A stretch of DNA of 64,000 nt from Verrucomicrobiota bacterium (GTDB taxonomy: Bacteria; Verrucomicrobiota; Verrucomicrobiia; Opitutales; UBA953). The stretch is taken from the NCBI GenBank assembly GCA_014193315.1, contig BJHS01000001.1, forward strand, positions 206,628 to 270,627, in the 5' to 3' direction. The notes beneath the pieces are model-generated. The model was not told the origin of the DNA and did not search any database. It saw only the letters and a list, made by a program, of their open reading frames with translations. A program made the translations under genes and the position numbers. Below, piece by piece: positions 1 to 64,000 of the stretch. Positions within the stretch are counted from its first letter, which is position 1. Every line of letters begins with the position of its first letter.

Positions 1-1131
1 GTAGCCTTCGCGGAGGAAGCCGCGGCGTTCCACCCCGAAGAGGACCGCGGGCGCATGGCAGGCCCGTTCCACGGCGGTTTCGATCGAGAACGCACCCTGG
101 GCGACGAGGTCGAGCAGCACCTGCAACGAGTGTTGCACGAGCGGCAGGCCCGACGGGGCCTTGAAGTAAGTCTGGCCCTTCTCCTCGCGGGTGTGGGGGG
201 CGTGGTCGGTCGCGATGACGTCGATGACACCGGCGGCTACGGCGGCGCGGACGGCGGCGCGGTCGGCGGCCTTCTTAATCGCGGGGTTGCATTTGATCTG
301 GTGTCCGAGGCGGGCGTAATCCTCCTCCGCGAACCAGAGGTGGTGCACGCAGGCCTCGGCGGTGAGGCGCTTGCCTTTGAGCGGGGCGGCGCTGAAGAGG
401 GCGAGCTCCTTGGCGGTCGTGATGTGCAGGATGTGCAGACGCGCATCGTGTCGCTGGGCGAGTTCGGCGGCCATCGAGGACGAGGCGTAGCAGGCCTCGG
501 CATTCCGGATGCGCGGGTGTTCGCCGGCCGGCACGTTCTCGCCCCACTGCGCCTTGGCGGCGGCTTCAGCGGCCTTGATCATGGGCGTGTCCTCGCAGTG
601 GGTGGCGATGAGGGCGGGGGCGTGGCGGAAGATACCTTCGAGCGTCGCGGTCTGGTCGACGAGCATGTCGCCGGTCGAGGAGCCCATGAAGACCTTGACC
701 CCGCAGATCCGGCGGGGGTCCATGGCTTTCACGACCTCGAGGTTGGTGTTGGTCGCGCCGAGGAAGAAGGAGTAGTTGGCGACCGAAGTGGCCGCGCCGA
801 TGGCGTATTTCTTCTCGAGTTCCGCGAGCGTGACCGCCGGCGGGTTCGTATTCGGCATCTCCATGAACGACGTCACGCCACCCGCCACGGCCGCCCGCGC
901 CTCGCTGGCGATGCAGGCCTTATGGGTGAGGCCGGGCTCGCGGAAGTGGACCTGGTCGTCGATCAAGCCCGGCAGCAGTAACTTGCCGGTCAGGTCATGC
1001 TCCTGGTCGAACTTGCGGTCGGAGGGCAGGGTGCCGATACGTTCGATCAAACCATCGCGCAGCAGCACATCCGCGACGAAACGGCGGCCTTCGTTGACGA
1101 GCTCGGCTTGGCGGAGGGCGACGGTGGCCAT
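1..1131 (-). CDS. pyrC: Dihydroorotase, class I-like (partial, 3' end outside window)
   Basis: Catalyses cyclisation of N-carbamoyl-aspartate to dihydroorotate in pyrimidine synthesis (cytosol). The reading frame is open from the ATG at 1131 to the left edge, so the C-terminus is missing. Visible motifs are LLPGLIDDQVHFREPG (about residues 52-67), the metal-site lysine region GVKVFMGSSTGD and VIATDHAPH near the right end of what can be read. The usual HxH of the first metal site reads QxH, a variant I recall from Bacteroidetes-type dihydroorotases. The 1187-1681 gene lies 55 bp upstream on the same strand and may be co-transcribed. Allantoinase or hydantoinase relatives are the main alternative. 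Confidence 0.85.
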   Translation of the reverse strand, partial: MATVALRQAELVNEGRRFVADVLLRDGLIERIGTLPSDRKFDQEHDLTGKLLLPGLIDDQVHFREPGLTHKACIASEARAAVAGGVTSFMEMPNTNPPAVTLAELEKKYAIGAATSVANYSFFLGATNTNLEVVKAMDPRRICGVKVFMGSSTGDMLVDQTATLEGIFRHAPALIATHCEDTPMIKAAEAAAKAQWGENVPAGEHPRIRNAEACYASSSMAAELAQRHDARLHILHITTAKELALFSAAPLKGKRLTAEACVHHLWFAEEDYARLGHQIKCNPAIKKAADRAAVRAAVAAGVIDVIATDHAPHTREEKGQTYFKAPSGLPLVQHSLQVLLDLVAQGAFSIETAVERACHAPAVLFGVERRGFLREGY

Positions 1132-1186
1132 GCCGCCAGTCTCGCCCCTTGGGCCAGCGACCGCAAACGGGAAAAGCGCGTCCGGC

Positions 1187-1681
1187 TCAGACGCCGACCT
1201 TGACGATGTCCGAGAGGTCGGCCTTCTGCACGCCTTCCGGATTGATGTTCACGGCGGTGACGCGGAACTGGGCACCCTTGCGATGGCTGAACTTCAGGAC
1301 GAAATTGGTCACGCTGAGCTTCTCCTCAGGGAAGAGCTCGGCCTTACGCGCCACCATGGTCGTCACCAGTTCCTCGACCTGGGTCACGGTCGCGCCCGGG
1401 AGGGTGGCCAAGGTCTTCTTGGCGGCGGCGATCTTCTCTTCGCCTTCGATGGCGGCGTTCCAGATCAGGATGGCCACATTCATCGCACCCTTGGCGGCGG
1501 TGTGGTTGTTCCCGGCCTGCTCAAGAATCGGCTGGGAGTACTGGATCAGTTTGTCCGCGAAGGTCGGGCCCTTCGGCTTTTCGTCGATGGTCTGGGGCTT
1601 CGGGGCGGGGTCGAAGACTCGGCCGATGGGGCGGGGCTTGTTGGTGCCGAAGGCGCCGTGACGATTACGGGAGAAGGACAT
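1187..1681 (-). CDS. Unrecognised 164-residue protein upstream of pyrC
   Basis: I do not recognise this family. The ATG at 1681 was chosen because it begins a basic, compact protein (MSFSRNRHGAFG). The longer upstream frame would run across the oppositely oriented SRPBCC gene. The N-terminal third is proline- and lysine-rich and looks disordered. The middle (about residues 45-110) is predicted helical and contains an LPGATVTQVEELV segment, and the C-terminus contains FVLKFSHRKGAQFRVTAV, which looks like a beta-strand pair. There is no signal peptide or membrane segment. It is probably transcribed into pyrC. Confidence 0.6.
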   Translation of the reverse strand: MSFSRNRHGAFGTNKPRPIGRVFDPAPKPQTIDEKPKGPTFADKLIQYSQPILEQAGNNHTAAKGAMNVAILIWNAAIEGEEKIAAAKKTLATLPGATVTQVEELVTTMVARKAELFPEEKLSVTNFVLKFSHRKGAQFRVTAVNINPEGVQKADLSDIVKVGV

Positions 1682-1795
1682 GGCCGGGTGGGGTCTCCAA
1701 GGGAAGCCTGCTTCAGGCGGTCGGCAAGCCCTTTCACCTGCCGTCCCTTGACACCCCCTGCCAGCCCGCCAGCCTATCGCTGTCCCCCAATCACC

Positions 1796-2317
1796 GTGGC
1801 CGATTACAGCGAAGTCATCCGCAAGCACCGCCGAGACCACCTCTCGACCCCGAATTCCCTCCCGCTCGGCGTCCATCGGTACTTCGAAAGCACCCTCTTG
1901 GCGCTGCCGATCGAGCAAGTCTTCGCGTTCTTCTCGAAGGCCGAGAACCTTGAAGCGATCACCCCGGCCGAGCTGGCATTCCGGATCGAGACCCCGCTGC
2001 CCATCGTCATGGGACAAGGGACCCTGATCGACTACCGGCTTAAACTCAACGGCGTGAGCTTCGCCTGGCGGACGCGCATCACCGCTTGGGACCCGCCCTA
2101 CGCGTTCGTCGACGAACAACTCAAGGGGCCTTACGCGGCATGGATCCACACGCACACCTTTTCGGACGAAGGCGGCAAGACCCGCATGGACGACGAAGTC
2201 CTCTATAAGCTTCCGCTCTGGCCGCTCGGCGAGGTCGCTTACCCGTTTGTAAAGTCCAAGGTCGAGGGCATCTTCCGCCACCGCCGCGCGAAGATGCGCG
2301 AGATCTTGGGAGCTTAA
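1796..2317 (+). CDS. SRPBCC-fold (START/polyketide-cyclase-like) protein
   Basis: A 173-residue protein with the pattern of the SRPBCC ligand-binding superfamily. It starts with a strand (HRYFESTLLALPIEQVFAF), then FFSKAENLEAITPAEL, and a late LWPLGEVAYPF plus C-terminal helix. Proteins of this type (CoxG or YfeW-like cell-division-inhibitor neighbours) bind hydrophobic ligands, but the ligand cannot be read from sequence. The GTG at 1796 is preferred: it follows the divergent spacer and gives a family-length protein. It is divergent from the 1187-1681 gene and convergent with the ThuA gene. The exact function is unknown. Confidence 0.75.
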   Translation: MADYSEVIRKHRRDHLSTPNSLPLGVHRYFESTLLALPIEQVFAFFSKAENLEAITPAELAFRIETPLPIVMGQGTLIDYRLKLNGVSFAWRTRITAWDPPYAFVDEQLKGPYAAWIHTHTFSDEGGKTRMDDEVLYKLPLWPLGEVAYPFVKSKVEGIFRHRRAKMREILGA

Positions 2318-2336
2318 GTGATTGGGTAAGGCCAAA

Positions 2337-2513
2337 GTTGATTGGTTGATCCGTTGACCAGTTGGCCAGTGGTGCACCCGTTGCCTCTTTAACCGCGCCG
2401 TGTGCGGGTAGGCACGGGCGTGCCTGCGCGAGGTAAAGCGGGCGAGGAATGCATCTTCCCCACGCATCCCTTTCTCCCTCCGGCCAACTGGCCAACCGAT
2501 CAACGGGTCAACC
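2337..2513. repeat. Imperfect inverted pair of GTTGACCAGTTGGCC word
   Basis: The left arm (2337-2374, containing GATCCGTTGACCAGTTGGCC) is mirrored by the right arm (2480-2513, containing GGCCAACTGGCCAACCGATC). The arms match over about 30 bp with a few mismatches and a 105-bp spacer. A smaller 7-bp hairpin (AGGCACG-GG-CGTGCCT) sits inside the spacer near 2412-2427. The element fills a convergent spacer, so it could act as a bidirectional mRNA end. The same word recurs at 16962-17087. Confidence 0.7.
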
Positions 2514-2528
2514 CTGACTCTCCCTCGG

Positions 2529-3323
2529 TCACTTCTTTTCCAACGTCTCCACCGGCTTGCGGCCGGCCCAGGCGATGCCGCGGAGCAGCAGGGTCTGGAC
2601 GTCGGGGCGCGAGAAATTCACGTAGGTGTGGCCGGGGATGAAGACGAACGCGCGTTGGGCGCCTTCTTTCTCGTAGGTCCAGACCTGGGTCTGCGACTCG
2701 AAGCCGTCGCCCTTCTTCTTGGGCGTCGGCGCGGTCGCGAGCGCATGGATGCCCGGGAGCATATCGAGGTCGTAGTAGATTTCGTCCTTCATGCCGAAGT
2801 CGGCCACGCCCTTGGTGATCGCGTGGTCATGGTCGACGAAGTTGAGTTGCATCGGGCCTTCGCGCCACCGGGTGACCTTCTGGCGCCAGGAGCCGCCGAG
2901 GAGGTCGCGGTAATAGTCGTCGGAGGCGCCGCCACCGGCGACCGCGCCCGCGTGGATCACCACAAAGCCGCCGCCGCGCTTCGCGTAGGCGTCGATGATC
3001 TCGCGTTCCTCGGGCTTGAAATTGCCGCCGACCTGGCGGTGGATGATGACCACGTCGGTCTGCGCCAACTGGGCCGCGGTCGGGAAGACGTCGCCACCTT
3101 CGACTTGGGCCCCGCGTTCCTTGAGGAGCGGTAGCCAGTCGCGGAGGAAGGCCGGGTGGTCATGATCGCCGGGGCCGTGGGACTTCGGGCCGGAGCGGAG
3201 AAAGATGCGGAGCGGCCTCGAACCCGGTCCCGTGGCGGGAATCGGGTCGGGACCACCGGTCTCGGGGGCGACGTCGGCGGCGAAAACAGTGCAGAGGGCC
3301 AGGAGGGGTAGCAGGCAGCGCAT
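2529..3323 (-). CDS. Secreted ThuA-like domain protein
   Basis: A 264-residue protein with a Sec signal peptide (MRCLLPLLALCTVFAADVA). It is followed by a glutamine-amidotransferase-like ThuA fold: LRIFLRSGPKSHG, a strand plus DVVIIHRQVGG, the GGGFVVIHAGAVAGGG turn, DHDHAITKGVADF and a late FIPGHTYVNFSRPDVQ. ThuA-like domains are frequent in Verrucomicrobiota and Planctomycetota exported proteins and are thought to act in carbohydrate metabolism; the reaction here is unknown. The start is preceded by CCCC with no Shine-Dalgarno site. serB lies upstream on the same strand, 82 bp away. Confidence 0.85.
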   Translation of the reverse strand: MRCLLPLLALCTVFAADVAPETGGPDPIPATGPGSRPLRIFLRSGPKSHGPGDHDHPAFLRDWLPLLKERGAQVEGGDVFPTAAQLAQTDVVIIHRQVGGNFKPEEREIIDAYAKRGGGFVVIHAGAVAGGGASDDYYRDLLGGSWRQKVTRWREGPMQLNFVDHDHAITKGVADFGMKDEIYYDLDMLPGIHALATAPTPKKKGDGFESQTQVWTYEKEGAQRAFVFIPGHTYVNFSRPDVQTLLLRGIAWAGRKPVETLEKK

Positions 3324-3376
3324 GGGGATGATTTAGGGGGCCGGTTGAGGGAGGGCAAGGAATAGGGAGTAGGGGG

Positions 3377-3408
3377 TAGGTGACCCAACACCCAACACCC
3401 AACACCTA
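3377..3408. repeat. Short hairpin enclosing tandem CACCCAA repeats
   Basis: TAGGTG (3377-3382) pairs with CACCTA (3403-3408) around three tandem copies of CACCCAA. The right arm overlaps the serB stop codon. Read on the minus strand, the loop is a run of GGGTGTT units with four G-tracts. It is preceded by TAGGGAGTAGGGGG (3363-3376), a word seen again as a mirrored pair at 29466-29565. Confidence 0.55.
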
Positions 3409-4044
3409 AACCACTCCGACCAACTCGGCGAGGGAGTGGATGAACTTGTCGGCGCCGGCGACGACCTTAGGGCGTTGCACGTAGCGGCCAAAGCCGACGA
3501 CCAGGTCGGCGTCGCCCTTGACCTCGAGGTCGCTGGCGCCATCGCCGACCATGACGACGTGCCCGGCCTCGTATTCATCGCGGAGTCGGCGAGCGACGAC
3601 GTTCTTGCCCTTGGTCCGGCAGGTCGGGCAAGAGTCGTCAAACCCAGCGTAGGCACCGTCGGCGTGGAATTTGAGCACCACGGCTTCGACGCGCTCGATG
3701 CCGAGGAAGTCGGCGAGGGGGCGGATGGCCTGGGTGAAGCCGCCACTGACGATGGCGATCTTCCAGCCGGCGGCGCGAAGTTGGGCGAGGCTGGCCACGG
3801 CGGTCGGTTCGACGGTCGCGATGTACTTGGCCCCGATCGCGGCTAACTCGGCGGCCGTCGGCTTGATGATGTCGAGGCGCTTGGCGAAAATCGCTTCCAT
3901 CGGCGTCCCGCCGTTCATCGCGGCGTTCGTCATGTCCTCGACCGCCTTGAAGGTCTCGGGCCCGCGGAGACGGCCTAACTCATCGATGCCCTCGATGGAC
4001 GAGAGGGTCGAATCGCAGTCGAGGAGCAGGAGCTTCGTGGCCAC
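3406..4044 (-). CDS. serB: HAD-family phosphatase, SerB-like (phosphoserine phosphatase)
   Basis: A 212-residue cytosolic HAD subclass-I hydrolase expected to dephosphorylate phosphoserine, the last step of serine synthesis. Motif I is LLLDCDSTLSS (nucleophile Asp at residue 9, second Asp at 11), motif II is AIVSGGFTQAI, the lysine region is TKGKNVVARRL and motif III is MVGDGASDLEV. This is close to the core length of SerB without the N-terminal ACT-like extension. No other serine-pathway gene is nearby, so another small phosphomonoester could be the substrate. The spacer upstream is divergent and strongly structured. Confidence 0.8.
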   Translation of the reverse strand: MATKLLLLDCDSTLSSIEGIDELGRLRGPETFKAVEDMTNAAMNGGTPMEAIFAKRLDIIKPTAAELAAIGAKYIATVEPTAVASLAQLRAAGWKIAIVSGGFTQAIRPLADFLGIERVEAVVLKFHADGAYAGFDDSCPTCRTKGKNVVARRLRDEYEAGHVVMVGDGASDLEVKGDADLVVGFGRYVQRPKVVAGADKFIHSLAELVGVV

Positions 4045-4057
4045 GCCGGACTAGAAA

Positions 4058-4088
4058 GGGAAAGGGCGGGGGAGGGCAAGGGTAAGGG
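4058..4088 (+). other. G-tract cluster, potential G-quadruplex
   Basis: Six runs of three to five G separated by 1-3 bases begin 14 bp beyond the serB start, on the strand opposite serB. On the serB strand the same bases give a C-rich leader. Similar clusters lie just upstream of the esterase (6824-6850) and ligA (10057-10081). The tract pattern is seen directly; folding is inferred. Confidence 0.5.
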
Positions 4089-4104
4089 AAGGAGCCGAGG
4101 GCTG

Positions 4105-4199
4105 GGGCTAGGGCTGGGGTCCGTAAGATAACACGTGGCCCGAGGCCGATGATTGCTCCGCCTGCTTTCTGCGCGGAGTTTTTCTCCCAGCCCTAGCCC
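4105..4199. repeat. 14-bp perfect inverted pair of GGGCTAGGGCTGGG
   Basis: GGGCTAGGGCTGGG at 4105-4118 is mirrored exactly by CCCAGCCCTAGCCC at 4186-4199, with a 67-bp spacer. The pair sits in the divergent spacer between serB and the small membrane gene. The word continues outward in both directions with imperfect repeats, and it recurs at 10091-10140 and 10258-10268. Confidence 0.7.
4156..4183 (+). terminator. Terminator-like hairpin in a leader
   Basis: CTCCGC (4156-4161) pairs with GCGGAG (4173-4178) around an 11-base loop and is followed at once by TTTTT. It lies inside the mirrored pair above and upstream of the plus-strand gene at 4269, so it could attenuate that transcript. The stem is only 6 bp, so this is a weak call. 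Confidence 0.35.
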
Positions 4200-4268
4200 T
4201 GCCCCCAGCTCTGGCCCAATTCTTAGGGTCTTGCCTTGATCCTTCGATTCTCAATCGTACTCCCCACC

Positions 4269-4670
4269 ATGGCCTGCACCCCTCCTACCTCTGCTTCCGA
4301 AGTTTTTTGCCGTTCTGCCAAGTGCTCTCGCTGGGCCGCGCGGATCGCCCTGGCGGCCTCGGTCGTGATGCTCATCGTCATCTCCAAGGCGGGGAATGAG
4401 TTCGTCCGCACCGCCGCCGCAGGTAATGGCGGTGGCGCCGAGCGCATCGTCGGTTTCCTCTCCGTCTTTATCGCCCAGGGCCTCGCCCTGCTTACCCTCC
4501 TTTGCCTTGCGCGTCGCCGTTTCTCGGCCTCGCACCACGCCGCGGTGAAGTCGGCCAATCTCAAGGCCCTCGAGTTACTCGCCGCTTCCACCGCCGACGA
4601 AGCCACGAAGAAGGATATCCTCGGCCGTGCCGCCGACCTCGTCGCCGGCAAGCCGGGCTGCTGTAAGTAA
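4269..4670 (+). CDS. Unrecognised small membrane protein (133 residues)
   Basis: I do not recognise this family. The ATG at 4269 (MACTPPTSASEVFC) follows TCCCCACC. There are two hydrophobic segments, roughly residues 24-38 (ARIALAASVVMLIVIS) and 59-80 (IVGFLSVFIAQGLALLTLLC). They are separated by a glycine-rich link, AAAGNGGGAE. A soluble C-terminal helix follows, ending in a cysteine pair (GKPGCCK). The likely topology is both ends cytoplasmic. It is a lone gene with structured DNA on both sides. Confidence 0.6.
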   Translation: MACTPPTSASEVFCRSAKCSRWAARIALAASVVMLIVISKAGNEFVRTAAAGNGGGAERIVGFLSVFIAQGLALLTLLCLARRRFSASHHAAVKSANLKALELLAASTADEATKKDILGRAADLVAGKPGCCK

Positions 4671-4684
4671 GGGCGGGAGTCGCA

Positions 4685-4771
4685 GAGTACAGAGTACGGG
4701 TTGTTGAGTGCAGAGGTGCGGTGGGCCTAACGCTTCACGATTCTGTGATCAGTACTCCGTACTCTGTACTC
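4685..4771. repeat. 15-bp perfect inverted pair of GAGTACAGAGTACGG
   Basis: GAGTACAGAGTACGG at 4685-4699 is mirrored exactly by CCGTACTCTGTACTC at 4757-4771, with a 57-bp spacer, in a convergent spacer. The word GGAGTAC recurs as an unpaired tandem run at 26206-26240, also in a convergent spacer. Confidence 0.75.
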
Positions 4772-4789
4772 CAACCCTTTTTGCCTCTT

Positions 4790-4822
4790 AGGTAGGGATC
4801 ATCGTCGCTGCTGACCCTACCT
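4790..4822. repeat. AGGTAGGG/CCCTACCT hairpin
   Basis: AGGTAGGG (4790-4797) pairs with CCCTACCT (4815-4822) around a 17-base loop. It covers the esterase stop codon at 4817-4819. GGTAGGG/CCCTACC arms also bound the palindrome at 12249-12304, which suggests a small dispersed family. Confidence 0.55.
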
Positions 4823-6805
4823 CCCGTCCCGATCCTTCTTCTCCTGCTCGAGGGAGGCTTTGATGGCTTCGTTGAAGGCCTTGGTGCGTTCGTTGTCGGA
4901 GAGTTCCAGCGCGCTCGGCGCGTCGCCTTCGTAACGGCCGCCGACCCAGCTAAGTTGGCGCACGCGGATGTCGGCGGCGTTCTTCCACGCGACGCTGGGC
5001 AGGGCGGTTTTAGCGCCGTCCTTCACCACGGAGGCATGCCCGTTGAAGCTGAGGTCGGTCAGGGTCGACCAGTCCTTCAGCGGTTGGGCGCCCTTCGGGT
5101 CGACCGGCTGGAAGTCCTCGACGCCCAGATTCACCGCGACCCAGTCTCCGTTGGCCTTGAGCGGGACGCTCGCGACGTATTCGCCGGCACCTCCCCCGAA
5201 GGCGCCCCAAGCATTGCGGGTGACCGAGACGTAGAGCACGGTGTCGTTGCGTGGGTTGATCTCGAAAGCCAGCCGGGCGCCCAGCGGGCCGCGCCAGAGC
5301 GGGTCCTTGATCTTGCGCGTCGCCGCCGTCCAGAGGGTCGGGTTGCCCCAGTTCAGGCGGAACCAATCCTGCCAACCTTTTGCGCCATCGTCGATCATCC
5401 GGTCGCGGCGGGCGGAAGGTTGCACCCCGGTTTCGGCCAGCTGGCCGCCGGTCAACGCCAGCACCGGTGAACTCAGGCTGAAGACCTCGCTCTGCCCGAC
5501 CCCCGGATTCGTCGGGATTTTCCGGTAGGCCGCAGGCGTCTCATAGGACACATCCGCGTAGACGAAGAGCGGGTCTTGGGCCGCCAGCACCGGCACCGTC
5601 GCCTGCCAGGCTTGGCCTGCCGGCGTCGTCGGCACCGTCCGCCAGAAGGCCGTCAGCGCATGCGCATCCGCGGTCGCGTAGACCCGCACCGCCTTGACGG
5701 GTCGGCCGGGCTCGGGCGTCACGGAGAACACCGCCTGGCCGTCGACCGCGTGGGCTTCCAGGCGAAGCCCCGGCGTCGCGGGCAGCTGGTACGCGCCCTT
5801 CAGGTATTGTTCAAACCATAGCGTCGCCGTCAGGCTATGGTCGTCGGAGTGACGGTGGTTGAAGTGCGGCGAGATGCTGAAGCCCAGTTGTCCGGCCCGG
5901 ATCGCGCGCCACGTGTAGGCGAAGTCGTAGAGATCCGCGTGGAAATCATTCGTCGGGGAGAACCACAACGTCGGCACCTTCAGCTTCTCAACGTAAGGGT
6001 TCTCGGAGCGCGTCGCGAGGTCCCTGGCCGAACGCTTGCTCGGTTTCCCGCCGGGGAACATCGTCGGATCGCCCGTGAAGTCGCCGGAACCCCCGCAGGA
6101 CGGCACCGCTGCTTTCACCCGGTCATCGATACCGGTCAGTTGGACCGTCAAGCGACCGCCCATCGAGTGGCCCGTCACGCCCAGTTTCGCCGGGTCCACC
6201 TCGGGCTGCTGCTCCAGGAACGTCAAGGCGCGGCGGGCGGACAGCGTCACCAGGAACCAGTTATCGTTCCGGGGCGAGTCCACCGCGTCGAGCGTGTAGG
6301 CGTCGGGTGTCGTCGGTCCGGCGAAATGGTTCGCGTTGTTCCGTTGCGGCGGGTGGGTCGCGTCGAGCGCGCCCCAATCCGTATTCGGTCCATCGTAAAC
6401 CTTGCCATCCGCGAAGGTCATCTTGTTGCCGCCCCAGTTGAGCGAGAGGCTTGCGTACCCCAGTTTGGCGTTGGTCACGACCGACGAGAGGCTGGCCGAT
6501 TGCCCGCCGCCGTGGATCTGCAGGATCGCCGGCAAGGCCTTCGCCCCCTGCGGGAACGCGTAGAAGGCCGCCATCGTCGCCGGCTTGCCCTTGAAGGTGC
6601 CGATCCGGTAGCGCACGACCCGGCACACGACGCCGTCCTGTTCCCATTCTTTCGCGACCTCGTCCCCGATTGGTTCGTGTCGAGGGTCATAGTCGCCCCA
6701 GAGAGCGTCGAGGTTCTGCGGGACCTGGCCATCCTTGAGCGGCGGCAAGGTCTCCGCACCGAGGTGGGTCAGCAGGGCCAGTAGGCAGGGCAGCAGGGTG
6801 CGCAT
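4817..6805 (-). CDS. Secreted acetyl-xylan-esterase-like alpha/beta-hydrolase
   Basis: A 662-residue exported protein with a signal peptide (MRTLLPCLLALLTHLGAE). An N-terminal alpha/beta-hydrolase follows: oxyanion region ILQIHGGGQSA near residue 95, nucleophile elbow TGHSMGGR with Ser214, acid candidate Asp287 in FSPTNDF, and histidines in ISPHFNHRHSDDH. The C-terminal half (about residues 345-640) looks like a beta-rich accessory region. It resembles esterases that act on plant polysaccharide side groups in this phylum, but the substrate is inferred. The start follows CATCCCC, and a G-tract cluster lies upstream. The ankyrin gene is upstream on the same strand. Confidence 0.8.
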   Translation of the reverse strand: MRTLLPCLLALLTHLGAETLPPLKDGQVPQNLDALWGDYDPRHEPIGDEVAKEWEQDGVVCRVVRYRIGTFKGKPATMAAFYAFPQGAKALPAILQIHGGGQSASLSSVVTNAKLGYASLSLNWGGNKMTFADGKVYDGPNTDWGALDATHPPQRNNANHFAGPTTPDAYTLDAVDSPRNDNWFLVTLSARRALTFLEQQPEVDPAKLGVTGHSMGGRLTVQLTGIDDRVKAAVPSCGGSGDFTGDPTMFPGGKPSKRSARDLATRSENPYVEKLKVPTLWFSPTNDFHADLYDFAYTWRAIRAGQLGFSISPHFNHRHSDDHSLTATLWFEQYLKGAYQLPATPGLRLEAHAVDGQAVFSVTPEPGRPVKAVRVYATADAHALTAFWRTVPTTPAGQAWQATVPVLAAQDPLFVYADVSYETPAAYRKIPTNPGVGQSEVFSLSSPVLALTGGQLAETGVQPSARRDRMIDDGAKGWQDWFRLNWGNPTLWTAATRKIKDPLWRGPLGARLAFEINPRNDTVLYVSVTRNAWGAFGGGAGEYVASVPLKANGDWVAVNLGVEDFQPVDPKGAQPLKDWSTLTDLSFNGHASVVKDGAKTALPSVAWKNAADIRVRQLSWVGGRYEGDAPSALELSDNERTKAFNEAIKASLEQEKKDRDGR

Positions 6806-6823
6806 GGGGATGCGTGGGTTATA

Positions 6824-6850
6824 GGGGCAAGGGGAGAAGGGGCAAGAGGG
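6824..6850 (+). other. G-tract cluster, potential G-quadruplex
   Basis: Four G-runs (GGGG-CAA-GGGG-AGAA-GGGG-CAAGA-GGG) lie 18 bp beyond the esterase start, on the opposite strand. Tandem GCGGTTA-like units follow at about 6855-6890. The position mirrors the clusters upstream of serB and ligA. Confidence 0.5.
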
Positions 6851-6934
6851 CGGTGATAGCGGTTAGCGGATTGCGGTTAGCGGTTGGGCGAGATGCCTCC
6901 GTGATGCTGTCCCTGCTTCGCTGTCATTTGTGCT

Positions 6935-6979
6935 CCTACCCGCCACCCGCCACCTGGAGCTGCCACCCGCCACCCGAAA
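6935..6979 (-). repeat. Dispersed TTTCGGGTGGCGGGTGGC repeat, copy A
   Basis: Read on the minus strand this starts TTTCGGGTGGCGGGTGGC and continues CCAGGTGGCGGGTGGC after four variable bases. Close copies lie on the plus strand at 11071-11104 and 25257-25298. It ends 3 bp before the ankyrin stop codon. Confidence 0.7.
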
Positions 6980-6982
6980 TGA

Positions 6983-7429
6983 TTAGTTCCTCCGGAACCA
7001 CCCGATCAGCTTACTGAACCAGCGGGTGGGTTTGGCGGCGTTCTCGCGGCGGGACTGCAGGAGGGCGAGGATCTCGGTCTTGCCGGCGAGCGTGGCGAAG
7101 TCGGCCGGGGTGGACCCGCCTTGGTCGCCCAGAGGATCGGCGCCGGCGGCCAGCAGCATCCGCGCGATGTCCACATGCCCCTTGAAGGCCACGCCACCGA
7201 GCGGTGTCTGGCCCTTCTCGTTGCGGAGGTCCACCTGCGCGCCGGCCTTCAGCAGCATCGCCACTGTTTCGGCCCGGCCCTGGTAGGCCGCGATCATCAG
7301 GAGCGTGTTGCCCTTGGCGTCACGCAGGTTCACGTCGAGTCCTTGCCCGATGGCCTCGGCGAGCTTGGCGGTCCCGCCGGATCGGGCGAGTTCGGCCATG
7401 GGCTCGGGGAGTTGTAGCGGTGCGCTCAT
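6983..7429 (-). CDS. Ankyrin-repeat protein (148 residues)
   Basis: Three recognisable ankyrin repeats follow a short N-terminal helix: DAKGNTLLMIAAYQGR (about 37-69), NEKGQTPLGGVAFKGH (about 70-102) and GGSTPADFATLAGKTE (about 104-130). The tail is basic (RRENAAKPTRWFSKLIGWF). There is no signal peptide or other domain, so it is probably a cytosolic protein-binding module. The partner is unknown. It lies 50 bp downstream of the ecotin gene on the same strand and may share its transcript. Ankyrin folds carry no reaction, so no function is assigned. Confidence 0.8.
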   Translation of the reverse strand: MSAPLQLPEPMAELARSGGTAKLAEAIGQGLDVNLRDAKGNTLLMIAAYQGRAETVAMLLKAGAQVDLRNEKGQTPLGGVAFKGHVDIARMLLAAGADPLGDQGGSTPADFATLAGKTEILALLQSRRENAAKPTRWFSKLIGWFRRN

Positions 7430-7479
7430 CAGGGGGCCTAGGAACGGGGGAATGGGTTAAGCGCCAGCCGAACGGGGCC

Positions 7480-7968
7480 TCAACCTTCCTTCGCCTGTCT
7501 GGTCTCGGGCTCGGCCTTCCATAGGCGGTAGCGGACCTCGAGGCCCTCCGGGACGTAGACGACCAAGGGAAGACGGCTGTTGTAGCGCACCGGGCCCGTG
7601 CCCGCCATCGTCACGAAACGGGTCACCTTGGGGGCACCGGGTGGCACGCCGATGCGGGTGGAGAACGTCCCGCCCTGGGCCTTCGCTTCGAAATAGTTAA
7701 AGCCCCAGCCCTCGACGGTCTTCTCCTCGATCTTGGCGCCGCCACCCATGCGGTTCACCCCATCCGTCTCCATCTCCTTGCCGACGGACAGTTCGACTTT
7801 CCAGGCGAATTCATCCGTCTGGGCGTCGAGGTGGATGACGATCCGCTTCATCCCTGCCGCGGCGGCCGGGTAGGCCTTCTGCCAGTGGCTATCGTCATCG
7901 GGTCGCTTCACTGGCTCGGCGGCGAAGGATGCGGTCGCAAGGCAGGCGAGAAGCAGGAAGGGGCGCAT
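7480..7968 (-). CDS. eco: Ecotin, periplasmic serine-protease inhibitor
   Basis: A 162-residue exported protein with signal peptide MRPFLLLACLATASFA. The body follows ecotin closely: KAYPAAAAGMKRIVIHL, MGGGAKIEEKTVEGWGFNY, GPVRYNSRLPLVVYVP and EVRYRLWKAE. Ecotin dimers block trypsin-fold proteases in the periplasm. By alignment the reactive-site loop reads FSTRIGVP, so P1 is Arg105, not the Met of E. coli ecotin. The two cysteines that tie this loop in E. coli are absent; the only Cys is in the signal peptide. The gene lies 43 bp downstream of ligA on the same strand. Confidence 0.9.
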   Translation of the reverse strand: MRPFLLLACLATASFAAEPVKRPDDDSHWQKAYPAAAAGMKRIVIHLDAQTDEFAWKVELSVGKEMETDGVNRMGGGAKIEEKTVEGWGFNYFEAKAQGGTFSTRIGVPPGAPKVTRFVTMAGTGPVRYNSRLPLVVYVPEGLEVRYRLWKAEPETRQAKEG

Positions 7969-8011
7969 GAGGTTGAGCGTAGCCCTCTTCGATGCGTTGT
8001 CACCTTTCCTC

Positions 8012-10291
<2,280 letters not shown>

Positions 10292-10305
10292 TTAGGCATC
10301 TGGAC

Positions 10306-10977
10306 ATGCCCCTACCCCCTCTGCCGGCGAATCTCCGTGCCCGCCGTGATTTTCTCCGTCAGGTGGCCTTGGGCGCCGCGCTGTTCGCGGTGCCTGGCGC
10401 CTTCGCCGAGGCGCTGACGCGCACGCCGAAACAGACCGAGGGTCCGTTCTATCCCGACCAGCTGCCGCTCGATACCGACAACGACCTGATCATCCTGAAC
10501 AACGGCGTCACGCCGGCGGTCGGTGAGATTACCTGGCTGTCTGGCCGGATCCTCGACGAACATGGCGATCCGGTGCGCAACGCGCTGGTCGAGATCTGGC
10601 AGGCCGATAACAATGGCGCCTATATTCACACCAAGACTGGCAACGCTGCTAAGCGGGATGGCAACTTCCAGGGCTTCGGCCGATTTCTCACCGGGTCCAA
10701 CGGCGAGTATGTCTTCCGGACGATCAAGCCGGTGGCCTATAAGCCGCGCGCGCCGCACATCCATCTCGCCGTCCGGATCAAGGGCAAGAAAGAGCTCATC
10801 ACCCAGTGCTATATCAAAGGACAGGAGCTCAACGCGAACGACATGGTTTTCAAAGGCATCAAGGATGCCAAGCAACGCGAGAGCGTCACGCTGGCGTTCG
10901 ATCCGCTCAAGGGCTCCAAGGCCGGCGAACTGTCCGCCCGCTGGGACGTCGTGCTCGGCTTCACGCCCGAAGGGTGA
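10306..10977 (+). CDS. Exported intradiol dioxygenase-like protein
   Basis: A 223-residue protein related to the beta chain of protocatechuate 3,4-dioxygenase, which opens catechol rings with a non-haem iron(III) centre. An N-terminal twin-arginine-like export signal (ARRDFLRQVALGAALFAV) precedes the TEGPFYPDQLP segment, VEIWQADNNGAYIH (first ligand tyrosine) and YVFRTIKPVAYKPRAPHIH (second tyrosine and two histidines). All four iron ligands appear present. There is no alpha-chain gene or ring-cleavage pathway alongside. Exported intradiol enzymes in this group may act on lignin- or carbohydrate-linked phenolics; this is inference. Confidence 0.85.
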   Translation: MPLPPLPANLRARRDFLRQVALGAALFAVPGAFAEALTRTPKQTEGPFYPDQLPLDTDNDLIILNNGVTPAVGEITWLSGRILDEHGDPVRNALVEIWQADNNGAYIHTKTGNAAKRDGNFQGFGRFLTGSNGEYVFRTIKPVAYKPRAPHIHLAVRIKGKKELITQCYIKGQELNANDMVFKGIKDAKQRESVTLAFDPLKGSKAGELSARWDVVLGFTPEG

Positions 10978-10985
10978 GGCTGAGG

Positions 10986-11011
10986 TAGGGACAGCACCAG
11001 GTGCTGTCCTA
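10986..11011. repeat. GGACAGCACC hairpin, copy 1
   Basis: GGACAGCACC (10989-10998) and GGTGCTGTCC (11000-11009) form a perfect 10-bp palindrome with a one-base centre, bounded by TA on each side. A related palindrome (GGGCAGCAC/GTGCTGCCC) lies at 23284-23309. It starts 9 bp after the dioxygenase stop but has no T-run. Confidence 0.6.
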
Positions 11012-11012
11012 G

Positions 11013-11056
11013 GTGCAAAAGTGCAAATCGGCCTGCGGCCTGTGCAAAGGTGCAAA
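11013..11056 (+). repeat. 44-bp direct repeat, copy 1
   Basis: A 44-bp block holding four GTGCAAA units around a GGCCTGCGGCC core is repeated exactly at 12190-12233 in the same orientation. The two copies flank the TIM-barrel gene at 11206-12171. Confidence 0.85.
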
Positions 11057-11070
11057 AGTGAGAGGCCGTC

Positions 11071-11104
11071 GTTTCGGGTGGCGGGTGGCGGCCCCAGGTG
11101 GCGG
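11071..11104 (+). repeat. Dispersed TTTCGGGTGGCGGGTGGC repeat, copy B
   Basis: Begins GTTTCGGGTGGCGGGTGG and continues with CCAGGTGGCGG. It differs from copy C (25257-25290) at about four of 34 positions and is close to copy A on the opposite strand at 6935-6979. Confidence 0.7.
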
Positions 11105-11205
11105 CATTCCGCCCTCTGTCCTCTGTCGTCGATTCAGCCATCCATGTTACCCCTGTCTCCACTTTTTCCCTTTTGCCCTTTCGCACATATGTACACTGTG
11201 TCCCC

Positions 11206-12171
11206 ATGTCCTCCGCTACCCCGCGTCGTGATTTCCTGAAACAGTCCGCCTGGCTTTCGCTCGCCGCGTTCGGTCTGTCCGCCCGCGCCGCGGAGTCCGC
11301 GCCAGCTGGCAAGGTCTCGCGTCTGCGCACCTCGCTCAACGCCTACTCTTTCTACGTCGAGCTGAACCTCGGACTCAAGGAGCCGAACAACCCGAAGGGC
11401 ATGAACCTGCACCAGCTGCTGAACTTCGCGGCCGAGGCGGGCTTCGACGCCATCGACCTCACCGGCTATTTCTTCGCCAGTTATCCCAAGGCGCCGACCG
11501 ACGCGGAGATCTTCGCGATCAAGCACGAGGCCTTCCGGCTCGGGCTTGAGATCAGCGGCAGCGGCGTGAAGAACGAGGTCACCACGGCCGACAAGGCCCT
11601 GCGCGCCGAAGGTAAGCAGCGCATCAAGGACTGGGTCGACGTCTGCGTGAAGCTGGGCGCTCCTGTGCTGCGCGTCTTCGCCGACACCAATATCCCGCCG
11701 CAGAAGTGGCAGGCCGTCTCCGGCGGTGCAGCGCGTGACGTCGTCGAAGGCTGGATCGCGGATGATTTCCGCGAGTGCGCCGAGTATGCCGCCGCCCGCG
11801 GCATCTTCATCGGTGTGCAGAACCACGGCGATTTCCTGACGACCGGCGCCGAGCACGTCAGCCTGCTCAAGCGCGTGAACCATCCGAACTGCCGCGCCAT
11901 CGTGGACACCGGCAAGTACCTGACCGAGGATCCGTACGTCGACATCGCCCTGGCCGCGCCGTACGCGGTGAACTGGCAGGTCAAGGAGACACCGTTCGGC
12001 AAGCCGAACAAGCCGCTGACGGACATGCGCAAGATCGTGAAGATCGCCCGCGAGGCCGGTTACAACGGCTACCTGCCGATCGAATCGCTGCCCATGGGTC
12101 GCAAGAATTACGACACCCCCGGCGAACTGAAGCGCATGCTCAAGGAACTGAAGGCCGCGATCGCGGAGTGA
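11206..12171 (+). CDS. Exported sugar-phosphate isomerase/epimerase-like TIM-barrel protein
   Basis: A 321-residue member of the AP-endonuclease-2/xylose-isomerase-like TIM-barrel superfamily. The ATG at 11206 (after TGTCCCC) gives a twin-arginine-like signal, ATPRRDFLKQSAWLSLAAFG. Barrel motifs include EAGFDAIDLTGYFFASYP, VLRVFADTNIPP, FIGVQNHGDFLTT, AIVDTGKYL and GYLPIESLPMG, which hold the usual metal-binding acidic and His residues (Glu, Asp, His, Glu). The substrate is probably a keto-sugar or inositol-type compound, but it cannot be read. Exact 44-bp repeats flank the gene. It is convergent with a second TIM-barrel gene. Confidence 0.8.
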   Translation: MSSATPRRDFLKQSAWLSLAAFGLSARAAESAPAGKVSRLRTSLNAYSFYVELNLGLKEPNNPKGMNLHQLLNFAAEAGFDAIDLTGYFFASYPKAPTDAEIFAIKHEAFRLGLEISGSGVKNEVTTADKALRAEGKQRIKDWVDVCVKLGAPVLRVFADTNIPPQKWQAVSGGAARDVVEGWIADDFRECAEYAAARGIFIGVQNHGDFLTTGAEHVSLLKRVNHPNCRAIVDTGKYLTEDPYVDIALAAPYAVNWQVKETPFGKPNKPLTDMRKIVKIAREAGYNGYLPIESLPMGRKNYDTPGELKRMLKELKAAIAE

Positions 12172-12189
12172 GCGGGCGATTTCCGGTAA

Positions 12190-12233
12190 GTGCAAAAGTG
12201 CAAATCGGCCTGCGGCCTGTGCAAAGGTGCAAA
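12190..12233 (+). repeat. 44-bp direct repeat, copy 2
   Basis: Exact second copy of the block at 11013-11056, starting 18 bp after the TIM-barrel gene stop. Confidence 0.85.
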
Positions 12234-12248
12234 TGTGGAGCCAATCCA

Positions 12249-12304
12249 GGTAGGGCCGACCATCCTTGGTCGGCCGCGGCCAAGCAGGGATGCTTGGCCC
12301 TACC
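12249..12304. repeat. Three-armed palindrome (GGTAGGG ... CCCTACC)
   Basis: The outer arms GGTAGGG (12249-12255) and CCCTACC (12298-12304) enclose two complete 9-bp hairpins. These are GGCCGACCA-TCCT-TGGTCGGCC (12254-12275) and GGCCAAGCA-GGGA-TGCTTGGCC (12278-12299). Drawn out, this is a three-way junction of only 56 bp. The outermost two bases of each inner stem overlap the outer arm. It lies between two convergent genes. Confidence 0.8.
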
Positions 12305-12320
12305 CGATGCAGGCATAAAA

Positions 12321-12342
12321 AAGCCCCCGTTGACGGGGGCTT
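12321..12342 (-). terminator. Intrinsic terminator for the gene at 12368-13201
   Basis: AAGCCCCCGT and ACGGGGGCTT form a 10-bp stem with a two-base centre. On the minus strand the stem is followed by six T (12317-12322 region, AAAAAA on the plus strand). It is placed 25 bp after the minus-strand gene. Confidence 0.85.
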
Positions 12343-12367
12343 GGTGGCGACCGCCTCGGCGCGCCGC

Positions 12368-13201
12368 TTACTTCGCGTGGGCCTTGACGAACTCGATGTT
12401 GGCCTTCACCTGCGGGACGCTGTCGTTCCAGTCGGCTTCGTGCTCGATCGAGATGTGGCCGTCGAACTTCTGCTTCTTCAATTCCTCGAGGCAGGCGGCG
12501 ACGTCGACCACGCCCTTGCCGGCGACGACGACGGGCGAGTTACCGAACTTTTCCTTGTCCTTCAGGTGCACGCTGATGATGCGGCCGCTGAGGATGCGGA
12601 GGCACTCGACGGACTTGAGGTTCGAGGTGGCCCAGTGGCCGATGTCGGCGCAGGCGCCGACGCGCTTGTCGCGGCTCTCGACGACGCCGAGGATGTAGAG
12701 GGGGTTCCAGACCTTGTACTTCGGCTTATCCATCGAGCCGCCGTGTTCGTGGAAGGCGACCTTGATGTCGGTCTCAATGGCGGCCTTTTCCCAGGCGGCG
12801 ATCTGCTCGGTGGACTCGGTGCAGACGGCGTAGAGGCCCATCTTCTTGGCGAAGGCCATGATCTTGTTCACTTCCTCGGGGTTGCCGGCGCCGACGACAC
12901 CGTAGTTCACCGCCTTGACGCCCTGGCGCTTCAGCTCGGCCTGCAGTTCGGCCATGGCCTCCGGGGACATGGTGTGGCTAACCTTGTCCTTGGAGCCAGG
13001 CTTGAGGACTTGGCCCGGGTAGAACTCGATCATGTTGCCGCCGGCTTCCTTGGTCTTGGCGATCGCCTCGAACGCCGAAAAGCGGTTGAAGGTGTAGGCC
13101 TGGCAGCCGACGAACCAGCCGTTCTGGCGCAGTTCTTCGGGCAGGGGGTCGGCCTTGAGGGTCGCGACGAGCGCGAGGGCGAGGAGGGGGAGGAGGCGCA
13201 T
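12368..13201 (-). CDS. Secreted sugar-phosphate isomerase/epimerase-like TIM-barrel protein
   Basis: A 277-residue exported TIM-barrel protein of the xylose-isomerase-like superfamily with a Sec signal peptide (MRLLPLLALALVATLKADP). Motifs include AGGNMIEFYPGQ, AVNYGVVGAGNPEE, KVAFHEHGGSMD, GACADIGHWATS, ISVHLKDKEKFG and FDGHISIEHEADWND. They give a plausible metal site of Glu, His, Asp and Glu. The start follows CCCCCTACCCTC, with no Shine-Dalgarno site. It is a likely paralogue in fold, not a close copy, of the exported protein at 11206-12171. Its own terminator lies at 12321-12342. Confidence 0.8.
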   Translation of the reverse strand: MRLLPLLALALVATLKADPLPEELRQNGWFVGCQAYTFNRFSAFEAIAKTKEAGGNMIEFYPGQVLKPGSKDKVSHTMSPEAMAELQAELKRQGVKAVNYGVVGAGNPEEVNKIMAFAKKMGLYAVCTESTEQIAAWEKAAIETDIKVAFHEHGGSMDKPKYKVWNPLYILGVVESRDKRVGACADIGHWATSNLKSVECLRILSGRIISVHLKDKEKFGNSPVVVAGKGVVDVAACLEELKKQKFDGHISIEHEADWNDSVPQVKANIEFVKAHAK

Positions 13202-13306
13202 GAGGGTAGGGGGTCTATGACAGAGATAGACCCGGGGTGTTCCCTAGGTCAAGAACCCCTCCCTTTGCGGCTAGCGCCGACCACGCCCCGCCGACTTGGT
13301 TTGGGC

Positions 13307-13720
13307 ATGATTTTCCAGGCTTTCTGGCAGCATTGGCTTCGTTGGTGGCAAAGGCGTGGTGCCTTGGGCGCCCAAGGCGAACGCTGGGCTGGACGGTACT
13401 ACCAGCGGGCCGGAGCCTACGTCTTGGCCTCGAATTGGCGGTTCGGCGCCGATGAACTCGACCTAGTGGTGCTGGATGGCAAGGTCCTCGTGTTCGTGGA
13501 GGTCAAGACCCGGACGGCCGATCACGGGGGCGCTGGGCACGCGGCGGTGGATGCCCGCAAAAAGACGGCTTTAAGACGCGCGGCGAAGGCTTGGCTGCGC
13601 GAAATCGGCGGCGCTCCTCACCTCCGCTTTGATATCGTCGAAGTTCTGGTTTGCAAGCATGGCCCCGTCCGCATCCTGCAACACCGCGGCGAGCCCCTTC
13701 TCGGGCCTCGCCGTTTTTGA
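13307..13720 (+). CDS. yraN: YraN/UPF0102 nuclease-fold protein
   Basis: A 137-residue protein of the UPF0102 family, which has a restriction-endonuclease-like fold. Motifs are GAQGERWAGRYYQRAGAYVL, WRFGADELDLVVLDG and VFVEVKTRTADHGG, which supply the catalytic Glu, Asp and ExK set, and DARKKTALRRAAKAWL. Family members are linked loosely to DNA processing, and the biological role is unsettled. The ATG at 13307 follows a divergent spacer. It is six bases upstream of zwf and so probably co-transcribed with it. Confidence 0.85.
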   Translation: MIFQAFWQHWLRWWQRRGALGAQGERWAGRYYQRAGAYVLASNWRFGADELDLVVLDGKVLVFVEVKTRTADHGGAGHAAVDARKKTALRRAAKAWLREIGGAPHLRFDIVEVLVCKHGPVRILQHRGEPLLGPRRF

Positions 13721-13726
13721 ATACCG

Positions 13727-15271
13727 ATGTCCGAAACCGACCGTCATCCGTTCCTCTCCGGCCTCAGCAAGCACCGCGGCGCCCAGCCCACTTGCGTGGT
13801 CATCTTCGGCGCCTCGGGCGACTTGGCGGCCCGGAAGCTGCTCCCCGCGCTCTACAACCTGGCCGTGGACAGCCTGCTCCCCGCCGACTTCCACCTGATC
13901 GGGTTCGGGCGCAAGCCGATCCCGGAGGCCGATTTCCGCGCCCAAGCCGGGGCCGATATCCAGAAGTTCTCCCGCCGGGAGTTCCGGGCCGACATCTGGA
14001 AGCGCGTCGAGGACAACACTTCCTACCAGGTCGGTGGCTATGACGAGCCGGCCGCCTACGCCGCCTTGAAGGAGCAGATCGCCGCCGCCGAGAAGCGCGC
14101 CGGTCGCCCCCTCCAGCTGGTGTTTTACGTCTCGACCCCGCCGACCGTGTTCGAGGCCATCCTCGAGAACCTCGGCCAGTCCGGCCTCGCCGCCCGCGGG
14201 CTGGGCACCGACCTCGAGAGCAAGGTCATCATCGAGAAGCCCTTTGGCAAGGACCTCGACTCCGCCGTCCACCTCAACGCCGTCGCTGCCCGCAACTTCC
14301 GCGAGTCCCAGATCTTCCGCATCGACCATTATCTCGGCAAGGAGACGGTCCAGGACCTCCTCGTCCTGCGTTTCGCTAACCCGATCTTCGAACCGCTCTG
14401 GAATCGTCGGCACGTCGACCACGTGCAGATCACCGTCGCCGAGGAGCTCGGCGTGGGGACCCGCGGTGGCTACTACGACGGCAGTGGCGCCACGCGCGAC
14501 ATGCTGCAGAACCACACCATGCAGCTCCTCGCGCTCGTCGCGATGGATCAGCCTCGCTCCCTTTCCGCCGAGCATATCCGCGACGAGAAGGTCAAACTGC
14601 TCGAGTCGATCAGCCCGCTGCGCCTCGGGGCCAACGGCGACGCCGTCCGTGCGCAGTACGCCGAAGGCCTTTCGGGCGGCGAGAAGGTCCCCGGTTACCT
14701 GGCCGAGAAGGACATCCCGGAGACCTCCCCGACCGAGACGTTCTGCGCCTTGCGCCTCTCCATCGAGAACAGCCGCTGGTCCGGCGTGCCGTTCTACATG
14801 CGCTCGGGTAAGCGCCTCGCCCGCCGCGTCTCGGAGATCGCGATCCAGTTCAAGCAGCCGGAGTCCGGCCTCTTCGCCGGCGACGCGCGCTACGACCTCG
14901 CCCCGAACCGCCTCGTCATCCAGATTCAGCCCGACGAAGGCACGACGCTGGTGCTCAACTCCAAGGTTCCCGGCCTCGAGCCGCGCACCCAGCCGGTCCG
15001 CCTGAGCTTCCGCTACGCGACTACCTATGGGTCCAACACGCCCGAGGCCTATGAGCGCCTGATCCTCGACGGGATCGTCGGCGACCGCACGCTCTTCATC
15101 CGCGGCGACGAGACCGAGGCCTCTTGGCGTCTCTTCACGCCGCTGCTGCAGTCCTGGCAGCAGCAGGGCCGCGAAGGGGTCGAGACCTACGCGTCCGGCT
15201 CCTGGGGGCCCGCGGGCGGCAACGCCCTCCTGGCCGCCCACGGCCACGCCTGGCGCAACGTCGGCCGCTAA
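13727..15271 (+). CDS. zwf: Glucose-6-phosphate 1-dehydrogenase
   Basis: A 514-residue enzyme that oxidises glucose-6-phosphate to 6-phosphogluconolactone with NADP or NAD, opening the pentose phosphate pathway. The N-terminal Rossmann motif is VVIFGASGDLAARKLLP, EKPFGKDL follows, and the active-site signature is FRIDHYLGKE with its catalytic histidine. Later segments (FYMRSGKRLARRVSEIAIQF and YERLILDGIVGD) are typical. Length is normal for the family. It sits between yraN (6 bp) and opcA (2 bp), so the three genes form one operon. Transketolase is encoded 36 kb away. Confidence 0.96.
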   Translation: MSETDRHPFLSGLSKHRGAQPTCVVIFGASGDLAARKLLPALYNLAVDSLLPADFHLIGFGRKPIPEADFRAQAGADIQKFSRREFRADIWKRVEDNTSYQVGGYDEPAAYAALKEQIAAAEKRAGRPLQLVFYVSTPPTVFEAILENLGQSGLAARGLGTDLESKVIIEKPFGKDLDSAVHLNAVAARNFRESQIFRIDHYLGKETVQDLLVLRFANPIFEPLWNRRHVDHVQITVAEELGVGTRGGYYDGSGATRDMLQNHTMQLLALVAMDQPRSLSAEHIRDEKVKLLESISPLRLGANGDAVRAQYAEGLSGGEKVPGYLAEKDIPETSPTETFCALRLSIENSRWSGVPFYMRSGKRLARRVSEIAIQFKQPESGLFAGDARYDLAPNRLVIQIQPDEGTTLVLNSKVPGLEPRTQPVRLSFRYATTYGSNTPEAYERLILDGIVGDRTLFIRGDETEASWRLFTPLLQSWQQQGREGVETYASGSWGPAGGNALLAAHGHAWRNVGR

Positions 15272-15273
15272 TC

Positions 15274-16242
15274 ATGGCCCACCCGTTGATCGACGCGCTC
15301 CCGGGTAACCCGGTCAAGATTTCCGCCGTACTCCCCTCCCTCGACAAGGCTTGGGCGGAGGAAGGGGAAGAAGCCTCGCGCGCTTCGCAGATGAACGTCG
15401 TCCTGATGTTCGGCGCTGGCGTCTCCTCGGAGGACGCGCAGGCCCGCTTCGACGAAGCCATCCGCTTCGCCCAGCGCTACCCGTGCCGCCTCGTGATCCT
15501 TGCCGCGCGTCCGGTCGCCGAGGCCGCCGCCGTGCTCGAGGCCAAGGTCAACGTCCTCTGCTTCTTCGATCCCTCGCGCCGCGGCAAGCGCTGCTGTGAG
15601 GCGCTGATGCTCGCCCACGGTGCGCCGACCGCCGAACTCGAATCGCTCGTCTCCACCTGGCTCGAAGGCGACTTGCCCGTCAACCTCTGGGCGCACGGCG
15701 TCACCGTCGCGGAGTTCCAGCCTTGGCTGGCTTGGACGTCGCGCTGCCGGCGCGTCGTCGCCGACCGCTCCCTGGTGGGCGATGATTTCTTCAAGCTGGC
15801 GTTCCCCAACCCGAAGTCGGTCCGCGACCTCGCCGTGGCGCGCTGCCTGCCGGTCCGGCAGGCGCTCGGCCAATTCCTCGCCGCGCATGCGCCCGCCGAA
15901 CTCGTCCGCGGGCTCCGCTCGGTGACGATCAACCACGGTCCGGCGCTGCAGGGCGAGGCCGCCGGGCTGCTCGAATGGATGCGGGTTTGCCTCACGCATT
16001 GCGCCGGCCTCTCCCGCTCGCACCTCGACGCCACTTTCGCGCTTTCGCCCAAGGCCCCGCCCGGCGACAGCCTCGATGCGGAGTGGGTTTTTGCCGATGG
16101 GGCCCGTTTTTCGTGGGAGCACGCCGACCAAGGGACCCGCGCGATCATCACCTTCGCGCGGAGCCGTCAGTCCGCACCGGTCACGCAGCGCGTCGCCTTG
16201 ATGGGTGCGCCCGCGGCCTTGTCGGAAGCGGTTTTCTTTTAA
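15274..16242 (+). CDS. opcA: OpcA-family glucose-6-phosphate dehydrogenase assembly protein
   Basis: A 322-residue protein best matched to OpcA, known from cyanobacteria and actinobacteria to activate or assemble G6PDH. Supporting evidence is the position two bases after zwf. In sequence, it has an N-terminal VVLMFGAGVSSEDAQARFDE segment, PCRLVILAARPVAEAAAV, SLVSTWLEGDLPVNLWAHG and WTSRCRRVVADRSLVGDD. The ATG at 15274 gives a tight operon junction. The family call relies strongly on context, since the sequence is divergent. It is convergent with rdgB with only 61 bp between. Confidence 0.75.
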   Translation: MAHPLIDALPGNPVKISAVLPSLDKAWAEEGEEASRASQMNVVLMFGAGVSSEDAQARFDEAIRFAQRYPCRLVILAARPVAEAAAVLEAKVNVLCFFDPSRRGKRCCEALMLAHGAPTAELESLVSTWLEGDLPVNLWAHGVTVAEFQPWLAWTSRCRRVVADRSLVGDDFFKLAFPNPKSVRDLAVARCLPVRQALGQFLAAHAPAELVRGLRSVTINHGPALQGEAAGLLEWMRVCLTHCAGLSRSHLDATFALSPKAPPGDSLDAEWVFADGARFSWEHADQGTRAIITFARSRQSAPVTQRVALMGAPAALSEAVFF

Positions 16243-16303
16243 GCCTTACCGGCGGCCGGCTTCATCCGCCGTCCTCCCTCGCCGATGGTTGTCCAGCCCT
16301 TGC

Positions 16304-16912
16304 TCAGGCGACGCCGTTCTCGCGCATCCAAGCGGCCATGAGCTGGAACGCCTTGGCGCGGTGGCTGATCTTGTCCTTCTCCTTGGGGGAGAGTTGCCCG
16401 AAGGTCTGCTCGTGGTTGGCCGGCACGAAGAGCGAATCGTAGCCGAAGCCTTCGGCGCCGATTTCGGCCTCGAGGATCTTGCCCCAGCACTGGCCCACGA
16501 ATTTACCGACTTCTTGGTTGGGTCCGAGGAGGATGAGGTGGCACTCGAAGCGCGCGCCGCGCTTATGGGCCGGCGCCTTCTTCATGGTCTCGAGCAGCTT
16601 GGCCCGGTTCTGGGCGTCGGTCGCGCCGACGCCGGCATAGATGGCGGAGTCGACGCCCGGGCCGCCTTGCAAGGCATCGCAACAAAGGCCGCTGTCGTCC
16701 GCGAGGACCCAGGCTTTCTGGGGGGTGATCTCGCGGAGAGCGTTGGCCTTCAGGCGGCAGTTGCCGTTAAAGGTGCCGGTGATTTCTTCGACATACGGCA
16801 TGCCTCCGAGGTCCTTCGCGGAGCGGACTTTAACCGCGAGTCGCGCTTGCGCGAACATGCGCCCGAATTCCTCGGCCTTATGTACATTGCCCGTCGCCAG
16901 GTAGATATCCAT
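16304..16912 (-). CDS. rdgB: RdgB/HAM1 XTP/dITP diphosphatase
   Basis: A 202-residue cytosolic enzyme that hydrolyses non-canonical purine triphosphates (ITP, dITP, XTP) and keeps them out of DNA. The family signature starts MDIYLATGNVHKAEEF, followed by EEITGTFNGNCRLKANALRE, VLADDSGLCCDALQGGPGV, SAIYAG, EAEIGAEGFGYDSLFVP and LSPKEKDKISHRAKAF. The ATG at 16912 matches the family N-terminus; the longer upstream frame crosses the structured spacer. It appears to be a single-gene unit. Confidence 0.92.
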   Translation of the reverse strand: MDIYLATGNVHKAEEFGRMFAQARLAVKVRSAKDLGGMPYVEEITGTFNGNCRLKANALREITPQKAWVLADDSGLCCDALQGGPGVDSAIYAGVGATDAQNRAKLLETMKKAPAHKRGARFECHLILLGPNQEVGKFVGQCWGKILEAEIGAEGFGYDSLFVPANHEQTFGQLSPKEKDKISHRAKAFQLMAAWMRENGVA

Positions 16913-16961
16913 GCCCGCAATGTGAGTGCCCGTCAGGGAGAAGGCAAGGAGGGGAGGCTCT

Positions 16962-17087
16962 CTGTTGGTCCGTTGAACAGTTGGCAGGTTGGCCAGGGAA
17001 GGCCTTGGGTGCGGGGGCTGGTTCTCCCTTTTTAAAATGGCAAGTGGTGCGCCCTGGCCAACTGGCCAACGAATCAACCGATCAACA
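16962..17087. repeat. 36-bp imperfect inverted pair, GTTGGCC family
   Basis: The left arm (16962-16998) and right arm (17052-17087, beginning CCCTGGCCAACTGGCCAAC) mirror each other over 36 bp with about seven mismatches and a 53-bp spacer. The word is the same as at 2337-2513. Here the spacer is divergent (rdgB and coaB), so the element cannot be only a convergent-gene terminator. The rest of 16913-17205 shows no gene. Confidence 0.7.
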
Positions 17088-17205
17088 CTTCTGCACAAGC
17101 TTCAGTCCTTCAGGATTGTTTCCGCCCCCTTCCTCGGCCAAGGTAGCCCCAGGGTTGGGCCTCACCGCCAACCGCTACCCGCCGTCACCCATTCGCTTCC
17201 GCCCC

Positions 17206-17859
17206 TTGTCCCTCCGCTGCCTCATCACCGCCGGCCCGACCCGCGAGTTCCTCGACCCGGTCCGCTTCGTCAGCAACCCGTCGACGGGCAAGATGGGCTA
17301 TGCCCTGGCCGCCGCCGCCCGGGCCGCAGGTTGGACGGTCGACCTCGTTTCCGGTCCGGTCTCCCTGCCTGAGCCCGCCGGGGTCATGGTCTACCCAGTC
17401 GTCTCCGCGGCCGAGATGCTCCGGCAGACGGATGCCTTGTTCGGCCCTTGCGATATTTTGATTATGACCGCCGCGGTCAGCGACTGGCGCCCGCAGGTCA
17501 GCCACCCGCAGAAACTCAAGAAGACCGGCGAAGCCCTGACCGTCGAGTTCGAGCCGACCGAGGACATCCTCGCCGCGCTCGCCCGCCGCCGCCGACCCGA
17601 CCAGCTCCTCGTCGGCTTCGCCGCCGAGACCGAGGACGTGGAGGCCCACGCCTTGGCCAAGCTCGCCCGCAAAGACGTCGACCTGATCGCCGCCAATTCG
17701 GTGGCGGGTCCCCAAGGCGCGTTTGGCTCCGACCAGAACCGGCTCGTGCTCCTCGGGCGCGACGGCTTCCGTGCCGTCCTCGGGCCCGCCGCCAAGACCG
17801 CCGTCGCAACCGCCTTGATCGCCCAGCTCGCGCCCTTCCTCGCGGCGCGTTCCCGCTAA
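17206..17859 (+). CDS. coaB: Stand-alone phosphopantothenate-cysteine ligase domain
   Basis: A 217-residue CoaB-type protein that joins 4'-phosphopantothenate to cysteine in coenzyme A synthesis. The family N-terminus is [19 protein letters not shown], followed by [33 protein letters not shown] (nucleotide and substrate contacts), [20 protein letters not shown] and [12 protein letters not shown] at 17206 places the start just before this N-terminus; an ATG further upstream would include the repeat arms. The CoaC decarboxylase half found in common bifunctional Dfp/CoaBC proteins is absent. It is followed one base later by a histidine kinase gene. Confidence 0.85.
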
Positions 17860-17860
17860 G

Positions 17861-19030
17861 ATGTCCCGCCGCCGCTCCAGTTCGCTGGACCGTATCCTCG
17901 GTCGACTCGAAGGCCTCGACGCCCAGAACCTCGCCATCCTTGCCCGCCGAATCGAGCGCGAGCGCGACCTCATGGAGACGGTGCTCGACACGCTCCGCGA
18001 GGGCGTGCTGGTGCTCGCCCAAGACGGTGCCGTGGAATACGCCAACGCCGCGGCCGTCGTCCTGCTCGGGGCCGACCCGACCGAGGTCAACGGCGCGGAC
18101 CTCCGGCGTTTCTCGCCCGACATCGCCGCGGCGCTCGACCTGCCCGGCGAAGTCGAGGGGATGACGCGCGAACTCGAAGTCCGCTACCCGGAGCCGCGCG
18201 TGCTGCGACTGCACCTGGCCCGCGTGGCCGACGCCCATTCCGCCGACCGGACCCGCCGCGTGGTCGTCCTGAGCGACGTCACCGCCGAGCGCACGCAGAC
18301 CGAGGACCGGGTTGAGAGCGAGCGCATCGACTCCATCATGGCACTCGCCGCGGGCGTCGCCCACGAGGTCGGCAACCCGCTCAACGCGATTGGCATCCAT
18401 TTGCAATTGCTCCAGCGCGAGGCCGAGAAGCTCGGCGACTCGCCGGCCGCCCAGAAGGTGCGTCAGGCCGCCGAGGTTTGCCGTGGGGAGATCTCCCGCC
18501 TCGATGGGATCGTGCGCGACTTCCTCGGGGCGATCCGGCCGACCCCGCCCAACTTCGCCGACACCGACCTCGTGGCCGTGGTGGCCGAGGCGATGACGCT
18601 CCTGCGCGACCAGATGGAGCAGCTGGGGGTGCGGGTGCAGGTCGACCTCCCGGGCTCGATGCCCGCGATTTTGGCGGACCGCAACCAGGTTAAGCAGGCG
18701 CTTTTCAATGCCACGAAGAACGCCCTCGAGGCGATGGATCGCGGCGGGGAACTGTTCGTGACCTTGTCGTCCGACGACGAGTGGGCGGTGCTTTCGATCC
18801 GCGACACCGGCGTCGGGATCCCGGCTGACCGGCTGACGCGGGTCTTCGATGCCTATTACACGACCAAGGAATCGGGCGGCGGCCTCGGCATGCTCATCAT
18901 CCTGAAGATCATGCGGGCGCATGGCGGCTCGGTGGATATCCGTAGTACCCCTGACGTCGGCACGACCGTGACCCTGCGTTTCCCCCTCAAGCAACGTAGG
19001 GTCCGTACCCTAGACGCTCCGCGGGCTTGA
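17861..19030 (+). CDS. Soluble PAS-containing sensor histidine kinase
   Basis: A 389-residue cytosolic histidine kinase without transmembrane segments. A short coiled-coil-like N-terminus leads into a PAS domain (about residues 38-145, LREGVLVLAQDGAVEYANAA). The H-box is LAAGVAHEVGNPLNAIG, with His168. The ATP-binding domain has NATKNALEAM (N-box), DTGVGIPADR (G1), YYTTKESGGGLGM (F/G2) and a final strand. The layout recalls NtrB-type kinases. No response regulator is nearby, so the partner is unknown. It is one base downstream of coaB and so likely co-transcribed. RpoN is encoded 22 kb away. Confidence 0.88.
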   Translation: MSRRRSSSLDRILGRLEGLDAQNLAILARRIERERDLMETVLDTLREGVLVLAQDGAVEYANAAAVVLLGADPTEVNGADLRRFSPDIAAALDLPGEVEGMTRELEVRYPEPRVLRLHLARVADAHSADRTRRVVVLSDVTAERTQTEDRVESERIDSIMALAAGVAHEVGNPLNAIGIHLQLLQREAEKLGDSPAAQKVRQAAEVCRGEISRLDGIVRDFLGAIRPTPPNFADTDLVAVVAEAMTLLRDQMEQLGVRVQVDLPGSMPAILADRNQVKQALFNATKNALEAMDRGGELFVTLSSDDEWAVLSIRDTGVGIPADRLTRVFDAYYTTKESGGGLGMLIILKIMRAHGGSVDIRSTPDVGTTVTLRFPLKQRRVRTLDAPRA

Positions 19031-19068
19031 AACTTTCTCGGCTTCCCGCAGTCTTACCTTTCCTCCCC

Positions 19069-19713
19069 ATGCGTCTCGCCCTCTGCCTTCTCGCCTTGCC
19101 CCTCGCCGTCCTCGCCGAGGATAAGCCTTTGCCGCTCGTGCTGCCGAAGTCCGTCGCGCTGGGTACTCCGAAGCCCATGAAGATCGACAACCTCGAGCCG
19201 CCGGCCAAGGGGCCGCGCGTGTTGCCAAAGGTCCCCGCCGAGGCGAAGAATCTCGCCCTCGGTTGCACGGTCACCTCCAGCGCCAAAGAGGCGGCCGCCG
19301 GCGATTTCTCCTACCTGACCGACGGTGATAAAGGCGGGGAGGAAGGCTTCGAGGTCGAGCTTCCGCGCGGCCACCAGTGGCTGCAGGTCGAGCTCCCGAA
19401 GACCTCCGAAATCCACGCCATCGCCCTTTGGCACTTCCACCGTGAGCGGCGCGTCTACTTCTGCGTGGTGGTGCAGATCTCCGACGACCCTGATTTCAAG
19501 ACCGGGGTGACGACGGTCTACAATAGCGATGCCGAGGGCGAACTGGGCTTCGGGAAGGGCAGGGACTACGTTTACTACGAATCCAACGAGGGGCGCGTCA
19601 TCCCGGTCGCCGCCGTCAAGGGTCGCTACGTCCGCTTCCACTCCAAGGGCAACTCCGCCGCGCCTTCCAACGACTACATCGAGGGCGAGGTCTGGGGCGT
19701 GCCCGCCAAGTAA
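19069..19713 (+). CDS. Secreted discoidin (F5/8 type C)-like domain protein
   Basis: A 214-residue exported protein with signal peptide MRLALCLLALPLAVLAED. The body begins AEAKNLALGCTVTSSAKEAA and continues with LTDGDKGGEEGFEVE and QWLQVELPKTSEIHAIALW. It ends with GRYVRFHSKGNSA. This is the galactose-binding/discoidin jelly-roll pattern common in carbohydrate-binding modules. It has no catalytic domain. The start follows TCCTCCCC. It lies between the kinase gene and ispH; whether they share a transcript is uncertain. Confidence 0.7.
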   Translation: MRLALCLLALPLAVLAEDKPLPLVLPKSVALGTPKPMKIDNLEPPAKGPRVLPKVPAEAKNLALGCTVTSSAKEAAAGDFSYLTDGDKGGEEGFEVELPRGHQWLQVELPKTSEIHAIALWHFHRERRVYFCVVVQISDDPDFKTGVTTVYNSDAEGELGFGKGRDYVYYESNEGRVIPVAAVKGRYVRFHSKGNSAAPSNDYIEGEVWGVPAK

Positions 19714-19759
19714 GCCCGACTTTGCTTGAATCGCCCGGGCTTCCGCCCAACTTGGGGTT

Positions 19760-20632
19760 GTGAAGGTCCTCCGTGCCAAGTCCGCCGGGTTCTGCTGGGG
19801 TGTCGAGCGCGCCATCGATATCGCCCGGGAGTATGCCCAGAAAGGCCGTCACCCCGTCTACACCGATGGGCCGTTGATCCATAACCGCCAGATGATGGAG
19901 GTCCTCACCGGCGAGGGCATCCGCGAGGTCGGCGATTACCGCAGCCAGGACAAACTCACCGTGACGCCGGCGACCGCTGCCGCCGCCGTGATGGTCGTGC
20001 GTGCCCATGGCATCTCGCCTGACCGCCGCCAGTACCTCAAGTCGCTCGGCATGGAGTTCCGCGACGCCACCTGCCCCGACGTCGGCATCATCGCCGGCAA
20101 GGTCCGCATGCACGCGAAGAAGGGCTTCCGCACCGTCATCTTCGGCGACCCCCAGCACCCCGAGGTCATCGGCTTGCTTGGGTACGCGGAAGGGCAGGGC
20201 CACGTCATCTCCGGCCCCGCCGACATCGACGCCTTACCCGACCTCGGGGACAAGGTCTGCATGGTCTCCCAGTCGACGATGTTCACCGACGAGTTTGAGC
20301 GTTTGGCCGCCCACCTCCGGACGCGTTTCCCTTCGGCGCTCATTTTCGACACCATCTGCGGCGCCACCAAGGACCGGCAGTCCGATGTCGTCGAACTGCG
20401 TCGCCAGGGGTGCGAGGCGATCGTGGTCATCGGCGGCCGGCATTCGGCCAACACGGTGAAACTCGCCAAACTGGTCGAATTACAAGGGCTGCCCTGCTTC
20501 CACGTGGAGACCGCCGCCGAACTCGACTTCGGCGCGTTAGGGCGTTTCGCCGTCGTCGGGGTCACCGCGGGGGCCTCGACCCCGGCTTTTCTGATCGACG
20601 AGGTCTGTCGCCAGCTCGAGGCCTTGTCCTGA
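19760..20632 (+). CDS. ispH: 4-Hydroxy-3-methylbut-2-enyl diphosphate reductase
   Basis: A 290-residue [4Fe-4S] enzyme of the last MEP-pathway step, producing IPP and DMAPP from HMBPP. The three cluster cysteines are visible: GFCWGVERAI (Cys12), DATCPDVG (Cys105) and DTICGATKDRQ (Cys200). Also visible are a substrate-binding His in VRAHGIS and FGDPQHPEVIG. The start is a GTG at 19760, immediately ahead of the family N-terminus MKVLRAKSAGFCWG. The other MEP genes in the window (dxr, ispE, ispG) are at separate loci. Confidence 0.95.
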   Translation: MKVLRAKSAGFCWGVERAIDIAREYAQKGRHPVYTDGPLIHNRQMMEVLTGEGIREVGDYRSQDKLTVTPATAAAAVMVVRAHGISPDRRQYLKSLGMEFRDATCPDVGIIAGKVRMHAKKGFRTVIFGDPQHPEVIGLLGYAEGQGHVISGPADIDALPDLGDKVCMVSQSTMFTDEFERLAAHLRTRFPSALIFDTICGATKDRQSDVVELRRQGCEAIVVIGGRHSANTVKLAKLVELQGLPCFHVETAAELDFGALGRFAVVGVTAGASTPAFLIDEVCRQLEALS

Positions 20633-20652
20633 AGCCCTTTCTGGGGCGGTTT

Positions 20653-20683
20653 CCGTGGTAAATCAGCCGCGGATTTATCACGG
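20653..20683. repeat. 12-bp hairpin between ispH and lemA
   Basis: CCGTGGTAAATC (20653-20664) pairs with GATTTATCACGG (20672-20683), with one G-T pair and a seven-base loop. Outer GGGG and CCCC extend it imperfectly to about 20643-20693. No T-run follows. It may be a leader structure of lemA or an RNA-processing site. Confidence 0.5.
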
Positions 20684-20727
20684 GTGAGACCCCGTCCCTC
20701 CTTGCACCCCGGCGGGTGGCCTTCTTA

Positions 20728-21336
20728 ATGAATGCCATTATGCCCATCGTCGCTACCATTCTCGGTATCCTGCTCGTCGTCCTCCTCGTCCTCGCGGTCT
20801 ACGCCGTGGGCATCTACAACGGGCTGGTCACGCTGCGGAACGTCTTCCGCAACGCTTTCGCCCAGGTCGACGTGCAGCTCAAGCGTCGCCACGACCTGAT
20901 CCCGAACCTCGTCGAAACCGCCAAGGGTTACATGGCCCACGAGAGCGACACCCTGACCGCCGTCATCGAAGCCCGCGCCAAGGCCACCCAGGCCAACGTC
21001 CGTTTTGCCGGTAACCCGAACGACCCCGCCGCCATGCGCGACCTCAGCCAGGCCGAAGCCGGCCTGAGCGGGGCCCTCGGTAAACTGATGGTCGTCTCCG
21101 AACAGTACCCTCAGCTCAAGGCCGACACCACGATGCGCGCCCTGATGGAGGAACTGACCTCGACCGAGAACCGCATCGCGTTCTCGCGCCAAGCCTACAA
21201 CGACGCCGTCTTATCCTATAACAACGGCCGCGAGGTCTTCCCGCAGGTCTTCGTCGCGAACACCTTCGGTTTCGTCGCCGCCGAGTTCTTCAAGGCCGAA
21301 GAAGCCGATAAGGTTGCCCCGACGGTGAAGTTCTAA
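20728..21336 (+). CDS. lemA: LemA family membrane protein
   Basis: A 202-residue protein with an N-terminal membrane helix (IVATILGILLVVLLVLAVYAVG). The LemA coiled-coil body follows: YNGLVTLRNVFRNAFAQVDV, LKRRHDLIPNLVETAKGYM, MVVSEQYPQLKADTTM and NRIAFSRQAYNDAVLSYN. LemA proteins have the N-terminus outside or in the periplasm and a helical bundle; their function is unsettled. GTG at 20716 or ATG at 20740 are possible alternative starts. It is 20 bp upstream of an M48 protease gene, a pairing seen in many bacteria. Confidence 0.9.
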   Translation: MNAIMPIVATILGILLVVLLVLAVYAVGIYNGLVTLRNVFRNAFAQVDVQLKRRHDLIPNLVETAKGYMAHESDTLTAVIEARAKATQANVRFAGNPNDPAAMRDLSQAEAGLSGALGKLMVVSEQYPQLKADTTMRALMEELTSTENRIAFSRQAYNDAVLSYNNGREVFPQVFVANTFGFVAAEFFKAEEADKVAPTVKF

Positions 21337-21356
21337 GCGCTCGCCGCTAACGGCCG

Positions 21357-23270
21357 ATGGCCGCCACGATGAACTTTTTCCGGGCGCAGGATGACGCCCG
21401 CGGACGCACGACCAAGTTGGTCGTGCTGCTCGTGTTGGCCATCATCGTCCTGATCGGCGGGCTCTACGCGCTGGCGGTGGTGGGCTCCTCCAAGGTGAGC
21501 CGCGGGGGCACGCTGGATTGGTGGCAGCCCGGACTATTCCTAGGCACCTCGGGCGTCGCCTTGCTGGTGATCGTGGCCGGCAGCCTCATCCGCATGAGCG
21601 CCTTGTCCGCCGGCGGCGCGTCCATCGCGATCGGTCTCGGCGGTCGCCGGATCCCTGGCCGCGGCGCCTCGCCCGGCGAGCGCCGCCTGCTCAACGTCGT
21701 CGAGGAGATGGCCATCGCCTCGGGGATGCCCGTGCCTGCCTGCTTCGTCCTCGAGGACCCTGGTATCAACGCCTTCGCCGCTGGCAACAACCCCAAGGAC
21801 GCCGTCATCGGCGTGACCCGCGGGGCGCTCGACCTCCTGACGCGCGACGAGCTGCAGGGCGTCGTGGCCCACGAGTTCAGCCACATCGGCAACGGTGACA
21901 TGCGCATGAACCTGCGCCTCATCGGCGCGGTCGCCGGACTCCTGGCGCTGACGCAGCTGGGCTACCTGCTCATCCGCATCGCTCCCCGCGGCCGCGACGG
22001 GGCCAAGGTCGGTATCCCGATGATGGCCGCCGGCGCCGTGGTCATCGTCTTCGGCCTCGGCGGCGTCTTCTTCTCCCGCGTCATCCAGGCCTCCATCTCG
22101 CGCCAGCGCGAGTACCTCGCCGACGCCTCCGCCGTCCAGTTCACGCGCAATCCGCTGGGGCTCTCCGGCGCCCTCCAGAAAGTGGCGCGGGGCTCCACCG
22201 TTCCGGTGGCGGCTCGTGCGCCTCGCGACCGGTTCGAGAAGGAAGACGAGGAGGACGGCTCCCCCAATCTCGGCTTCGCCCAGTCCGAGGCCCAGCACAT
22301 GTTCTTCAGCTCGACGCCCGGCTTCTGGGACACCCTCTTCTCGACGCACCCGCCCTTGGCGGATCGTATCCGCCGCATCGATCCGGCTTTCGACGGTAAG
22401 CTGCCCACCGGCCCCTTGGCGCGCGTGAGCGACGAGGCCGAGGCACCTGTGTCGCGACTCGGTGGTGCGGCCCCGGCTGCCGCCACGCCCGTGCCGGCGC
22501 CCACCCGCGCCCCGACCAACCTCGAGATCCAGGAAGCCGTCCAGTTCAACGGCCGCTTCCCCGAGACCTTGCGCGACGCCTTGGCGGAGCCGATCGGCGC
22601 CATGGGCCTGGTCTTCGCCTGCGTCCTCTCCTTGGACCCCGCGACCCGGGCCCGCCAACTCGCGTCGCTTGACGAACTCGCCGGCGGGGAGGTCACCCGG
22701 GAGACCCAGCGCCTGCAGCCGATCTTGCGCGCCCTGCCACCGGGCTTCCGGGTGCCGGCGCTCGACCTCGCGATGCCCGCCCTGCGCGTCCTCTCGCCCG
22801 TGCAGCGCGCGACCTTCCGCGACGCCTTGGCGCGCTTCAGTGCCTCGACCGAGGATGGGCTCGTCGGCCTGCTCGTCCAAGGGGCTGTCCGTCGCTACCT
22901 CGAGCTCCCTTCGCCTATCGCCGGTCGCGACCTGCTGACCCTCGCCCAACATCACAGGCTGGTCCTTTCGGCCGTCGTGTACGCCTCCGGCGAATCGGAT
23001 GAAGGGCATCAGGCCGCCTACGCCAAGGCCTGCCAGTCCCTCGGGCTCACGCTTGACCTGCTCCTGCCCGCCGCCGCCATCGACCTCGCGAAGGTCGACG
23101 ACTCCCTGGCCTGCCTCGCGAAGCTCCCGGTGCCCGCGCGCCGCGATTTCGTGCGCGCCTGCGGCGTCGCCGTGCTCAGCGACGGTCAGGCCGAGCCCCG
23201 CGAGGTCGAGATCCTCCGCGCCGTGGCCGACTCGCTCGGCATCAGCTTCGCCACCGGGCTCAAGGCCTGA
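21357..23270 (+). CDS. HtpX-like M48 zinc metalloprotease with long C-terminal extension
   Basis: A 637-residue integral membrane protease. Hydrophobic segments lie at about 20-42, 58-78, 187-207 and 218-240. The zinc site is VVAHEFSHIGNGD (His172 and His176 with Glu173), and the third ligand is in ISRQREYLADASAVQF. The catalytic half resembles HtpX-type quality-control proteases. About 330 further residues follow, with a proline- and alanine-rich linker near 365-400 and a helical, TerB-like-looking tail that has no clear family motif. It is probably co-transcribed with lemA. Confidence 0.88.
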   Translation: MAATMNFFRAQDDARGRTTKLVVLLVLAIIVLIGGLYALAVVGSSKVSRGGTLDWWQPGLFLGTSGVALLVIVAGSLIRMSALSAGGASIAIGLGGRRIPGRGASPGERRLLNVVEEMAIASGMPVPACFVLEDPGINAFAAGNNPKDAVIGVTRGALDLLTRDELQGVVAHEFSHIGNGDMRMNLRLIGAVAGLLALTQLGYLLIRIAPRGRDGAKVGIPMMAAGAVVIVFGLGGVFFSRVIQASISRQREYLADASAVQFTRNPLGLSGALQKVARGSTVPVAARAPRDRFEKEDEEDGSPNLGFAQSEAQHMFFSSTPGFWDTLFSTHPPLADRIRRIDPAFDGKLPTGPLARVSDEAEAPVSRLGGAAPAAATPVPAPTRAPTNLEIQEAVQFNGRFPETLRDALAEPIGAMGLVFACVLSLDPATRARQLASLDELAGGEVTRETQRLQPILRALPPGFRVPALDLAMPALRVLSPVQRATFRDALARFSASTEDGLVGLLVQGAVRRYLELPSPIAGRDLLTLAQHHRLVLSAVVYASGESDEGHQAAYAKACQSLGLTLDLLLPAAAIDLAKVDDSLACLAKLPVPARRDFVRACGVAVLSDGQAEPREVEILRAVADSLGISFATGLKA

Positions 23271-23283
23271 TGCCCTCGGAGGA

Positions 23284-23309
23284 TAGGGGCAGCACCGCGT
23301 GCTGCCCTA
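23284..23309. repeat. GGGCAGCAC hairpin, copy 2
   Basis: GGGCAGCAC (23287-23295) and GTGCTGCCC (23299-23307) pair over 9 bp with a CGC loop, bounded by TA. It is related to 10986-11011 (GGACAGCACC). It starts 14 bp after the M48 protease stop. Confidence 0.6.
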
Positions 23310-23378
23310 GCCAGCGAAGGCAGCCTTAACGGATCACGGGAACGCCCTCATCAAGCGCCTCCGGACTTCACCTCAGCC

Positions 23379-23475
23379 AAAGGGGTCAGGCCGTTAGTGC
23401 CTGCCCCTGTTAGTTAAAACGCCCGAAACAGGCCTCCAAACTAACACCCCTGTTCACTAACGGCCTGACCCCTTT
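23379..23475. mobile_element. REP/MITE-like element with 21-bp perfect terminal inverted repeats
   Basis: AAAGGGGTCAGGCCGTTAGT plus one base (23379-23399) is mirrored exactly at 23455-23475. Inside are a second inverted pair (GTTAGTT and AACTAAC) and a direct CCCCTGTT repeat. The 97-bp unit has no coding capacity. AAAGGGGTCAGG-type ends are reminiscent of repeats associated with REP-associated tyrosine transposases, but no transposase gene is in the window. Confidence 0.65.
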
Positions 23476-23634
23476 GAGGGATTACGACCCACCCGAAGCT
23501 CGACCAGTGCATCGCCCAGCTCGAGCGGATGGCATGACCAGCGGGAGGTGAGGCGGGTCAGGGGCGACCCTTTTGGGCCGTCACGGTACGCCGATAGGCG
23601 GCGCTAATCTCCGCACGTTCCGGCCGACCTCGGC

Positions 23635-25188
23635 TCAACCCGCGATCAGCGACTCGCCGGTCATCTCCGCCGGCTTCGGCAGGCCCATGAGGGCGAGCAG
23701 GGTCGGGGCGACGTCGGCCAGGCGGCCGGTGGGCCGCGTCTTGAGGGTCTGGCAGCCGGCGCCGTAGAGGACGACCTCGACGGGGCTGAGCGTGTGGCGA
23801 GTGTGGGCGCAGTTCTCTTCCGGCTCCCACATCTGGTCGGCGTTGCCGTGGTCGGCCGTGACGAGGGCCTTGCCCCCGACCTGGTCGATGGCGGCGAGCA
23901 GGCCGCCGAGGCCGCTGTCGACGGCTTCGCAGGCCTTGCAGACGGCGGCGAGGTCGCCGGTGTGGCCGACCATGTCCGGGTTGGCGTAGTTGACGACGAT
24001 GAGGCCGTACTTGCCGGAAAGGATCGCGGCCTTGGCCATCTCGGTGACGTGTGCAGCCGACATCTCGGGCTTCTGGTTGTAGGTCGAGACTTCCTTCGGG
24101 CTCTGCGCCATGCCGCGCTCTTCACCGCTGAAGGGTTCCTCGCGGTAGTCGTTGAAGAAGAAGGTCACGTGCGGGAACTTCTCGGTCTCAGCCGTTCGGA
24201 ACTGCGCGACACCTTGCTTAGCGACCCACTCGCCGAGGATGTTCACCATCTTGGCAGGCTTGTCGAAGACGACGTTGGGGCAGAGGCCCTTCTCGTAGTT
24301 GGTCAGGGTGGCGTAGAAGGTCTTGAGCAGCTTGGCGCGCGGGAAACGCTTGAACTCGGGGTCGATGAAGGCACGGGTGATCTCGCGCGGGCGGTCGCCG
24401 CGGAAGTTGAAGAACAGCACGGAGTCGCCGTCCTGGATGAAGGCCGTGCCCTTGATGCGGGTGGCGGGGACGAACTCGTCACCGGTCGTGTTGGCGTCGG
24501 TCGGGTGGTCGTAATAGGCCTGCACGGCGGCGGCGGCCGAGGCGGCTTCGGGGGCCGGGGCGCCGGTGAGGGCGTCGTAGGCGGTCTTCACGCGTTCCCA
24601 GCGGTTATCGCGGTCCATGGCCCAGAAACGGCCGGCCACGCTGGCGACCTGGCCGAGGCCGATCTTCACGAGTTCGGCTTCGAGCTGCTTGAGGTAGCCG
24701 AGGCCGGAGGTGGGCGGGCTGTCGCGGCCGTCCATGAAGGCGTGCACGTAGACCTTGGTGAGGCCTTCTTCCTTCAGAAGGCGGAGGAGGGCGTAGAGGT
24801 GGGGCAGGGTGGAGTGGACGCCGGCTTCGGAGCAGAGGCCCATCAGGTGGACCGCGCCGCCGGTAGCCTTGACGTTCTCGACGAGGCCGCGGAAGGCCTT
24901 GATCTGGCGCATGGCGGCCGAGTCGGTGAGCCCCTTGTCGATGCGGACGATTTCCTGGTCGACGATGCGGCCGGCGCCGATGTTCTGGTGGCCGACTTCG
25001 GAATTACCCATGATGCCGACCGGCAGGCCGACATCGAGGCCGTGCGCCATGATCTCGGTGCGGGGCCAGTCCTTGGTCAGGCCGCGCGAGACCGGGAGGT
25101 TCGCCAGTTTGACGGCGTTGAACTTGTCGTGCTTGGGGTTGTGGTTTTCGCCCCAACCGTCGCGGATCACCAGAAGTACGGGTTTCAT
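23635..25188 (-). CDS. gpmI: 2,3-Bisphosphoglycerate-independent phosphoglycerate mutase
   Basis: A 517-residue cytosolic, manganese-type enzyme that interconverts 3- and 2-phosphoglycerate in glycolysis. Key segments are [13 protein letters not shown] at the N-terminus, the catalytic serine in [30 protein letters not shown] and [16 protein letters not shown]. The C-terminal metal site is [14 protein letters not shown] and [11 protein letters not shown]. Length is normal. The usual LxDGWG aspartate region is present as IRDGWG. The ATG at 25188 gives the family N-terminus MKPVLLVI. The leader is A/T-rich (CCTATCTATTT), unlike the spacer beyond it. Confidence 0.95.
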
Positions 25189-25256
25189 AAATAGATAGGG
25201 AGAAGAGATAGGGCGGACTTGCCCCCGCTGGCAAGAAGCAGGTGGGGAAGCCAATC

Positions 25257-25328
25257 GTTTCAGGTGTCAGGTGGCGGCCGCAGGTGGCGGGTGGCAGGGC
25301 CTTTTGCCGAAACCTGCCACCCGCCACC
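25257..25328. repeat. Dispersed repeat copy C plus 16-bp perfect hairpin
   Basis: The left part (25257-25298) is copy C of the GTTTCxGGTGxC family (copies at 6935-6979 and 11071-11104). Its end, GGTGGCGGGTGGCAGG (25283-25298), is mirrored exactly by CCTGCCACCCGCCACC (25313-25328) with a 14-base loop. An outer CGTTTCA/TGAAACG match (25256-25262 and 25335-25341) extends the structure. It lies in a divergent spacer and ends about 45 bp before the next start. Confidence 0.75.
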
Positions 25329-25372
25329 ATCGGATGAAACGGATGTCTTTGCACTCCCTCACCTATTCATCT

Positions 25373-26158
25373 ATGCCTTCCGTCATGCCCCGCATCCTCC
25401 TCGCTCTGCTCGGAATGGCGCTTTGCGCCGTCGCATCGGCCGCCACGGTCGAAAAACTGACCATCGACGGCAAGGCCGTGACCGTGAAGGTCCCGACCCA
25501 GGCCGCCCCTGGTAAGCCTTGGCTGTGGGTCGGCGAGTTCGGTGGCCACCTGAAGTCGCTCGAGGACGGGCTGGTCGCGAAAGGCTGGCACGTGGTCTAC
25601 GTGGGGGTGAGCAACCAGTTCGGCTCCGCTCGCTCGATGGCGACCTGGGATAAGGTGTACGCCGACCTGCGTGAAAAGCGCGGGCTCTCTGCCAAGCCGG
25701 CGCTGCTCGGGATCTCGCGCGGCGGTCTCTACGTGAATGCCTGGACGCGCCTGCACCCGGACCGGGTCAGCGTGCTCTACCTCGACAACGGCGTGTGCGA
25801 CATCCGCTCCTGGCCGGGCGGGTTCGCCCTGACGCACCAGAGCAAAGGCAGCGCCGGCGACTGGAAACTTTATAAGACCGAGTTTGGTTTTGCGAACGAC
25901 GAGGACGCCAAGGCGAAGTCCCTGCAAGCCGCCGAAGGGCTCCTGCCGGCGATCAAGGCCGGGGTCGTTCTCATCTCGTGCCACGGCACGGCGGACAAGA
26001 CCGTGCCCTTCGAGGACAACGCCGCGCTCGTCATCAAACTTTGGCAGGACAATGGCGGCCGCGTGAAGCTCTTCCCCAAGGAAGGCGGCGATCACCATCC
26101 CCACGGACTGCCGGATCCCAAGCCGTTGATCGAGGTGCTGACGGCGGAGGCGAAGTAA
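25373..26158 (+). CDS. Secreted alpha/beta-hydrolase-fold protein
   Basis: A 261-residue exported protein. The ATG at 25373 gives MPSVMPRILLALLGMALCAV, a signal peptide; the ATG at 25385 would serve as well. The fold is read from WLWVGEFGGHLKSLEDGL, VVYVGVSNQFGS, the nucleophile elbow LLGISRGGLYVNAW (GxSxG) and VLISCHGTADKTVPFEDN (acid). The histidine region is EGGDHHPHGLPD. It resembles prolyl-oligopeptidase/dienelactone-hydrolase-type exported esterases in this phylum. The substrate is unknown. Confidence 0.78.
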   Translation: MPSVMPRILLALLGMALCAVASAATVEKLTIDGKAVTVKVPTQAAPGKPWLWVGEFGGHLKSLEDGLVAKGWHVVYVGVSNQFGSARSMATWDKVYADLREKRGLSAKPALLGISRGGLYVNAWTRLHPDRVSVLYLDNGVCDIRSWPGGFALTHQSKGSAGDWKLYKTEFGFANDEDAKAKSLQAAEGLLPAIKAGVVLISCHGTADKTVPFEDNAALVIKLWQDNGGRVKLFPKEGGDHHPHGLPDPKPLIEVLTAEAK

Positions 26159-26205
26159 TCGGCCCTCCGCGGGGCAGGGGGAAGGCACGGAGTGCTGAAC
26201 CGATT

Positions 26206-26240
26206 ACGGAGTACGGAGTACGGAGTGTAGAGTACGGAGG
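26206..26240 (+). repeat. Tandem GGAGTAC word
   Basis: ACGGAGTACGGAGTACGG continues into a degenerate GGAGTGTAGAGTACGG unit. The same word forms the mirrored pair at 4685-4771, but no mirrored partner is visible here. It lies in the convergent spacer between the hydrolase and ispG genes. Confidence 0.6.
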
Positions 26241-26314
26241 GTAGCGGGGAGGGTGGGCCTAGCCTATAATCCTTCTCCTGCTTACTGACCCTGACCCTTG
26301 ATATAAGACCACCC

Positions 26315-28327
<2,013 letters not shown>

Positions 28328-28368
28328 GGGGTCATTCTCAACCCCTTTGACCGCGCCCGTCAACGAAC

Positions 28369-29397
28369 TCAGACGTCCCATCGCCAGCTTTCGGCCGACC
28401 AGAGATAACTATCCTTGCCCTTTGGCACGAGCACGCCGAGGCCCGGCCAGGGAAGGTGGAAGCCGTAGGCGCGCTCACGCGTCGCCCCGATCTCGGCGAA
28501 GACCTTGCGGCGCGTGTCGATGGCCTGCTCCGGGTTGTGGTCGAAGTCGATGAACCAGGAAGGGTCGTGCAACATCAGCACGTGGTTGTGAGCGAGGTCG
28601 GACAGGTGCAGGAGCGAGTCCTTGCCGTCCTTGATCCGGTAGATCGCGTGGCCGTCGGTGTGGCCGGGGGCGGCGATGATGGTGATGGCGCCGTCGAGGA
28701 GCTGGTCGCCGTCCTGGTGGATGACCAGGTTGGCCTGCAGCACGTCGAAGCCGCTGCGCACCATCTTGATGAGGCCCGGGACGTCGTCGGTGCGGTGGGA
28801 CTTGCTGAAGTCGGGCTTCGGCGCCCGCCAGAAATCCAGTTCGCTCTTGAGCACGTGGATGGCCGCGTTCGGGAAGAGGATCTTATTGCCCTGGAAGAAG
28901 CCGCCGATGTGGTCCACGTGCGAATGGCTCAGCAGGCCATGGGTGACGTCGGCCGGCTTGATACCGATCGTCTCGAGGGCGTCGGCCAGCCAGCCCCAGT
29001 TGACGTTTTTGCTGTAGGCGCCGAAGCCGGCGTCGACGATGACGACTTCCTTGCCCTTGCGAAGGACGAGTACGTTGATGTACAGCGTCACGTCGTCCGG
29101 GCGTTCGCCCAAGTCGGTGAGCGCCTTGGTCATCGCCGGACGCTGTTCCGGCGGCCACATCTTCTTGGAGACGCACTTGCTGAACGTGCCCCAGCCATCG
29201 CTGATGGACCAGGCCTCGATGTTGCCGATGTGGAAGGCGTAGATGTAGGCCTTCTTGATATTGTTCTTGCCGTTGCCGGACGCCTTGGCGGCGGCGGCGT
29301 TCTCGGCGGCGAGGGCACTCGGTAGGCCGAGGGCGGCGAAAGCGGTAGCGGCGGCGCCGAGGAAGGAGCGACGGGAGGAGGGAGGTGGCAGGTCCAT
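28369..29397 (-). CDS. Exported metallo-beta-lactamase-fold hydrolase
   Basis: A 342-residue protein with a twin-arginine-like export signal (PSSRRSFLGAAATAFAAL). The metallo-beta-lactamase fold shows VVIVDAGFGAYSK, the metal motif LLSHSHVDHIGGFF (HxHxDH), IIAAPGHTDGHAIY (third-site His) and LLHLSDLAHNHV (bridging Asp). It belongs with AHL-lactonase/AttM-like or generic secreted MBL hydrolases; the substrate cannot be read. It is 41 bp upstream of ispG, so the two may share a transcript. The start follows CTTCCTCCC. The spacer upstream carries a mirrored repeat. Confidence 0.82.
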   Translation of the reverse strand: MDLPPPSSRRSFLGAAATAFAALGLPSALAAENAAAAKASGNGKNNIKKAYIYAFHIGNIEAWSISDGWGTFSKCVSKKMWPPEQRPAMTKALTDLGERPDDVTLYINVLVLRKGKEVVIVDAGFGAYSKNVNWGWLADALETIGIKPADVTHGLLSHSHVDHIGGFFQGNKILFPNAAIHVLKSELDFWRAPKPDFSKSHRTDDVPGLIKMVRSGFDVLQANLVIHQDGDQLLDGAITIIAAPGHTDGHAIYRIKDGKDSLLHLSDLAHNHVLMLHDPSWFIDFDHNPEQAIDTRRKVFAEIGATRERAYGFHLPWPGLGVLVPKGKDSYLWSAESWRWDV

Positions 29398-29465
29398 GGG
29401 AGGAAGACAGGAAGTTGGCCCAAACTGTTCCCGGGGACGAGAAGAATGGAGGCGAGGGTGGGTGG

Positions 29466-29565
29466 TAGGGAGTAGGGAGTGGGGATGTGAGTGGAATAGG
29501 GCCGGGCACATTTAGCACCACGTCCCATCGACTCGCTTTATCTTTTCCCTAACCCCTACTCCCTA
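29466..29565. repeat. 12-bp perfect inverted pair of TAGGGAGTAGGG
   Basis: TAGGGAGTAGGG (29466-29477) is mirrored exactly by CCCTACTCCCTA (29554-29565), with a 76-bp spacer. Further imperfect matches lie outward. The same word occurs unpaired at 3363-3376. It is between rseP and the MBL gene, both on the minus strand, so it is neither in a convergent nor a divergent spacer. Confidence 0.65.
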
Positions 29566-29590
29566 ATCCCCAACATCTCCGTGCTCGCCC

Positions 29591-31423
29591 TTACTTCTTA
29601 TATTCCGCCGGCTTGTAGACGTGGCGTTCGAGGATCTGTTGCCGCAACTGCATCTCGTTATCGCCCGAGCAGCGCCGGACGTCGTTGAAGATGATGTAGG
29701 CCATCAAGCTGAACAGTAGCGCCATGAAGGTGTACTGGAGGATGATCACGGCCGATGCCTTGATGGCGTTGTTGGTGTAACGCTGGATGGTCGCGATGAG
29801 CATGTGCCCCCCGTCGAGAACGGGGATCGGCATCAGGTTGAGGATCGCCAGGTTGAGGTTGATCAGGACGGTGAACCACAGCACCCGGGTGATGTCTTCC
29901 GAGATGTTGTAGTAGGTCTTCGTGATGGAGATGACCGAGGCCAGCTGGTTGACTTTGATGTCGGAGTCGCGGTCGAACAGGCGGCGCAGCGTGGTGAAGG
30001 TCGAACGCACGATACCTAGGCAGGTGTCGAGGGGGTTGCGCTTCTCGATGTCGGGGCGAGCCACCAGCACGGCGCCGATCTGGGCCACTTCCACGGGCTT
30101 ACCGCGGCGGATGGCGGCGTGGGTCAAGGTGAGGTTGCCGCTGTCGCCGTTGGGGCGCTTCCAGTAGAGGGTCAGCTCGCGCGGGCCACCGGCCCCGGCC
30201 TTGTCGAGGTCCTCGAGCGAACGGATCGCCGTGAGTTCCTTACCGTCCACCTTGTCGATGATCGTCCCGATGCGGAGGGCCTCGGTGAGCGTCGGGTCCT
30301 CGGGCGAGACGCCCAGCACCATCAACTGGTCGCGCTTGGCCTCGGGGTCGCGGGAAAGCAGGTCCTTGGTGACGGGGACGACGATGAGGGAATGGCGGTG
30401 GGCTTCTTCGCCGTACGCGATGACGCTGACCGGGTTCACGGTCGTGTTGATCCGCGGCGTGACCGGCAGGGTCAGGGCCTGCTCATCGCCCCGCACCACC
30501 TTCAACTGGTGCTCGATCGCGCCCCCCTTGCGGAGTAGCTCCCGGAATTCCGCGGCGTTATTCACCGCTTGGCCGTCGACGGCGATGACGCGGTCGCCTT
30601 TCTTCAGGCCGGCCTTCGCGGCGGGCGAGCCGGGCATCGGTTCATCCATCACGACGCGGGAGCGGGCTTGCATGCCGGCGACCCGAATGCGGTCGCCGCT
30701 GCGGGCGTTGAGCTCCAGCCGCGCCGGGAACACGATGAGTTCCATGGTCTGCCCCGCGCGCTCGATGGTGAAGGTGGAGGTCGGGCGTTCCTGCGAATCG
30801 CGGCGATTGCCCAGCATGATGGTCTCCATCACTTGGGCGAAGCTCGTCACGGGTTGCCCGTCGATGGCGAGGATTTTGTCCCCGCTGCGGACGCCCGCCG
30901 TGTAGGCCGGCCCTGGGATGGTCTGGCCGAGGCCGAGCTCGGCGAGGTGGGCGGAGCCCGTCACGATCTGCTCGGGCACGTAGCCGATCACGGTGCTACC
31001 GTTGCCTTCCGGCACGGGCATCCCGGTGAACCAGAGGATGGTCGCCAGCACGAAGGCGAAGATGATGTTGAAGACCGCGCCCATGACCGAGACGATCATC
31101 TTGTCGGTATAAGAGATCTTCGGCAGGGCCTCGGCGTCGTCGGTGGTCTCGCCTTCGATGCCTTGCATGTCGGCCAACTGCGGCAAGGCGACGTACCCGC
31201 CGAGCGGGATGAGGGAGACCCGGTAGTCGACGCCGTCCTTGCCGGTCCAACCGAAGAGGCGCGGCCCGAAGCCGATGGAGAAGCGCTCGACCTTGAGGCC
31301 GCGGCGTCGGGCGGCGAGGAAGTGGCCGAGCTCGTGTACGAAGATCGAGCCACCGAAGAAGATTGCGACCAGCAAGATCCCGCGGAGGCTGCCTAGGAGG
31401 TCGGAGACGGAAAAGTTTTCCAT
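29591..31423 (-). CDS. rseP: RseP/site-2 protease-like membrane metalloprotease with PDZ domains
   Basis: A 610-residue intramembrane zinc protease of family M50. The first membrane segment holds the active site FVHELGHFLAARRRG (His30, Glu31, His34). C-terminal segments carry LMPIPVLDGGHML, the conserved Asp ligand. PDZ-like regions lie at about 170-215 (AGVRSGDKILAIDGQPV), 262-310 (AAKAGLKKGDRVIAVDGQAV) and probably 375-415 (IGTIIDKVDGKELTAI). It is about 160 residues longer than E. coli RseP. It normally cleaves anti-sigma factors or signal-peptide remnants. It is 21 bp downstream of dxr, a conserved neighbour. Confidence 0.93.
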   Translation of the reverse strand: MENFSVSDLLGSLRGILLVAIFFGGSIFVHELGHFLAARRRGLKVERFSIGFGPRLFGWTGKDGVDYRVSLIPLGGYVALPQLADMQGIEGETTDDAEALPKISYTDKMIVSVMGAVFNIIFAFVLATILWFTGMPVPEGNGSTVIGYVPEQIVTGSAHLAELGLGQTIPGPAYTAGVRSGDKILAIDGQPVTSFAQVMETIMLGNRRDSQERPTSTFTIERAGQTMELIVFPARLELNARSGDRIRVAGMQARSRVVMDEPMPGSPAAKAGLKKGDRVIAVDGQAVNNAAEFRELLRKGGAIEHQLKVVRGDEQALTLPVTPRINTTVNPVSVIAYGEEAHRHSLIVVPVTKDLLSRDPEAKRDQLMVLGVSPEDPTLTEALRIGTIIDKVDGKELTAIRSLEDLDKAGAGGPRELTLYWKRPNGDSGNLTLTHAAIRRGKPVEVAQIGAVLVARPDIEKRNPLDTCLGIVRSTFTTLRRLFDRDSDIKVNQLASVISITKTYYNISEDITRVLWFTVLINLNLAILNLMPIPVLDGGHMLIATIQRYTNNAIKASAVIILQYTFMALLFSLMAYIIFNDVRRCSGDNEMQLRQQILERHVYKPAEYKK

Positions 31424-31444
31424 GAAAGGGGAGGGTGATTTATT

Positions 31445-32614
31445 TCAGCGGGCCAGCCCGGGGGCGAGCCTGGAAGCGGCTTGGCGGGCGGCGGTATCGG
31501 CCGCCAGCACCTCGGCCAGGGAGGCCGGTTCGGCGGACGGGCAGGCGGCGAGGGTCGCGGCCACGAGCTCGGCGATCCCGGTGAAGCCCAGCCGACCTTC
31601 GACGAAGGCGGCGACCGCGACCTCGTTGGCGGCGTTGAAGATGGCCGGGGCGGTCCCGCCCGTCCGGGCGGCGGAGCGGGCCAGGCCCAGGCAGGGGTAG
31701 CGCGCCGGGTCGGGCGGGCTCATCGAGAGCGTCAGCGCGACCGAGAGGTCCAGCCGCGGGGCGGGGCAGGGCAACCGGTGCGGGTAGAGCAGGCAGTCCT
31801 GGATCGGGTACGCCATGGACGGCGGCGACAGCAGCGCCTGCAGGCTGCCATCCTTCAGCGTGACCATCGAATGGATGATGCTCTGCGGGTGCACGACCAC
31901 GTCGATCCGGTCGACGGGCAGGTCGAACAGCCAGCGGGCTTCGATGATCTCCAATCCCTTGTTGGCCATCGTGGCCGAATCGATCGTCACCTTCGGGCCC
32001 ATGTCCCAGTTCGGGTGCTTGAGCGCCTGCGCGAGCGTGACCGCGCCGAGCCGGTCTGGGGGCGTGTCGCGGAAGGCCCCGCCCGAGGCCGTCAGCACCA
32101 GCCGATCGATATCGGCGGCGGGCTTGTCGCGCAACAGCTGGAAGATGGCGTTGTGCTCGCTGTCGACCGGCAGCAGCCGGGCCCCGGTTCGCCGGGCGGT
32201 GGCCGTGATGAACTTGCCGGCGAGCACGAGGAGTTCCTTGCTGGCGAGGGCCACGTCCTTGCGGGCTTCGAGCGCCGCCAGGGTCGGGGCTAAGCCCGCG
32301 GTGCCGACGACGGCCGAGACGACCATCGCGACTTCGGGCAGGCAGGCGATTTCGGTCAAGCCGGCCTGGCCTTCGAGGATCCGGGTGCCGGGAGGGAATT
32401 CGCCCGAGCTCCGGGCTTCGGCCGCGGCTTGCGGGTCGGCCAAGGCGATGGTGCGCACGCCGAACTCCCGGACCGGGGCGAGGAGTTCACGCCAACGCGA
32501 AAACGCGGCCAGACCGGCGACCCGGAGGAGGCTCGGGTGGGCCCGGACGACCTGGAGGGTTGTCGTGCCGATGGAGCCGGTGGCCCCGAGGATGGCGATG
32601 GCCCTGGGTTCCAT
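31445..32614 (-). CDS. dxr: 1-Deoxy-D-xylulose 5-phosphate reductoisomerase
   Basis: A 389-residue NADPH-dependent enzyme of the second MEP-pathway step. The N-terminal Rossmann motif is AIAILGATGSIGTTTLQVV. Substrate and metal motifs are LLPVDSEHNAIFQLL, LTASGGAFRDTP, TIDSATMANKGLEIIEA and VVHPQSIIHSMVTLKDGS. The C-terminal part is normal (AIFNAANEVAVAAFVEGRL). The last residues of this protein run into the rseP unit. The upstream spacer is divergent with queF. No dxs is in the window. Confidence 0.95.
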   Translation of the reverse strand: MEPRAIAILGATGSIGTTTLQVVRAHPSLLRVAGLAAFSRWRELLAPVREFGVRTIALADPQAAAEARSSGEFPPGTRILEGQAGLTEIACLPEVAMVVSAVVGTAGLAPTLAALEARKDVALASKELLVLAGKFITATARRTGARLLPVDSEHNAIFQLLRDKPAADIDRLVLTASGGAFRDTPPDRLGAVTLAQALKHPNWDMGPKVTIDSATMANKGLEIIEARWLFDLPVDRIDVVVHPQSIIHSMVTLKDGSLQALLSPPSMAYPIQDCLLYPHRLPCPAPRLDLSVALTLSMSPPDPARYPCLGLARSAARTGGTAPAIFNAANEVAVAAFVEGRLGFTGIAELVAATLAACPSAEPASLAEVLAADTAARQAASRLAPGLAR

Positions 32615-32736
32615 GCACGCGTGGGTGTAGGGAAGGCAACCGCCCGCTCGCCCTGACGCAAGCCGGTTTCGGGCTTCCTTCCGCCGAAAGGGTGTTCTCC
32701 GCTTGTCTCTTTCGGCGCGCCTGCTTGCTTCAACGC

Positions 32737-33150
32737 ATGGCCACTCAGCCTCAAGACCTCAGCGGGCTCTCCCACCTCGGGAATACCCAGAACAAGCCCC
32801 AGCAGACGCTGGAGACCTTTCCGAACCGCAACGTCGGCCGGAACTACACCGTGGAATTGACCACGGACGAGTTCACCTGCCTCTGCCCGGCGACCGGCCA
32901 GCCGGATTTTGCGAAGATCACCATCCGCTACATCCCGGGACCGCGCATCGTCGAGTCCAAGTCCCTTAAACTCTACTTCTGGAGCTTCCGTCAGCAGGGG
33001 ATGTTCCATGAGCACCTTTCGAACAAGATCCTCGATGACCTGGTCGTTGCCTTGGATCCGGTTTGGTGCGAGGTCATCGGCGCCTTCGGGGTGCGGGGTG
33101 GCATCGGCATTACCGTTCGCGCCGAGCACGGCAAGCAGCCGCAGGTGTGA
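32737..33150 (+). CDS. queF: NADPH-dependent 7-cyano-7-deazaguanine reductase
   Basis: A 137-residue unimodular QueF that reduces preQ0 to preQ1 in queuosine tRNA modification. The active-site cysteine is in EFTCLCPATGQPDFAKITI, the QueF motif is IVESKSLKLYFWSFR, and the His/Glu pair is in GMFHEHLSNKI. The length is that of the short bacterial type. No preQ1 riboswitch was seen in the 122-bp leader. The stop overlaps the GTG of the recombinase gene by GTGA. Confidence 0.93.
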   Translation: MATQPQDLSGLSHLGNTQNKPQQTLETFPNRNVGRNYTVELTTDEFTCLCPATGQPDFAKITIRYIPGPRIVESKSLKLYFWSFRQQGMFHEHLSNKILDDLVVALDPVWCEVIGAFGVRGGIGITVRAEHGKQPQV

Positions 33151-34094
33151 AGCGTCGCCCTGTCCAGTCCGCGGACGACGGGAATCCTTCGGGTTGGCCG
33201 GGCTCGGCCGCGGTCTCCGCTTTCTTGCAGCGTCAACTGGCGGGTAAGCGCTTGGCCCCGCGTTCGGTCCTCACCTACGGCCGCTCGCTGAAGGGCTTCG
33301 CCTTGTGGATGCAGGCCAATGGCGGCTGGACCGGTGACTGGTCCCGGCTCACCGCGCGTGACCTCCGCGACTTCGTCATCGAGCGCCAGAACACGCATAG
33401 CCGCCGCAGCGTTCACAATCAGCTCTCGGCCGTCCGGGCTTTCCTGTCGGATCTCCGGGAGCGGGGTGGCATCGCGACGACCCCGGCGGCGGGACTGGTC
33501 TTGCCGAAGCTGCCGAAGTCGTTGCCGAAGTTCCTTACCGAGGGGCAGGCGGACACGCTGCTCGACGCCGACGCCACCGAGGCGACCGGTGAGACGCCCG
33601 AGCGGCGCGCCCGCGATCAGGCGATTTTGGAGATTCTTTATGGCGCCGGTCTGCGCGTCTCCGAACTCTGTGGCCTCACCGGCGGCGATCTCGACCTCGG
33701 CACGGGCTTGGTGCGCGTGCTGGGCAAGGGTTCCAAGGAGCGCGTCGTTCCCGTGGGAGATACGGCCGTCGCCGCGGTGAAGGTCTACCTCGGGTTGCGG
33801 GGCCCGCCCGCGCGCGGCGCCCCGCTCCTGCTCGCCGCACGCGGCGGTCCGTTGCACCCCCGCGCGGTCCAATTGATGTTGAAGCAGAAGCTGGCCTTGG
33901 CCGGTTTGCCGGCGGACCTCACCCCGCACAAACTCCGCCATGCCTGCGCGACGCACCTGCTGGCCAATGGCGCCGACCTGCGGCTGGTGCAGGAGCAGCT
34001 GGGCCACGCCTCGCTTTCGACCACGCAGATTTACACCCACCTCTCGGTCGCGCGGCTGCGTGAGGTGCATCGCAAGGCGCACCCCCGGTCCTGA
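33147..34094 (+). CDS. xerC: XerC-like tyrosine recombinase
   Basis: A 315-residue site-specific recombinase of the type that resolves chromosome dimers at dif. The N-terminal SAM-like domain (about 20-110, RSVLTYGRSLKGFALWM) is followed by the catalytic domain. This has GAGLRVSELCGL (Arg), GKGSKERVVPVG (Lys), TPHKLRHACATHLL (His-x-x-Arg) and GHASLSTTQIYTHLS (His and nucleophile Tyr). The GTG at 33147 overlaps the queF stop, which supports translational coupling. A second Xer protein is at 60507-61442. Which one is XerC and which XerD is only an inference. Confidence 0.85.
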   Translation: MKRRPVQSADDGNPSGWPGSAAVSAFLQRQLAGKRLAPRSVLTYGRSLKGFALWMQANGGWTGDWSRLTARDLRDFVIERQNTHSRRSVHNQLSAVRAFLSDLRERGGIATTPAAGLVLPKLPKSLPKFLTEGQADTLLDADATEATGETPERRARDQAILEILYGAGLRVSELCGLTGGDLDLGTGLVRVLGKGSKERVVPVGDTAVAAVKVYLGLRGPPARGAPLLLAARGGPLHPRAVQLMLKQKLALAGLPADLTPHKLRHACATHLLANGADLRLVQEQLGHASLSTTQIYTHLSVARLREVHRKAHPRS

Positions 34095-34147
34095 CCGCTG
34101 GCGCCAAATCGCCTCGCCTCCGCGAAGCCCCCGCCCATCTTCCCTTC

Positions 34148-35017
34148 GTGTTCGTCACCGCCGCGCATGCGAAGCTCAACCTCTCGTTGGCCATCACGGG
34201 ACGGCGGGCGGATGGCTTCCATGAGTTGGTGAGCTTGGTCGCGGGCTTGGAACTGGCGGATGAACTGACCTTCACGCCGGGGCCGGCCTTCGCCTTGACG
34301 TGCGATGACCCGACGCTGCCGGTCGATGGCACGAACCTGGTGCTCCGAGCGGCGGAGGCCTACGCTCGTCGTCGCCCCGCTTGCGTCCGGGGGGCCTTCC
34401 GCTTGGCCAAGCGGATCCCGCATGGCGCTGGCTTGGGCGGGGGAAGTTCCGACGCCGCGGCGGCGTTGCGATTACTCGATCAGGCGGTGCCCGACCCCTT
34501 GGGACTGGCCGAGCTTGAGGTGCTGGCCGCGGAGATTGGTTCCGATTGCCCTTATTTCGTTCGAGGCGGCCTGCAGGTCATGCGGGGCAGGGGGGAGCGG
34601 CTGTCCCCGGTCTCCGCCTCGGTCCGGCAGGCTTTGGCTGGTCAGCGCGTGCTGGTGATCAAGCCACCCTTTAGCATCGCCACCCCCGAGGCCTACGCGG
34701 GCCTCGCCCGTTTGGGCCGATACCAGGACCCCGTGATCGCGGAGGCCCGTTTGGCGGCTTGGTGTGCGGCCCCGGCGGGCGATCCGGGGGAAATGGGCAA
34801 CGATCTGGCCGCCGTGATCTTCGCCAAGCACCTCGCCCTGCCGACCGCCTTGGACTGGCTGCAGTCCCGCCATGGCCTCTGCTTCCGGCTCACCGGAAGT
34901 GGCAGCGCTTGTTTCGCCTTGGGTGCTGGCGACGGCGATGTCGCCCCGATTATGGGTACTTTACGCTCGGCTTGGGGCTCCGCCGCATGGCTGGCGGATA
35001 CCCGCATTTCGGTCTAG
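34148..35017 (+). CDS. ispE: 4-Diphosphocytidyl-2-C-methyl-D-erythritol kinase
   Basis: A 289-residue GHMP kinase that phosphorylates CDP-ME in the MEP pathway. The N-terminus is TAAHAKLNLSLAITGRRADG, with the catalytic-site and substrate residues GFHEL. The ATP loop is RIPHGAGLGGGSSDAAAALR, and SDCPYFV and LTGSGSACFAL follow. The GTG at 34148 is used. The spacing of 53 bp after the recombinase gene suggests a queF-xerC-ispE transcription unit. Confidence 0.93.
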   Translation: MFVTAAHAKLNLSLAITGRRADGFHELVSLVAGLELADELTFTPGPAFALTCDDPTLPVDGTNLVLRAAEAYARRRPACVRGAFRLAKRIPHGAGLGGGSSDAAAALRLLDQAVPDPLGLAELEVLAAEIGSDCPYFVRGGLQVMRGRGERLSPVSASVRQALAGQRVLVIKPPFSIATPEAYAGLARLGRYQDPVIAEARLAAWCAAPAGDPGEMGNDLAAVIFAKHLALPTALDWLQSRHGLCFRLTGSGSACFALGAGDGDVAPIMGTLRSAWGSAAWLADTRISV

Positions 35018-35071
35018 TTTCGGCTTTACTGTCCGGCGGAGGCTCTCCTAGATGCGACCCATCACCACACC

Positions 35072-35170
35072 ATGGGAAGCCTCAAGAAGAAGCGTCGTCT
35101 GAAGATGAACAAGCACAAGCGCCGTAAGCGCTCGAAGAACAACCGCCATAAGAAGCGGTTGTGGGGCTGA
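35072..35170 (+). CDS. 32-residue AURKAIP1/COX24-like basic protein (mS38-like)
   Basis: A very small, very basic protein, [20 protein letters not shown] followed by [12 protein letters not shown]. Over half its residues are Lys or Arg. It matches the short AURKAIP1/COX24-domain proteins (relatives of mitoribosomal mS38) that I recall in Bacteroidetes and Verrucomicrobiota genomes. It is too short for usual gene-calling cut-offs. It lies between ispE and rpmG and has its own strong terminator (35188-35223), which supports expression. A ribosome-associated role is inferred from the family. Confidence 0.8.
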
Positions 35171-35187
35171 TTCCGGCTCTTTTTTCT

Positions 35188-35223
35188 CAAACCGGGCGGC
35201 CATCGGCCGCCCGGTTTGTTTTT
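35188..35223 (+). terminator. Strong intrinsic terminator after the COX24-like gene
   Basis: CAAACCGGGCGGCC (35188-35201) and GGCCGCCCGGTTTG (35205-35218) form a perfect 14-bp stem with an ATC loop, followed by TTTTT. It is 18 bp after the stop codon. Confidence 0.92.
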
Positions 35224-35282
35224 CGGGCTTGCCCACCCCCTCACCCCCTCCCAATCCTCACCCTCTAAACCCAATCTGAACC

Positions 35283-35453
35283 ATGGCCCGCGAAATCGTT
35301 ATCATTGAGTGCACTGAAGCCCGCAAGGAAGGTAAGAATCCTTCCCGCTACATGACCACCCGCAACAAGAAGCTCTCCCAGGAGAAGGTCGAAAAGAAGA
35401 AGTACAACCCCTCCCTGCGCCGCCACACGCTGCACAAGGAGATCAAGGGCTGA
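35283..35453 (+). CDS. rpmG: Ribosomal protein bL33, cysteine-poor form
   Basis: A 56-residue large-subunit ribosomal protein. It starts [19 protein letters not shown], continues with [10 protein letters not shown] and ends [15 protein letters not shown]. These are standard bL33 segments. It has a single Cys and no CxxC pairs, so it is the zinc-independent (C-minus) form. It has its own spacer after the COX24-like terminator and is followed 20 bp later by a bidirectional terminator. Confidence 0.93.
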
Positions 35454-35473
35454 GCGTCGCTTCCTTTGCACGA

Positions 35474-35500
35474 AAAAGGCCGCCCACGGGGCGGCCTTTT
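35474..35500. terminator. Bidirectional intrinsic terminator
   Basis: AAAAGGCCGCCC (35474-35485) and GGGCGGCCTTTT (35489-35500) form a perfect 12-bp stem with an ACG loop. Both strands end in T-runs, so it can serve rpmG and the convergent gene at 35524. Confidence 0.92.
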
Positions 35501-35523
35501 AAATTACCCCTTGCTCCGCGGCC

Positions 35524-35739
35524 TCAGGCCTTGGTGCGGCGTTGGGCGCGCCAGCGGGCCCGGTGATGCCGGGTCCAGTCGATCAAGGCCCGCTCGAACC
35601 CGATGTCGCGGCCGGCCTTCTCGGACTCGATCCACTTGTGCTTCAGGATTTCGTCGCGCTCGGCCCGGAATTCCGCGTAGAGCGAGGAGCGAACCGCCAA
35701 GGCGTCGTCTTGCGGGGCTTCCTGGTCGATTTCTCTCAT
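35524..35739 (-). CDS. Unrecognised small charged protein (71 residues)
   Basis: A highly charged, helical protein with the striking segments LYAEFRAERDEILKHKWIES and EKAGRDIGFERALIDWTRHH. I have an impression of similar small proteins in Planctomycetota and Verrucomicrobiota but cannot name the family with confidence. The ATG at 35739 begins MREIDQEAPQ. It has no membrane segment or signal. It lies downstream of mrp on the same strand (58 bp), and the bidirectional terminator at 35474-35500 ends its transcript. Confidence 0.75.
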   Translation of the reverse strand: MREIDQEAPQDDALAVRSSLYAEFRAERDEILKHKWIESEKAGRDIGFERALIDWTRHHRARWRAQRRTKA

Positions 35740-35797
35740 CCTTGGCCAATACCTTGACCGATTCTTATCAATCTTGCAAGTCCAGGTGACGGAACGG

Positions 35798-36883
35798 TCA
35801 CGCCGGGGTCTCAAGTTTTCGCAACACGGTCAGCGCCACCGACTTGAAGACCCGGGCGGCGTTGCTGTGCGGATGGCTGATGACGACCGGGATACCGTGG
35901 TCGCCGCCTTGGCGAACCGCTTGATCCAGCGGGACTTCCCCGAGGAGCTCGGTGTGCAGGGCGGTGGCGACCTTCAAACCACCGCCCTGACCGAAGAGGT
36001 ATTGGCGGCGCCCGTCGGCATCCTCCAGGAAACTCATGTTCTCGGCCACACCGAGGATGGGGACGCTGACTTTCTCGAACATCGCGGCGCCGCGGAGGGC
36101 CACCGCCACCGCCGCGGTCTGCGGGGTGGTCACGATCACCGCGCCACTGAGGGCCATCGACTGGGCGATCGACAACTGGGCATCGCCGGTCCCCGGGGGG
36201 AGGTCGATGAGCAGGACGTCCAGTTCGCCCCAGCGGACGTTGGTCGCGAACTGCGAGATGGTCTTCATGATCATCGGGCCGCGCCAGACGACCGGGGCGT
36301 TCTCGTCGATCAGCAGACCCATGGACATGATCTTGACCCCAAAGTTCTCCAGAGGAAGGAGGACGTCCCCGTCGATCTGGGGCCGGCCGGCTACCCCAAT
36401 CATCAGCGGGACCGAGGGGCCGTAGATATCGCAATCCATCAGGCCGACCCGGTCGGGGCGGCCTTGCTCGGTCAGCGAGCGGGCCAAGGCGCAGGCCAGA
36501 TTGACGGCGAAAGTGGACTTGCCGACGCCGCCCTTGCCGCTGGCGACGGCGATGATGTGTTTCACCTGACCCACGCCGGCATTAGCGGGCGGCTGCCCGG
36601 CGACCGCGGAGGCGCCCGCCGGCGGGGTGCCTTTCGGTACGGTGACGGTGATGGCAATTTCGGGCGCTTGGGCGCCGAGCGCCTGGAGTACCGCCTCGAT
36701 GTCGGCGTAGAGCTTCTTGGGAATCGCGGGGTCGGCGGTGGTCACGGCTAGGCCGACCGCCACCTTGCCCTCCGGGGTGACCTCGATGCCCTTGAGCAGG
36801 CCGAAGGAGACGATGTCCCGGCTGAAGCCTGGGTAGCGGACCTGCGCGAGCGCCTTCTGGACGGAATCCTTGTCGAGTGCCAT
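35798..36883 (-). CDS. mrp: Mrp/NBP35-family (ApbC-like) P-loop ATPase
   Basis: A 361-residue iron-sulfur carrier-type ATPase. An N-terminal MIP18-like domain (about 1-85) precedes a deviant Walker A, VASGKGGVGKSTFAVN (residues 113-128). LMDCDIYGPSVPLM (Walker A-prime region) and LLIDLPPGTGDAQLS follow. The family's C-terminal CxxC, which bridges the cluster between subunits, is missing: the segment reads ENMSFLEDADGRRQYLFG. Variants without the pair exist in Bacteroidetes-like relatives as I recall. Divergent from the TolB-like gene. Confidence 0.9.
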   Translation of the reverse strand: MALDKDSVQKALAQVRYPGFSRDIVSFGLLKGIEVTPEGKVAVGLAVTTADPAIPKKLYADIEAVLQALGAQAPEIAITVTVPKGTPPAGASAVAGQPPANAGVGQVKHIIAVASGKGGVGKSTFAVNLACALARSLTEQGRPDRVGLMDCDIYGPSVPLMIGVAGRPQIDGDVLLPLENFGVKIMSMGLLIDENAPVVWRGPMIMKTISQFATNVRWGELDVLLIDLPPGTGDAQLSIAQSMALSGAVIVTTPQTAAVAVALRGAAMFEKVSVPILGVAENMSFLEDADGRRQYLFGQGGGLKVATALHTELLGEVPLDQAVRQGGDHGIPVVISHPHSNAARVFKSVALTVLRKLETPA

Positions 36884-36951
36884 AAGCAGGATTGAAGTCC
36901 CGCCCCCACCTAGGTCAAACTACGAACGCTCTTAATCGCCCCTACCGTTCC

Positions 36952-38136
36952 ATGCGTCTGTTCGCCTTGCTCTCCGCCCTCGGTCTTTCCCTCATCGCGC
37001 CTGCCCAGGAGCGCGTCATCGTCGATGGCAGTATCGATGGCGTGGTGCCACGCGATGGGGTGCCGATCAACGTCGTCGCGGATGACCGGGCCTTCGGCGA
37101 TCAGGTCCGGGCCGCCCTCGGCGTGCACGGCGCCCTCAACCTGCGCCCCGATGCGTCCGCGCGCGTGACCATCAGCCGATCCGCGCTTACCGCGACCGCC
37201 GCCTGCGATCACCCGCGGTTCGCCTTTCAGACCTCGGTCGAGGGGCGCGATGAGCACGACCTCATCCTGCAAGTCGCCGATGCCATCGTCGTGGGACTCG
37301 GGAAGCGCTGGCAGCTCAAGCCGCTTTTCGCCGGCACCAAGGTCGCGTTCGTCTCGCGCTACAGCGGCAAGCAGGAAATCTACGTCACGAACCTGGCGCG
37401 CTCCCGCTTCCTTCGCCTGACCAACTACCAGAGCACCACGAACAGCCCGCGCTGGTCGGCCGATGGCGCCCGCGTCTATTTCGTGACTTCCTACCGTTCC
37501 GGTTTCCCGGAAATTCTTTCCTCCAATGGTATCGGCGAGGCGGCCAAGGTCATCACCAACGTGCGTGGCGCGCTGGGTGGCGCCAGCAGCGGTCCCGATG
37601 GACGCATCGCCTTCGCTTCCTCGAACAAGGGCACCATGGACATCTTCGTCGCTGGCCCGCATGGCGAGTCGCCGCGCCTCGCGGTCGGCACCGAGGGGGT
37701 CGATTCGGATCCCTGCTGGTCCCCCGATGGCACGCGCTTCGCCCTGACCAGCGGACCGCTTGGCCATCCCGGCATCTACTTGGCCAACACCGCCGGCGGC
37801 GTTCTGACCCGCGTGGCGACGGGATATAACTACAGCACCGAACCGCGCTGGAATCCCGTTTTCCCGAACCAGATCGCCTTCACCTACCAATCCGGCGGTC
37901 TCGGTCTCGGCTTGATCGACCTCGGTGCGGGTGCCGTGACCAAGATCCCGGCGGTCAGCGCCCTTAACCTTTCGCACGCGAGCTGGTGCGCCGATGGCCG
38001 TCACTTGCTGGCGACGCAGGAGAGCGCCAGAACCGGCTGGATTGTCGTGGTCGACACGGTCTCCGGCAAAGTGACTCGCCTGAGTCCGGCGGCGATGGGC
38101 GACTGCTCCGAACCGGATTGCTGGGTCCGCCGCTGA
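36952..38136 (+). CDS. TolB-like beta-propeller protein, exported
   Basis: A 394-residue exported protein with signal peptide MRLFALLSALGLSLIAPAQE. An N-terminal TolB-like domain (about 20-120) leads to a six-bladed-propeller region. It shows repeated blade motifs: AFVSRYSGKQEIYVTNLA, NSPRWSADGARVYFVTS, SDPCWSPDGTRFALTSG and EPRWNPVFPNQIAFTY. TolB works with Pal in outer-membrane integrity. No tolQRA or pal gene is nearby, so the name tolB is not applied. The start follows GTTCC. A WD40-like PD40 protein of other role is possible. Confidence 0.8.
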   Translation: MRLFALLSALGLSLIAPAQERVIVDGSIDGVVPRDGVPINVVADDRAFGDQVRAALGVHGALNLRPDASARVTISRSALTATAACDHPRFAFQTSVEGRDEHDLILQVADAIVVGLGKRWQLKPLFAGTKVAFVSRYSGKQEIYVTNLARSRFLRLTNYQSTTNSPRWSADGARVYFVTSYRSGFPEILSSNGIGEAAKVITNVRGALGGASSGPDGRIAFASSNKGTMDIFVAGPHGESPRLAVGTEGVDSDPCWSPDGTRFALTSGPLGHPGIYLANTAGGVLTRVATGYNYSTEPRWNPVFPNQIAFTYQSGGLGLGLIDLGAGAVTKIPAVSALNLSHASWCADGRHLLATQESARTGWIVVVDTVSGKVTRLSPAAMGDCSEPDCWVRR

Positions 38137-38148
38137 GGCGCGGCCCGC

Positions 38149-39843
38149 TCACTCGGCGGCGCTAAGCGGGGCGGGGATCGGTGATTCGACCGGACGGCTG
38201 TAGACCTGCAGGTCGGCCAACACCTCGAACGGGACGACCTGGGCGACGGCGAACTTGTCGTACGTCGCGGCATCGACGGCCAAAACCAGGCTGTCGGAGT
38301 CCTTTTCCCGGGCCACGGTGAGAAAGTGCCACTGCGGCGAGGTGCGTTCCGCGGCCAGGTCGCGACCGCCAACGCGAGCCTTGGCGACACAGCGGCGTCC
38401 GCCGGTCACGGTCTTGGCGACGACCTTGTACTCCTCGAGGGCGAGGAACTGCTCCTTGGGGATCTCGGTGCTGACGAGGTCGCGGCAGGCGAGGAACTTG
38501 GAGCCCCAGGCGAGGTAGACCGTGTCGTTGTTGATTTGCGCCGTCACCAGCACGCGGGTCGCGGCGGTGGCGGGCTCCAGTTTACCGGTTTCCGCGACGG
38601 CGAAGGACCCTTTCTCATCGACTTTGACTTCCTTGGCGTTGGCGCCGAGCACCCAGGCGGCGAGTTCGGCCCCAGGCCCCGCGTTGAACTCGCTCCAGAG
38701 TTTGCCGCGGGCGGCCGGGTTGACGTTGATCTGCAGGCGGTTCTGTAGCTCGCGGAGCTGGCCGGCAAAGGCGCGGAGTTTCGGTGCCCAATCGCGGTAA
38801 CTACCGGAAAGCTGGGCCCGGGTGCCGACGACGTTGGCGCTAGCTTCCGTCTCGGAGGCGCGGGCGCGGAACTCGACGCGCTCGATCATCATCTTGAGCT
38901 CGGCCAATTTCATGTTCTCCACTTCGGACTTCAATCGGGCGGATTCCGGCAGGGCAGGTTGGTCGGGGAAACCGCGGACGGTCTCCTGGCGCAGGGATTC
39001 GAAACCGGCATCGTCCATCAAGGGCGACAGGATTGCGTCCAGCACAAGGGATTGATCCTCGACTTGGTGGAGCGCCTTGGGCGGCATCGGTTCGGGCAGG
39101 ATGAAGAGGCGAATTGCGGGATCGAGTTTCACGTTCCACTTGCCGACCAAGGCCGCCAACGGGGTGGTATCCACCTCGCCCTTCACGCTGAAGAGGGACG
39201 CTTCATTGACGCGCAGGCGGGCAAGGAGCATCGCGCGTGCGGGGGAACCGGCGGCCGGCTTGGCGAAGACCGCGGCTTCGGCTTCCTTGCGGAGTTTCTC
39301 GAAGTTGCGTTGCTCGGTCTCGAGCCGCTTGGCTTGTTCCGCGACCTTGGGGTCTTCCTTGACCCAGGTGCCGGCGGCCTTGCCGAGCAAGCCGGAGACG
39401 GGCGTGTCGCCGAGGCCAAGGTAGGCTCCCAGCGCCAGCGCGACGAGGAAGGCGCCGAGGCCGGCGAAGCGATGCACGTTCAGCTGCGCCTTGATCCGCG
39501 CGATGTGCGCCGTCAGGGCCGTCTCCGCCTGCGCCGGCGAGATCTGGTCGACCGTCGCGGCGTCGGCCAGACCGTACATCAGCAACTGGCGGCGGACATC
39601 CGGGTCGAGGCGATTGGCCTGGGCGGCGATTTCCTCGTCGGTCTTCGCCACGGCTGGGGTCCAGGTGAGCTTCAGGCTGCTGCCGAAGGTGAAATGATTG
39701 GCGAGCGGCTCCCATTCGGTCGAGCCGACCGGGGCGCACAAAGTCTCGGCCGTCGCCGTACCGGCGGCGATCAAGTCCTGGATTTCGTATTCCGAGAGAG
39801 GTCCGCGGACCACGTTGTCGATGAAAAGGGCGAAGTGACGCAT
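38149..39843 (-). CDS. GYF_2-domain membrane protein (564 residues)
   Basis: The N-terminal 55 residues (ALFIDNVVRGPLSEYEIQDL, then AGSTEWEPLA-like spacing) match the GYF_2 pattern, a bacterial protein-binding fold. A helical stretch follows. A single transmembrane helix is at about 126-146 (FAGLGAFLVALALGAYLGLG). The rest (about 150-564) is probably periplasmic, with a coiled-coil-like EQAKRLETEQRNFEKLRKEA stretch and a beta-rich C-terminal half that I do not recognise. It is convergent with the TolB-like gene (12 bp) and divergent from rpoN. Confidence 0.7.
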   Translation of the reverse strand: MRHFALFIDNVVRGPLSEYEIQDLIAAGTATAETLCAPVGSTEWEPLANHFTFGSSLKLTWTPAVAKTDEEIAAQANRLDPDVRRQLLMYGLADAATVDQISPAQAETALTAHIARIKAQLNVHRFAGLGAFLVALALGAYLGLGDTPVSGLLGKAAGTWVKEDPKVAEQAKRLETEQRNFEKLRKEAEAAVFAKPAAGSPARAMLLARLRVNEASLFSVKGEVDTTPLAALVGKWNVKLDPAIRLFILPEPMPPKALHQVEDQSLVLDAILSPLMDDAGFESLRQETVRGFPDQPALPESARLKSEVENMKLAELKMMIERVEFRARASETEASANVVGTRAQLSGSYRDWAPKLRAFAGQLRELQNRLQINVNPAARGKLWSEFNAGPGAELAAWVLGANAKEVKVDEKGSFAVAETGKLEPATAATRVLVTAQINNDTVYLAWGSKFLACRDLVSTEIPKEQFLALEEYKVVAKTVTGGRRCVAKARVGGRDLAAERTSPQWHFLTVAREKDSDSLVLAVDAATYDKFAVAQVVPFEVLADLQVYSRPVESPIPAPLSAAE

Positions 39844-39967
39844 GCAGTCGGGATAACCTAGGGAGAGGCGTTAGGAGCCTGTCGACCCGACCCCCATAGG
39901 CAAGCCGATTGGGGTGCGGTTACCCTTTGCCAAACCAGTCGGACTTTGCTCCAATCTTGTTGCGTCC

Positions 39968-41416
39968 ATGGCCCATCAAGGCATCAACCAATCTCAGAAG
40001 CAGGTGCAGGGCCTCGTGCTCACCCCCCAGCTTCGCCAGTCCCTGCGGATCCTGCAGGTGCCGGCCGCCGAGTTGCTGCGCGAAATCGGCGAGGAGATGG
40101 CGGCCAACCCTTTGCTGGAGGAGGTCGAACCGACTTCGCCGGAGCGGCTGGACTCGGCCCCTGCGGCCGACGACCCGGAGGAAGATGGCCCGCGGGAACT
40201 CGCCTTAGGCGACGACGATTTCGACGCCTTGAAGCGCATGAAGGAGGACTGGGATGAAAGTTATTATGAGGAGATCCGCTCCCAGGGTTACACGCAGGAG
40301 GATGAGGAACGCCGCCGCCACCTGATGGAGTCGGCCACGGGCGAGGCCTCCCTGGCCGAGCATCTCGCCGAGCAGGCGCGGACGGCCGCGGAGGATCCGG
40401 CCGTGCTGGAAGCGCTCCGCCTGCTGATCGACGCGCTCGATGAGCGCGGTTTCCTTGAGGAGGACCTTTCGTCCCTCGCGCTCCGTTCCGGGCAGCCGTA
40501 CGAGGCGGTGGTCATGGCGCACACGTTGTTGCTCGCTTTTGATCCGGCGGGAATCGGGTCCCGCGACCTGCGCGAGTGCTTTCTGGCGCAACTCCGGCAA
40601 CGCGGTCGGGGTCTTTCCACCGCCGCCCGTCTGGTGGCCGATTGCTGGGAGCCGATGATGGCTCGGCGGCTGGAGGATTGCGCCCGGCAGCTCGACCTGG
40701 AGATGGACGATATCCGGGAGGGGCTGGCGGAACTGGCCAAGCTTGAGACGGTCCCCGCCCGCCGGTTTGCCCGCGACGATAACCGCGTGGTCACGCCCGA
40801 CGCGACGGTCGAGCTCGACGACGAGGGCCGGTGGAGGGTCGGGATGGACGATCGCCATGTGCCGAAGCTTCGGCTCGTGCCAGCTTACAAGGACATGCTC
40901 GCCGGCAATACCCTGGGCGACCAGGAACGCGCTTACATCCTCGAGCGGATGCGCCAGGGCAAGTTCCTGATCGGGGCGATCGAGGAACGCCAGCGCACCA
41001 TCGAGCGGCTCGCCCACATCATCGTCGACCGCCAAGGCGATTTCTTCGAACACGGTCCCGCCCGCCTCAAGCCCCTCACCATGACGGACGTCGCGAAGGA
41101 GATGGGCGTCCATGAGACCACGGTCGGCCGCGCCGCCGCGAACAAGTGGATGCTGACGCCGCACGGGCTGCGGGAGTTTCGCTGGTTCTTCACCTCCGGG
41201 GTCTCGACGACCGATGGTGGCACCGTCGCGCAAGAAGGGGTTCAGGAGATGATTGCGGATATTTTGGCCCGCGAGAACCCGGCCGCGCCGTTGGCGGACG
41301 AGGCCATCACGGCCGAGCTGCGTAAGCGCGGCGTGCAGATCGCGCGCCGCACGGTCGCCAAGTACCGCGAGGGGCTGGGTCAGCCCTCCGCGCACATGCG
41401 GCGCCAGCGGCTTTGA
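39968..41416 (+). CDS. rpoN: RNA polymerase sigma-54 factor
   Basis: A 482-residue alternative sigma factor. Region I begins after MAHQGINQSQKQVQG with LVLTPQLRQSLRILQVPAAE and the NPLLEE motif. The acidic region II is followed by the core-binding domain. The DNA-binding part has TMTDVAKEMGVHETTVGRAA (helix-turn-helix). The RpoN box is IARRTVAKYREGLG, with ARRTVAKYRE intact. The ATG at 39968 is chosen because it yields the family N-terminus. No enhancer-binding protein is in the window; the NtrB-like kinase at 17861 might belong to this network. Confidence 0.95.
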   Translation: MAHQGINQSQKQVQGLVLTPQLRQSLRILQVPAAELLREIGEEMAANPLLEEVEPTSPERLDSAPAADDPEEDGPRELALGDDDFDALKRMKEDWDESYYEEIRSQGYTQEDEERRRHLMESATGEASLAEHLAEQARTAAEDPAVLEALRLLIDALDERGFLEEDLSSLALRSGQPYEAVVMAHTLLLAFDPAGIGSRDLRECFLAQLRQRGRGLSTAARLVADCWEPMMARRLEDCARQLDLEMDDIREGLAELAKLETVPARRFARDDNRVVTPDATVELDDEGRWRVGMDDRHVPKLRLVPAYKDMLAGNTLGDQERAYILERMRQGKFLIGAIEERQRTIERLAHIIVDRQGDFFEHGPARLKPLTMTDVAKEMGVHETTVGRAAANKWMLTPHGLREFRWFFTSGVSTTDGGTVAQEGVQEMIADILARENPAAPLADEAITAELRKRGVQIARRTVAKYREGLGQPSAHMRRQRL

Positions 41417-41419
41417 AGT

Positions 41420-42697
41420 TCAGGCCAGGCGCTTGAGCACCGCGGACCAGCCGAAGTTCGCCATGTCGGCGAAGAGGAATTGCACCCCAACCGTCCGACC
41501 GTCGGGGCGCTTGGCGGGGGCCGCAATCGCGGGTAGTCCAGCCAGCGAGCCCGGGGCGTTGAGCGCCAACAGGCGGGCGCGGTGCACCTCGTCGCAGGCG
41601 GCCTTACCGACGGCCGGGCCGGCGGTGGCGGGCAGGGCGATGAAGTGATGCCGGGTGAAGAGCACGCGAAACGCTTCGCTCACCCGTTGTCGGACGGACT
41701 CGGCCGCCTTCAGCTCCGCGGGCGTCCGGCGACGGCCGGCGTCGAGCCGGGCCCACACCGCTGGGTCGTAGTCCGCGCGACGTTGGTCCAGCCAGGCGGC
41801 GTGAACCCGTGCGGCGGCGTAACCGCCCAGCACCGGGTAAGCGGCCGCCGCGCCTTGGCATGCCAGCCGCAGGAGTTCGGTCGAGGCGAGGTTCTCTTGG
41901 GCCCCCGCGCGTAAGGCGAGTTCGCGCATGGGTGCGAGGTCCGCCGGCACGAGTCCCAGCCCGAGGTCGCCCGCCCACAGGCCAGCGCCCGCCGGAGGGG
42001 CTTCGCCCAGCACCGCGGCCGAGACCTGCGCGAGGTCTTGGGCGCTCCCTGCGATCCAGCCGGGGGTGTCGTAGCCCGGGGAAAGCGGGAAAAGATCGCC
42101 GACCGGCAGGATGTCGGGCGAGAGGCGCAGGCCCCAGACGCCGCAATACCCGCAAGGGACGCGAATCGAGCCGGCGGTGTCGGTCGCCAAAGCGAACGGG
42201 ACCAACCCACGCGCGACCGCGAAGGCGGCGCCGGAGGAAGAGCCGCCGGCGAGTATGGCGCCGTCGATCGGGTGCGGGCAGTCGCCGTAGTGCGGGTTCT
42301 CTCCGGTCAGCCCGAAGGCGAATTCGTTCAGCTGGGTCCGGCCGCATTCGATGGCTCCCGCATCCTGTTCGAAGGCCGCGGGCAGGGTGGAGGTACGCCG
42401 GGCCGGCCCGAGCACTTCCGGCAGGAACGTCGACCCCGCGAACGTCGGGTGGCCGGTCCGGAAATACAGGTCCTTGGTCAGGAAGGGCACGCCGCCCAGC
42501 GCCGCGTCGCGTCGCGGCCAGGCGTTCTCAAAGCGACGGGTCAGGCTGACGGCATCGGGCAGGCCGCAGAGCGCCGCCCGCTGTTCGGCGGGGGCGAGCG
42601 CCCCGAGCTTGAGGAGGAAAGCCTCCGCCGCCATGCGCGGACCCCGGGTCAGGGTGAACTCGCGCCAATCTTCGATCGAGCGCGGTCCGTCGTTCAC
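41420..42697 (-). CDS. Amidase-signature family hydrolase
   Basis: A 425-residue amidase-signature protein. The Ser-cisSer-Lys triad can be read from VPFLTKDLYFRTG (Lys), ILAGGSSSGAAFAVARG (cis-Ser) and ATDTAGSIRVPCGYCGVWGL (nucleophile Ser in DTAGSIR). Proteins of this type include allophanate hydrolase, AtzF-like and general amidases, and GatA is a relative; it is shorter than GatA and has no gatB/C neighbour. The GTG start at 42697 overlaps the upstream nuclease-like gene's stop as GTGA. The substrate is unknown. Confidence 0.82.
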   Translation of the reverse strand: MNDGPRSIEDWREFTLTRGPRMAAEAFLLKLGALAPAEQRAALCGLPDAVSLTRRFENAWPRRDAALGGVPFLTKDLYFRTGHPTFAGSTFLPEVLGPARRTSTLPAAFEQDAGAIECGRTQLNEFAFGLTGENPHYGDCPHPIDGAILAGGSSSGAAFAVARGLVPFALATDTAGSIRVPCGYCGVWGLRLSPDILPVGDLFPLSPGYDTPGWIAGSAQDLAQVSAAVLGEAPPAGAGLWAGDLGLGLVPADLAPMRELALRAGAQENLASTELLRLACQGAAAAYPVLGGYAAARVHAAWLDQRRADYDPAVWARLDAGRRRTPAELKAAESVRQRVSEAFRVLFTRHHFIALPATAGPAVGKAACDEVHRARLLALNAPGSLAGLPAIAAPAKRPDGRTVGVQFLFADMANFGWSAVLKRLA

Positions 42698-44052
42698 AGT
42701 TCGAGCGGGGTGCCCGGTTCCGGGTCGTGGACGCGCGTGCCCGGCATCCGCTGGGCCAGCGTCTCCTTCATCCAGGCGCGGGCGGGCGGGTCGCCATGCG
42801 TGAGCACGATGTCCTTCGGCGCGAGGTCGCGGGCGAAGTCCAGCAGCTCCTCGCGGTCGGCGTGGCCGCTCAGGTGGAAGCGCTCGACCTCGGCCCGCAG
42901 GATGGAGGTGTGGTCGAGGCTCTTGAACTTGAATTCGCCGCCGGGCGCCATGCCGATCAATTCGCCACCGGGAGTTTCCGGGTCGCAATAGCCCACGAAG
43001 AACACCGCGTTCTCGGCGTCGTCAAGGATGTTGGCCGCGATGCGCCAAGCCGGGGTTTTCTCCACTAGCATGCCGCTCGAAAGCACGTAGATACCCTGCG
43101 CCGGCAGGTTCTTGCCCGGTTGCACGTAGCGACGGGAAAGCGGCTGGACGCCGAGGTCGCGCAGGATCTGCCGACTGAACTTCACCTGCTTGGTCTTCTT
43201 GCTCGCCGCATCCATGTAGTCGCAGAGGTCCATCCCGAGGCCCGAGCAGAAGATGGGGACGTCGACCAGTTCGCCCTCGTCGGCCGCGTCCTGCAGGAGC
43301 ATCAGGATCTCCTGCATACGGCCGAAGGCGAAGGCCGGGAGGAGCACGTCACCGCCCCGGTCCGCGACGCGGTTGATCGCGTTGATGAGGCGATCTTCTT
43401 CCTTCTTGCGCGTCATCCCGGGGGCCGTAGCGGTGGCCCCGCGAGTGCATTCCATCACCAAGGTGTCGACCGGGGTGCTGGGGAAGTTGGCGCCAGCCAC
43501 CGTCCGTTGGGCTTGGAAATGCACGTCGCCCGTGAAGAAGTGCTTACGTTTACGGTGTTCCACCAGCACGCCGACCGCGCCGGCGACATGGCCCGCGAGG
43601 TGGAAACTCAGCGCGACCTCCTCGCCGCCGCGACCGATGATGCGGGGGTTGGCGAGCGGGACGGCCGCGAGGGCATGCTCGACGCGTTCGACGTCCTGCT
43701 CGACGTAGAGCGGGTAATCCGCGTTGCCGGTCTCCTCGCGCTGGCGCTTCATGACCTGGATCGAGTTGGAGAGCAGCCGGCGGACGAAGAGGGTGGTGGC
43801 CGCCGAGGCGTAGACCCGCGCCCCAGGGTGCTGGCGGATCAGCAAGGGCAGCGAGCCCAGGTGGTCCAGGTGGCAATGCGTGAGGATGACGCCGTCGACG
43901 CCGCCTTGGATCTTATCCAGTTGCGGCAAGGCCTTGCGCCCATCGAGTTTGGGGTGAAGGCCGCAGTCGAGGACCAGCCGCAGGCCGCCGAACTCGGCGA
44001 GCATGCAGTTGGCGCCGATTTCGCGGCCGGAGTTGAGGTCGGTAAGTCGCAT
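42694..44052 (-). CDS. Beta-CASP metallo-beta-lactamase-fold RNase-like protein
   Basis: A 452-residue protein of the MBL/beta-CASP nuclease family (RNA 3'-processing, CPSF-73-like/YsH1-type). Motif 1 is DCGLHPK, motif 2 is LTHCHLDHLGSLPLL (HxHxDH), motif 3 is FHLAGHVAGAVGVLV, and motif 4 is FFTGDVHFQA. The beta-CASP domain holds VMECTRGAT and LPAFAFGRMQEILMLL, and later FHLSGHADREELLDF and LTHGDP. It probably acts in RNA or DNA cleavage in the cytosol. Its ATG overlaps the apaG stop by one base (TGATG), which suggests coupling. Confidence 0.88.
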   Translation of the reverse strand: MRLTDLNSGREIGANCMLAEFGGLRLVLDCGLHPKLDGRKALPQLDKIQGGVDGVILTHCHLDHLGSLPLLIRQHPGARVYASAATTLFVRRLLSNSIQVMKRQREETGNADYPLYVEQDVERVEHALAAVPLANPRIIGRGGEEVALSFHLAGHVAGAVGVLVEHRKRKHFFTGDVHFQAQRTVAGANFPSTPVDTLVMECTRGATATAPGMTRKKEEDRLINAINRVADRGGDVLLPAFAFGRMQEILMLLQDAADEGELVDVPIFCSGLGMDLCDYMDAASKKTKQVKFSRQILRDLGVQPLSRRYVQPGKNLPAQGIYVLSSGMLVEKTPAWRIAANILDDAENAVFFVGYCDPETPGGELIGMAPGGEFKFKSLDHTSILRAEVERFHLSGHADREELLDFARDLAPKDIVLTHGDPPARAWMKETLAQRMPGTRVHDPEPGTPLEL

Positions 44053-44441
44053 CAGGAAGGGTCGGTGGGCGGGGTCATTGGGAAGGCCGGAATACGCACG
44101 AAAACCCGGCGGCCATCGGCCGTGGTCCCGTGGAAGGCGCCCTCCGCCGTGAGGGGGGCCCCGGTCAGGTGATAACTGTTGTAGGAAAATTTTCCGCCCG
44201 GGGGGAGGGTCGGGGTCTCGCCGACGATCCCGTCGCCCTCGACGACCTCGACCGTGCCATCCTCGCCCCGGAGGACCCACTTTCGGCCGAGGAGACGCAC
44301 GGTCTCCTGGGAGACGTTAGTAATCGTCAGGAAATAGACGAAGGCGTGAGGGGTCTCCGGGGGGAAGTTGGCGTCCCGATGGTGGACCACCTTGTCGATG
44401 ACGACCCGGAGGCCTGGAAGTTCCTGTCCGGTGGCTTGCAC
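44052..44441 (-). CDS. apaG: ApaG domain protein
   Basis: A 129-residue protein with the ApaG immunoglobulin-like fold: LRVVIDKVVHHRDANFPPET, AFVYFLTITNVSQETVRLLG, the RKWVLRGEDGTVEVVEGDGI segment, VGETPTLPPGGKFSYNSYH and EGAFHGTTADG. ApaG was associated with Co/Mg resistance in enterobacteria; its function is unsettled. The GTG at 44441 gives VQATGQELPG, near the family N-terminus; no better start was seen. It is first in a unit with the MBL nuclease and amidase genes, and divergent from the large fusion gene. Confidence 0.85.
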   Translation of the reverse strand: MQATGQELPGLRVVIDKVVHHRDANFPPETPHAFVYFLTITNVSQETVRLLGRKWVLRGEDGTVEVVEGDGIVGETPTLPPGGKFSYNSYHLTGAPLTAEGAFHGTTADGRRVFVRIPAFPMTPPTDPS

Positions 44442-44552
44442 GTGCCCCCGAGCAAAGAGGGGTCGACCGAAGTAAGGAAGCCATAAATCCGACAACCTCC
44501 GAATTTCAAGGGGTTCCCGCCTTGCACCTCCCGATTTGCCCCCCTTTGATGG

Positions 44553-47204
44553 ATGACGATGGTGCCTCACCCCTCCCGCAAGAGCATGCTCGGTCGCATC
44601 CCCGGCAAGTGGAAGGCCATTTTTGTCTACCTGGTGCTGCTGGTCCTTTCTGCCCGGTTCCCCACCTTCAGCGCCAACGAAAGGATCGCGCCCGGCACGC
44701 CCGTCGGGGTGCCGGCTTTCGACTTCATCGGGGACAAAGTGGTCCGGACGGATCGCACCATCCCGATCCGGGCTCACTTGCACGGGGTCGACGGCCAGAA
44801 GGAGGAGGCGCAGGTCGAGGTCCGCCCCCGTTTCCGCAAGACCGTCGTGGTCTACCTCCATCGCATCCCGTGGGACGACCAAGGGAGCCGGCTTTGCGTG
44901 GCGCTGGCGAAGCACCCGGAGGTTTCCGTCATCGAGGCCTTCCTGCCCGGGTTCCACACCTCCTCCGGCGACGTGCCCAGCCATTCGATGGAGTCCAACG
45001 CCGAGGTGGTCGCGGCCCTCGTCGAACACTATGGCCTGAAGGAGTATCATGTCATCGGCCAGGGTCTCGGTGGCGTCGCCGCGCTGGAGCTCGCCAAGGC
45101 CCATCCCGACCGTGTCCGTTCCCTTTCCTTGGTGTCCTCGCCGGGGGCGCAGGAGTTCGAGATGATGGGCAATCCCCTCGTCAATAAGTTAGTCTACGGT
45201 TTCCATGGGGCCTTTTTCTGGGGCGTCTCCCGCCTCACCCCAAATTTCGGGGCGGCCGACCTGCTCCCCTGGGATCGCGATTACGCCAAGACGGTCTTCG
45301 ACACGGACCTCACGGACTCCAAAGAAATCCTGAAGGCCTGGCGCAAGCCTTTGTACCTGCTACACGGCGCGGACGATTGGGTGACGTCCATCGACGCCGC
45401 CCGCTACTCGGCCAAGTTGGTCCCGCAGGCGCAGCTGGAGGTTTTGCCGGGAGGACGCGACGCGGCTTTCGATGACGTCGAAGCGACGGCCGCCAAATTG
45501 AGCGGCTTCGTTCTCAAGGTGGAGCAGGCGCCGCCGGCGCTCGCGCCGCTGCCGACGGCCAAGGACCCGGCCGTGCCGACCGCGCAAGGCGCCCGGTATT
45601 GGATTCTGATGGTTATCATCGTCGTGTGCTGCCTTGTCGCCGAGGATCCCACCTGCCTGGCGACGGGCCTGCTCGTGGGGATGGGGGTCATCGATTTTTG
45701 GTCCGGGGTCGCCGCCTGCACGGTCAGCATCTTCATCGGGGACGTCGCCTTGTATTCCGTGGGTCGATTCTTTGGTCGACAGGCCCTGCACCGTATCCCG
45801 TTGAAGTGGCTCATCAAGCCGCACCAACTCGAGCAATGGGCCGGCTGGTTCTCGACGCCGCGCGGGATGCTCGTCGTCGTCAGTTCCCGCTTCGTGCCGG
45901 CCAGCCGCGTCCCGACCTTCATCACCGCGGGTATCCTCCGTCTCCGGCCCCTTCGGTTGGGCGTGCTGCTCTTCGTCGCCGCGCTCGTCTGGACCCCCGT
46001 CCTGATGCTCATCGGTCTGCGCTGGGGCCCGGCCATCATCGAGAAGCTCAACGAATACCACCGCCTCGCAGGCTGGATCGTCGTGGGCATGTTGGTGCTG
46101 CTTTACCTCGCGACGCACTGGATCCTGCCCGCGCTCACGTGGCGGGGTCGGCGGCAGTTGGTCATGAAGGTGCGCGGTTTGTTGCAGCCTTCGCTTTGGC
46201 CGGCGACGCTCCTCTACCTTCCGGTCCGTCTCGGCGTGCTTTTCTTCAGTTTGCGCCACCGGAGTCTCACCGCGTTCGCCTCCGCGAACCCGGCCTTTGG
46301 TCGCATCGGCGGTTTTGTCGGCGACGCGAAGTCGCTCCTGCTCCGCCCCTTTCAGCGCGATTCGCGCTGCTGCCCGACCTTGGCGCTGTCGCAGGAGGAC
46401 GCCATCGAGGAACGGCTCAAGGAAGCCACCGCCTTTGCCGTCTGTCATGGTTACCCGCTGGTCTTCAAGCCGGAAGTCGCCGAGGATGGCGCTGGCCTGC
46501 GCTTCGTGCGCGGCCCTGAGCAGCTCGCGGCAAGGGTGCGCGCGGCGCGCGAAGATTTCCTTTTGCAGAAGTTCATCCCCGGGCTGGAGTTCGAGGTGGT
46601 GTGGCGGCGTAATCCCGGGCAGGACGATGGCCGCATCATGGCGATTGTGCAGAAGCAGGACGTGGTCGTGCGCGGCGATGGCGAGCAGACCTTGGAGGAG
46701 CTAATCTGGCTGGATGAGGTCGCCGTCTCCCGTGGGGAACTTTACCTGCGTTGCCACTCGCGTGAATTGAACGAGGTCATCCCCGCGGGGCGATTGGTCA
46801 CACTCAATCTGACGGGGAGTTACGGCCACGGGGCGCGCTGCATCCACCGCCCTGATCTCACCACGCCCGAACTGGTCGCGGCGGTCTCGGCCTTCGCCAA
46901 GCGCTTCCCCGGCTTGCACTTCGGTCGTTTCGACCTGCGTGCGGCGAGCGAGGATGAATTGAAGGCCGGTCGCTTCGTCTGCACCGAGGTCGGGGGCTGT
47001 TGCCACGTGTCCAGCCTGATGCGGGATGAGGCGCTGCGCTTCAGTCGTTCCTACACGGCGGTCTGGCATCAATTGAAGGCCTGCCTCGAGGCGGGGCGAT
47101 ATAACCTCAAGCAAAACGTCCGCCCGGTGCCACTGGAGGAACTGATGGCGAGCTGGAGCCAGGCTCGCGGTCGGGCGGACGAGTTTGCCGTCAGCGAGGA
47201 GTAG
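44553..47204 (+). CDS. Fusion: degenerate alpha/beta-hydrolase + DedA membrane domain + ATP-grasp
   Basis: An 883-residue three-part protein. After a membrane anchor (about 20-34), an alpha/beta-hydrolase domain (about 90-325) has the elbow YHVIGQGLGGVAAL. Gly171 replaces the nucleophile serine, and the usual catalytic His segment reads LPGGRDAAFDD. A DedA-type domain (about 350-530) follows, with IGDVALYSVGRFFGRQAL and SSRFVPASRVPTFITAGIL, both DedA signatures. The C-terminal region (about 600-850) is an ATP-grasp domain: YPLVFKPEVAEDGAGLRFV, DFLLQKFIPGLEFEVVW and FGRFDLRAASEDEL, then VCTEVGGCC in place of an EVN-type motif. All three domains are in one uninterrupted frame. The substrate is unknown; a membrane lipid or envelope role is inferred from DedA. 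Confidence 0.85.
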   Translation: MTMVPHPSRKSMLGRIPGKWKAIFVYLVLLVLSARFPTFSANERIAPGTPVGVPAFDFIGDKVVRTDRTIPIRAHLHGVDGQKEEAQVEVRPRFRKTVVVYLHRIPWDDQGSRLCVALAKHPEVSVIEAFLPGFHTSSGDVPSHSMESNAEVVAALVEHYGLKEYHVIGQGLGGVAALELAKAHPDRVRSLSLVSSPGAQEFEMMGNPLVNKLVYGFHGAFFWGVSRLTPNFGAADLLPWDRDYAKTVFDTDLTDSKEILKAWRKPLYLLHGADDWVTSIDAARYSAKLVPQAQLEVLPGGRDAAFDDVEATAAKLSGFVLKVEQAPPALAPLPTAKDPAVPTAQGARYWILMVIIVVCCLVAEDPTCLATGLLVGMGVIDFWSGVAACTVSIFIGDVALYSVGRFFGRQALHRIPLKWLIKPHQLEQWAGWFSTPRGMLVVVSSRFVPASRVPTFITAGILRLRPLRLGVLLFVAALVWTPVLMLIGLRWGPAIIEKLNEYHRLAGWIVVGMLVLLYLATHWILPALTWRGRRQLVMKVRGLLQPSLWPATLLYLPVRLGVLFFSLRHRSLTAFASANPAFGRIGGFVGDAKSLLLRPFQRDSRCCPTLALSQEDAIEERLKEATAFAVCHGYPLVFKPEVAEDGAGLRFVRGPEQLAARVRAAREDFLLQKFIPGLEFEVVWRRNPGQDDGRIMAIVQKQDVVVRGDGEQTLEELIWLDEVAVSRGELYLRCHSRELNEVIPAGRLVTLNLTGSYGHGARCIHRPDLTTPELVAAVSAFAKRFPGLHFGRFDLRAASEDELKAGRFVCTEVGGCCHVSSLMRDEALRFSRSYTAVWHQLKACLEAGRYNLKQNVRPVPLEELMASWSQARGRADEFAVSEE

Positions 47205-47404
47205 GCTGCATGGCTGGCGCGGAGACCGCGTCGCCGGCGGACAGGATTGGAGAGGGACATCCGTTGCCGACGGAACGGCCACGTGCATGGCCACTCGCGC
47301 TCGAATGAGCATTTCACCCTAACAGTTATTGGGGCTGATAACCCGCTGCGATGGTCAGTCCTTTTCATGTGTCACGTTGGTCGTAGGAAAGCACCACTCA
47401 TCCT

Positions 47405-49336
47405 ATGAACGCCCGCTCCCCCCGTCTTCGGTCTGTTCTCGTTGCTGCCGCCCTGATTACCTCCCCTTCGCTTTGGGCCGCTAACGTCATCTGGGACACG
47501 AGTAGTGCCCCCGGCTATCAGCTTGGCAGCGGCACATGGGACTTAGGGAGTCTGCGCTGGACGACCAATGGCACGACCCTGTCGGCTTGGGTCTCCGGTG
47601 ATAGTGCCATTTTTTCCGATGGGACGCAGGGCGCGACGGACGCGATCACCTTAGCGACGAACGTCACAATCAGCGGGCTGACTTTCGGGGGCGGGTCGGT
47701 TGATAGCGCGAATTGGATGATCGCGGGGGCTGGTCAATTTGACTTGGGATCGTCGGCCGAGTTCAAGGTCTTTGGTGGCTCCACCGCTACCTTGAGTAAC
47801 TCGATTGGCGGTAACTTTGGGGTGAATAAGACCGGTTCGGGGATCTTAGTTTTCGATGCCGTTAATACCTATGCTGGAGGGACGACCATCTCGGACGGCC
47901 TGCTGAGGTTGAGGCATGCCCAAGGGGCTGGCACTGGCCCGATTGCACTCAACGGCGGCGTCCTTGGCCTAGACCAGAGCCTCACGATTGGCAATCAGGT
48001 GACCCTGCAGTCGGCGCGGTCGATCATCGATATGGACATGGCCACACCCAATTCGTCGACCCTATCGGGCTTGATTTCTGGTGCTGGAACCTTCGTCAAG
48101 ACGGGTCGCGGCACGCTTGTCCTTACCGCGACGAATAGCTACACTGGTGGGACATCGATCGAGGGTGGGGTTCTGAAGTTAAGCTCCGATGGGGCGGCCG
48201 GTAGCGGGGTCATCACGCTCAATGGTGGATCGCTGCAAGTCTCTTCAACTATCAACGTGCGCAATAACATCATCCTCGCCGCGCCGACCAACGAGATTTC
48301 TATGAATGAGACCTTCCCCAAAGGTTACCCGAGGACCGCGCTGTTATCGGCGGCGATTATTTCCGGTTCCGGCCAATTTCAAAAAGTTGGGGCAGGGAAT
48401 TTCAACATCTACGGGGCTAATACCTATACCGGCGGGACTATCATCAACGCTGGCTGGTTGACGCTTGCTCATAACACTGGGGCGGGGACCGGGGCCATTA
48501 CGGTCAAAGGTGGGGCGCTGTATTTAAAGGATGGCCTTAAGGTCGCGAACGCCATTGTACTGGCGGCCCCTCAGTCAAGGCTGGGGGCCGAATTGGGGAG
48601 TACCGCGACTTTGTCGGGGGTGATCTCCGGGACCGGGGCACTGCATAAGGAGGGCGACGCAACGTTGATACTAACCGGGGCGAACACCTTCACGGGTGGG
48701 CTATCCGTCAAGGCCGGTAATCTCTTGATTAATGGCAGTGTCGATGGTGCCGCAAAGGTGCTCTCGGGGGCGAGCCTGGGTGGCTCCGGCGTGGTTGGGA
48801 ACGTCACCGTTACCGCTGGCGGGAAAATCAGCCCGGGTGCGGCGCTCGATAACTCGGTCGCGACTCTGACCTTGGCTAGCCTTAGTCTTGAAGGGGATTC
48901 CATCGTTAACTGGAATGTGGTTCGCGCTGATCAGGCTGCAGGGGTCGGTTACGACTGCATGAAGGTCACTGGGCTCCTCGACCTGAGCGGGGCTTCCTCG
49001 CTCAATCGGGTGAAGTTACTCCTGAGTGGGCGCCTCGCCAACTTCGACCCTCAACAATCGGCCAACTTCAAGTTGCTGGATTACGTCACCCTTAACCTTG
49101 GCACCAACACCAACATCTCCGACCTTTTCTCTATTGATGACACGGGCTTGCTGGATGGATACGGCGCTTGGCAGCAGCTCTTCGCCTTTCGCGTCGTCGA
49201 TGATGCGGCAAACCATCAGCTCCTGCTCAGCTATTCTGGCGCCGTGCCGGAGCCCTCCACCTATGGTTTTGCGCTGGGGGCTTTGGGTCTGGCCATCGCC
49301 GCGGTGCGTCGCCGCCGCCAGCCAGTGTCTGCCTAG
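47405..49336 (+). CDS. PEP-CTERM protein with autotransporter-associated beta-strand repeats
   Basis: A 643-residue secreted protein. It has a signal peptide (about residues 1-26) and an early VIWDTSSAPGYQLGSGTWDL segment. At least four autotransporter-type repeats follow, of the form KTGSGILVFDAVNTYAGGTT, KTGRGTLVLTATNSYTGGTS, KVGAGNFNIYGANTYTGGTI and KEGDATLILTGANTFTGGLS. It ends with the PEP-CTERM sorting signal VPEPSTYGFALGALGLAIAA and a basic tail, RRRRQPVSA. Proteins of this type are released or anchored by exosortase; no exosortase gene is in the window. The gene is visibly richer in A and T than its neighbours. It has a 200-bp upstream spacer in which I see no clear element. Confidence 0.9.
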   Translation: MNARSPRLRSVLVAAALITSPSLWAANVIWDTSSAPGYQLGSGTWDLGSLRWTTNGTTLSAWVSGDSAIFSDGTQGATDAITLATNVTISGLTFGGGSVDSANWMIAGAGQFDLGSSAEFKVFGGSTATLSNSIGGNFGVNKTGSGILVFDAVNTYAGGTTISDGLLRLRHAQGAGTGPIALNGGVLGLDQSLTIGNQVTLQSARSIIDMDMATPNSSTLSGLISGAGTFVKTGRGTLVLTATNSYTGGTSIEGGVLKLSSDGAAGSGVITLNGGSLQVSSTINVRNNIILAAPTNEISMNETFPKGYPRTALLSAAIISGSGQFQKVGAGNFNIYGANTYTGGTIINAGWLTLAHNTGAGTGAITVKGGALYLKDGLKVANAIVLAAPQSRLGAELGSTATLSGVISGTGALHKEGDATLILTGANTFTGGLSVKAGNLLINGSVDGAAKVLSGASLGGSGVVGNVTVTAGGKISPGAALDNSVATLTLASLSLEGDSIVNWNVVRADQAAGVGYDCMKVTGLLDLSGASSLNRVKLLLSGRLANFDPQQSANFKLLDYVTLNLGTNTNISDLFSIDDTGLLDGYGAWQQLFAFRVVDDAANHQLLLSYSGAVPEPSTYGFALGALGLAIAAVRRRRQPVSA

Positions 49337-49377
49337 GCCTCGCGGTAAGCGCAGGGTGGAGGGCGATGCCGATGGGC

Positions 49378-49977
49378 TTACCGGGCGTTGTACGCGTGGC
49401 ACAAGGCGACTGCGGCGGCGTCGGATTCGTCCAAGGGTAATTCCGCCCCCAGCCCGAAGACGGACTTCACCATCCGGCCCACCTGTTCTTTGGAGGCCGC
49501 GCCATGCCCGGTGACGGCCATCTTGATACGCTTGGGGGCGTACTCGTGCACGGTGGCGCCCAGCCGTGCGAGCACACTGAGCGCCGCCCCGCGGGAAGCG
49601 CCCATGGCTTGGGCTGTGCGGAAGTTTTGAACGTAGATGGTTTCCTCGATGGCCGCTTGGGTGACGCTGTGTTTGATCGCCAGCATCTCAACCGCATCTG
49701 CGATTTTTCCCATGCATTGATAAGGCTCCAGTTTCGCCGGCAGTTTCAAGGTCAGGCTAACCAACAGGCGGGGCTCCCCATGGCGCGTGTCGATCACGGC
49801 CAAGCCGGTGCCGCGGAGGGATGGGTCGATGCCGAGGATGATGGCTTTGGCTCCCCGCGCCGCGCCCGCGGCTTTAGCGGGGGCCTTGCGGGGCTGGCCG
49901 AGCGAGGGTTTCCCCGAGGCGGTGGCCCCGTCGCGGAGCTTGGCGGTCCAGAGAGAACGCGAGGAAGAGCGAGCCAT
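49378..49977 (-). CDS. ruvC: Holliday junction resolvase RuvC
   Basis: A 199-residue endonuclease that cleaves Holliday junctions with RuvAB. The catalytic acids are Asp51 (ILGIDPSLRGTG), Glu111 (AAIEETIYVQNFRTA) and Asp183/Asp186 (PLDESDAAAVALCHA). An N-terminal extension of about 43 residues (MARSSSRSLWTAKLRDGATA and a Pro/Ala/Lys-rich stretch) precedes the usual start of the fold. The ATG at 49977 is used; a later internal start is not obvious. The neighbours are not ruvA or ruvB. It is convergent with the PEP-CTERM gene and divergent from the 50069 gene. Confidence 0.92.
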   Translation of the reverse strand: MARSSSRSLWTAKLRDGATASGKPSLGQPRKAPAKAAGAARGAKAIILGIDPSLRGTGLAVIDTRHGEPRLLVSLTLKLPAKLEPYQCMGKIADAVEMLAIKHSVTQAAIEETIYVQNFRTAQAMGASRGAALSVLARLGATVHEYAPKRIKMAVTGHGAASKEQVGRMVKSVFGLGAELPLDESDAAAVALCHAYNAR

Positions 49978-50068
49978 GGCGTAGCATGGCGGACAGGGCA
50001 GGGTGGCTTCGATAGAAAAAACCGCCTGTCGGGTTGCCTCGGTCACGCCCCCCTTTCAGCCTCTGGGC

Positions 50069-50977
50069 ATGCGGCCCTCGGCATTCCTTATCATCGCCCT
50101 GTTGATGGCGCTCCCGGCCGTCGAGCCGGTGGTGGTGCGGGAGACGGCGGAAATGCCCTCCGTCTCACTCGCCTCGGCCGCCCGTTTCAGCCGGGAAATC
50201 GTGCCGGAATGCTCCGCCCTGTGGGCCAGCTCCGGCCAGCCTGGCCTCTTTTGGACGCTGTCCGATTCCGGAGCCAAGCCCCGGATCTCAGCCCTCCAGG
50301 CCGACGGTACGTTCGTGTCTAGCCCGACGGGCCCCTGGCGTTCGGTCGAGCTCAAGGGGGCGACGAATGTCGACTGGGAAGCCATCGCCGGTGACGCGAC
50401 GGGCCAGATGATCGTCTGCGACATCGGTAATAACATCTCCCTCCGCAAGGAACTCGCGCTCTACGTCTTCCAAGAGCCCAAACTCGGGGCGAAGGAAGTC
50501 ACCGACCTTCGTAAATTCACCTTCACGTGGCCGGACCAGAAATCCTTCCCCGACCCGGAGCTTTCCCATGATTGCGAGGCCGCCTTCATGGTGCGGGGGA
50601 AGCTGTACCTCCTGACCAAGCACCGGCGCGACACCCTGAGCGACCTGTGGCGGGTTGAGTTGCCAGAGGTCGGCGACAAAGCGCTGCCCATCAAGGTCGG
50701 GCGGCTCGATGCCAAGGGGATGGTCACCGATGCCGCCGTGTCGCCCGATGGCAAGCACCTCGCCGTGCTCACCTACACCTTCGTCTGGGTCTTCGCTCTG
50801 CCCGCCACGGGCGAGGCGTTCTTCTCCGGGGTGGCTCGCTCCGCCCCGCTTTCCTTGCCTGCCCTCTCCTGGCAAGTCGAAGGTTGTGCTTGGCTCGATG
50901 GCCAGACGCTCCTTCTTGGTTCGGAGCAAGGCGATCTCTTCAAACTCCCGCTTTCGGAGCTGCGGCCGGTCAAGTAG
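50069..50977 (+). CDS. Unrecognised exported protein with propeller-like repeats
   Basis: A 302-residue protein with a signal peptide (MRPSAFLIIALLMALPAVEP). Short blade-like segments are PECSALWASSGQPGLFWTL, DWEAIAGDATGQMIVCDIGN, HDCEAAFMVRGKLYLLTKH and VTDAAVSPDGKHLAVLTY. This fits a WD40-like or esterase-like beta-propeller (YncE-type relatives are similar in style). It has no catalytic motif I can point to. The ATG at 50069 begins the signal peptide; a longer frame upstream would overlap the ruvC start. Convergent with tkt, sharing the terminator at 51003. Confidence 0.65.
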   Translation: MRPSAFLIIALLMALPAVEPVVVRETAEMPSVSLASAARFSREIVPECSALWASSGQPGLFWTLSDSGAKPRISALQADGTFVSSPTGPWRSVELKGATNVDWEAIAGDATGQMIVCDIGNNISLRKELALYVFQEPKLGAKEVTDLRKFTFTWPDQKSFPDPELSHDCEAAFMVRGKLYLLTKHRRDTLSDLWRVELPEVGDKALPIKVGRLDAKGMVTDAAVSPDGKHLAVLTYTFVWVFALPATGEAFFSGVARSAPLSLPALSWQVEGCAWLDGQTLLLGSEQGDLFKLPLSELRPVK

Positions 50978-51002
50978 GTCAAGCGCCTCCTGCCAGCGGC
51001 GC

Positions 51003-51034
51003 AAAAAAACCGCCGGCGGTAACGCCGGCGGTTT
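51003..51034. terminator. Bidirectional intrinsic terminator
   Basis: AAACCGCCGGCG (51007-51018) and CGCCGGCGGTTT (51023-51034) form a perfect 12-bp stem with a GTAA loop. On the minus strand seven T follow, so it is strongest for tkt; the plus strand has only TTT. Confidence 0.9.
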
Positions 51035-51055
51035 GAGGCGAGGCCCTCGCCTGGC

Positions 51056-53050
51056 TTAGAGCGCCTTCGCGGCGGCGACGACGGCGTCCTTGGTGATGCC
51101 GAGTTCCTTCATCACCACCTCGCCCGGGGCGGAGAGCCCGAAGGTGTCGGTACCGATGGCCTTGCCGGCGGTGCCGACGTAGCGGCCCCACGAGATTGTC
51201 ACGCCGGCTTCGACGCTGATGCGCTTGGTGCAGGCGGCGGGGAGGACTTCCTCCTGGTAGGCCTTGGGCTGGCGTGCGAAGACTTCCATCGAAGGCATGG
51301 AGACCACGCGGACGCCCGCGCCGAGTTCTTCACCGGCCGCAAGGGCGAGCGAGAGTTCGCTCCCCGTGCCGATGATGATGTGCGTGAGGGGGGCGGTCTC
51401 CTGACGGAGAACATAGCCGCCCTTGAGCGTGCCCTGGCGGCGCGTGGCGACCGGGATGGCGTCGAGGGACGGGACGTTCTGGCGGGAGAGGATCAGGGCG
51501 ACCGGGCCATCCTTGCGGGCGACCGCGTGGGCGAAGGCAGCGGCCGTCTCTTCGGCGTCGCCCGGACGGACCACGTCGAGGTTAGGGATGCAGCGCAGCG
51601 CGCTCACGGTCTCGACCGGCTGGTGGGTCGGGCCGTCTTCGCCGACGCCGACGGAGTCGTGCGTGAAGATGTAGAAGGTCTGCAGCTTCGCGAGGGCCGC
51701 GATGCGGATCGACGGGCGGAGGTAGTCGGAGAACGTCAGGAACGTCGCGCCCGAGCCCTTGAAGACGCCGTGGTAGGCCATGCCGTTGAGGATCGCGCCC
51801 ATGCCGTGCTCACGGATGCCGAAGTAGAGGTTGCGGCCGCCCGGGGTCGCGACGTCGAAGTCGCCGACGTCCTTGAGGTAGTTCTTGGTCGAGCCGTGGA
51901 GGTCGGCCGAACCGGAGAGCACGAGGGGCGAAGCCTTGGCGACGGCGTTGATGCAGGTCTCGCCGGAGACGCGGGTCGCGAGGGCGTTCTTGCCGAACTC
52001 CGGGATCGCGGTGAGGAGGGACTGCACGTCGCCGTGGTCGCCCTGCTGGGCCTTGGCGAGGAGGGTGGCTTTCGCGGGGTTGGCCTTCGCCCACGCGGCG
52101 TAGGTCTGCTGCCACTCGGCATGCGCGGCGGCCTGCTGGGCCTTGCGGGCGTTGAAGAAGGCGCGGGTCTCGGGGGAGACGTAGAATTTCTCTGCGGGCA
52201 GACCGAGGGCCTGGCGGGAGGCGTCGACGAACTTCACGCCGGCTTCGCCGTGGCCCTTGGAGGTGCCTTGGACTTCGGCGATGCCCTTGCCGATGACGGT
52301 CTTGCAGATGATCAGCTTGGGTTTGCCGTTCTTGCTGGCGCGGGCCTTGGCCAGGGCTTCGGCGATCGGGGCGAGTTCGTTACCCTGCTTGACTGTGAAG
52401 ACTTCCCAGTTGGCGGCTTCGTAGCGCTTGGCGGTGTCCTCGTTCTGCGTTTTCGAGGCCATCGCGTCGAGGGTGACGTCGTTGGAGTCGTAGAGCATGA
52501 TGAGGTTATCGAGGCCGAAGCGGCCGGCAAAGGAGGCGGCTTCGTGCGAGATGCCTTCCTGCAGGCAGCCGTCGCCGGCGAGGCCGATCACGAGGTGGTT
52601 GAAAATCTTGTGTTCGGCGGTGTTGAAGTGGGCGGCGGCCATCTTGGCGGCCACGGCCATGCCGACGATGTTGCCGGTGCCCTGACCGAGGGGGCCGGTG
52701 GTGGCTTCGACGCCGACGGTCTCGCCGAACTCCGGGTGCCCCGGGGTCTTGGAGTGGAGCTTGCGGAAGTTCTTCACTTCCTGGAGGGGGAGGTCGAAAC
52801 CGGCGAGGTGGACCCAGCCGTAGACGAACATCGAGCCGTGTCCGGCCGAGAGGACGAAGCGGTCGCGGTTGATCCAAGCGGGGGCGGCGGGGTCGTGGCG
52901 AAGGAAGTCGCCGTAGAGCACGGCACCGATCTCGGCGGCACCCAGCGGGAGGCCCAGGTGGCCCGAATGGCAGGCGGCGACGGCGTCCATGGCCAGGCCG
53001 CGGGCTTCGGTGGCGGCACGGGAAAGGTCGGCGGAATGGTTGAGCGACAT
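51056..53050 (-). CDS. tkt: Transketolase
   Basis: A 664-residue thiamine-diphosphate enzyme of the non-oxidative pentose phosphate pathway. The N-terminal domain has [51 protein letters not shown] and the TPP motif [20 protein letters not shown]. The middle domain has [18 protein letters not shown] and [20 protein letters not shown], the typical transketolase signature. The C-terminal domain is intact. The ATG at 53050 begins [10 protein letters not shown]. With zwf and opcA it gives the window most of a pentose-phosphate set. Divergent from hisI. Confidence 0.95.
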
Positions 53051-53126
53051 AGACCTAATGCGTAAGGGAGAAGTAGGTGGGGTTTCCAGCCTTGAATGAG
53101 CCTGCAAACCCCATCAAAACGGTTCC

Positions 53127-53534
53127 ATGTCCGACCAAAATATCGAAGAAGGCCTGAACCTGCGACTGGACTTCGGAAAACTACGAAAAATCGCCTCGGG
53201 CACCGCCGATGTCATTCCGGCCGTCGCCCAAGACGCCCTCACGGGCGAGGTCCTCATCCTTGGTTACGTCAACGAGCTGGCGTTGCAGACCGCCCTACGG
53301 GAAAAGAAGGCCACTTTCTGGAGCACTTCTCGTAATGAACTTTGGATCAAGGGCCTGACCTCGGGCGACTTCCTCGAGCTCCTCGAAGTCCGCGTCAACT
53401 GCGAGCAGAACTCCATCCTCTACAAGGTTCGCCCGGCGGGGCAGGGCGCCTGCCACACCAAGCAGGACGGCAAGGCCCGCGCGGGTTGCTATTACCGCCG
53501 GCTCAAGGCCGACGGGTCCTTGGAGAAGGCCTGA
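53127..53534 (+). CDS. hisI: Phosphoribosyl-AMP cyclohydrolase, divergent HisI
   Basis: A 135-residue enzyme of histidine biosynthesis (third step). Zinc cysteines are present: Cys92 in VRVNCEQNSILY, Cys109 in GQGACHTKQDG and Cys121 in ARAGCYYRRL. Other family segments are ILGYVNELALQTAL and SRNELWIKGLTSGDF. The DxDxD metal cluster beside Cys92 reads Asn91-Cys-Glu93-Gln-Asn95, so two of the three Mg-site aspartates are Asn and one is Glu. I recall similar NCEQN forms in Planctomycetota and Verrucomicrobiota annotations. No HisE domain or other his gene is nearby. Confidence 0.85.
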   Translation: MSDQNIEEGLNLRLDFGKLRKIASGTADVIPAVAQDALTGEVLILGYVNELALQTALREKKATFWSTSRNELWIKGLTSGDFLELLEVRVNCEQNSILYKVRPAGQGACHTKQDGKARAGCYYRRLKADGSLEKA

Positions 53535-53536
53535 CC

Positions 53537-54256
53537 TCAGCGGCCCGCCGCGGCCTGCTCGACCAGCAGCGCGGCGACTTCGTAGCGCAGCGAAACCGCG
53601 GCCTGCTTCCGCGCCGCCGCCTCCGCGCCCGCCGGGACCGTGAACGCGGCCTCCCCGCCGGGCTTTCGCGCGGTCACCGCGCGCAGGGCCGCGACCGCCG
53701 CCGCGCCGGTTTCATATTCAAAATAAAAAACAACGACGACCTGCCGCGGGAAGCCGCCTTCGCCCACGGCGACCGACACCGCGCGGGCCTGGGTCGCGAT
53801 GGCGGCGACCTCCGGGCCGAACCACGCGCGCCGGCGGCCTGTCGCCACGAGGTCGGCGGGGTGTTCGGTGCGCACGAGGAGGTAGCCGCCTGGGGTCGCG
53901 GCGAGCAGCGGTTGGGCGGTCCGTGGGAGGCTGGCGGGGGCAGCCGGCGGCGGCGCCGTCGCCGGCGCGACCGCGAACCCCGGCGTGGCGAAGCCGAAGC
54001 CGAGGTGGAATTCCGCAGCGTCCTCCCGGAGGAGTCCCGCCAGCAACTGGGCCCGGCAGGCGGACGGGGCGACTTGCGTCAGGAGGCGGCGCACGGCCCG
54101 GGAACTGCTGGCGGCTTGGGCTTCCTTGGTCAGCAGGCGACCGACGACCGGGTACTCCGCCCCGACGGCCAGCGTTTGGCTGGACGGGGTGAGCAGGGCG
54201 ATGAACCCGCCCAGCAGAAGGGCGAGAGCCAGGCCGACGAGGGTCGCGCGACGCAT
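53537..54256 (-). CDS. Unrecognised secreted alanine-rich protein (239 residues)
   Basis: A low-complexity, alanine-rich exported protein with a membrane signal or anchor (LVGLALALLLGGFIALLTP). It shows an LVRTEHPADLVATGRRRAWF segment, a long helix-rich C-terminus and a proline-rich link (PATAPPPAAPAS). I do not recognise the family. It lies downstream of nagB on the same strand and ends two bases from the hisI stop. Base composition is very G+C-rich, like its neighbours. Confidence 0.6.
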   Translation of the reverse strand: MRRATLVGLALALLLGGFIALLTPSSQTLAVGAEYPVVGRLLTKEAQAASSSRAVRRLLTQVAPSACRAQLLAGLLREDAAEFHLGFGFATPGFAVAPATAPPPAAPASLPRTAQPLLAATPGGYLLVRTEHPADLVATGRRRAWFGPEVAAIATQARAVSVAVGEGGFPRQVVVVFYFEYETGAAAVAALRAVTARKPGGEAAFTVPAGAEAAARKQAAVSLRYEVAALLVEQAAAGR

Positions 54257-54301
54257 GCGCCTAGGTTGTCGGCGAGGCGGGTCGGCGCAACCGTGGACCG
54301 T

Positions 54302-55081
54302 TCAGAGCCGGGCCGCGGCCGCTTCGTCGACGTGCAGTATCGCGGCCGGGTGGTCGCGCAAGAGCGTCGCCGGGCAGGCGGTGCTCCGCGGTTCCCGGAG
54401 CGTCGCGCGGACCGCCGCGGCCTTGCGCGGTCCTGGCACGTGCACGCTCAGGCGGCGCGCGTCGCGGAAGACCGGCAACGTCAGCGTCAGCGCGTGCGTC
54501 GGGACTTCGGCGAGCACTGGGAAGCAACCGTCGTTCACCTGTTGGCGCCGGCAGGCGTCGTCGAGCCCGACGACCTTCACGAGCACCGGGTCGTCGAAAT
54601 CCGCCACGGGCGGGTCATTGAACGCCAGGTGGCCGTTCTCGCCGATACCGAGGCAGATGAGGTCGATCGGCGCCGCCGCCAGCAGGGCCGCGTAGCGCGC
54701 GCACGCGACGGCGGGCGGCAGCTCGGCCGGCAGCGGGTGGAACGCGCCGACCGCGACATGGTCGAGCAGGTGGGTCCGCAGGTAGCGCCGGAAACTTCGC
54801 GGGTGGTCGGCCTCGAAGCCGACGTAGTCATCCATGTGGAAGGCCGTCACGCCGGCCCAGTCGAAGCCGAGCTCCGCCGACCGCGAGGCCGCGACCAGCG
54901 CGGCGAGGAACTCGTCCTGCGACGGCGCGCAGGCGAAGATGACGCGCGCGGCGCCTTGCGTGGCCAGTCGCTCGCGCAGGTGCGCGGCCACGGCGTCCGC
55001 GGCCGCCTGGCCCAGCGCCGCCCGGTCGGGGTGGATGACCACCGCCAGACGGCCGGCCAGCAGGCGGCGCGGCGCGCTCAC
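54302..55081 (-). CDS. nagB: Glucosamine-6-phosphate deaminase-family protein
   Basis: A 259-residue NagB/RpiA-fold enzyme expected to convert glucosamine-6-phosphate to fructose-6-phosphate and ammonia. Active-site motifs are VTAFHMDDYVGFEADHPRSF, the LICLGIGENGHLAFNDPPV loop and a C-terminal VHVPGPRKAAAVRATL segment. The last differs a little from the common TxGxxTAxAL form, so the allosteric or substrate details may differ. The 6-phosphogluconolactonase branch is less likely because of the HMDDY and GENGH motifs. Its ATG overlaps the stop of the upstream secreted-protein gene by ATGA. Confidence 0.85.
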   Translation of the reverse strand: MSAPRRLLAGRLAVVIHPDRAALGQAAADAVAAHLRERLATQGAARVIFACAPSQDEFLAALVAASRSAELGFDWAGVTAFHMDDYVGFEADHPRSFRRYLRTHLLDHVAVGAFHPLPAELPPAVACARYAALLAAAPIDLICLGIGENGHLAFNDPPVADFDDPVLVKVVGLDDACRRQQVNDGCFPVLAEVPTHALTLTLPVFRDARRLSVHVPGPRKAAAVRATLREPRSTACPATLLRDHPAAILHVDEAAAARL

Positions 55082-56067
55082 TTGCCGGTCGCGGCCTTCA
55101 CCTTCTGAGCGATGGCCGCTTTGATCAGGCCCATCGCCGCCTTCTCGGCGTCGTACGAGATCGACAACATGGCGTGGTCGCCCTGGGCCTCGACCTTCAA
55201 GGATTGAAGGAGTTCGGACAGGACCCGTTGGCCGTCGATTTGCTCGGCGGATTTATTCGTCTCGTCCATCAGGCCGAGGCCGATCATGCCGGCCAGGCCC
55301 TTGACTTGGCTGGCCAACTGGGTGGCTTTGCCCGCGGTGATCAGGGTGGCGTCGAGGCTGAGCACGAGGTTGGGCCCGACTTCCCCGAGCGTGACCCAGG
55401 CGTGCAGGAGTCCGCTCTGGTCCGCCGGCATCTTCATCGCCGCGCGGTCGAAATCAGCCAACAGGAAGGGGGCGGCCGGGTCGGCGAGCCGGGCCGCGAG
55501 CCCCGCGGCAGGCTGGAAGGAAAGCTGGGTGCCCGTGTAGGCGTCGATCGCGGCCGGGAGCACGTCGGCGTCGGCGATCAGCAACGTGGTGGCGGAGAGA
55601 GGGATCACGTAGGGGATGCCTCGCTTGCTCTGGGCGTCGTGCTTGGCGTCCAAGGCATGGCCGAGTTCGTCCGCGTTCCAAGCGGTGAATTTGCCGACCG
55701 CGCGGGAAGAGACGTTGCCCGACTTGGCGAACCGCTCGATCTTGGGTACATCAAAGCGCCCGTGCAGCACGCCGACGATGGCGGCATCCCCCGCGGTGTC
55801 TCGTGGGTAGAAGACGAGGGTGACGTCTTGGAGGTCCTGCTCCAGGTCGAGGCCGAGTTTCTCCTTGAGGTCGCGAAAGATTTGGCTGGCGCGGAACTCG
55901 TCGCCGAAGGCCTTGTCGATGGCCGTGCCGAACTTGGATTGATCGAGCTGCCGGACGGACACATGGACGAAGCCACCCGCGCCCGCGGCGGGCAGGCCCT
56001 TGGTGTCGACGGCTTGGGCGGGGGCGAGGCCCAAGGTCAGGGCGGCGAGGAGCAGGAGGTGCTTCAT
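55078..56067 (-). CDS. Unrecognised secreted protein (329 residues), paralogue of 56173-57312
   Basis: Exported by a signal peptide (MKHLLLLAALTLGLAPAQAV). It begins DTKGLPAAGAGGFVHVSVRQ and continues with mixed alpha/beta segments (IFRDLKEKLGLDLEQDLQDV, PYVIPLSATTLLIADADVLP, and AEKAAMGLIKAAIAQKVKAA at the end). I do not recognise a domain. It shares the opening DTKG(L/I)PA pattern, strand order and length class with the protein at 56173-57312, so the two are likely tandem paralogues. Its last four bases overlap nagB. Confidence 0.65.
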   Translation of the reverse strand: MKHLLLLAALTLGLAPAQAVDTKGLPAAGAGGFVHVSVRQLDQSKFGTAIDKAFGDEFRASQIFRDLKEKLGLDLEQDLQDVTLVFYPRDTAGDAAIVGVLHGRFDVPKIERFAKSGNVSSRAVGKFTAWNADELGHALDAKHDAQSKRGIPYVIPLSATTLLIADADVLPAAIDAYTGTQLSFQPAAGLAARLADPAAPFLLADFDRAAMKMPADQSGLLHAWVTLGEVGPNLVLSLDATLITAGKATQLASQVKGLAGMIGLGLMDETNKSAEQIDGQRVLSELLQSLKVEAQGDHAMLSISYDAEKAAMGLIKAAIAQKVKAATGK

Positions 56068-56125
56068 GGTGGGGTTGCTGGGTCACTAAACCCCCTCGCC
56101 GGGCTCCCTCAAGCCCGCTTCCACG

Positions 56126-56152
56126 AAAAAGGGCGCCCCGTGGGCGCCCTTT
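56126..56152 (-). terminator. Intrinsic terminator between the two secreted-protein genes
   Basis: AAAGGGCGCCC (56128-56138) and GGGCGCCCTTT (56142-56152) form an 11-bp perfect stem with a CGT loop. On the minus strand five T follow. It ends the transcript of the gene at 56173 and so separates it from the nagB unit. Confidence 0.88.
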
Positions 56153-56172
56153 GCGGGAGTCTGGCCTGAAGG

Positions 56173-57312
56173 TTACTTCGCCGTACCCGGGACGGTCACG
56201 GGCTTCTTCTTGCCGCCGGTGGCTTGGACCGTCGGGGCGCCCGGGGCCGGGCCGCCCTGGGCTTCCATCTGCTTCTCGGCGAGGTCCATGATTTGGGAGA
56301 CCATGCCGACGAGTTTCTCGGTCTCGAGCGAGATGGTCAGGGAGGCTTGGTTGCCAGTCACCTTGACCGGCTGGATGGCCGACACGAGCTCGGCGCCCAT
56401 CTTCTTGATGGCCTGTTGTTCGGCGGGTTCGGCGGGGTCGATGGCGAGGAGCAAGGGGGCGGCGGCTAGGAAGCCCTGGATCTGCTGTCCAGTGGTCTTG
56501 GCCTTCTCGGCGGACGTGAAGTTGGCGGCGATCTGGTAGACTTGGTTGGGGCCCTTCTCACCGAAGGCCATTAGCGCGCTGGCGAGGCCGGTTTTCTCGA
56601 TGTCCGGCGAGGCGGGCAGGCGGGCGAGGTTCACGGAGAAGAAGCCGTAGGGCTTGCCGGTCTGGGCGGCGAAGGCCTTCTGCGCGGCGCTGAGGGCGTA
56701 GGCCGGGGTCTTGCCGGCGAGGCTGTTGAAGCAGGCGGCCGCATCCTTGGGCTGGACGAGGACGACGGTCGAGGCGTCGACGACGAAGAGGCCGAGCTGG
56801 AAGCTGTCGGGACCATCGGGCTGCGGCTTGGCGTTCGCGTCGGCGACGGCGGCAAAGAACTGCAGGGCGTTCCAGCCGGTCTTCCCGCCGGCGGTGAGGG
56901 AGGCGAGGCCGCGCTTCTTACCGAAGGCGTCGACTTTCTTCGGGTCGAGTTTGACGTGGAGGATCGCGGCGCCGGAGAAGTCCGGGGTGCCGTTGGCGCC
57001 GTTGGTCATGTTCACCCCGAGGGCGAAGGAGTTATTCGTATCATTGGTGTTCATGCCGAATTCCTCGCGGAGGATCTTTTCGTAGTTCGGCTGGTCAGCG
57101 GCCGCGCCCGTCGCGTTCTTGGTCTTGGCGGCGAGTTTTTCGGCCCGTTCGCGCAGCGCCTCCATCGCCGGCGAGTTATTGATCTGCAGGCCCGTGGTCG
57201 GGGCGGTCACCAGGACGATGGCGGCGTCGGCCGGGATGCCCCGGGTGTCGAACTGTTGGCCCGTCAGGGCGGCGCCGACGGTGGTCAGCAGGGAGGCGAG
57301 GATGAGGCGCAT
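56173..57312 (-). CDS. Unrecognised secreted protein (379 residues), paralogue of 55078-56067
   Basis: Exported by MRLILASLLTTVGAALTGQQ, then FDTRGIPADAAIVLVTAPTT. It includes an Asn/Thr-rich stretch near GMNTNDTNNSFALGVNMTNG, and KLDPKKVDAFGKKRGLASLT. Two helical regions follow, then a tail rich in Pro, Gly and Lys (GGPAPGAPTVQATGGKKKPV). I do not recognise a named family. It is a long exported protein with possible envelope or matrix roles; that is only inference. The start follows CATCTCCTCCC. It has its own terminator at 56126-56152. Confidence 0.65.
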   Translation of the reverse strand: MRLILASLLTTVGAALTGQQFDTRGIPADAAIVLVTAPTTGLQINNSPAMEALRERAEKLAAKTKNATGAAADQPNYEKILREEFGMNTNDTNNSFALGVNMTNGANGTPDFSGAAILHVKLDPKKVDAFGKKRGLASLTAGGKTGWNALQFFAAVADANAKPQPDGPDSFQLGLFVVDASTVVLVQPKDAAACFNSLAGKTPAYALSAAQKAFAAQTGKPYGFFSVNLARLPASPDIEKTGLASALMAFGEKGPNQVYQIAANFTSAEKAKTTGQQIQGFLAAAPLLLAIDPAEPAEQQAIKKMGAELVSAIQPVKVTGNQASLTISLETEKLVGMVSQIMDLAEKQMEAQGGPAPGAPTVQATGGKKKPVTVPGTAK

Positions 57313-57434
57313 GGGAGGAGATGCCCCTTGTAGTTAAATTCCCTCGGGTATTTTGCCAGACCAAAACGGCGCAAAACTCCCTATTTATAGCAAAAGCAGA
57401 AGTAAACCCGGCGCGTACCGGGCCGTCCGGGCAC

Positions 57435-57460
57435 AAAAAAGGGGCGTCTTGCGACGCCCC
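57435..57460 (-). terminator. Intrinsic terminator of the RRM gene
   Basis: GGGGCGTC (57441-57448) and GACGCCCC (57453-57460) form an 8-bp stem with a TTGC loop. On the minus strand six T follow. It lies 26 bp after the RRM gene. Confidence 0.88.
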
Positions 57461-57485
57461 TCAAAGGTGCTAGTGAATCCGGGGA

Positions 57486-57947
57486 TTAGTAGCCGCCACG
57501 GTCGCCGCCGCCGAAGCCGCCGGAGCGACGTTCGCCGCCGCCGAAGCCGCCTCGGGAGCCGCCGCCGCCGAAGCCGCCGCGAGAGCCGCCGCCGCCGAAG
57601 CCACCACGGTCGCCGCCGCCGAAGCCGCCGGAGCGGGGACGGTCGCCGCCGAAGCCGCCGGAGCGGGGACGGTCACCGCCGCCGAAGGACGGGCGTTCTT
57701 CACGAGGGCGAGCCACGTTGACCTTCAGGGGACGACCCATGAAATCGACGTTCTCGGTCTTGGCGATCGCATCCTGAGCCTGCTGAGCGTTGCCCATGGT
57801 CACGAAGGCGAAGCCGCGGGGACGACCCGTGAACTTATCCATCATGACTTCCACGGAGACCACTTCGCCCGCTTGGGAGAAATGAGCGCGGATGTCGGCT
57901 TCGGTTGCGGCCCAGGGCAGATTGCCCACGAACAGTTTGTTTTCCAT
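57486..57947 (-). CDS. RRM RNA-binding protein with glycine/arginine-rich tail
   Basis: A 153-residue protein. It has one RRM: RNP2 is KLFVGNLPWAATEADIRAHF (residues 4-23), and RNP1 is GRPRGFAFVTMGNAQQA. A C-terminal half of repeated GGFGGG, DRPRSGGFGG and SRGGFGGGG units (about 88-153) follows, ending DRGGY. This layout (RRM plus RGG) is like cyanobacterial Rbp and other cold-induced RNA chaperones. The tail is encoded by a tandem DNA repeat. The ATG at 57947 (MENKLFVGNL) is the family start. The spacer upstream is unusually long (334 bp). Confidence 0.9.
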   Translation of the reverse strand: MENKLFVGNLPWAATEADIRAHFSQAGEVVSVEVMMDKFTGRPRGFAFVTMGNAQQAQDAIAKTENVDFMGRPLKVNVARPREERPSFGGGDRPRSGGFGGDRPRSGGFGGGDRGGFGGGGSRGGFGGGGSRGGFGGGERRSGGFGGGDRGGY

Positions 57948-58281
57948 ATCTTTTGTTTTGCTTGGTTTACCTTCACCGCATTGCCCGTTTCCGACCTTCG
58001 GATTTCGATTTGCCGTCTTAGCGACCGTCAACTCACCGGATTCTTGCGGGGCTTGCCTCTTACTTTGGTTATTTTCCGAGACAAGCCTGACCGCTGATAA
58101 GGGGGATTAGCGGGCCGACGGCAAGTTTATTCACAATAGGGGGTCTCGCCTAGGACCTGCGTTGACAGGCGGACCCATCGCTAAATGCTGTTTCGGGTTG
58201 GTTTTCGTGGGTTAAACGGCCATTTTTTACCTTTTAAGCCCTATTCCGCCTTTTTCGCCCCCTTCACTTTTCTCCCTTCCC
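57948..58281. other. Divergent 334-bp spacer upstream of the RRM gene
   Basis: No gene is seen. It is less G+C-rich than its surroundings and probably holds a long 5' leader for the RRM gene. TTGACA on the plus strand at 58162-58167 lies upstream of the glycosylase gene, but a well-spaced -10 box is not clear (TAAATG begins 14 bases later). An in-frame extension of the RRM ORF up to 58031 has no recognisable content. Confidence 0.4.
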
Positions 58282-59133
58282 GTGATCGACCCCGCCGACG
58301 CCATCGAAGCGCTCTTGGACGAACTGAAGCGCCAGCGCGCCGCTGGGGTCACGCGGGTCAGCGTCTCGACGGAGTCCATGGAGTTCCTCCGCCAGGTCAC
58401 CGGGTCGGCCCGTCCAGCGGTCTCGCCGACGGCGGTGACCGCGGGCGCGTCCCCGGTCGCCGCCGCCCCCGTCAGCCCGATCCCCGACCCGCCCGTGGTC
58501 ACACTGCCTCCCGGAGATAAGACCGCCCGGCTGGCCGCCCTGCATACCTTGGTCTCCCAGTGCCCCGAGACCCGTCGCCACCTTCTGCCCGGGCATAAGC
58601 CCGTCCTCGGACAGGGGTCGGTCGATGCCCGCCTCTTCTTTGTTGGGGAAGCGCCGAACCTCGAGGAAGCCGGGTCCGGACGTCCCTTCGTGGGCGCCTC
58701 GGGTGAGCTCTTACGCAAGATCCTCGCCGCTGGCCTGATCGGGGAAGAGCTGATCTACCTGGCCCCCGTCATGGGTTGGCGCCCCGAGCCGCCGACACCC
58801 CACGGCAAACGCCCGCCGAACGGGCGCGAGGTCGCTTTCAACCTCCCTTACCTCCGGGCGCAAATCGAGATTGTCCGTCCGCAGGTCATCATCGCCCTCG
58901 GGGCCCAGGCCTGCGAGGCGCTGCGTCCTGGCGGCTTGCCGATCACCCAGGCGCGCGGCAAGTGGCTCGACTTCGAAGGGATCCCGTTGATGCCGACCTT
59001 CCACCCGAATTACCTGCTCCACAATCCCTCGGCGACCGTCAAGCGCACCGCGTGGGAGGACATCCTGCTCGTCATGGAGAAAGCCGGCCTGCCGATCTCG
59101 GACAAGCAGCGCGGCTTCTTCGCGGCGAAGTGA
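58282..59133 (+). CDS. Family-4-like uracil-DNA glycosylase, Fe-S ligands missing
   Basis: A 283-residue DNA-repair glycosylase-fold protein. The N-terminal 75 residues look disordered and Pro/Ala-rich. Then comes the UDG core: ARLFFVGEAPNLEEAGSGRP (motif A, residues 117-136), FVGASGELLRKILAAG, PQVIIALGAQACEALRPGG and FHPNYLLHNPSATVKR (motif B His241). In family 4, four cysteines bind a [4Fe-4S] cluster. Here only Cys94 (SQCPETR) is in a plausible place; VKCRPP reads APVMGWRPEP. The start is a GTG at 58282. The stop abuts the convergent argA stop. Confidence 0.85.
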   Translation: MIDPADAIEALLDELKRQRAAGVTRVSVSTESMEFLRQVTGSARPAVSPTAVTAGASPVAAAPVSPIPDPPVVTLPPGDKTARLAALHTLVSQCPETRRHLLPGHKPVLGQGSVDARLFFVGEAPNLEEAGSGRPFVGASGELLRKILAAGLIGEELIYLAPVMGWRPEPPTPHGKRPPNGREVAFNLPYLRAQIEIVRPQVIIALGAQACEALRPGGLPITQARGKWLDFEGIPLMPTFHPNYLLHNPSATVKRTAWEDILLVMEKAGLPISDKQRGFFAAK

Positions 59134-60459
59134 TCAGCGCACCGAATCGCTCAAGCGCCGGAGCGGGAAGGTGAGCACCTGCGAGTTGCGACCGCTGGCC
59201 TTGAGGGCCTTGCGGCGTTCGGCGGGCAGGTCCGTGAGCGTACCCGCGACGAAACCGCAGGCCGACTGGAAGAAGCCCTGGGTCTGCGTCGTGAGCGCGA
59301 TCAGTTTCTTGGCGCCGAGCTGCTTGGCGCGGCGCTTGGCGAACTCGACGAGTTTCCGACCGACGCCGCGGCCGTGGTAGAACGGCTGGACGTAGACCGC
59401 GCCGAGCTCCATCGACTTGCCGTCGGCGAAGGGGCGTAGGGCCGCGCAGCCGATGATGCTGTCGTCGATCTCGTAGACGTAGAACTCCGCGAAGGACTGC
59501 TCGACCTGCTGGCGGGTCCGGGCGACGAGCGCGTCGGTCTTGGCGCCATGCTTGGCGAGGTTGTAGAGGGCTTGGGCGTCCTTCTTCTTGGCCTGGCGGA
59601 TGCGGTCGTAGTCGTTGGCGTGCACCATCGTGCCGAGGCCGACCTTGTCGAAGATCTCGGTGAGCAGGCAGCCGAAGACGCGGCCGTCGAGGATGTGGGC
59701 GCGCGGGACGTCGTTGTCGAGGGCCTTGGCGGCCTGCACGGCCTTGCTGCGGATGCGCGGGTCGAGCTTGGCGCCTTTGTCCGCCAGGAGGCGCTTGAGG
59801 TCGTCCTCGGGGAGGTTGAGCTGGACGACGCCGTCGACCTGGAGGCCGCTGAACGGCGTGAGGTAGATCAGCTTCGAGGCGCCGAGGGCCGCCGCGAGCT
59901 CCATGGCGAGGTGGTCGCTGTTGACGCGCAGGGACTGGCCTTCGCGGTCGCACACGATTGGGGTCACCAGCGGGAGGATGTCCTGCGAGAGCATCGACTT
60001 CAAGATCGCGGCGTCGACCTTCTCGACCTTGCCGGTGAAGAGGTGGTTGCGTCCCTTAATCAGGCCGACGCGCGTGGAGCGCACGGCGTTGGTGATGGCG
60101 CAGCGCAGGCCCGCCTGCGAAAGGTTCTCGAGGACGGACTGGGAGACGAGCGCCGAGGCCTCGCGCGCCAGGGACATCGTCGTGGCGTCGGTGGGACCTT
60201 CGCCTTGGACGTCGGAGAGGGCGATGTTGTGTTGCCCGGCGAGACCCACGAGCTGCTGGCCGATGCCGTGGACCAGCACGACCTTGATCGAGAGGCTGCG
60301 GAGCACCGCGATGTCCGTCACGATATTGGCGAAGTTCTCGTGGGCCACAATCGAGCCGTCGACCGCGATCACGAAGACGTGGTCGCGGAACATCGGGACG
60401 TAGCGGAGGATACCCCGGAGGTCGGTGGGCTTCATGGCGCGCTCGCGCTGGCTGGACAT
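59134..60459 (-). CDS. argA: N-acetylglutamate synthase (ArgA-like: AAK domain + GNAT)
   Basis: A 441-residue enzyme that starts arginine synthesis by acetylating glutamate. The N-terminal amino-acid-kinase-like domain (about 20-290) has DHVFVIAVDGSIV, VVLVHGIGQQLVGLAG, SDHLAMELAAALGASKLIYL and DVPRAHILDGRVFGCLLTEI. The C-terminal GNAT domain (about 300-441) has AEFYVYEIDDSIIGCAALRP and VQPFYHGRGVGRKLVEFAKR (acetyl-CoA loop). The start at 60459 is used; an ATG at 60435 (MKPTDLRGI) is a good alternative. No other arg gene is nearby. Confidence 0.92.
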   Translation of the reverse strand: MSSQRERAMKPTDLRGILRYVPMFRDHVFVIAVDGSIVAHENFANIVTDIAVLRSLSIKVVLVHGIGQQLVGLAGQHNIALSDVQGEGPTDATTMSLAREASALVSQSVLENLSQAGLRCAITNAVRSTRVGLIKGRNHLFTGKVEKVDAAILKSMLSQDILPLVTPIVCDREGQSLRVNSDHLAMELAAALGASKLIYLTPFSGLQVDGVVQLNLPEDDLKRLLADKGAKLDPRIRSKAVQAAKALDNDVPRAHILDGRVFGCLLTEIFDKVGLGTMVHANDYDRIRQAKKKDAQALYNLAKHGAKTDALVARTRQQVEQSFAEFYVYEIDDSIIGCAALRPFADGKSMELGAVYVQPFYHGRGVGRKLVEFAKRRAKQLGAKKLIALTTQTQGFFQSACGFVAGTLTDLPAERRKALKASGRNSQVLTFPLRRLSDSVR

Positions 60460-60506
60460 GCCAATCCTTATGGACTCCGCGGGGGCGGGGGCAATACTGA
60501 TGCGTC

Positions 60507-61442
60507 ATGCCGAGGAACGCCCGCGCCGCCGCCGTGCCGCCCGCCCTCCGGGACGGGCTCGACGCCTTCCTTGGCTACCTCTCCTTGGAGCGCGGGCTCG
60601 CCAAGCTCACCACCGAGGCCTACGAGGCCGACCTGCTTGGGTTCGCTGCCCATTGCGGCCGAGCCGGTTTCACGCGCTGGACGGAAGTCGGCCTGCCGCA
60701 GGTCGACGCCTGGGTGCGCGCCCTCGACCGGCGCGGCCAAGCGCCGGCGTCGCTGGCCCGGCGGCTTTCCGCGGTCCGGTCCTTCGCCCGCCACCTTGTT
60801 CGCAGCGGGGTGCGGGCGGATGATTTCACCGAGCTGGCTCGCGGGCCCAAGTTTCGCCGGCGACTCCCTGGGCTGATCAGCCCGGAGCAGGTGGCCCGGA
60901 TTGTCACCGCCCCGGACACCGCGACGCCGCAAGGCCTGCGCGACCGCGCGATGCTCGAGTTGATGTACGGTTCCGGCCTGCGCGTCTCCGAGCTTTGCGG
61001 GTTGGAACTCCAGGCGATCGACGCCGAGTCGGCGATCGTACGCGTCCGGGGCAAGGGCTCCAAGGATCGCCTCGTGCCGGTCGGCGAGACCTCGTTGGTC
61101 GCGCTGCGCACCTACCTTGAGTCCGGTCGACCCGGATTGGTGCGGCCGCGCACCGGTAGCGCCTTGTTCCTGAGCGCCCGCGGGGTGGCGTTGTCGCGCA
61201 AGACGTTCTGGCTGGCGGTCAAGCAGGCGGCGGCACGCGCTGGGCTCCCCGCCTCCATCAAGCCCCACCTACTGCGCCATGCCTTCGCCACGCACCTTCT
61301 GGCGGGCGGGGCGGACCTGCGTTCCATCCAGGAAATGCTCGGGCACGCGGACATCGCCACGACGCAGATTTACACCTCGGTCGAGCGCTCGGCCCTCGCC
61401 GACGCCCACCGCCGGCACCACCCGCGCGGTCGGCAGGTTTAG
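60507..61442 (+). CDS. xerD: XerD-like tyrosine recombinase
   Basis: A 311-residue recombinase. N-terminal domain: FLGYLSLERGLAKLTTEAYE; catalytic residues are in YGSGLRVSELCGLELQ (Arg), GKGSKDRLVPVGE (Lys), IKPHLLRHAFATHLLAGGAD (His-x-x-Arg) and GHADIATTQIYTSVERS (His and nucleophile Tyr). A partner to the recombinase at 33147 in dimer resolution, at dif, is likely. It is divergent from argA (47 bp). Its TAG overlaps the nuoN TAA on the other strand. Assignment as XerD and not XerC is an inference. Confidence 0.85.
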   Translation: MPRNARAAAVPPALRDGLDAFLGYLSLERGLAKLTTEAYEADLLGFAAHCGRAGFTRWTEVGLPQVDAWVRALDRRGQAPASLARRLSAVRSFARHLVRSGVRADDFTELARGPKFRRRLPGLISPEQVARIVTAPDTATPQGLRDRAMLELMYGSGLRVSELCGLELQAIDAESAIVRVRGKGSKDRLVPVGETSLVALRTYLESGRPGLVRPRTGSALFLSARGVALSRKTFWLAVKQAAARAGLPASIKPHLLRHAFATHLLAGGADLRSIQEMLGHADIATTQIYTSVERSALADAHRRHHPRGRQV

Positions 61443-63013
61443 AAGAGCATCACCACGCCGAGCGCCAGCGTGGCCGCGCTGAGCGCCCCGATCAGGAAGC
61501 GCATCGAAGCGGACACCGGCAGCGGCGCGATTTCGGCGCCTTCCTCGCTCGGGCGGATGAAGGCCTCGCGCAAGAGGGAGAAGTAGTAGTGGATGCTGAG
61601 GGCGACGCCGAGGAGGGCGATCCCGAGGACCCACCAGAGCTTGGCCTTCACGAGCAGCCCGAGGATGATGAGCTTGGCGACGAAGCCGACCGACGGGGGG
61701 ATGCCCGCGAGCGACCCGATGCCGAAGGCGAGGGCCGAGGCCAGGACGGCGGAGCGGCGGAGCAGGCCGCGCAGGCCGAGCGACGGGCGGTCATGGTCGT
61801 CGGCGGTCGGGAGGCTGACGAGCGCGGCGGAGGTCAGGAACGTGCCGAGGATGTAGGCGTAGAGGTAGAAATTAATCGCGTGTTCGGCGGAGATCGCCAG
61901 GCCGCCGACCGTCTCGAAGTGTGCGTTGGGGGCGACGACGGCGACGGTGATGGCCGCGAGCAGGAAGCCGGCGTGGGCGACGCCGGAATGGGCCAGCGTG
62001 CGCTTGACGTCCGTCGCGGCGAGCGCCGCGAGGTTGCCGGCCAGCAGGGTCAGGATGGCGAGGCCGGCGAGCAAGGGGCCGAACTTGGCGCCGAGGGCGG
62101 CGAACGGGCCGGTGACCAGGATCAGTACCGCGAAGGCGCCGGCGGCCTTGGAGGCCGTCGCGAGCAACGCGGTGGTGGGCGTCGGTGCGCCTTGGTAGAC
62201 GTCGGGGATCCAGGTGTGGAAGGGGAAGGCGCCGAGCTTGAAGGCCGCGCCGGCGAAGACGAGGGCCACGCCCACGAGCGTCAGCGGGTTGACGTTGCCC
62301 TGCGTGGACTGGAGGGCCGTGGCGATGTCGGCGAAGCCGAGGGAGTCGTTGGTCGGGGTCGAGAGCGAACCGTACACCAGCACGATGCCCATCAGGAGGA
62401 GGGCGGAACTGAGGCCGCCGGCGATGAGGTACTTGACGCCGGCTTCGAGGGACGCCGTGCTGCGGCGGAGGTTGCCGACGAGGACGTAGAGGCCGACCGC
62501 CGCGGTCTCGAGGGCGATGAAGAAGACGACGAAATGGTTGGCGCGGGCGAGCAGCATGAACGCGGCCGTGACGATCAGCAGCACATGGTGGTAGTCGGCC
62601 ACGGAGACACCGCGGTCGCGCAGGAAACGCCCCGCGAGCAGGCTGGTACCCAGGGCGCAGGCGAGGAAGATCAGGCGCACCGCCTCGCTGTTTTCGAGCT
62701 GGACGCGGAGGAGCCCGTGGAAGGCGGGTTGGCCGTCGGGGCCGGTGAAGAAACTGGCCGGGAAGTTCTCCGCCCCGTGCGGCAGGTTCCAGGCGGTCCC
62801 GGAAGTGAGCGACATCACCAGCACGAGCAGGAGGCCGACGCGGGCGGTGGCCGGCTGGAGCCAGCGTTGGGCCGGCGGCAGGAGCATCGCCTGCACCAGG
62901 CAGAGCAGGCCGAGGCCGGCCACCGCGATCTCGGGCAGGATCGAGAGCCAGTCGGCCGCGCGCGGCGCGAGCGTCTTGTAGACGGGATCGATGTTGGCGA
63001 GCAGGGAGATCAT
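61439..63013 (-). CDS. nuoN: NADH-quinone oxidoreductase subunit N
   Basis: A 524-residue integral membrane proton-pumping subunit of respiratory complex I, with about 14 transmembrane segments. Family motifs are LSILPEIAVAGLGLLCLVQA, AFKLGAFPFHTWIPDVYQGA (the functional Lys and loop), and TDVKRTLAHSGVAHAGFLLA. The C-terminal part ends in a TM segment, FLIGALSAATLALGVVMLF. It overlaps nuoM upstream by ATGA, as in a nuo operon, and is followed by no further nuo gene here. Its stop overlaps the convergent xerD stop. Confidence 0.95.
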   Translation of the reverse strand: MISLLANIDPVYKTLAPRAADWLSILPEIAVAGLGLLCLVQAMLLPPAQRWLQPATARVGLLLVLVMSLTSGTAWNLPHGAENFPASFFTGPDGQPAFHGLLRVQLENSEAVRLIFLACALGTSLLAGRFLRDRGVSVADYHHVLLIVTAAFMLLARANHFVVFFIALETAAVGLYVLVGNLRRSTASLEAGVKYLIAGGLSSALLLMGIVLVYGSLSTPTNDSLGFADIATALQSTQGNVNPLTLVGVALVFAGAAFKLGAFPFHTWIPDVYQGAPTPTTALLATASKAAGAFAVLILVTGPFAALGAKFGPLLAGLAILTLLAGNLAALAATDVKRTLAHSGVAHAGFLLAAITVAVVAPNAHFETVGGLAISAEHAINFYLYAYILGTFLTSAALVSLPTADDHDRPSLGLRGLLRRSAVLASALAFGIGSLAGIPPSVGFVAKLIILGLLVKAKLWWVLGIALLGVALSIHYYFSLLREAFIRPSEEGAEIAPLPVSASMRFLIGALSAATLALGVVMLF

Positions 63014-64000
63014 CGAGCGGAAGGGGCGGTGGGGGCGACGGGCTTCCCCGGGGTCTTCGGCGGGGCCGAGTTCTTGGCGATGTCCTGGCAGTAATCCTGC
63101 GTCAGGTTGGTCACGAGGCTGGGCTGGAAGCCGATCAGGAGGGAGGCGGCGAGCAGCAGGCCAGCGGCGGTGCGTTCCGTCCAGCTGAGGTCGGTGATGG
63201 GCGCGGCCTCCAGGCGCTGCGCGAGGGCGGCGGAGGGTGCCCCATAGAAGGTCGCGGCGACGGCGCGCAGCGCATAGACCGCCGAAATCACCACGGTCGA
63301 GGCGACGGCGGCCTGCAGCCAGAGGGACTGGTCGCGGAGGGCGAGGAAGACGCCCATCTCACCCCAGAAGTTGCCGAAGCCCGGGAGCCCGATGGAAGCC
63401 ATGGTCGCGGCGACGAAGAACGCGGCGAGGATCGGGGCCGGCTTGGCGAGGCCGCCGAGTTCGTCGAGCCGGTAAGTGCCGGCGCGGGTGCGCACGCCGT
63501 TGGCGAGCAGGAACAGCGCGGCGCAGGAGAGGCCGTGCGCGACCATCAGGAAGACCGCGGAGGCGACGCCGTCGGCGCGACCGGTGACGCTCGTGACCCA
63601 GAGGCCGAGGAAGATCGGTCCCATGTGCGCGACCGAGCTCCAGGAGAGGAGTTCCTTGAGGTCGCGTTGCGCGAGGCAGATCAGGCCGACGATGACGACG
63701 TTCGCCAGGGCGAGGCCGAGGAACCAGTGGGCGAGCGAGCCATGCACGCCCCCGAGGGTGTTGAGCGCGACGAGCAGGATGCCGTAGAGGCCGAATTTCT
63801 TGAGGGCGCCGGCGTGCAGCATCGAGGCTGGCGTCGGGGCCGCGGTGTAGCCCGGGGCGGCCCAGGAGTGGAACGGGAAGAGCGAGGCGAGCGTGCCGAA
63901 ACCGAAGAGGACGAGGCCCGTGGTGGCGGCCGGGACGACGCGCAGGTCGATGGTGTTGAGCAACTCGCTCCAGGTCGAGGTGTAGCCCGTCTTGGCCGCG
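63010..64000 (-). CDS. nuoM: NADH-quinone oxidoreductase subunit M (partial, 5' end outside window)
   Basis: The frame is open from its stop at 63010 to the right edge, so the N-terminal part is missing. Motifs are FGTLASLFPFHSWAAPGYTA, APTPASMLHAGALKKFGLYG (proton-channel Lys), AQRDLKELLSWSSVAHMGPI and MASIGLPGFGNFWGEMGVFL. These are typical of NuoM, not NuoL. It pumps protons in complex I with nuoN, whose ATG it overlaps by four bases. A TTG inside (63963) is not the start, because the frame continues beyond it. Confidence 0.95.
   Translation of the reverse strand, partial: AAKTGYTSTWSELLNTIDLRVVPAATTGLVLFGFGTLASLFPFHSWAAPGYTAAPTPASMLHAGALKKFGLYGILLVALNTLGGVHGSLAHWFLGLALANVVIVGLICLAQRDLKELLSWSSVAHMGPIFLGLWVTSVTGRADGVASAVFLMVAHGLSCAALFLLANGVRTRAGTYRLDELGGLAKPAPILAAFFVAATMASIGLPGFGNFWGEMGVFLALRDQSLWLQAAVASTVVISAVYALRAVAATFYGAPSAALAQRLEAAPITDLSWTERTAAGLLLAASLLIGFQPSLVTNLTQDYCQDIAKNSAPPKTPGKPVAPTAPSAR

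Follow-up and report, generated by a model that had tools for sequence, protein, structure and literature searches.

The stretch of DNA analyzed in this study (the window) covers 64,000 nucleotides of the assembly of a Verrucomicrobiota bacterium. In this window, a single open frame at 44553-47204 on the forward strand encodes a protein of 883 residues, here called P0001, in which an alpha/beta-hydrolase fold is followed by a DedA/VTT membrane domain and then by an ATP-grasp domain. The Met at 44559 is a possible start; since the invariant Met of the family is aligned to residue 3 of P0001, the true start may be there. The 2.36-Mb assembly holds only one match to P0001 at E <= 0.001. The surrounding genes encode a beta-CASP metallo-beta-lactamase (presumably RNase J-like), sigma-54, a PEP-CTERM protein, and a transketolase, and no operon was seen around P0001 in the window. 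On the minus strand, an amidase frame (41420-42988) and the beta-CASP frame (42694-44280) overlap by 295 bases; the true start of the amidase is probably further in. Just downstream of P0001, on the same strand, the region 47405-49336 contains Passenger-associated-transport repeats and a PEP-CTERM motif.

P0001 is predicted to begin with a membrane anchor at residues 18-35 (44604-44657; all features of P0001 lie on the forward strand), where the structure model has a helix; its N-terminus is basic, with three positive and no negative charges. The alpha/beta-hydrolase fold spans residues 48-327 (44694-45533) and is predicted to lie outside the cytoplasm, the DedA/VTT domain spans residues 345-535 (45585-46157) and is helical in the model, and the ATP-grasp domain spans residues 601-860 (46353-47132) and is predicted to be cytoplasmic. 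In Pfam, Abhydrolase_1 (1.3e-14) and VTT_dom (PF09335, 1.7e-11; 45.1 bits, cut-off 33.9) both exceeded their cut-offs. The ATP-grasp domain is weak when searched as a single sequence (Pfam CPSase_L_D2, 0.0014, below cut-off; cyanophycin synthetase model, 1.2e-4, far under cut-off). It aligns over its full length with six related ATP-grasp proteins, with 26% identity to the first, and when these seven sequences were combined into one profile, its matches included 7ta5 (3.4e-12), whose chain is named glutathione synthase, and, at 6.4e-10, cyanophycin synthases. The matches listed in a fold search with the P0001 model all fall on the hydrolase part, and the MprF synthase and flippase domains were absent among the six Pfam families found for P0001 at E <= 1. 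A preliminary description of this DNA had proposed a three-domain fusion, which is borne out by the 883-residue open frame, the Pfam and profile matches, and 114 co-linear proteins; the motifs that it had pointed out (GQGLG with Gly171, GGRD with Arg302, and EVGGCC) are all read in the sequence as claimed. An assembly join or frameshift was ruled out by the identical layout in 114 full-length proteins of 780-960 aa.

The module occurs in several phyla, including the Verrucomicrobiota, where the same description had advised looking for this domain order, and the 114 full-layout proteins are P0001 and its nearest relatives. Its claim that no protein of this order has been described stood in part: no paper on a hydrolase-DedA-ATP-grasp protein or on a DedA-ATP-grasp-Ols gene cluster was found in a search of mainly open-access literature, but the order itself is widespread in databases. 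DedA and abhydrolase terms occur together in the accessible part of PMC6355987, but there they concern a phosphatase screening and belong to different proteins. Matches to P0001 were present in 44 of 57 related genomes (its own counted), some of them to a single domain only. A profile search of the phylum gave matches in 43 of 387 genomes; five of these had DedA only and were dropped (G094, G105, G253, G261, and G311), seven belong to the window's family, and 31 module-bearing genomes remain. P0121, a relative with intact-looking sites (structure model pLDDT 87.9), matched 3133 protein clusters at E <= 0.001. The best 120 of these 3133 all carry VTT and alpha/beta-hydrolase Pfam domains; the source names among them include Kiritimatiellia, Acidobacteriota/Blastocatellia, and Gemmatimonadota, and the database names, where given, are 'alpha/beta fold hydrolase' and 'pimeloyl-ACP methyl ester carboxylesterase/membrane protein DedA'.

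Shorter forms also exist, as DedA-ATP-grasp frames of about 545-630 aa or as ATP-grasp alone. Three neighboring genes encode the ATP-grasp, alpha/beta hydrolase, and VTT domains separately in Paracoccus denitrificans PD1222 and Paracoccus sp. MA, with VTT on the opposite strand (L102:8896-11587 on the P. denitrificans plasmid); the PD1222 hydrolase has the elbow GYSYGG and matches Pfam PF00561 at 2.7e-20. Azospirillum lipoferum has a VTT-ATP-grasp protein without the recurrent aminolipid-type partners described below, and plasmids of Komagataeibacter carry ATP-grasp without these partners, in one case with a lysophospholipid acyltransferase some kilobases off.

Active-site residues were counted in a combined set of 233 proteins. 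The window's group comprises 114 proteins of 780-960 aa, P0001 included, drawn from the best 120 of 166; the relatives from elsewhere are 119 proteins from the best 120 of the 3133 P0121 matches (7995 candidates scored) and, being those nearest P0121, are a non-random sample of the family. Proteins shorter than 780 aa were excluded (6 of 120 and 1 of 120, respectively). At the nucleophile elbow, Ser is found in 115 of the 119 relatives from elsewhere; P0001 has Gly171 (45063-45065), as do all 114 proteins of the window's group, which rules out a chance loss in a single genome. In the structure model, strand 165-170 ends just before Gly171 and helix 172-183 begins just after it, which is the expected place of a nucleophile elbow. 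The HGSP segment ahead of this residue is mostly R-[LIV]-P in the window's group. All 119 relatives from elsewhere have the catalytic His, where P0001 has Arg302 (45456-45458) and its group has 70 Arg and 44 His; Asp275 is present in 119/119 and 106/114, respectively. The suggestion of a hydrolase fold without its nucleophile was thus upheld by the invariant Gly and by its position in the model, where the preliminary description had proposed to check it.

In the ATP-grasp domain, the E-x-N metal motif is kept in 116 of the 119 relatives from elsewhere (Glu812 in 116, Asn814 in 116). P0001 has Glu812-Val-Gly814 instead (46986-46994), so that of its metal ligands, D794 and E812 are kept and N814 is replaced by Gly. 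Asn is lost at position 814 in all 114 proteins of the window's group (Gly 104, Glu 8, Asp 1, gap 1), and Glu812 is kept in 112 of them. The group has also replaced R645, R759, and E819, three residues that hardly vary elsewhere (10/119 have Lys for R759). K639, E679, K701, R792, D794, and E812 are retained in 112-114 of the 114, so residual or altered catalysis is possible. The retained Lys, Glu, and Arg residues, with two metal ligands left out of three, would suit a protein in which the hydrolase alone is dead and the ATP-grasp domain goes on ligating, with another substrate and with EVGGCC-H as a new metal site; the EVGG stretch is conserved in most of the group, and the omega of the domain is low (see below). 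We nevertheless regard such a surviving ligase as unlikely: Asn814, R645, R759, and E819 are all replaced, three genomes of the sister genus g22 have lost Glu812 as well as Asn814, and P0110 lacks the entire metal-binding strand. The proteins of these sister genomes (L035, L036, and L037) have longer N-termini, in frames of 944-1072 aa. In the preliminary description, an envelope lipid or peptide was recognized by the hydrolase fold, moved by DedA, and ligated by ATP-grasp. Ligation by P0001 is improbable, as 113 of the 114 proteins have another residue in place of Asn and the last lacks the whole segment, and three near-invariant positions are replaced as well; the recognize-move-ligate scheme suits relatives with intact-looking sites better than P0001.

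The two sites were mostly kept or lost together: both are retained in 115 of the 233 proteins and both are gone in 117, and a single protein has lost Ser alone. The proteins P0135-P0137, outside the window's group, have also lost both, and P0137 was placed apart from that group on a quick tree (80 rows, ATP-grasp motif columns and hydrolase excluded; flagged long branches and no bootstrap), which P0135 and P0136, sharing its state, did not enter. On this tree, at least three changes are counted at the elbow and at least two at Asn814, in the window's family, in the separate P0137 lineage, and in the family f41, which has a Gly elbow and keeps the ATP-grasp motif. The loss of Ser in f41 with an intact ATP-grasp motif indicates that the two site losses are not always coupled. 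A relative split over two frames (L052) has Gly at the elbow (GYGLGG). Purifying selection is strong on each of the three domains in the 17 pairs listed for the window's group: omega ranged over 0.049-0.090 in the hydrolase, 0.024-0.114 in DedA, and 0.020-0.105 in ATP-grasp. Some of these pairs hold the same genome taken twice, and P0001 is in none of them. Omega values of about 0.02-0.11 in both soluble domains and the many invariant columns argue against decay of these domains into remnants without function. Although the lost catalytic residues and the absence of the recurrent neighbors and of NRDE from the window's family would fit such decay, we give it very little credence. In P0001, two pseudoenzymes probably surround a lipid transporter that still works.

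Four motif residues of the DedA domain are invariant in 233 of 233 proteins: an acidic pair in the first re-entrant segment, Glu364-Asp365 (45642-45647), and two Arg six apart, Arg446 and Arg452 (45888-45908). In YghB (COG0586), according to Todor and colleagues (PMC10127716), E39/D51 at the first tip are assigned to proton binding and R130/R136 at the second re-entrant tip to phosphate binding. The Arg spacing is equal in the two proteins (R130/R136 correspond to R446/R452), whereas the acidic residues of YghB are spaced apart and those of P0001 are adjacent, so the DedA class of P0001 is unsure. One could suppose that P0001 mainly recycles undecaprenyl phosphate, as a UptA-type DedA with passengers, since UptA is its best DedA model match (NCBIfam, 2.9e-12, below cut-off) and both phosphate-site Arg are invariant. 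This role appears improbable to us. P0001 scored 47.1 bits against the UptA equivalog NF052604, far under the cut-off of 250, and the gene context in other lineages points to aminolipids. All 14 genomes examined from the window's family encode at least one further DedA protein, so undecaprenyl-phosphate recycling need not rest on P0001, which was accordingly rejected as the sole flippase for this lipid in its genome; a DUF368-family protein was found in none of these 14 genomes.

The gene context was examined by a translated search of 40 stretches (39 and the window; two are second hits of genomes already counted). NRDE/TANGO2 was found in 21, a DinB-like gene in 22, YHS in 7, OlsF/OlsB-like genes in 9, an OlsA-like gene in 4, and a DoxX-like gene in 4, and none of them occurred in the seven stretches of the window's family. 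Among the 31 module-bearing stretches outside that family, 8 lack all seven recurrent neighbors and 22 lack an Ols gene. The TANGO2, YHS (NCBIfam), and acyltransferase labels exceed Pfam or NCBIfam cut-offs, and the DinB and DoxX labels are under theirs. Three OlsF-like neighbors scored 363-404 bits against the ornithine-lipid synthase model (cut-off 620), two OlsB-like neighbors 137 and 139 of 350 bits, and one OlsA-like neighbor 149 of 300; judged by sequence similarity, they are homologs that score under curated cut-offs. In Vibrio sp. THAF64 (L107:6292-12031) and Photobacterium sp. GJ3 (L110:6231-12091), DedA, ATP-grasp, DinB-like, NRDE, YHS, DoxX-like, and OlsF-like genes form a contiguous row. 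Close relatives of the ATP-grasp protein in this row carry the database name 'D-alanine--D-alanine ligase', which is probably wrong. In Variovorax sp. PDNC026, an ATP-grasp frame is directly followed by an OlsB-like frame; the former matches the family only from residue ~290 and has no VTT domain, which makes it ATP-grasp alone. With the Pfam model, NRDE was found in 16 of the 20 genomes searched that carry the module and lie outside the window's family, and in 0 of 14 genomes within it. Acyl-CoA binding by TANGO2 via the NRDE motif is reported in the accessible part of PMC11867700. The available portion of another paper (PMC12186959) states that VCA0646, the OlsF of Vibrio cholerae, makes ornithine lipid, and describes a putative four-gene operon VCA0649-VCA0646, which is not equated here with the Vibrio plasmid row.

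A link to aminolipids was also seen at the genome level. Of the 31 module-bearing genomes outside the window's family, 28 encode a member of PF13444, the acyltransferase family of OlsB and OlsF, versus 171 of 349 module-free genomes (Fisher p 6e-6, with genomes treated as independent of kinship, two draws of 387 genomes taken as the same, and the five DedA-only genomes counted as module-free). In 9 of the 31 genomes, a PF13444 gene and the module are at most ~10 kb apart, versus 0.16 expected for random placement. In the window's family, 4 of 7 genomes have PF13444, and so do 5 of 20 module-free genomes of the same order. Elsewhere in the genome of P0001 lies an OlsF-like gene that scores 390.8 bits, under the cut-off, and an aminolipid is therefore a possible cargo of P0001; the sister genomes G201, G227, and G355 of the window's family have no PF13444 match, which disfavors an aminolipid as the only cargo. 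The envelope-lipid theme of the preliminary description gained support from the aminolipid-synthase neighbors in other lineages. The terms 'DedA' and 'ATP-grasp' are both absent from the main text of a paper on planctomycete ornithine lipids (PMC12493201).

The reading that we favor, with somewhat more confidence than doubt, is that P0001 is a lipid transporter of the DedA type with a former enzyme on each side, both of which now bind or gate lipid. The hydrolase fold outside and the ATP-grasp fold inside, on their predicted sides of the membrane, would bind the lipid or gate its passage and catalyze no reaction. The frequent survival of Asp275 (106/114) and His302 (44/114) counts against this transporter with two pseudoenzymes. 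By analogy with MprF, we infer that the ancestral module was a ligase-flippase-hydrolase for aminolipids. In this ancestor, a lipid containing an amino acid would have received an extra group from ATP-grasp on the inner side of the membrane, DedA would have carried the modified lipid across, and the hydrolase would have removed or edited that group on the outer side; transport may have stayed useful in the window's lineage once the chemistry was dropped. According to the accessible part of an aminolipid review (PMC11631085), an ATP-grasp enzyme activates fatty acids for acyl-histidine, and the use of 3-hydroxy fatty acids is left open there. A second possible ancestral reaction, which would also fit this gene context, is that ATP-grasp made the acyl amide itself.

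More tentatively, a widespread undescribed bacterial machine may build, flip, and trim extended aminolipids without tRNA: a cyanophycin-synthetase-like ATP-grasp would add a second amino acid or an amine to an Ols-made lipid, DedA would carry the product, and the alpha/beta hydrolase would edit it outside, while in the window's lineage the same chassis would have become a transporter controlled by two pseudoenzymes, one per membrane face. If true, this aminolipid machine would provide the genes behind orphan lipids, for example cerilipin, which contains ornithine and taurine according to the available part of PMC6669457; a link of cerilipin to the P0001 family is our conjecture. This large family, for which no published description was found, combines the folds of a ligase, a flippase, and a hydrolase in a single chain. 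It also connects DedA proteins with Ols-type amino-acid lipids, and no such connection was found in the literature searched. Its members near P0001 would serve as natural catalytic knock-outs on both membrane sides, in which the question of transport is separable from that of chemistry.

Among known systems, MprF modifies the headgroups of inner-leaflet lipids and translocates them, as stated in the accessible part of PMC11980842, which also mentions, by citation, fusions of DedA domains to the soluble domains of MprF and lists a periplasmic aminoacyl-PG hydrolase among its references. Judged from that text, MprF resembles the layout of P0001 in combining a cytoplasmic headgroup-adding domain and a lipid-translocating domain in one membrane protein. 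However, MprF uses a tRNA-dependent synthase and its own flippase domain, whereas P0001 has ATP-grasp and DedA, with a hydrolase in the same chain and enzymes that look dead. The DedA/UptA flippases (COG0586) share the VTT domain and the two Arg six apart with P0001, which differs from them in its adjacent acidic residues at the first tip and in its large soluble domains at both ends; rhodanese and PAP2 are named as COG0586 fusions in the available part of PMC10127716. OlsF and OlsB/OlsA are neighbors of the module in other lineages and not homologs of P0001. The ATP-grasp domain of cyanophycin synthetase is among the best solved relatives of that of P0001 and shares E-x-N with the intact-looking relatives. 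The Mur-ligase domain, which is part of cyanophycin synthetase, is absent from P0001, where the Asn is lost and a membrane domain is fused. NDRG and neuroligin are dead alpha/beta-hydrolase folds that have lost the nucleophile and conserved a binding role. P0001 has likewise kept the fold and lost the nucleophile, but it alone is fused to a putative lipid transporter.
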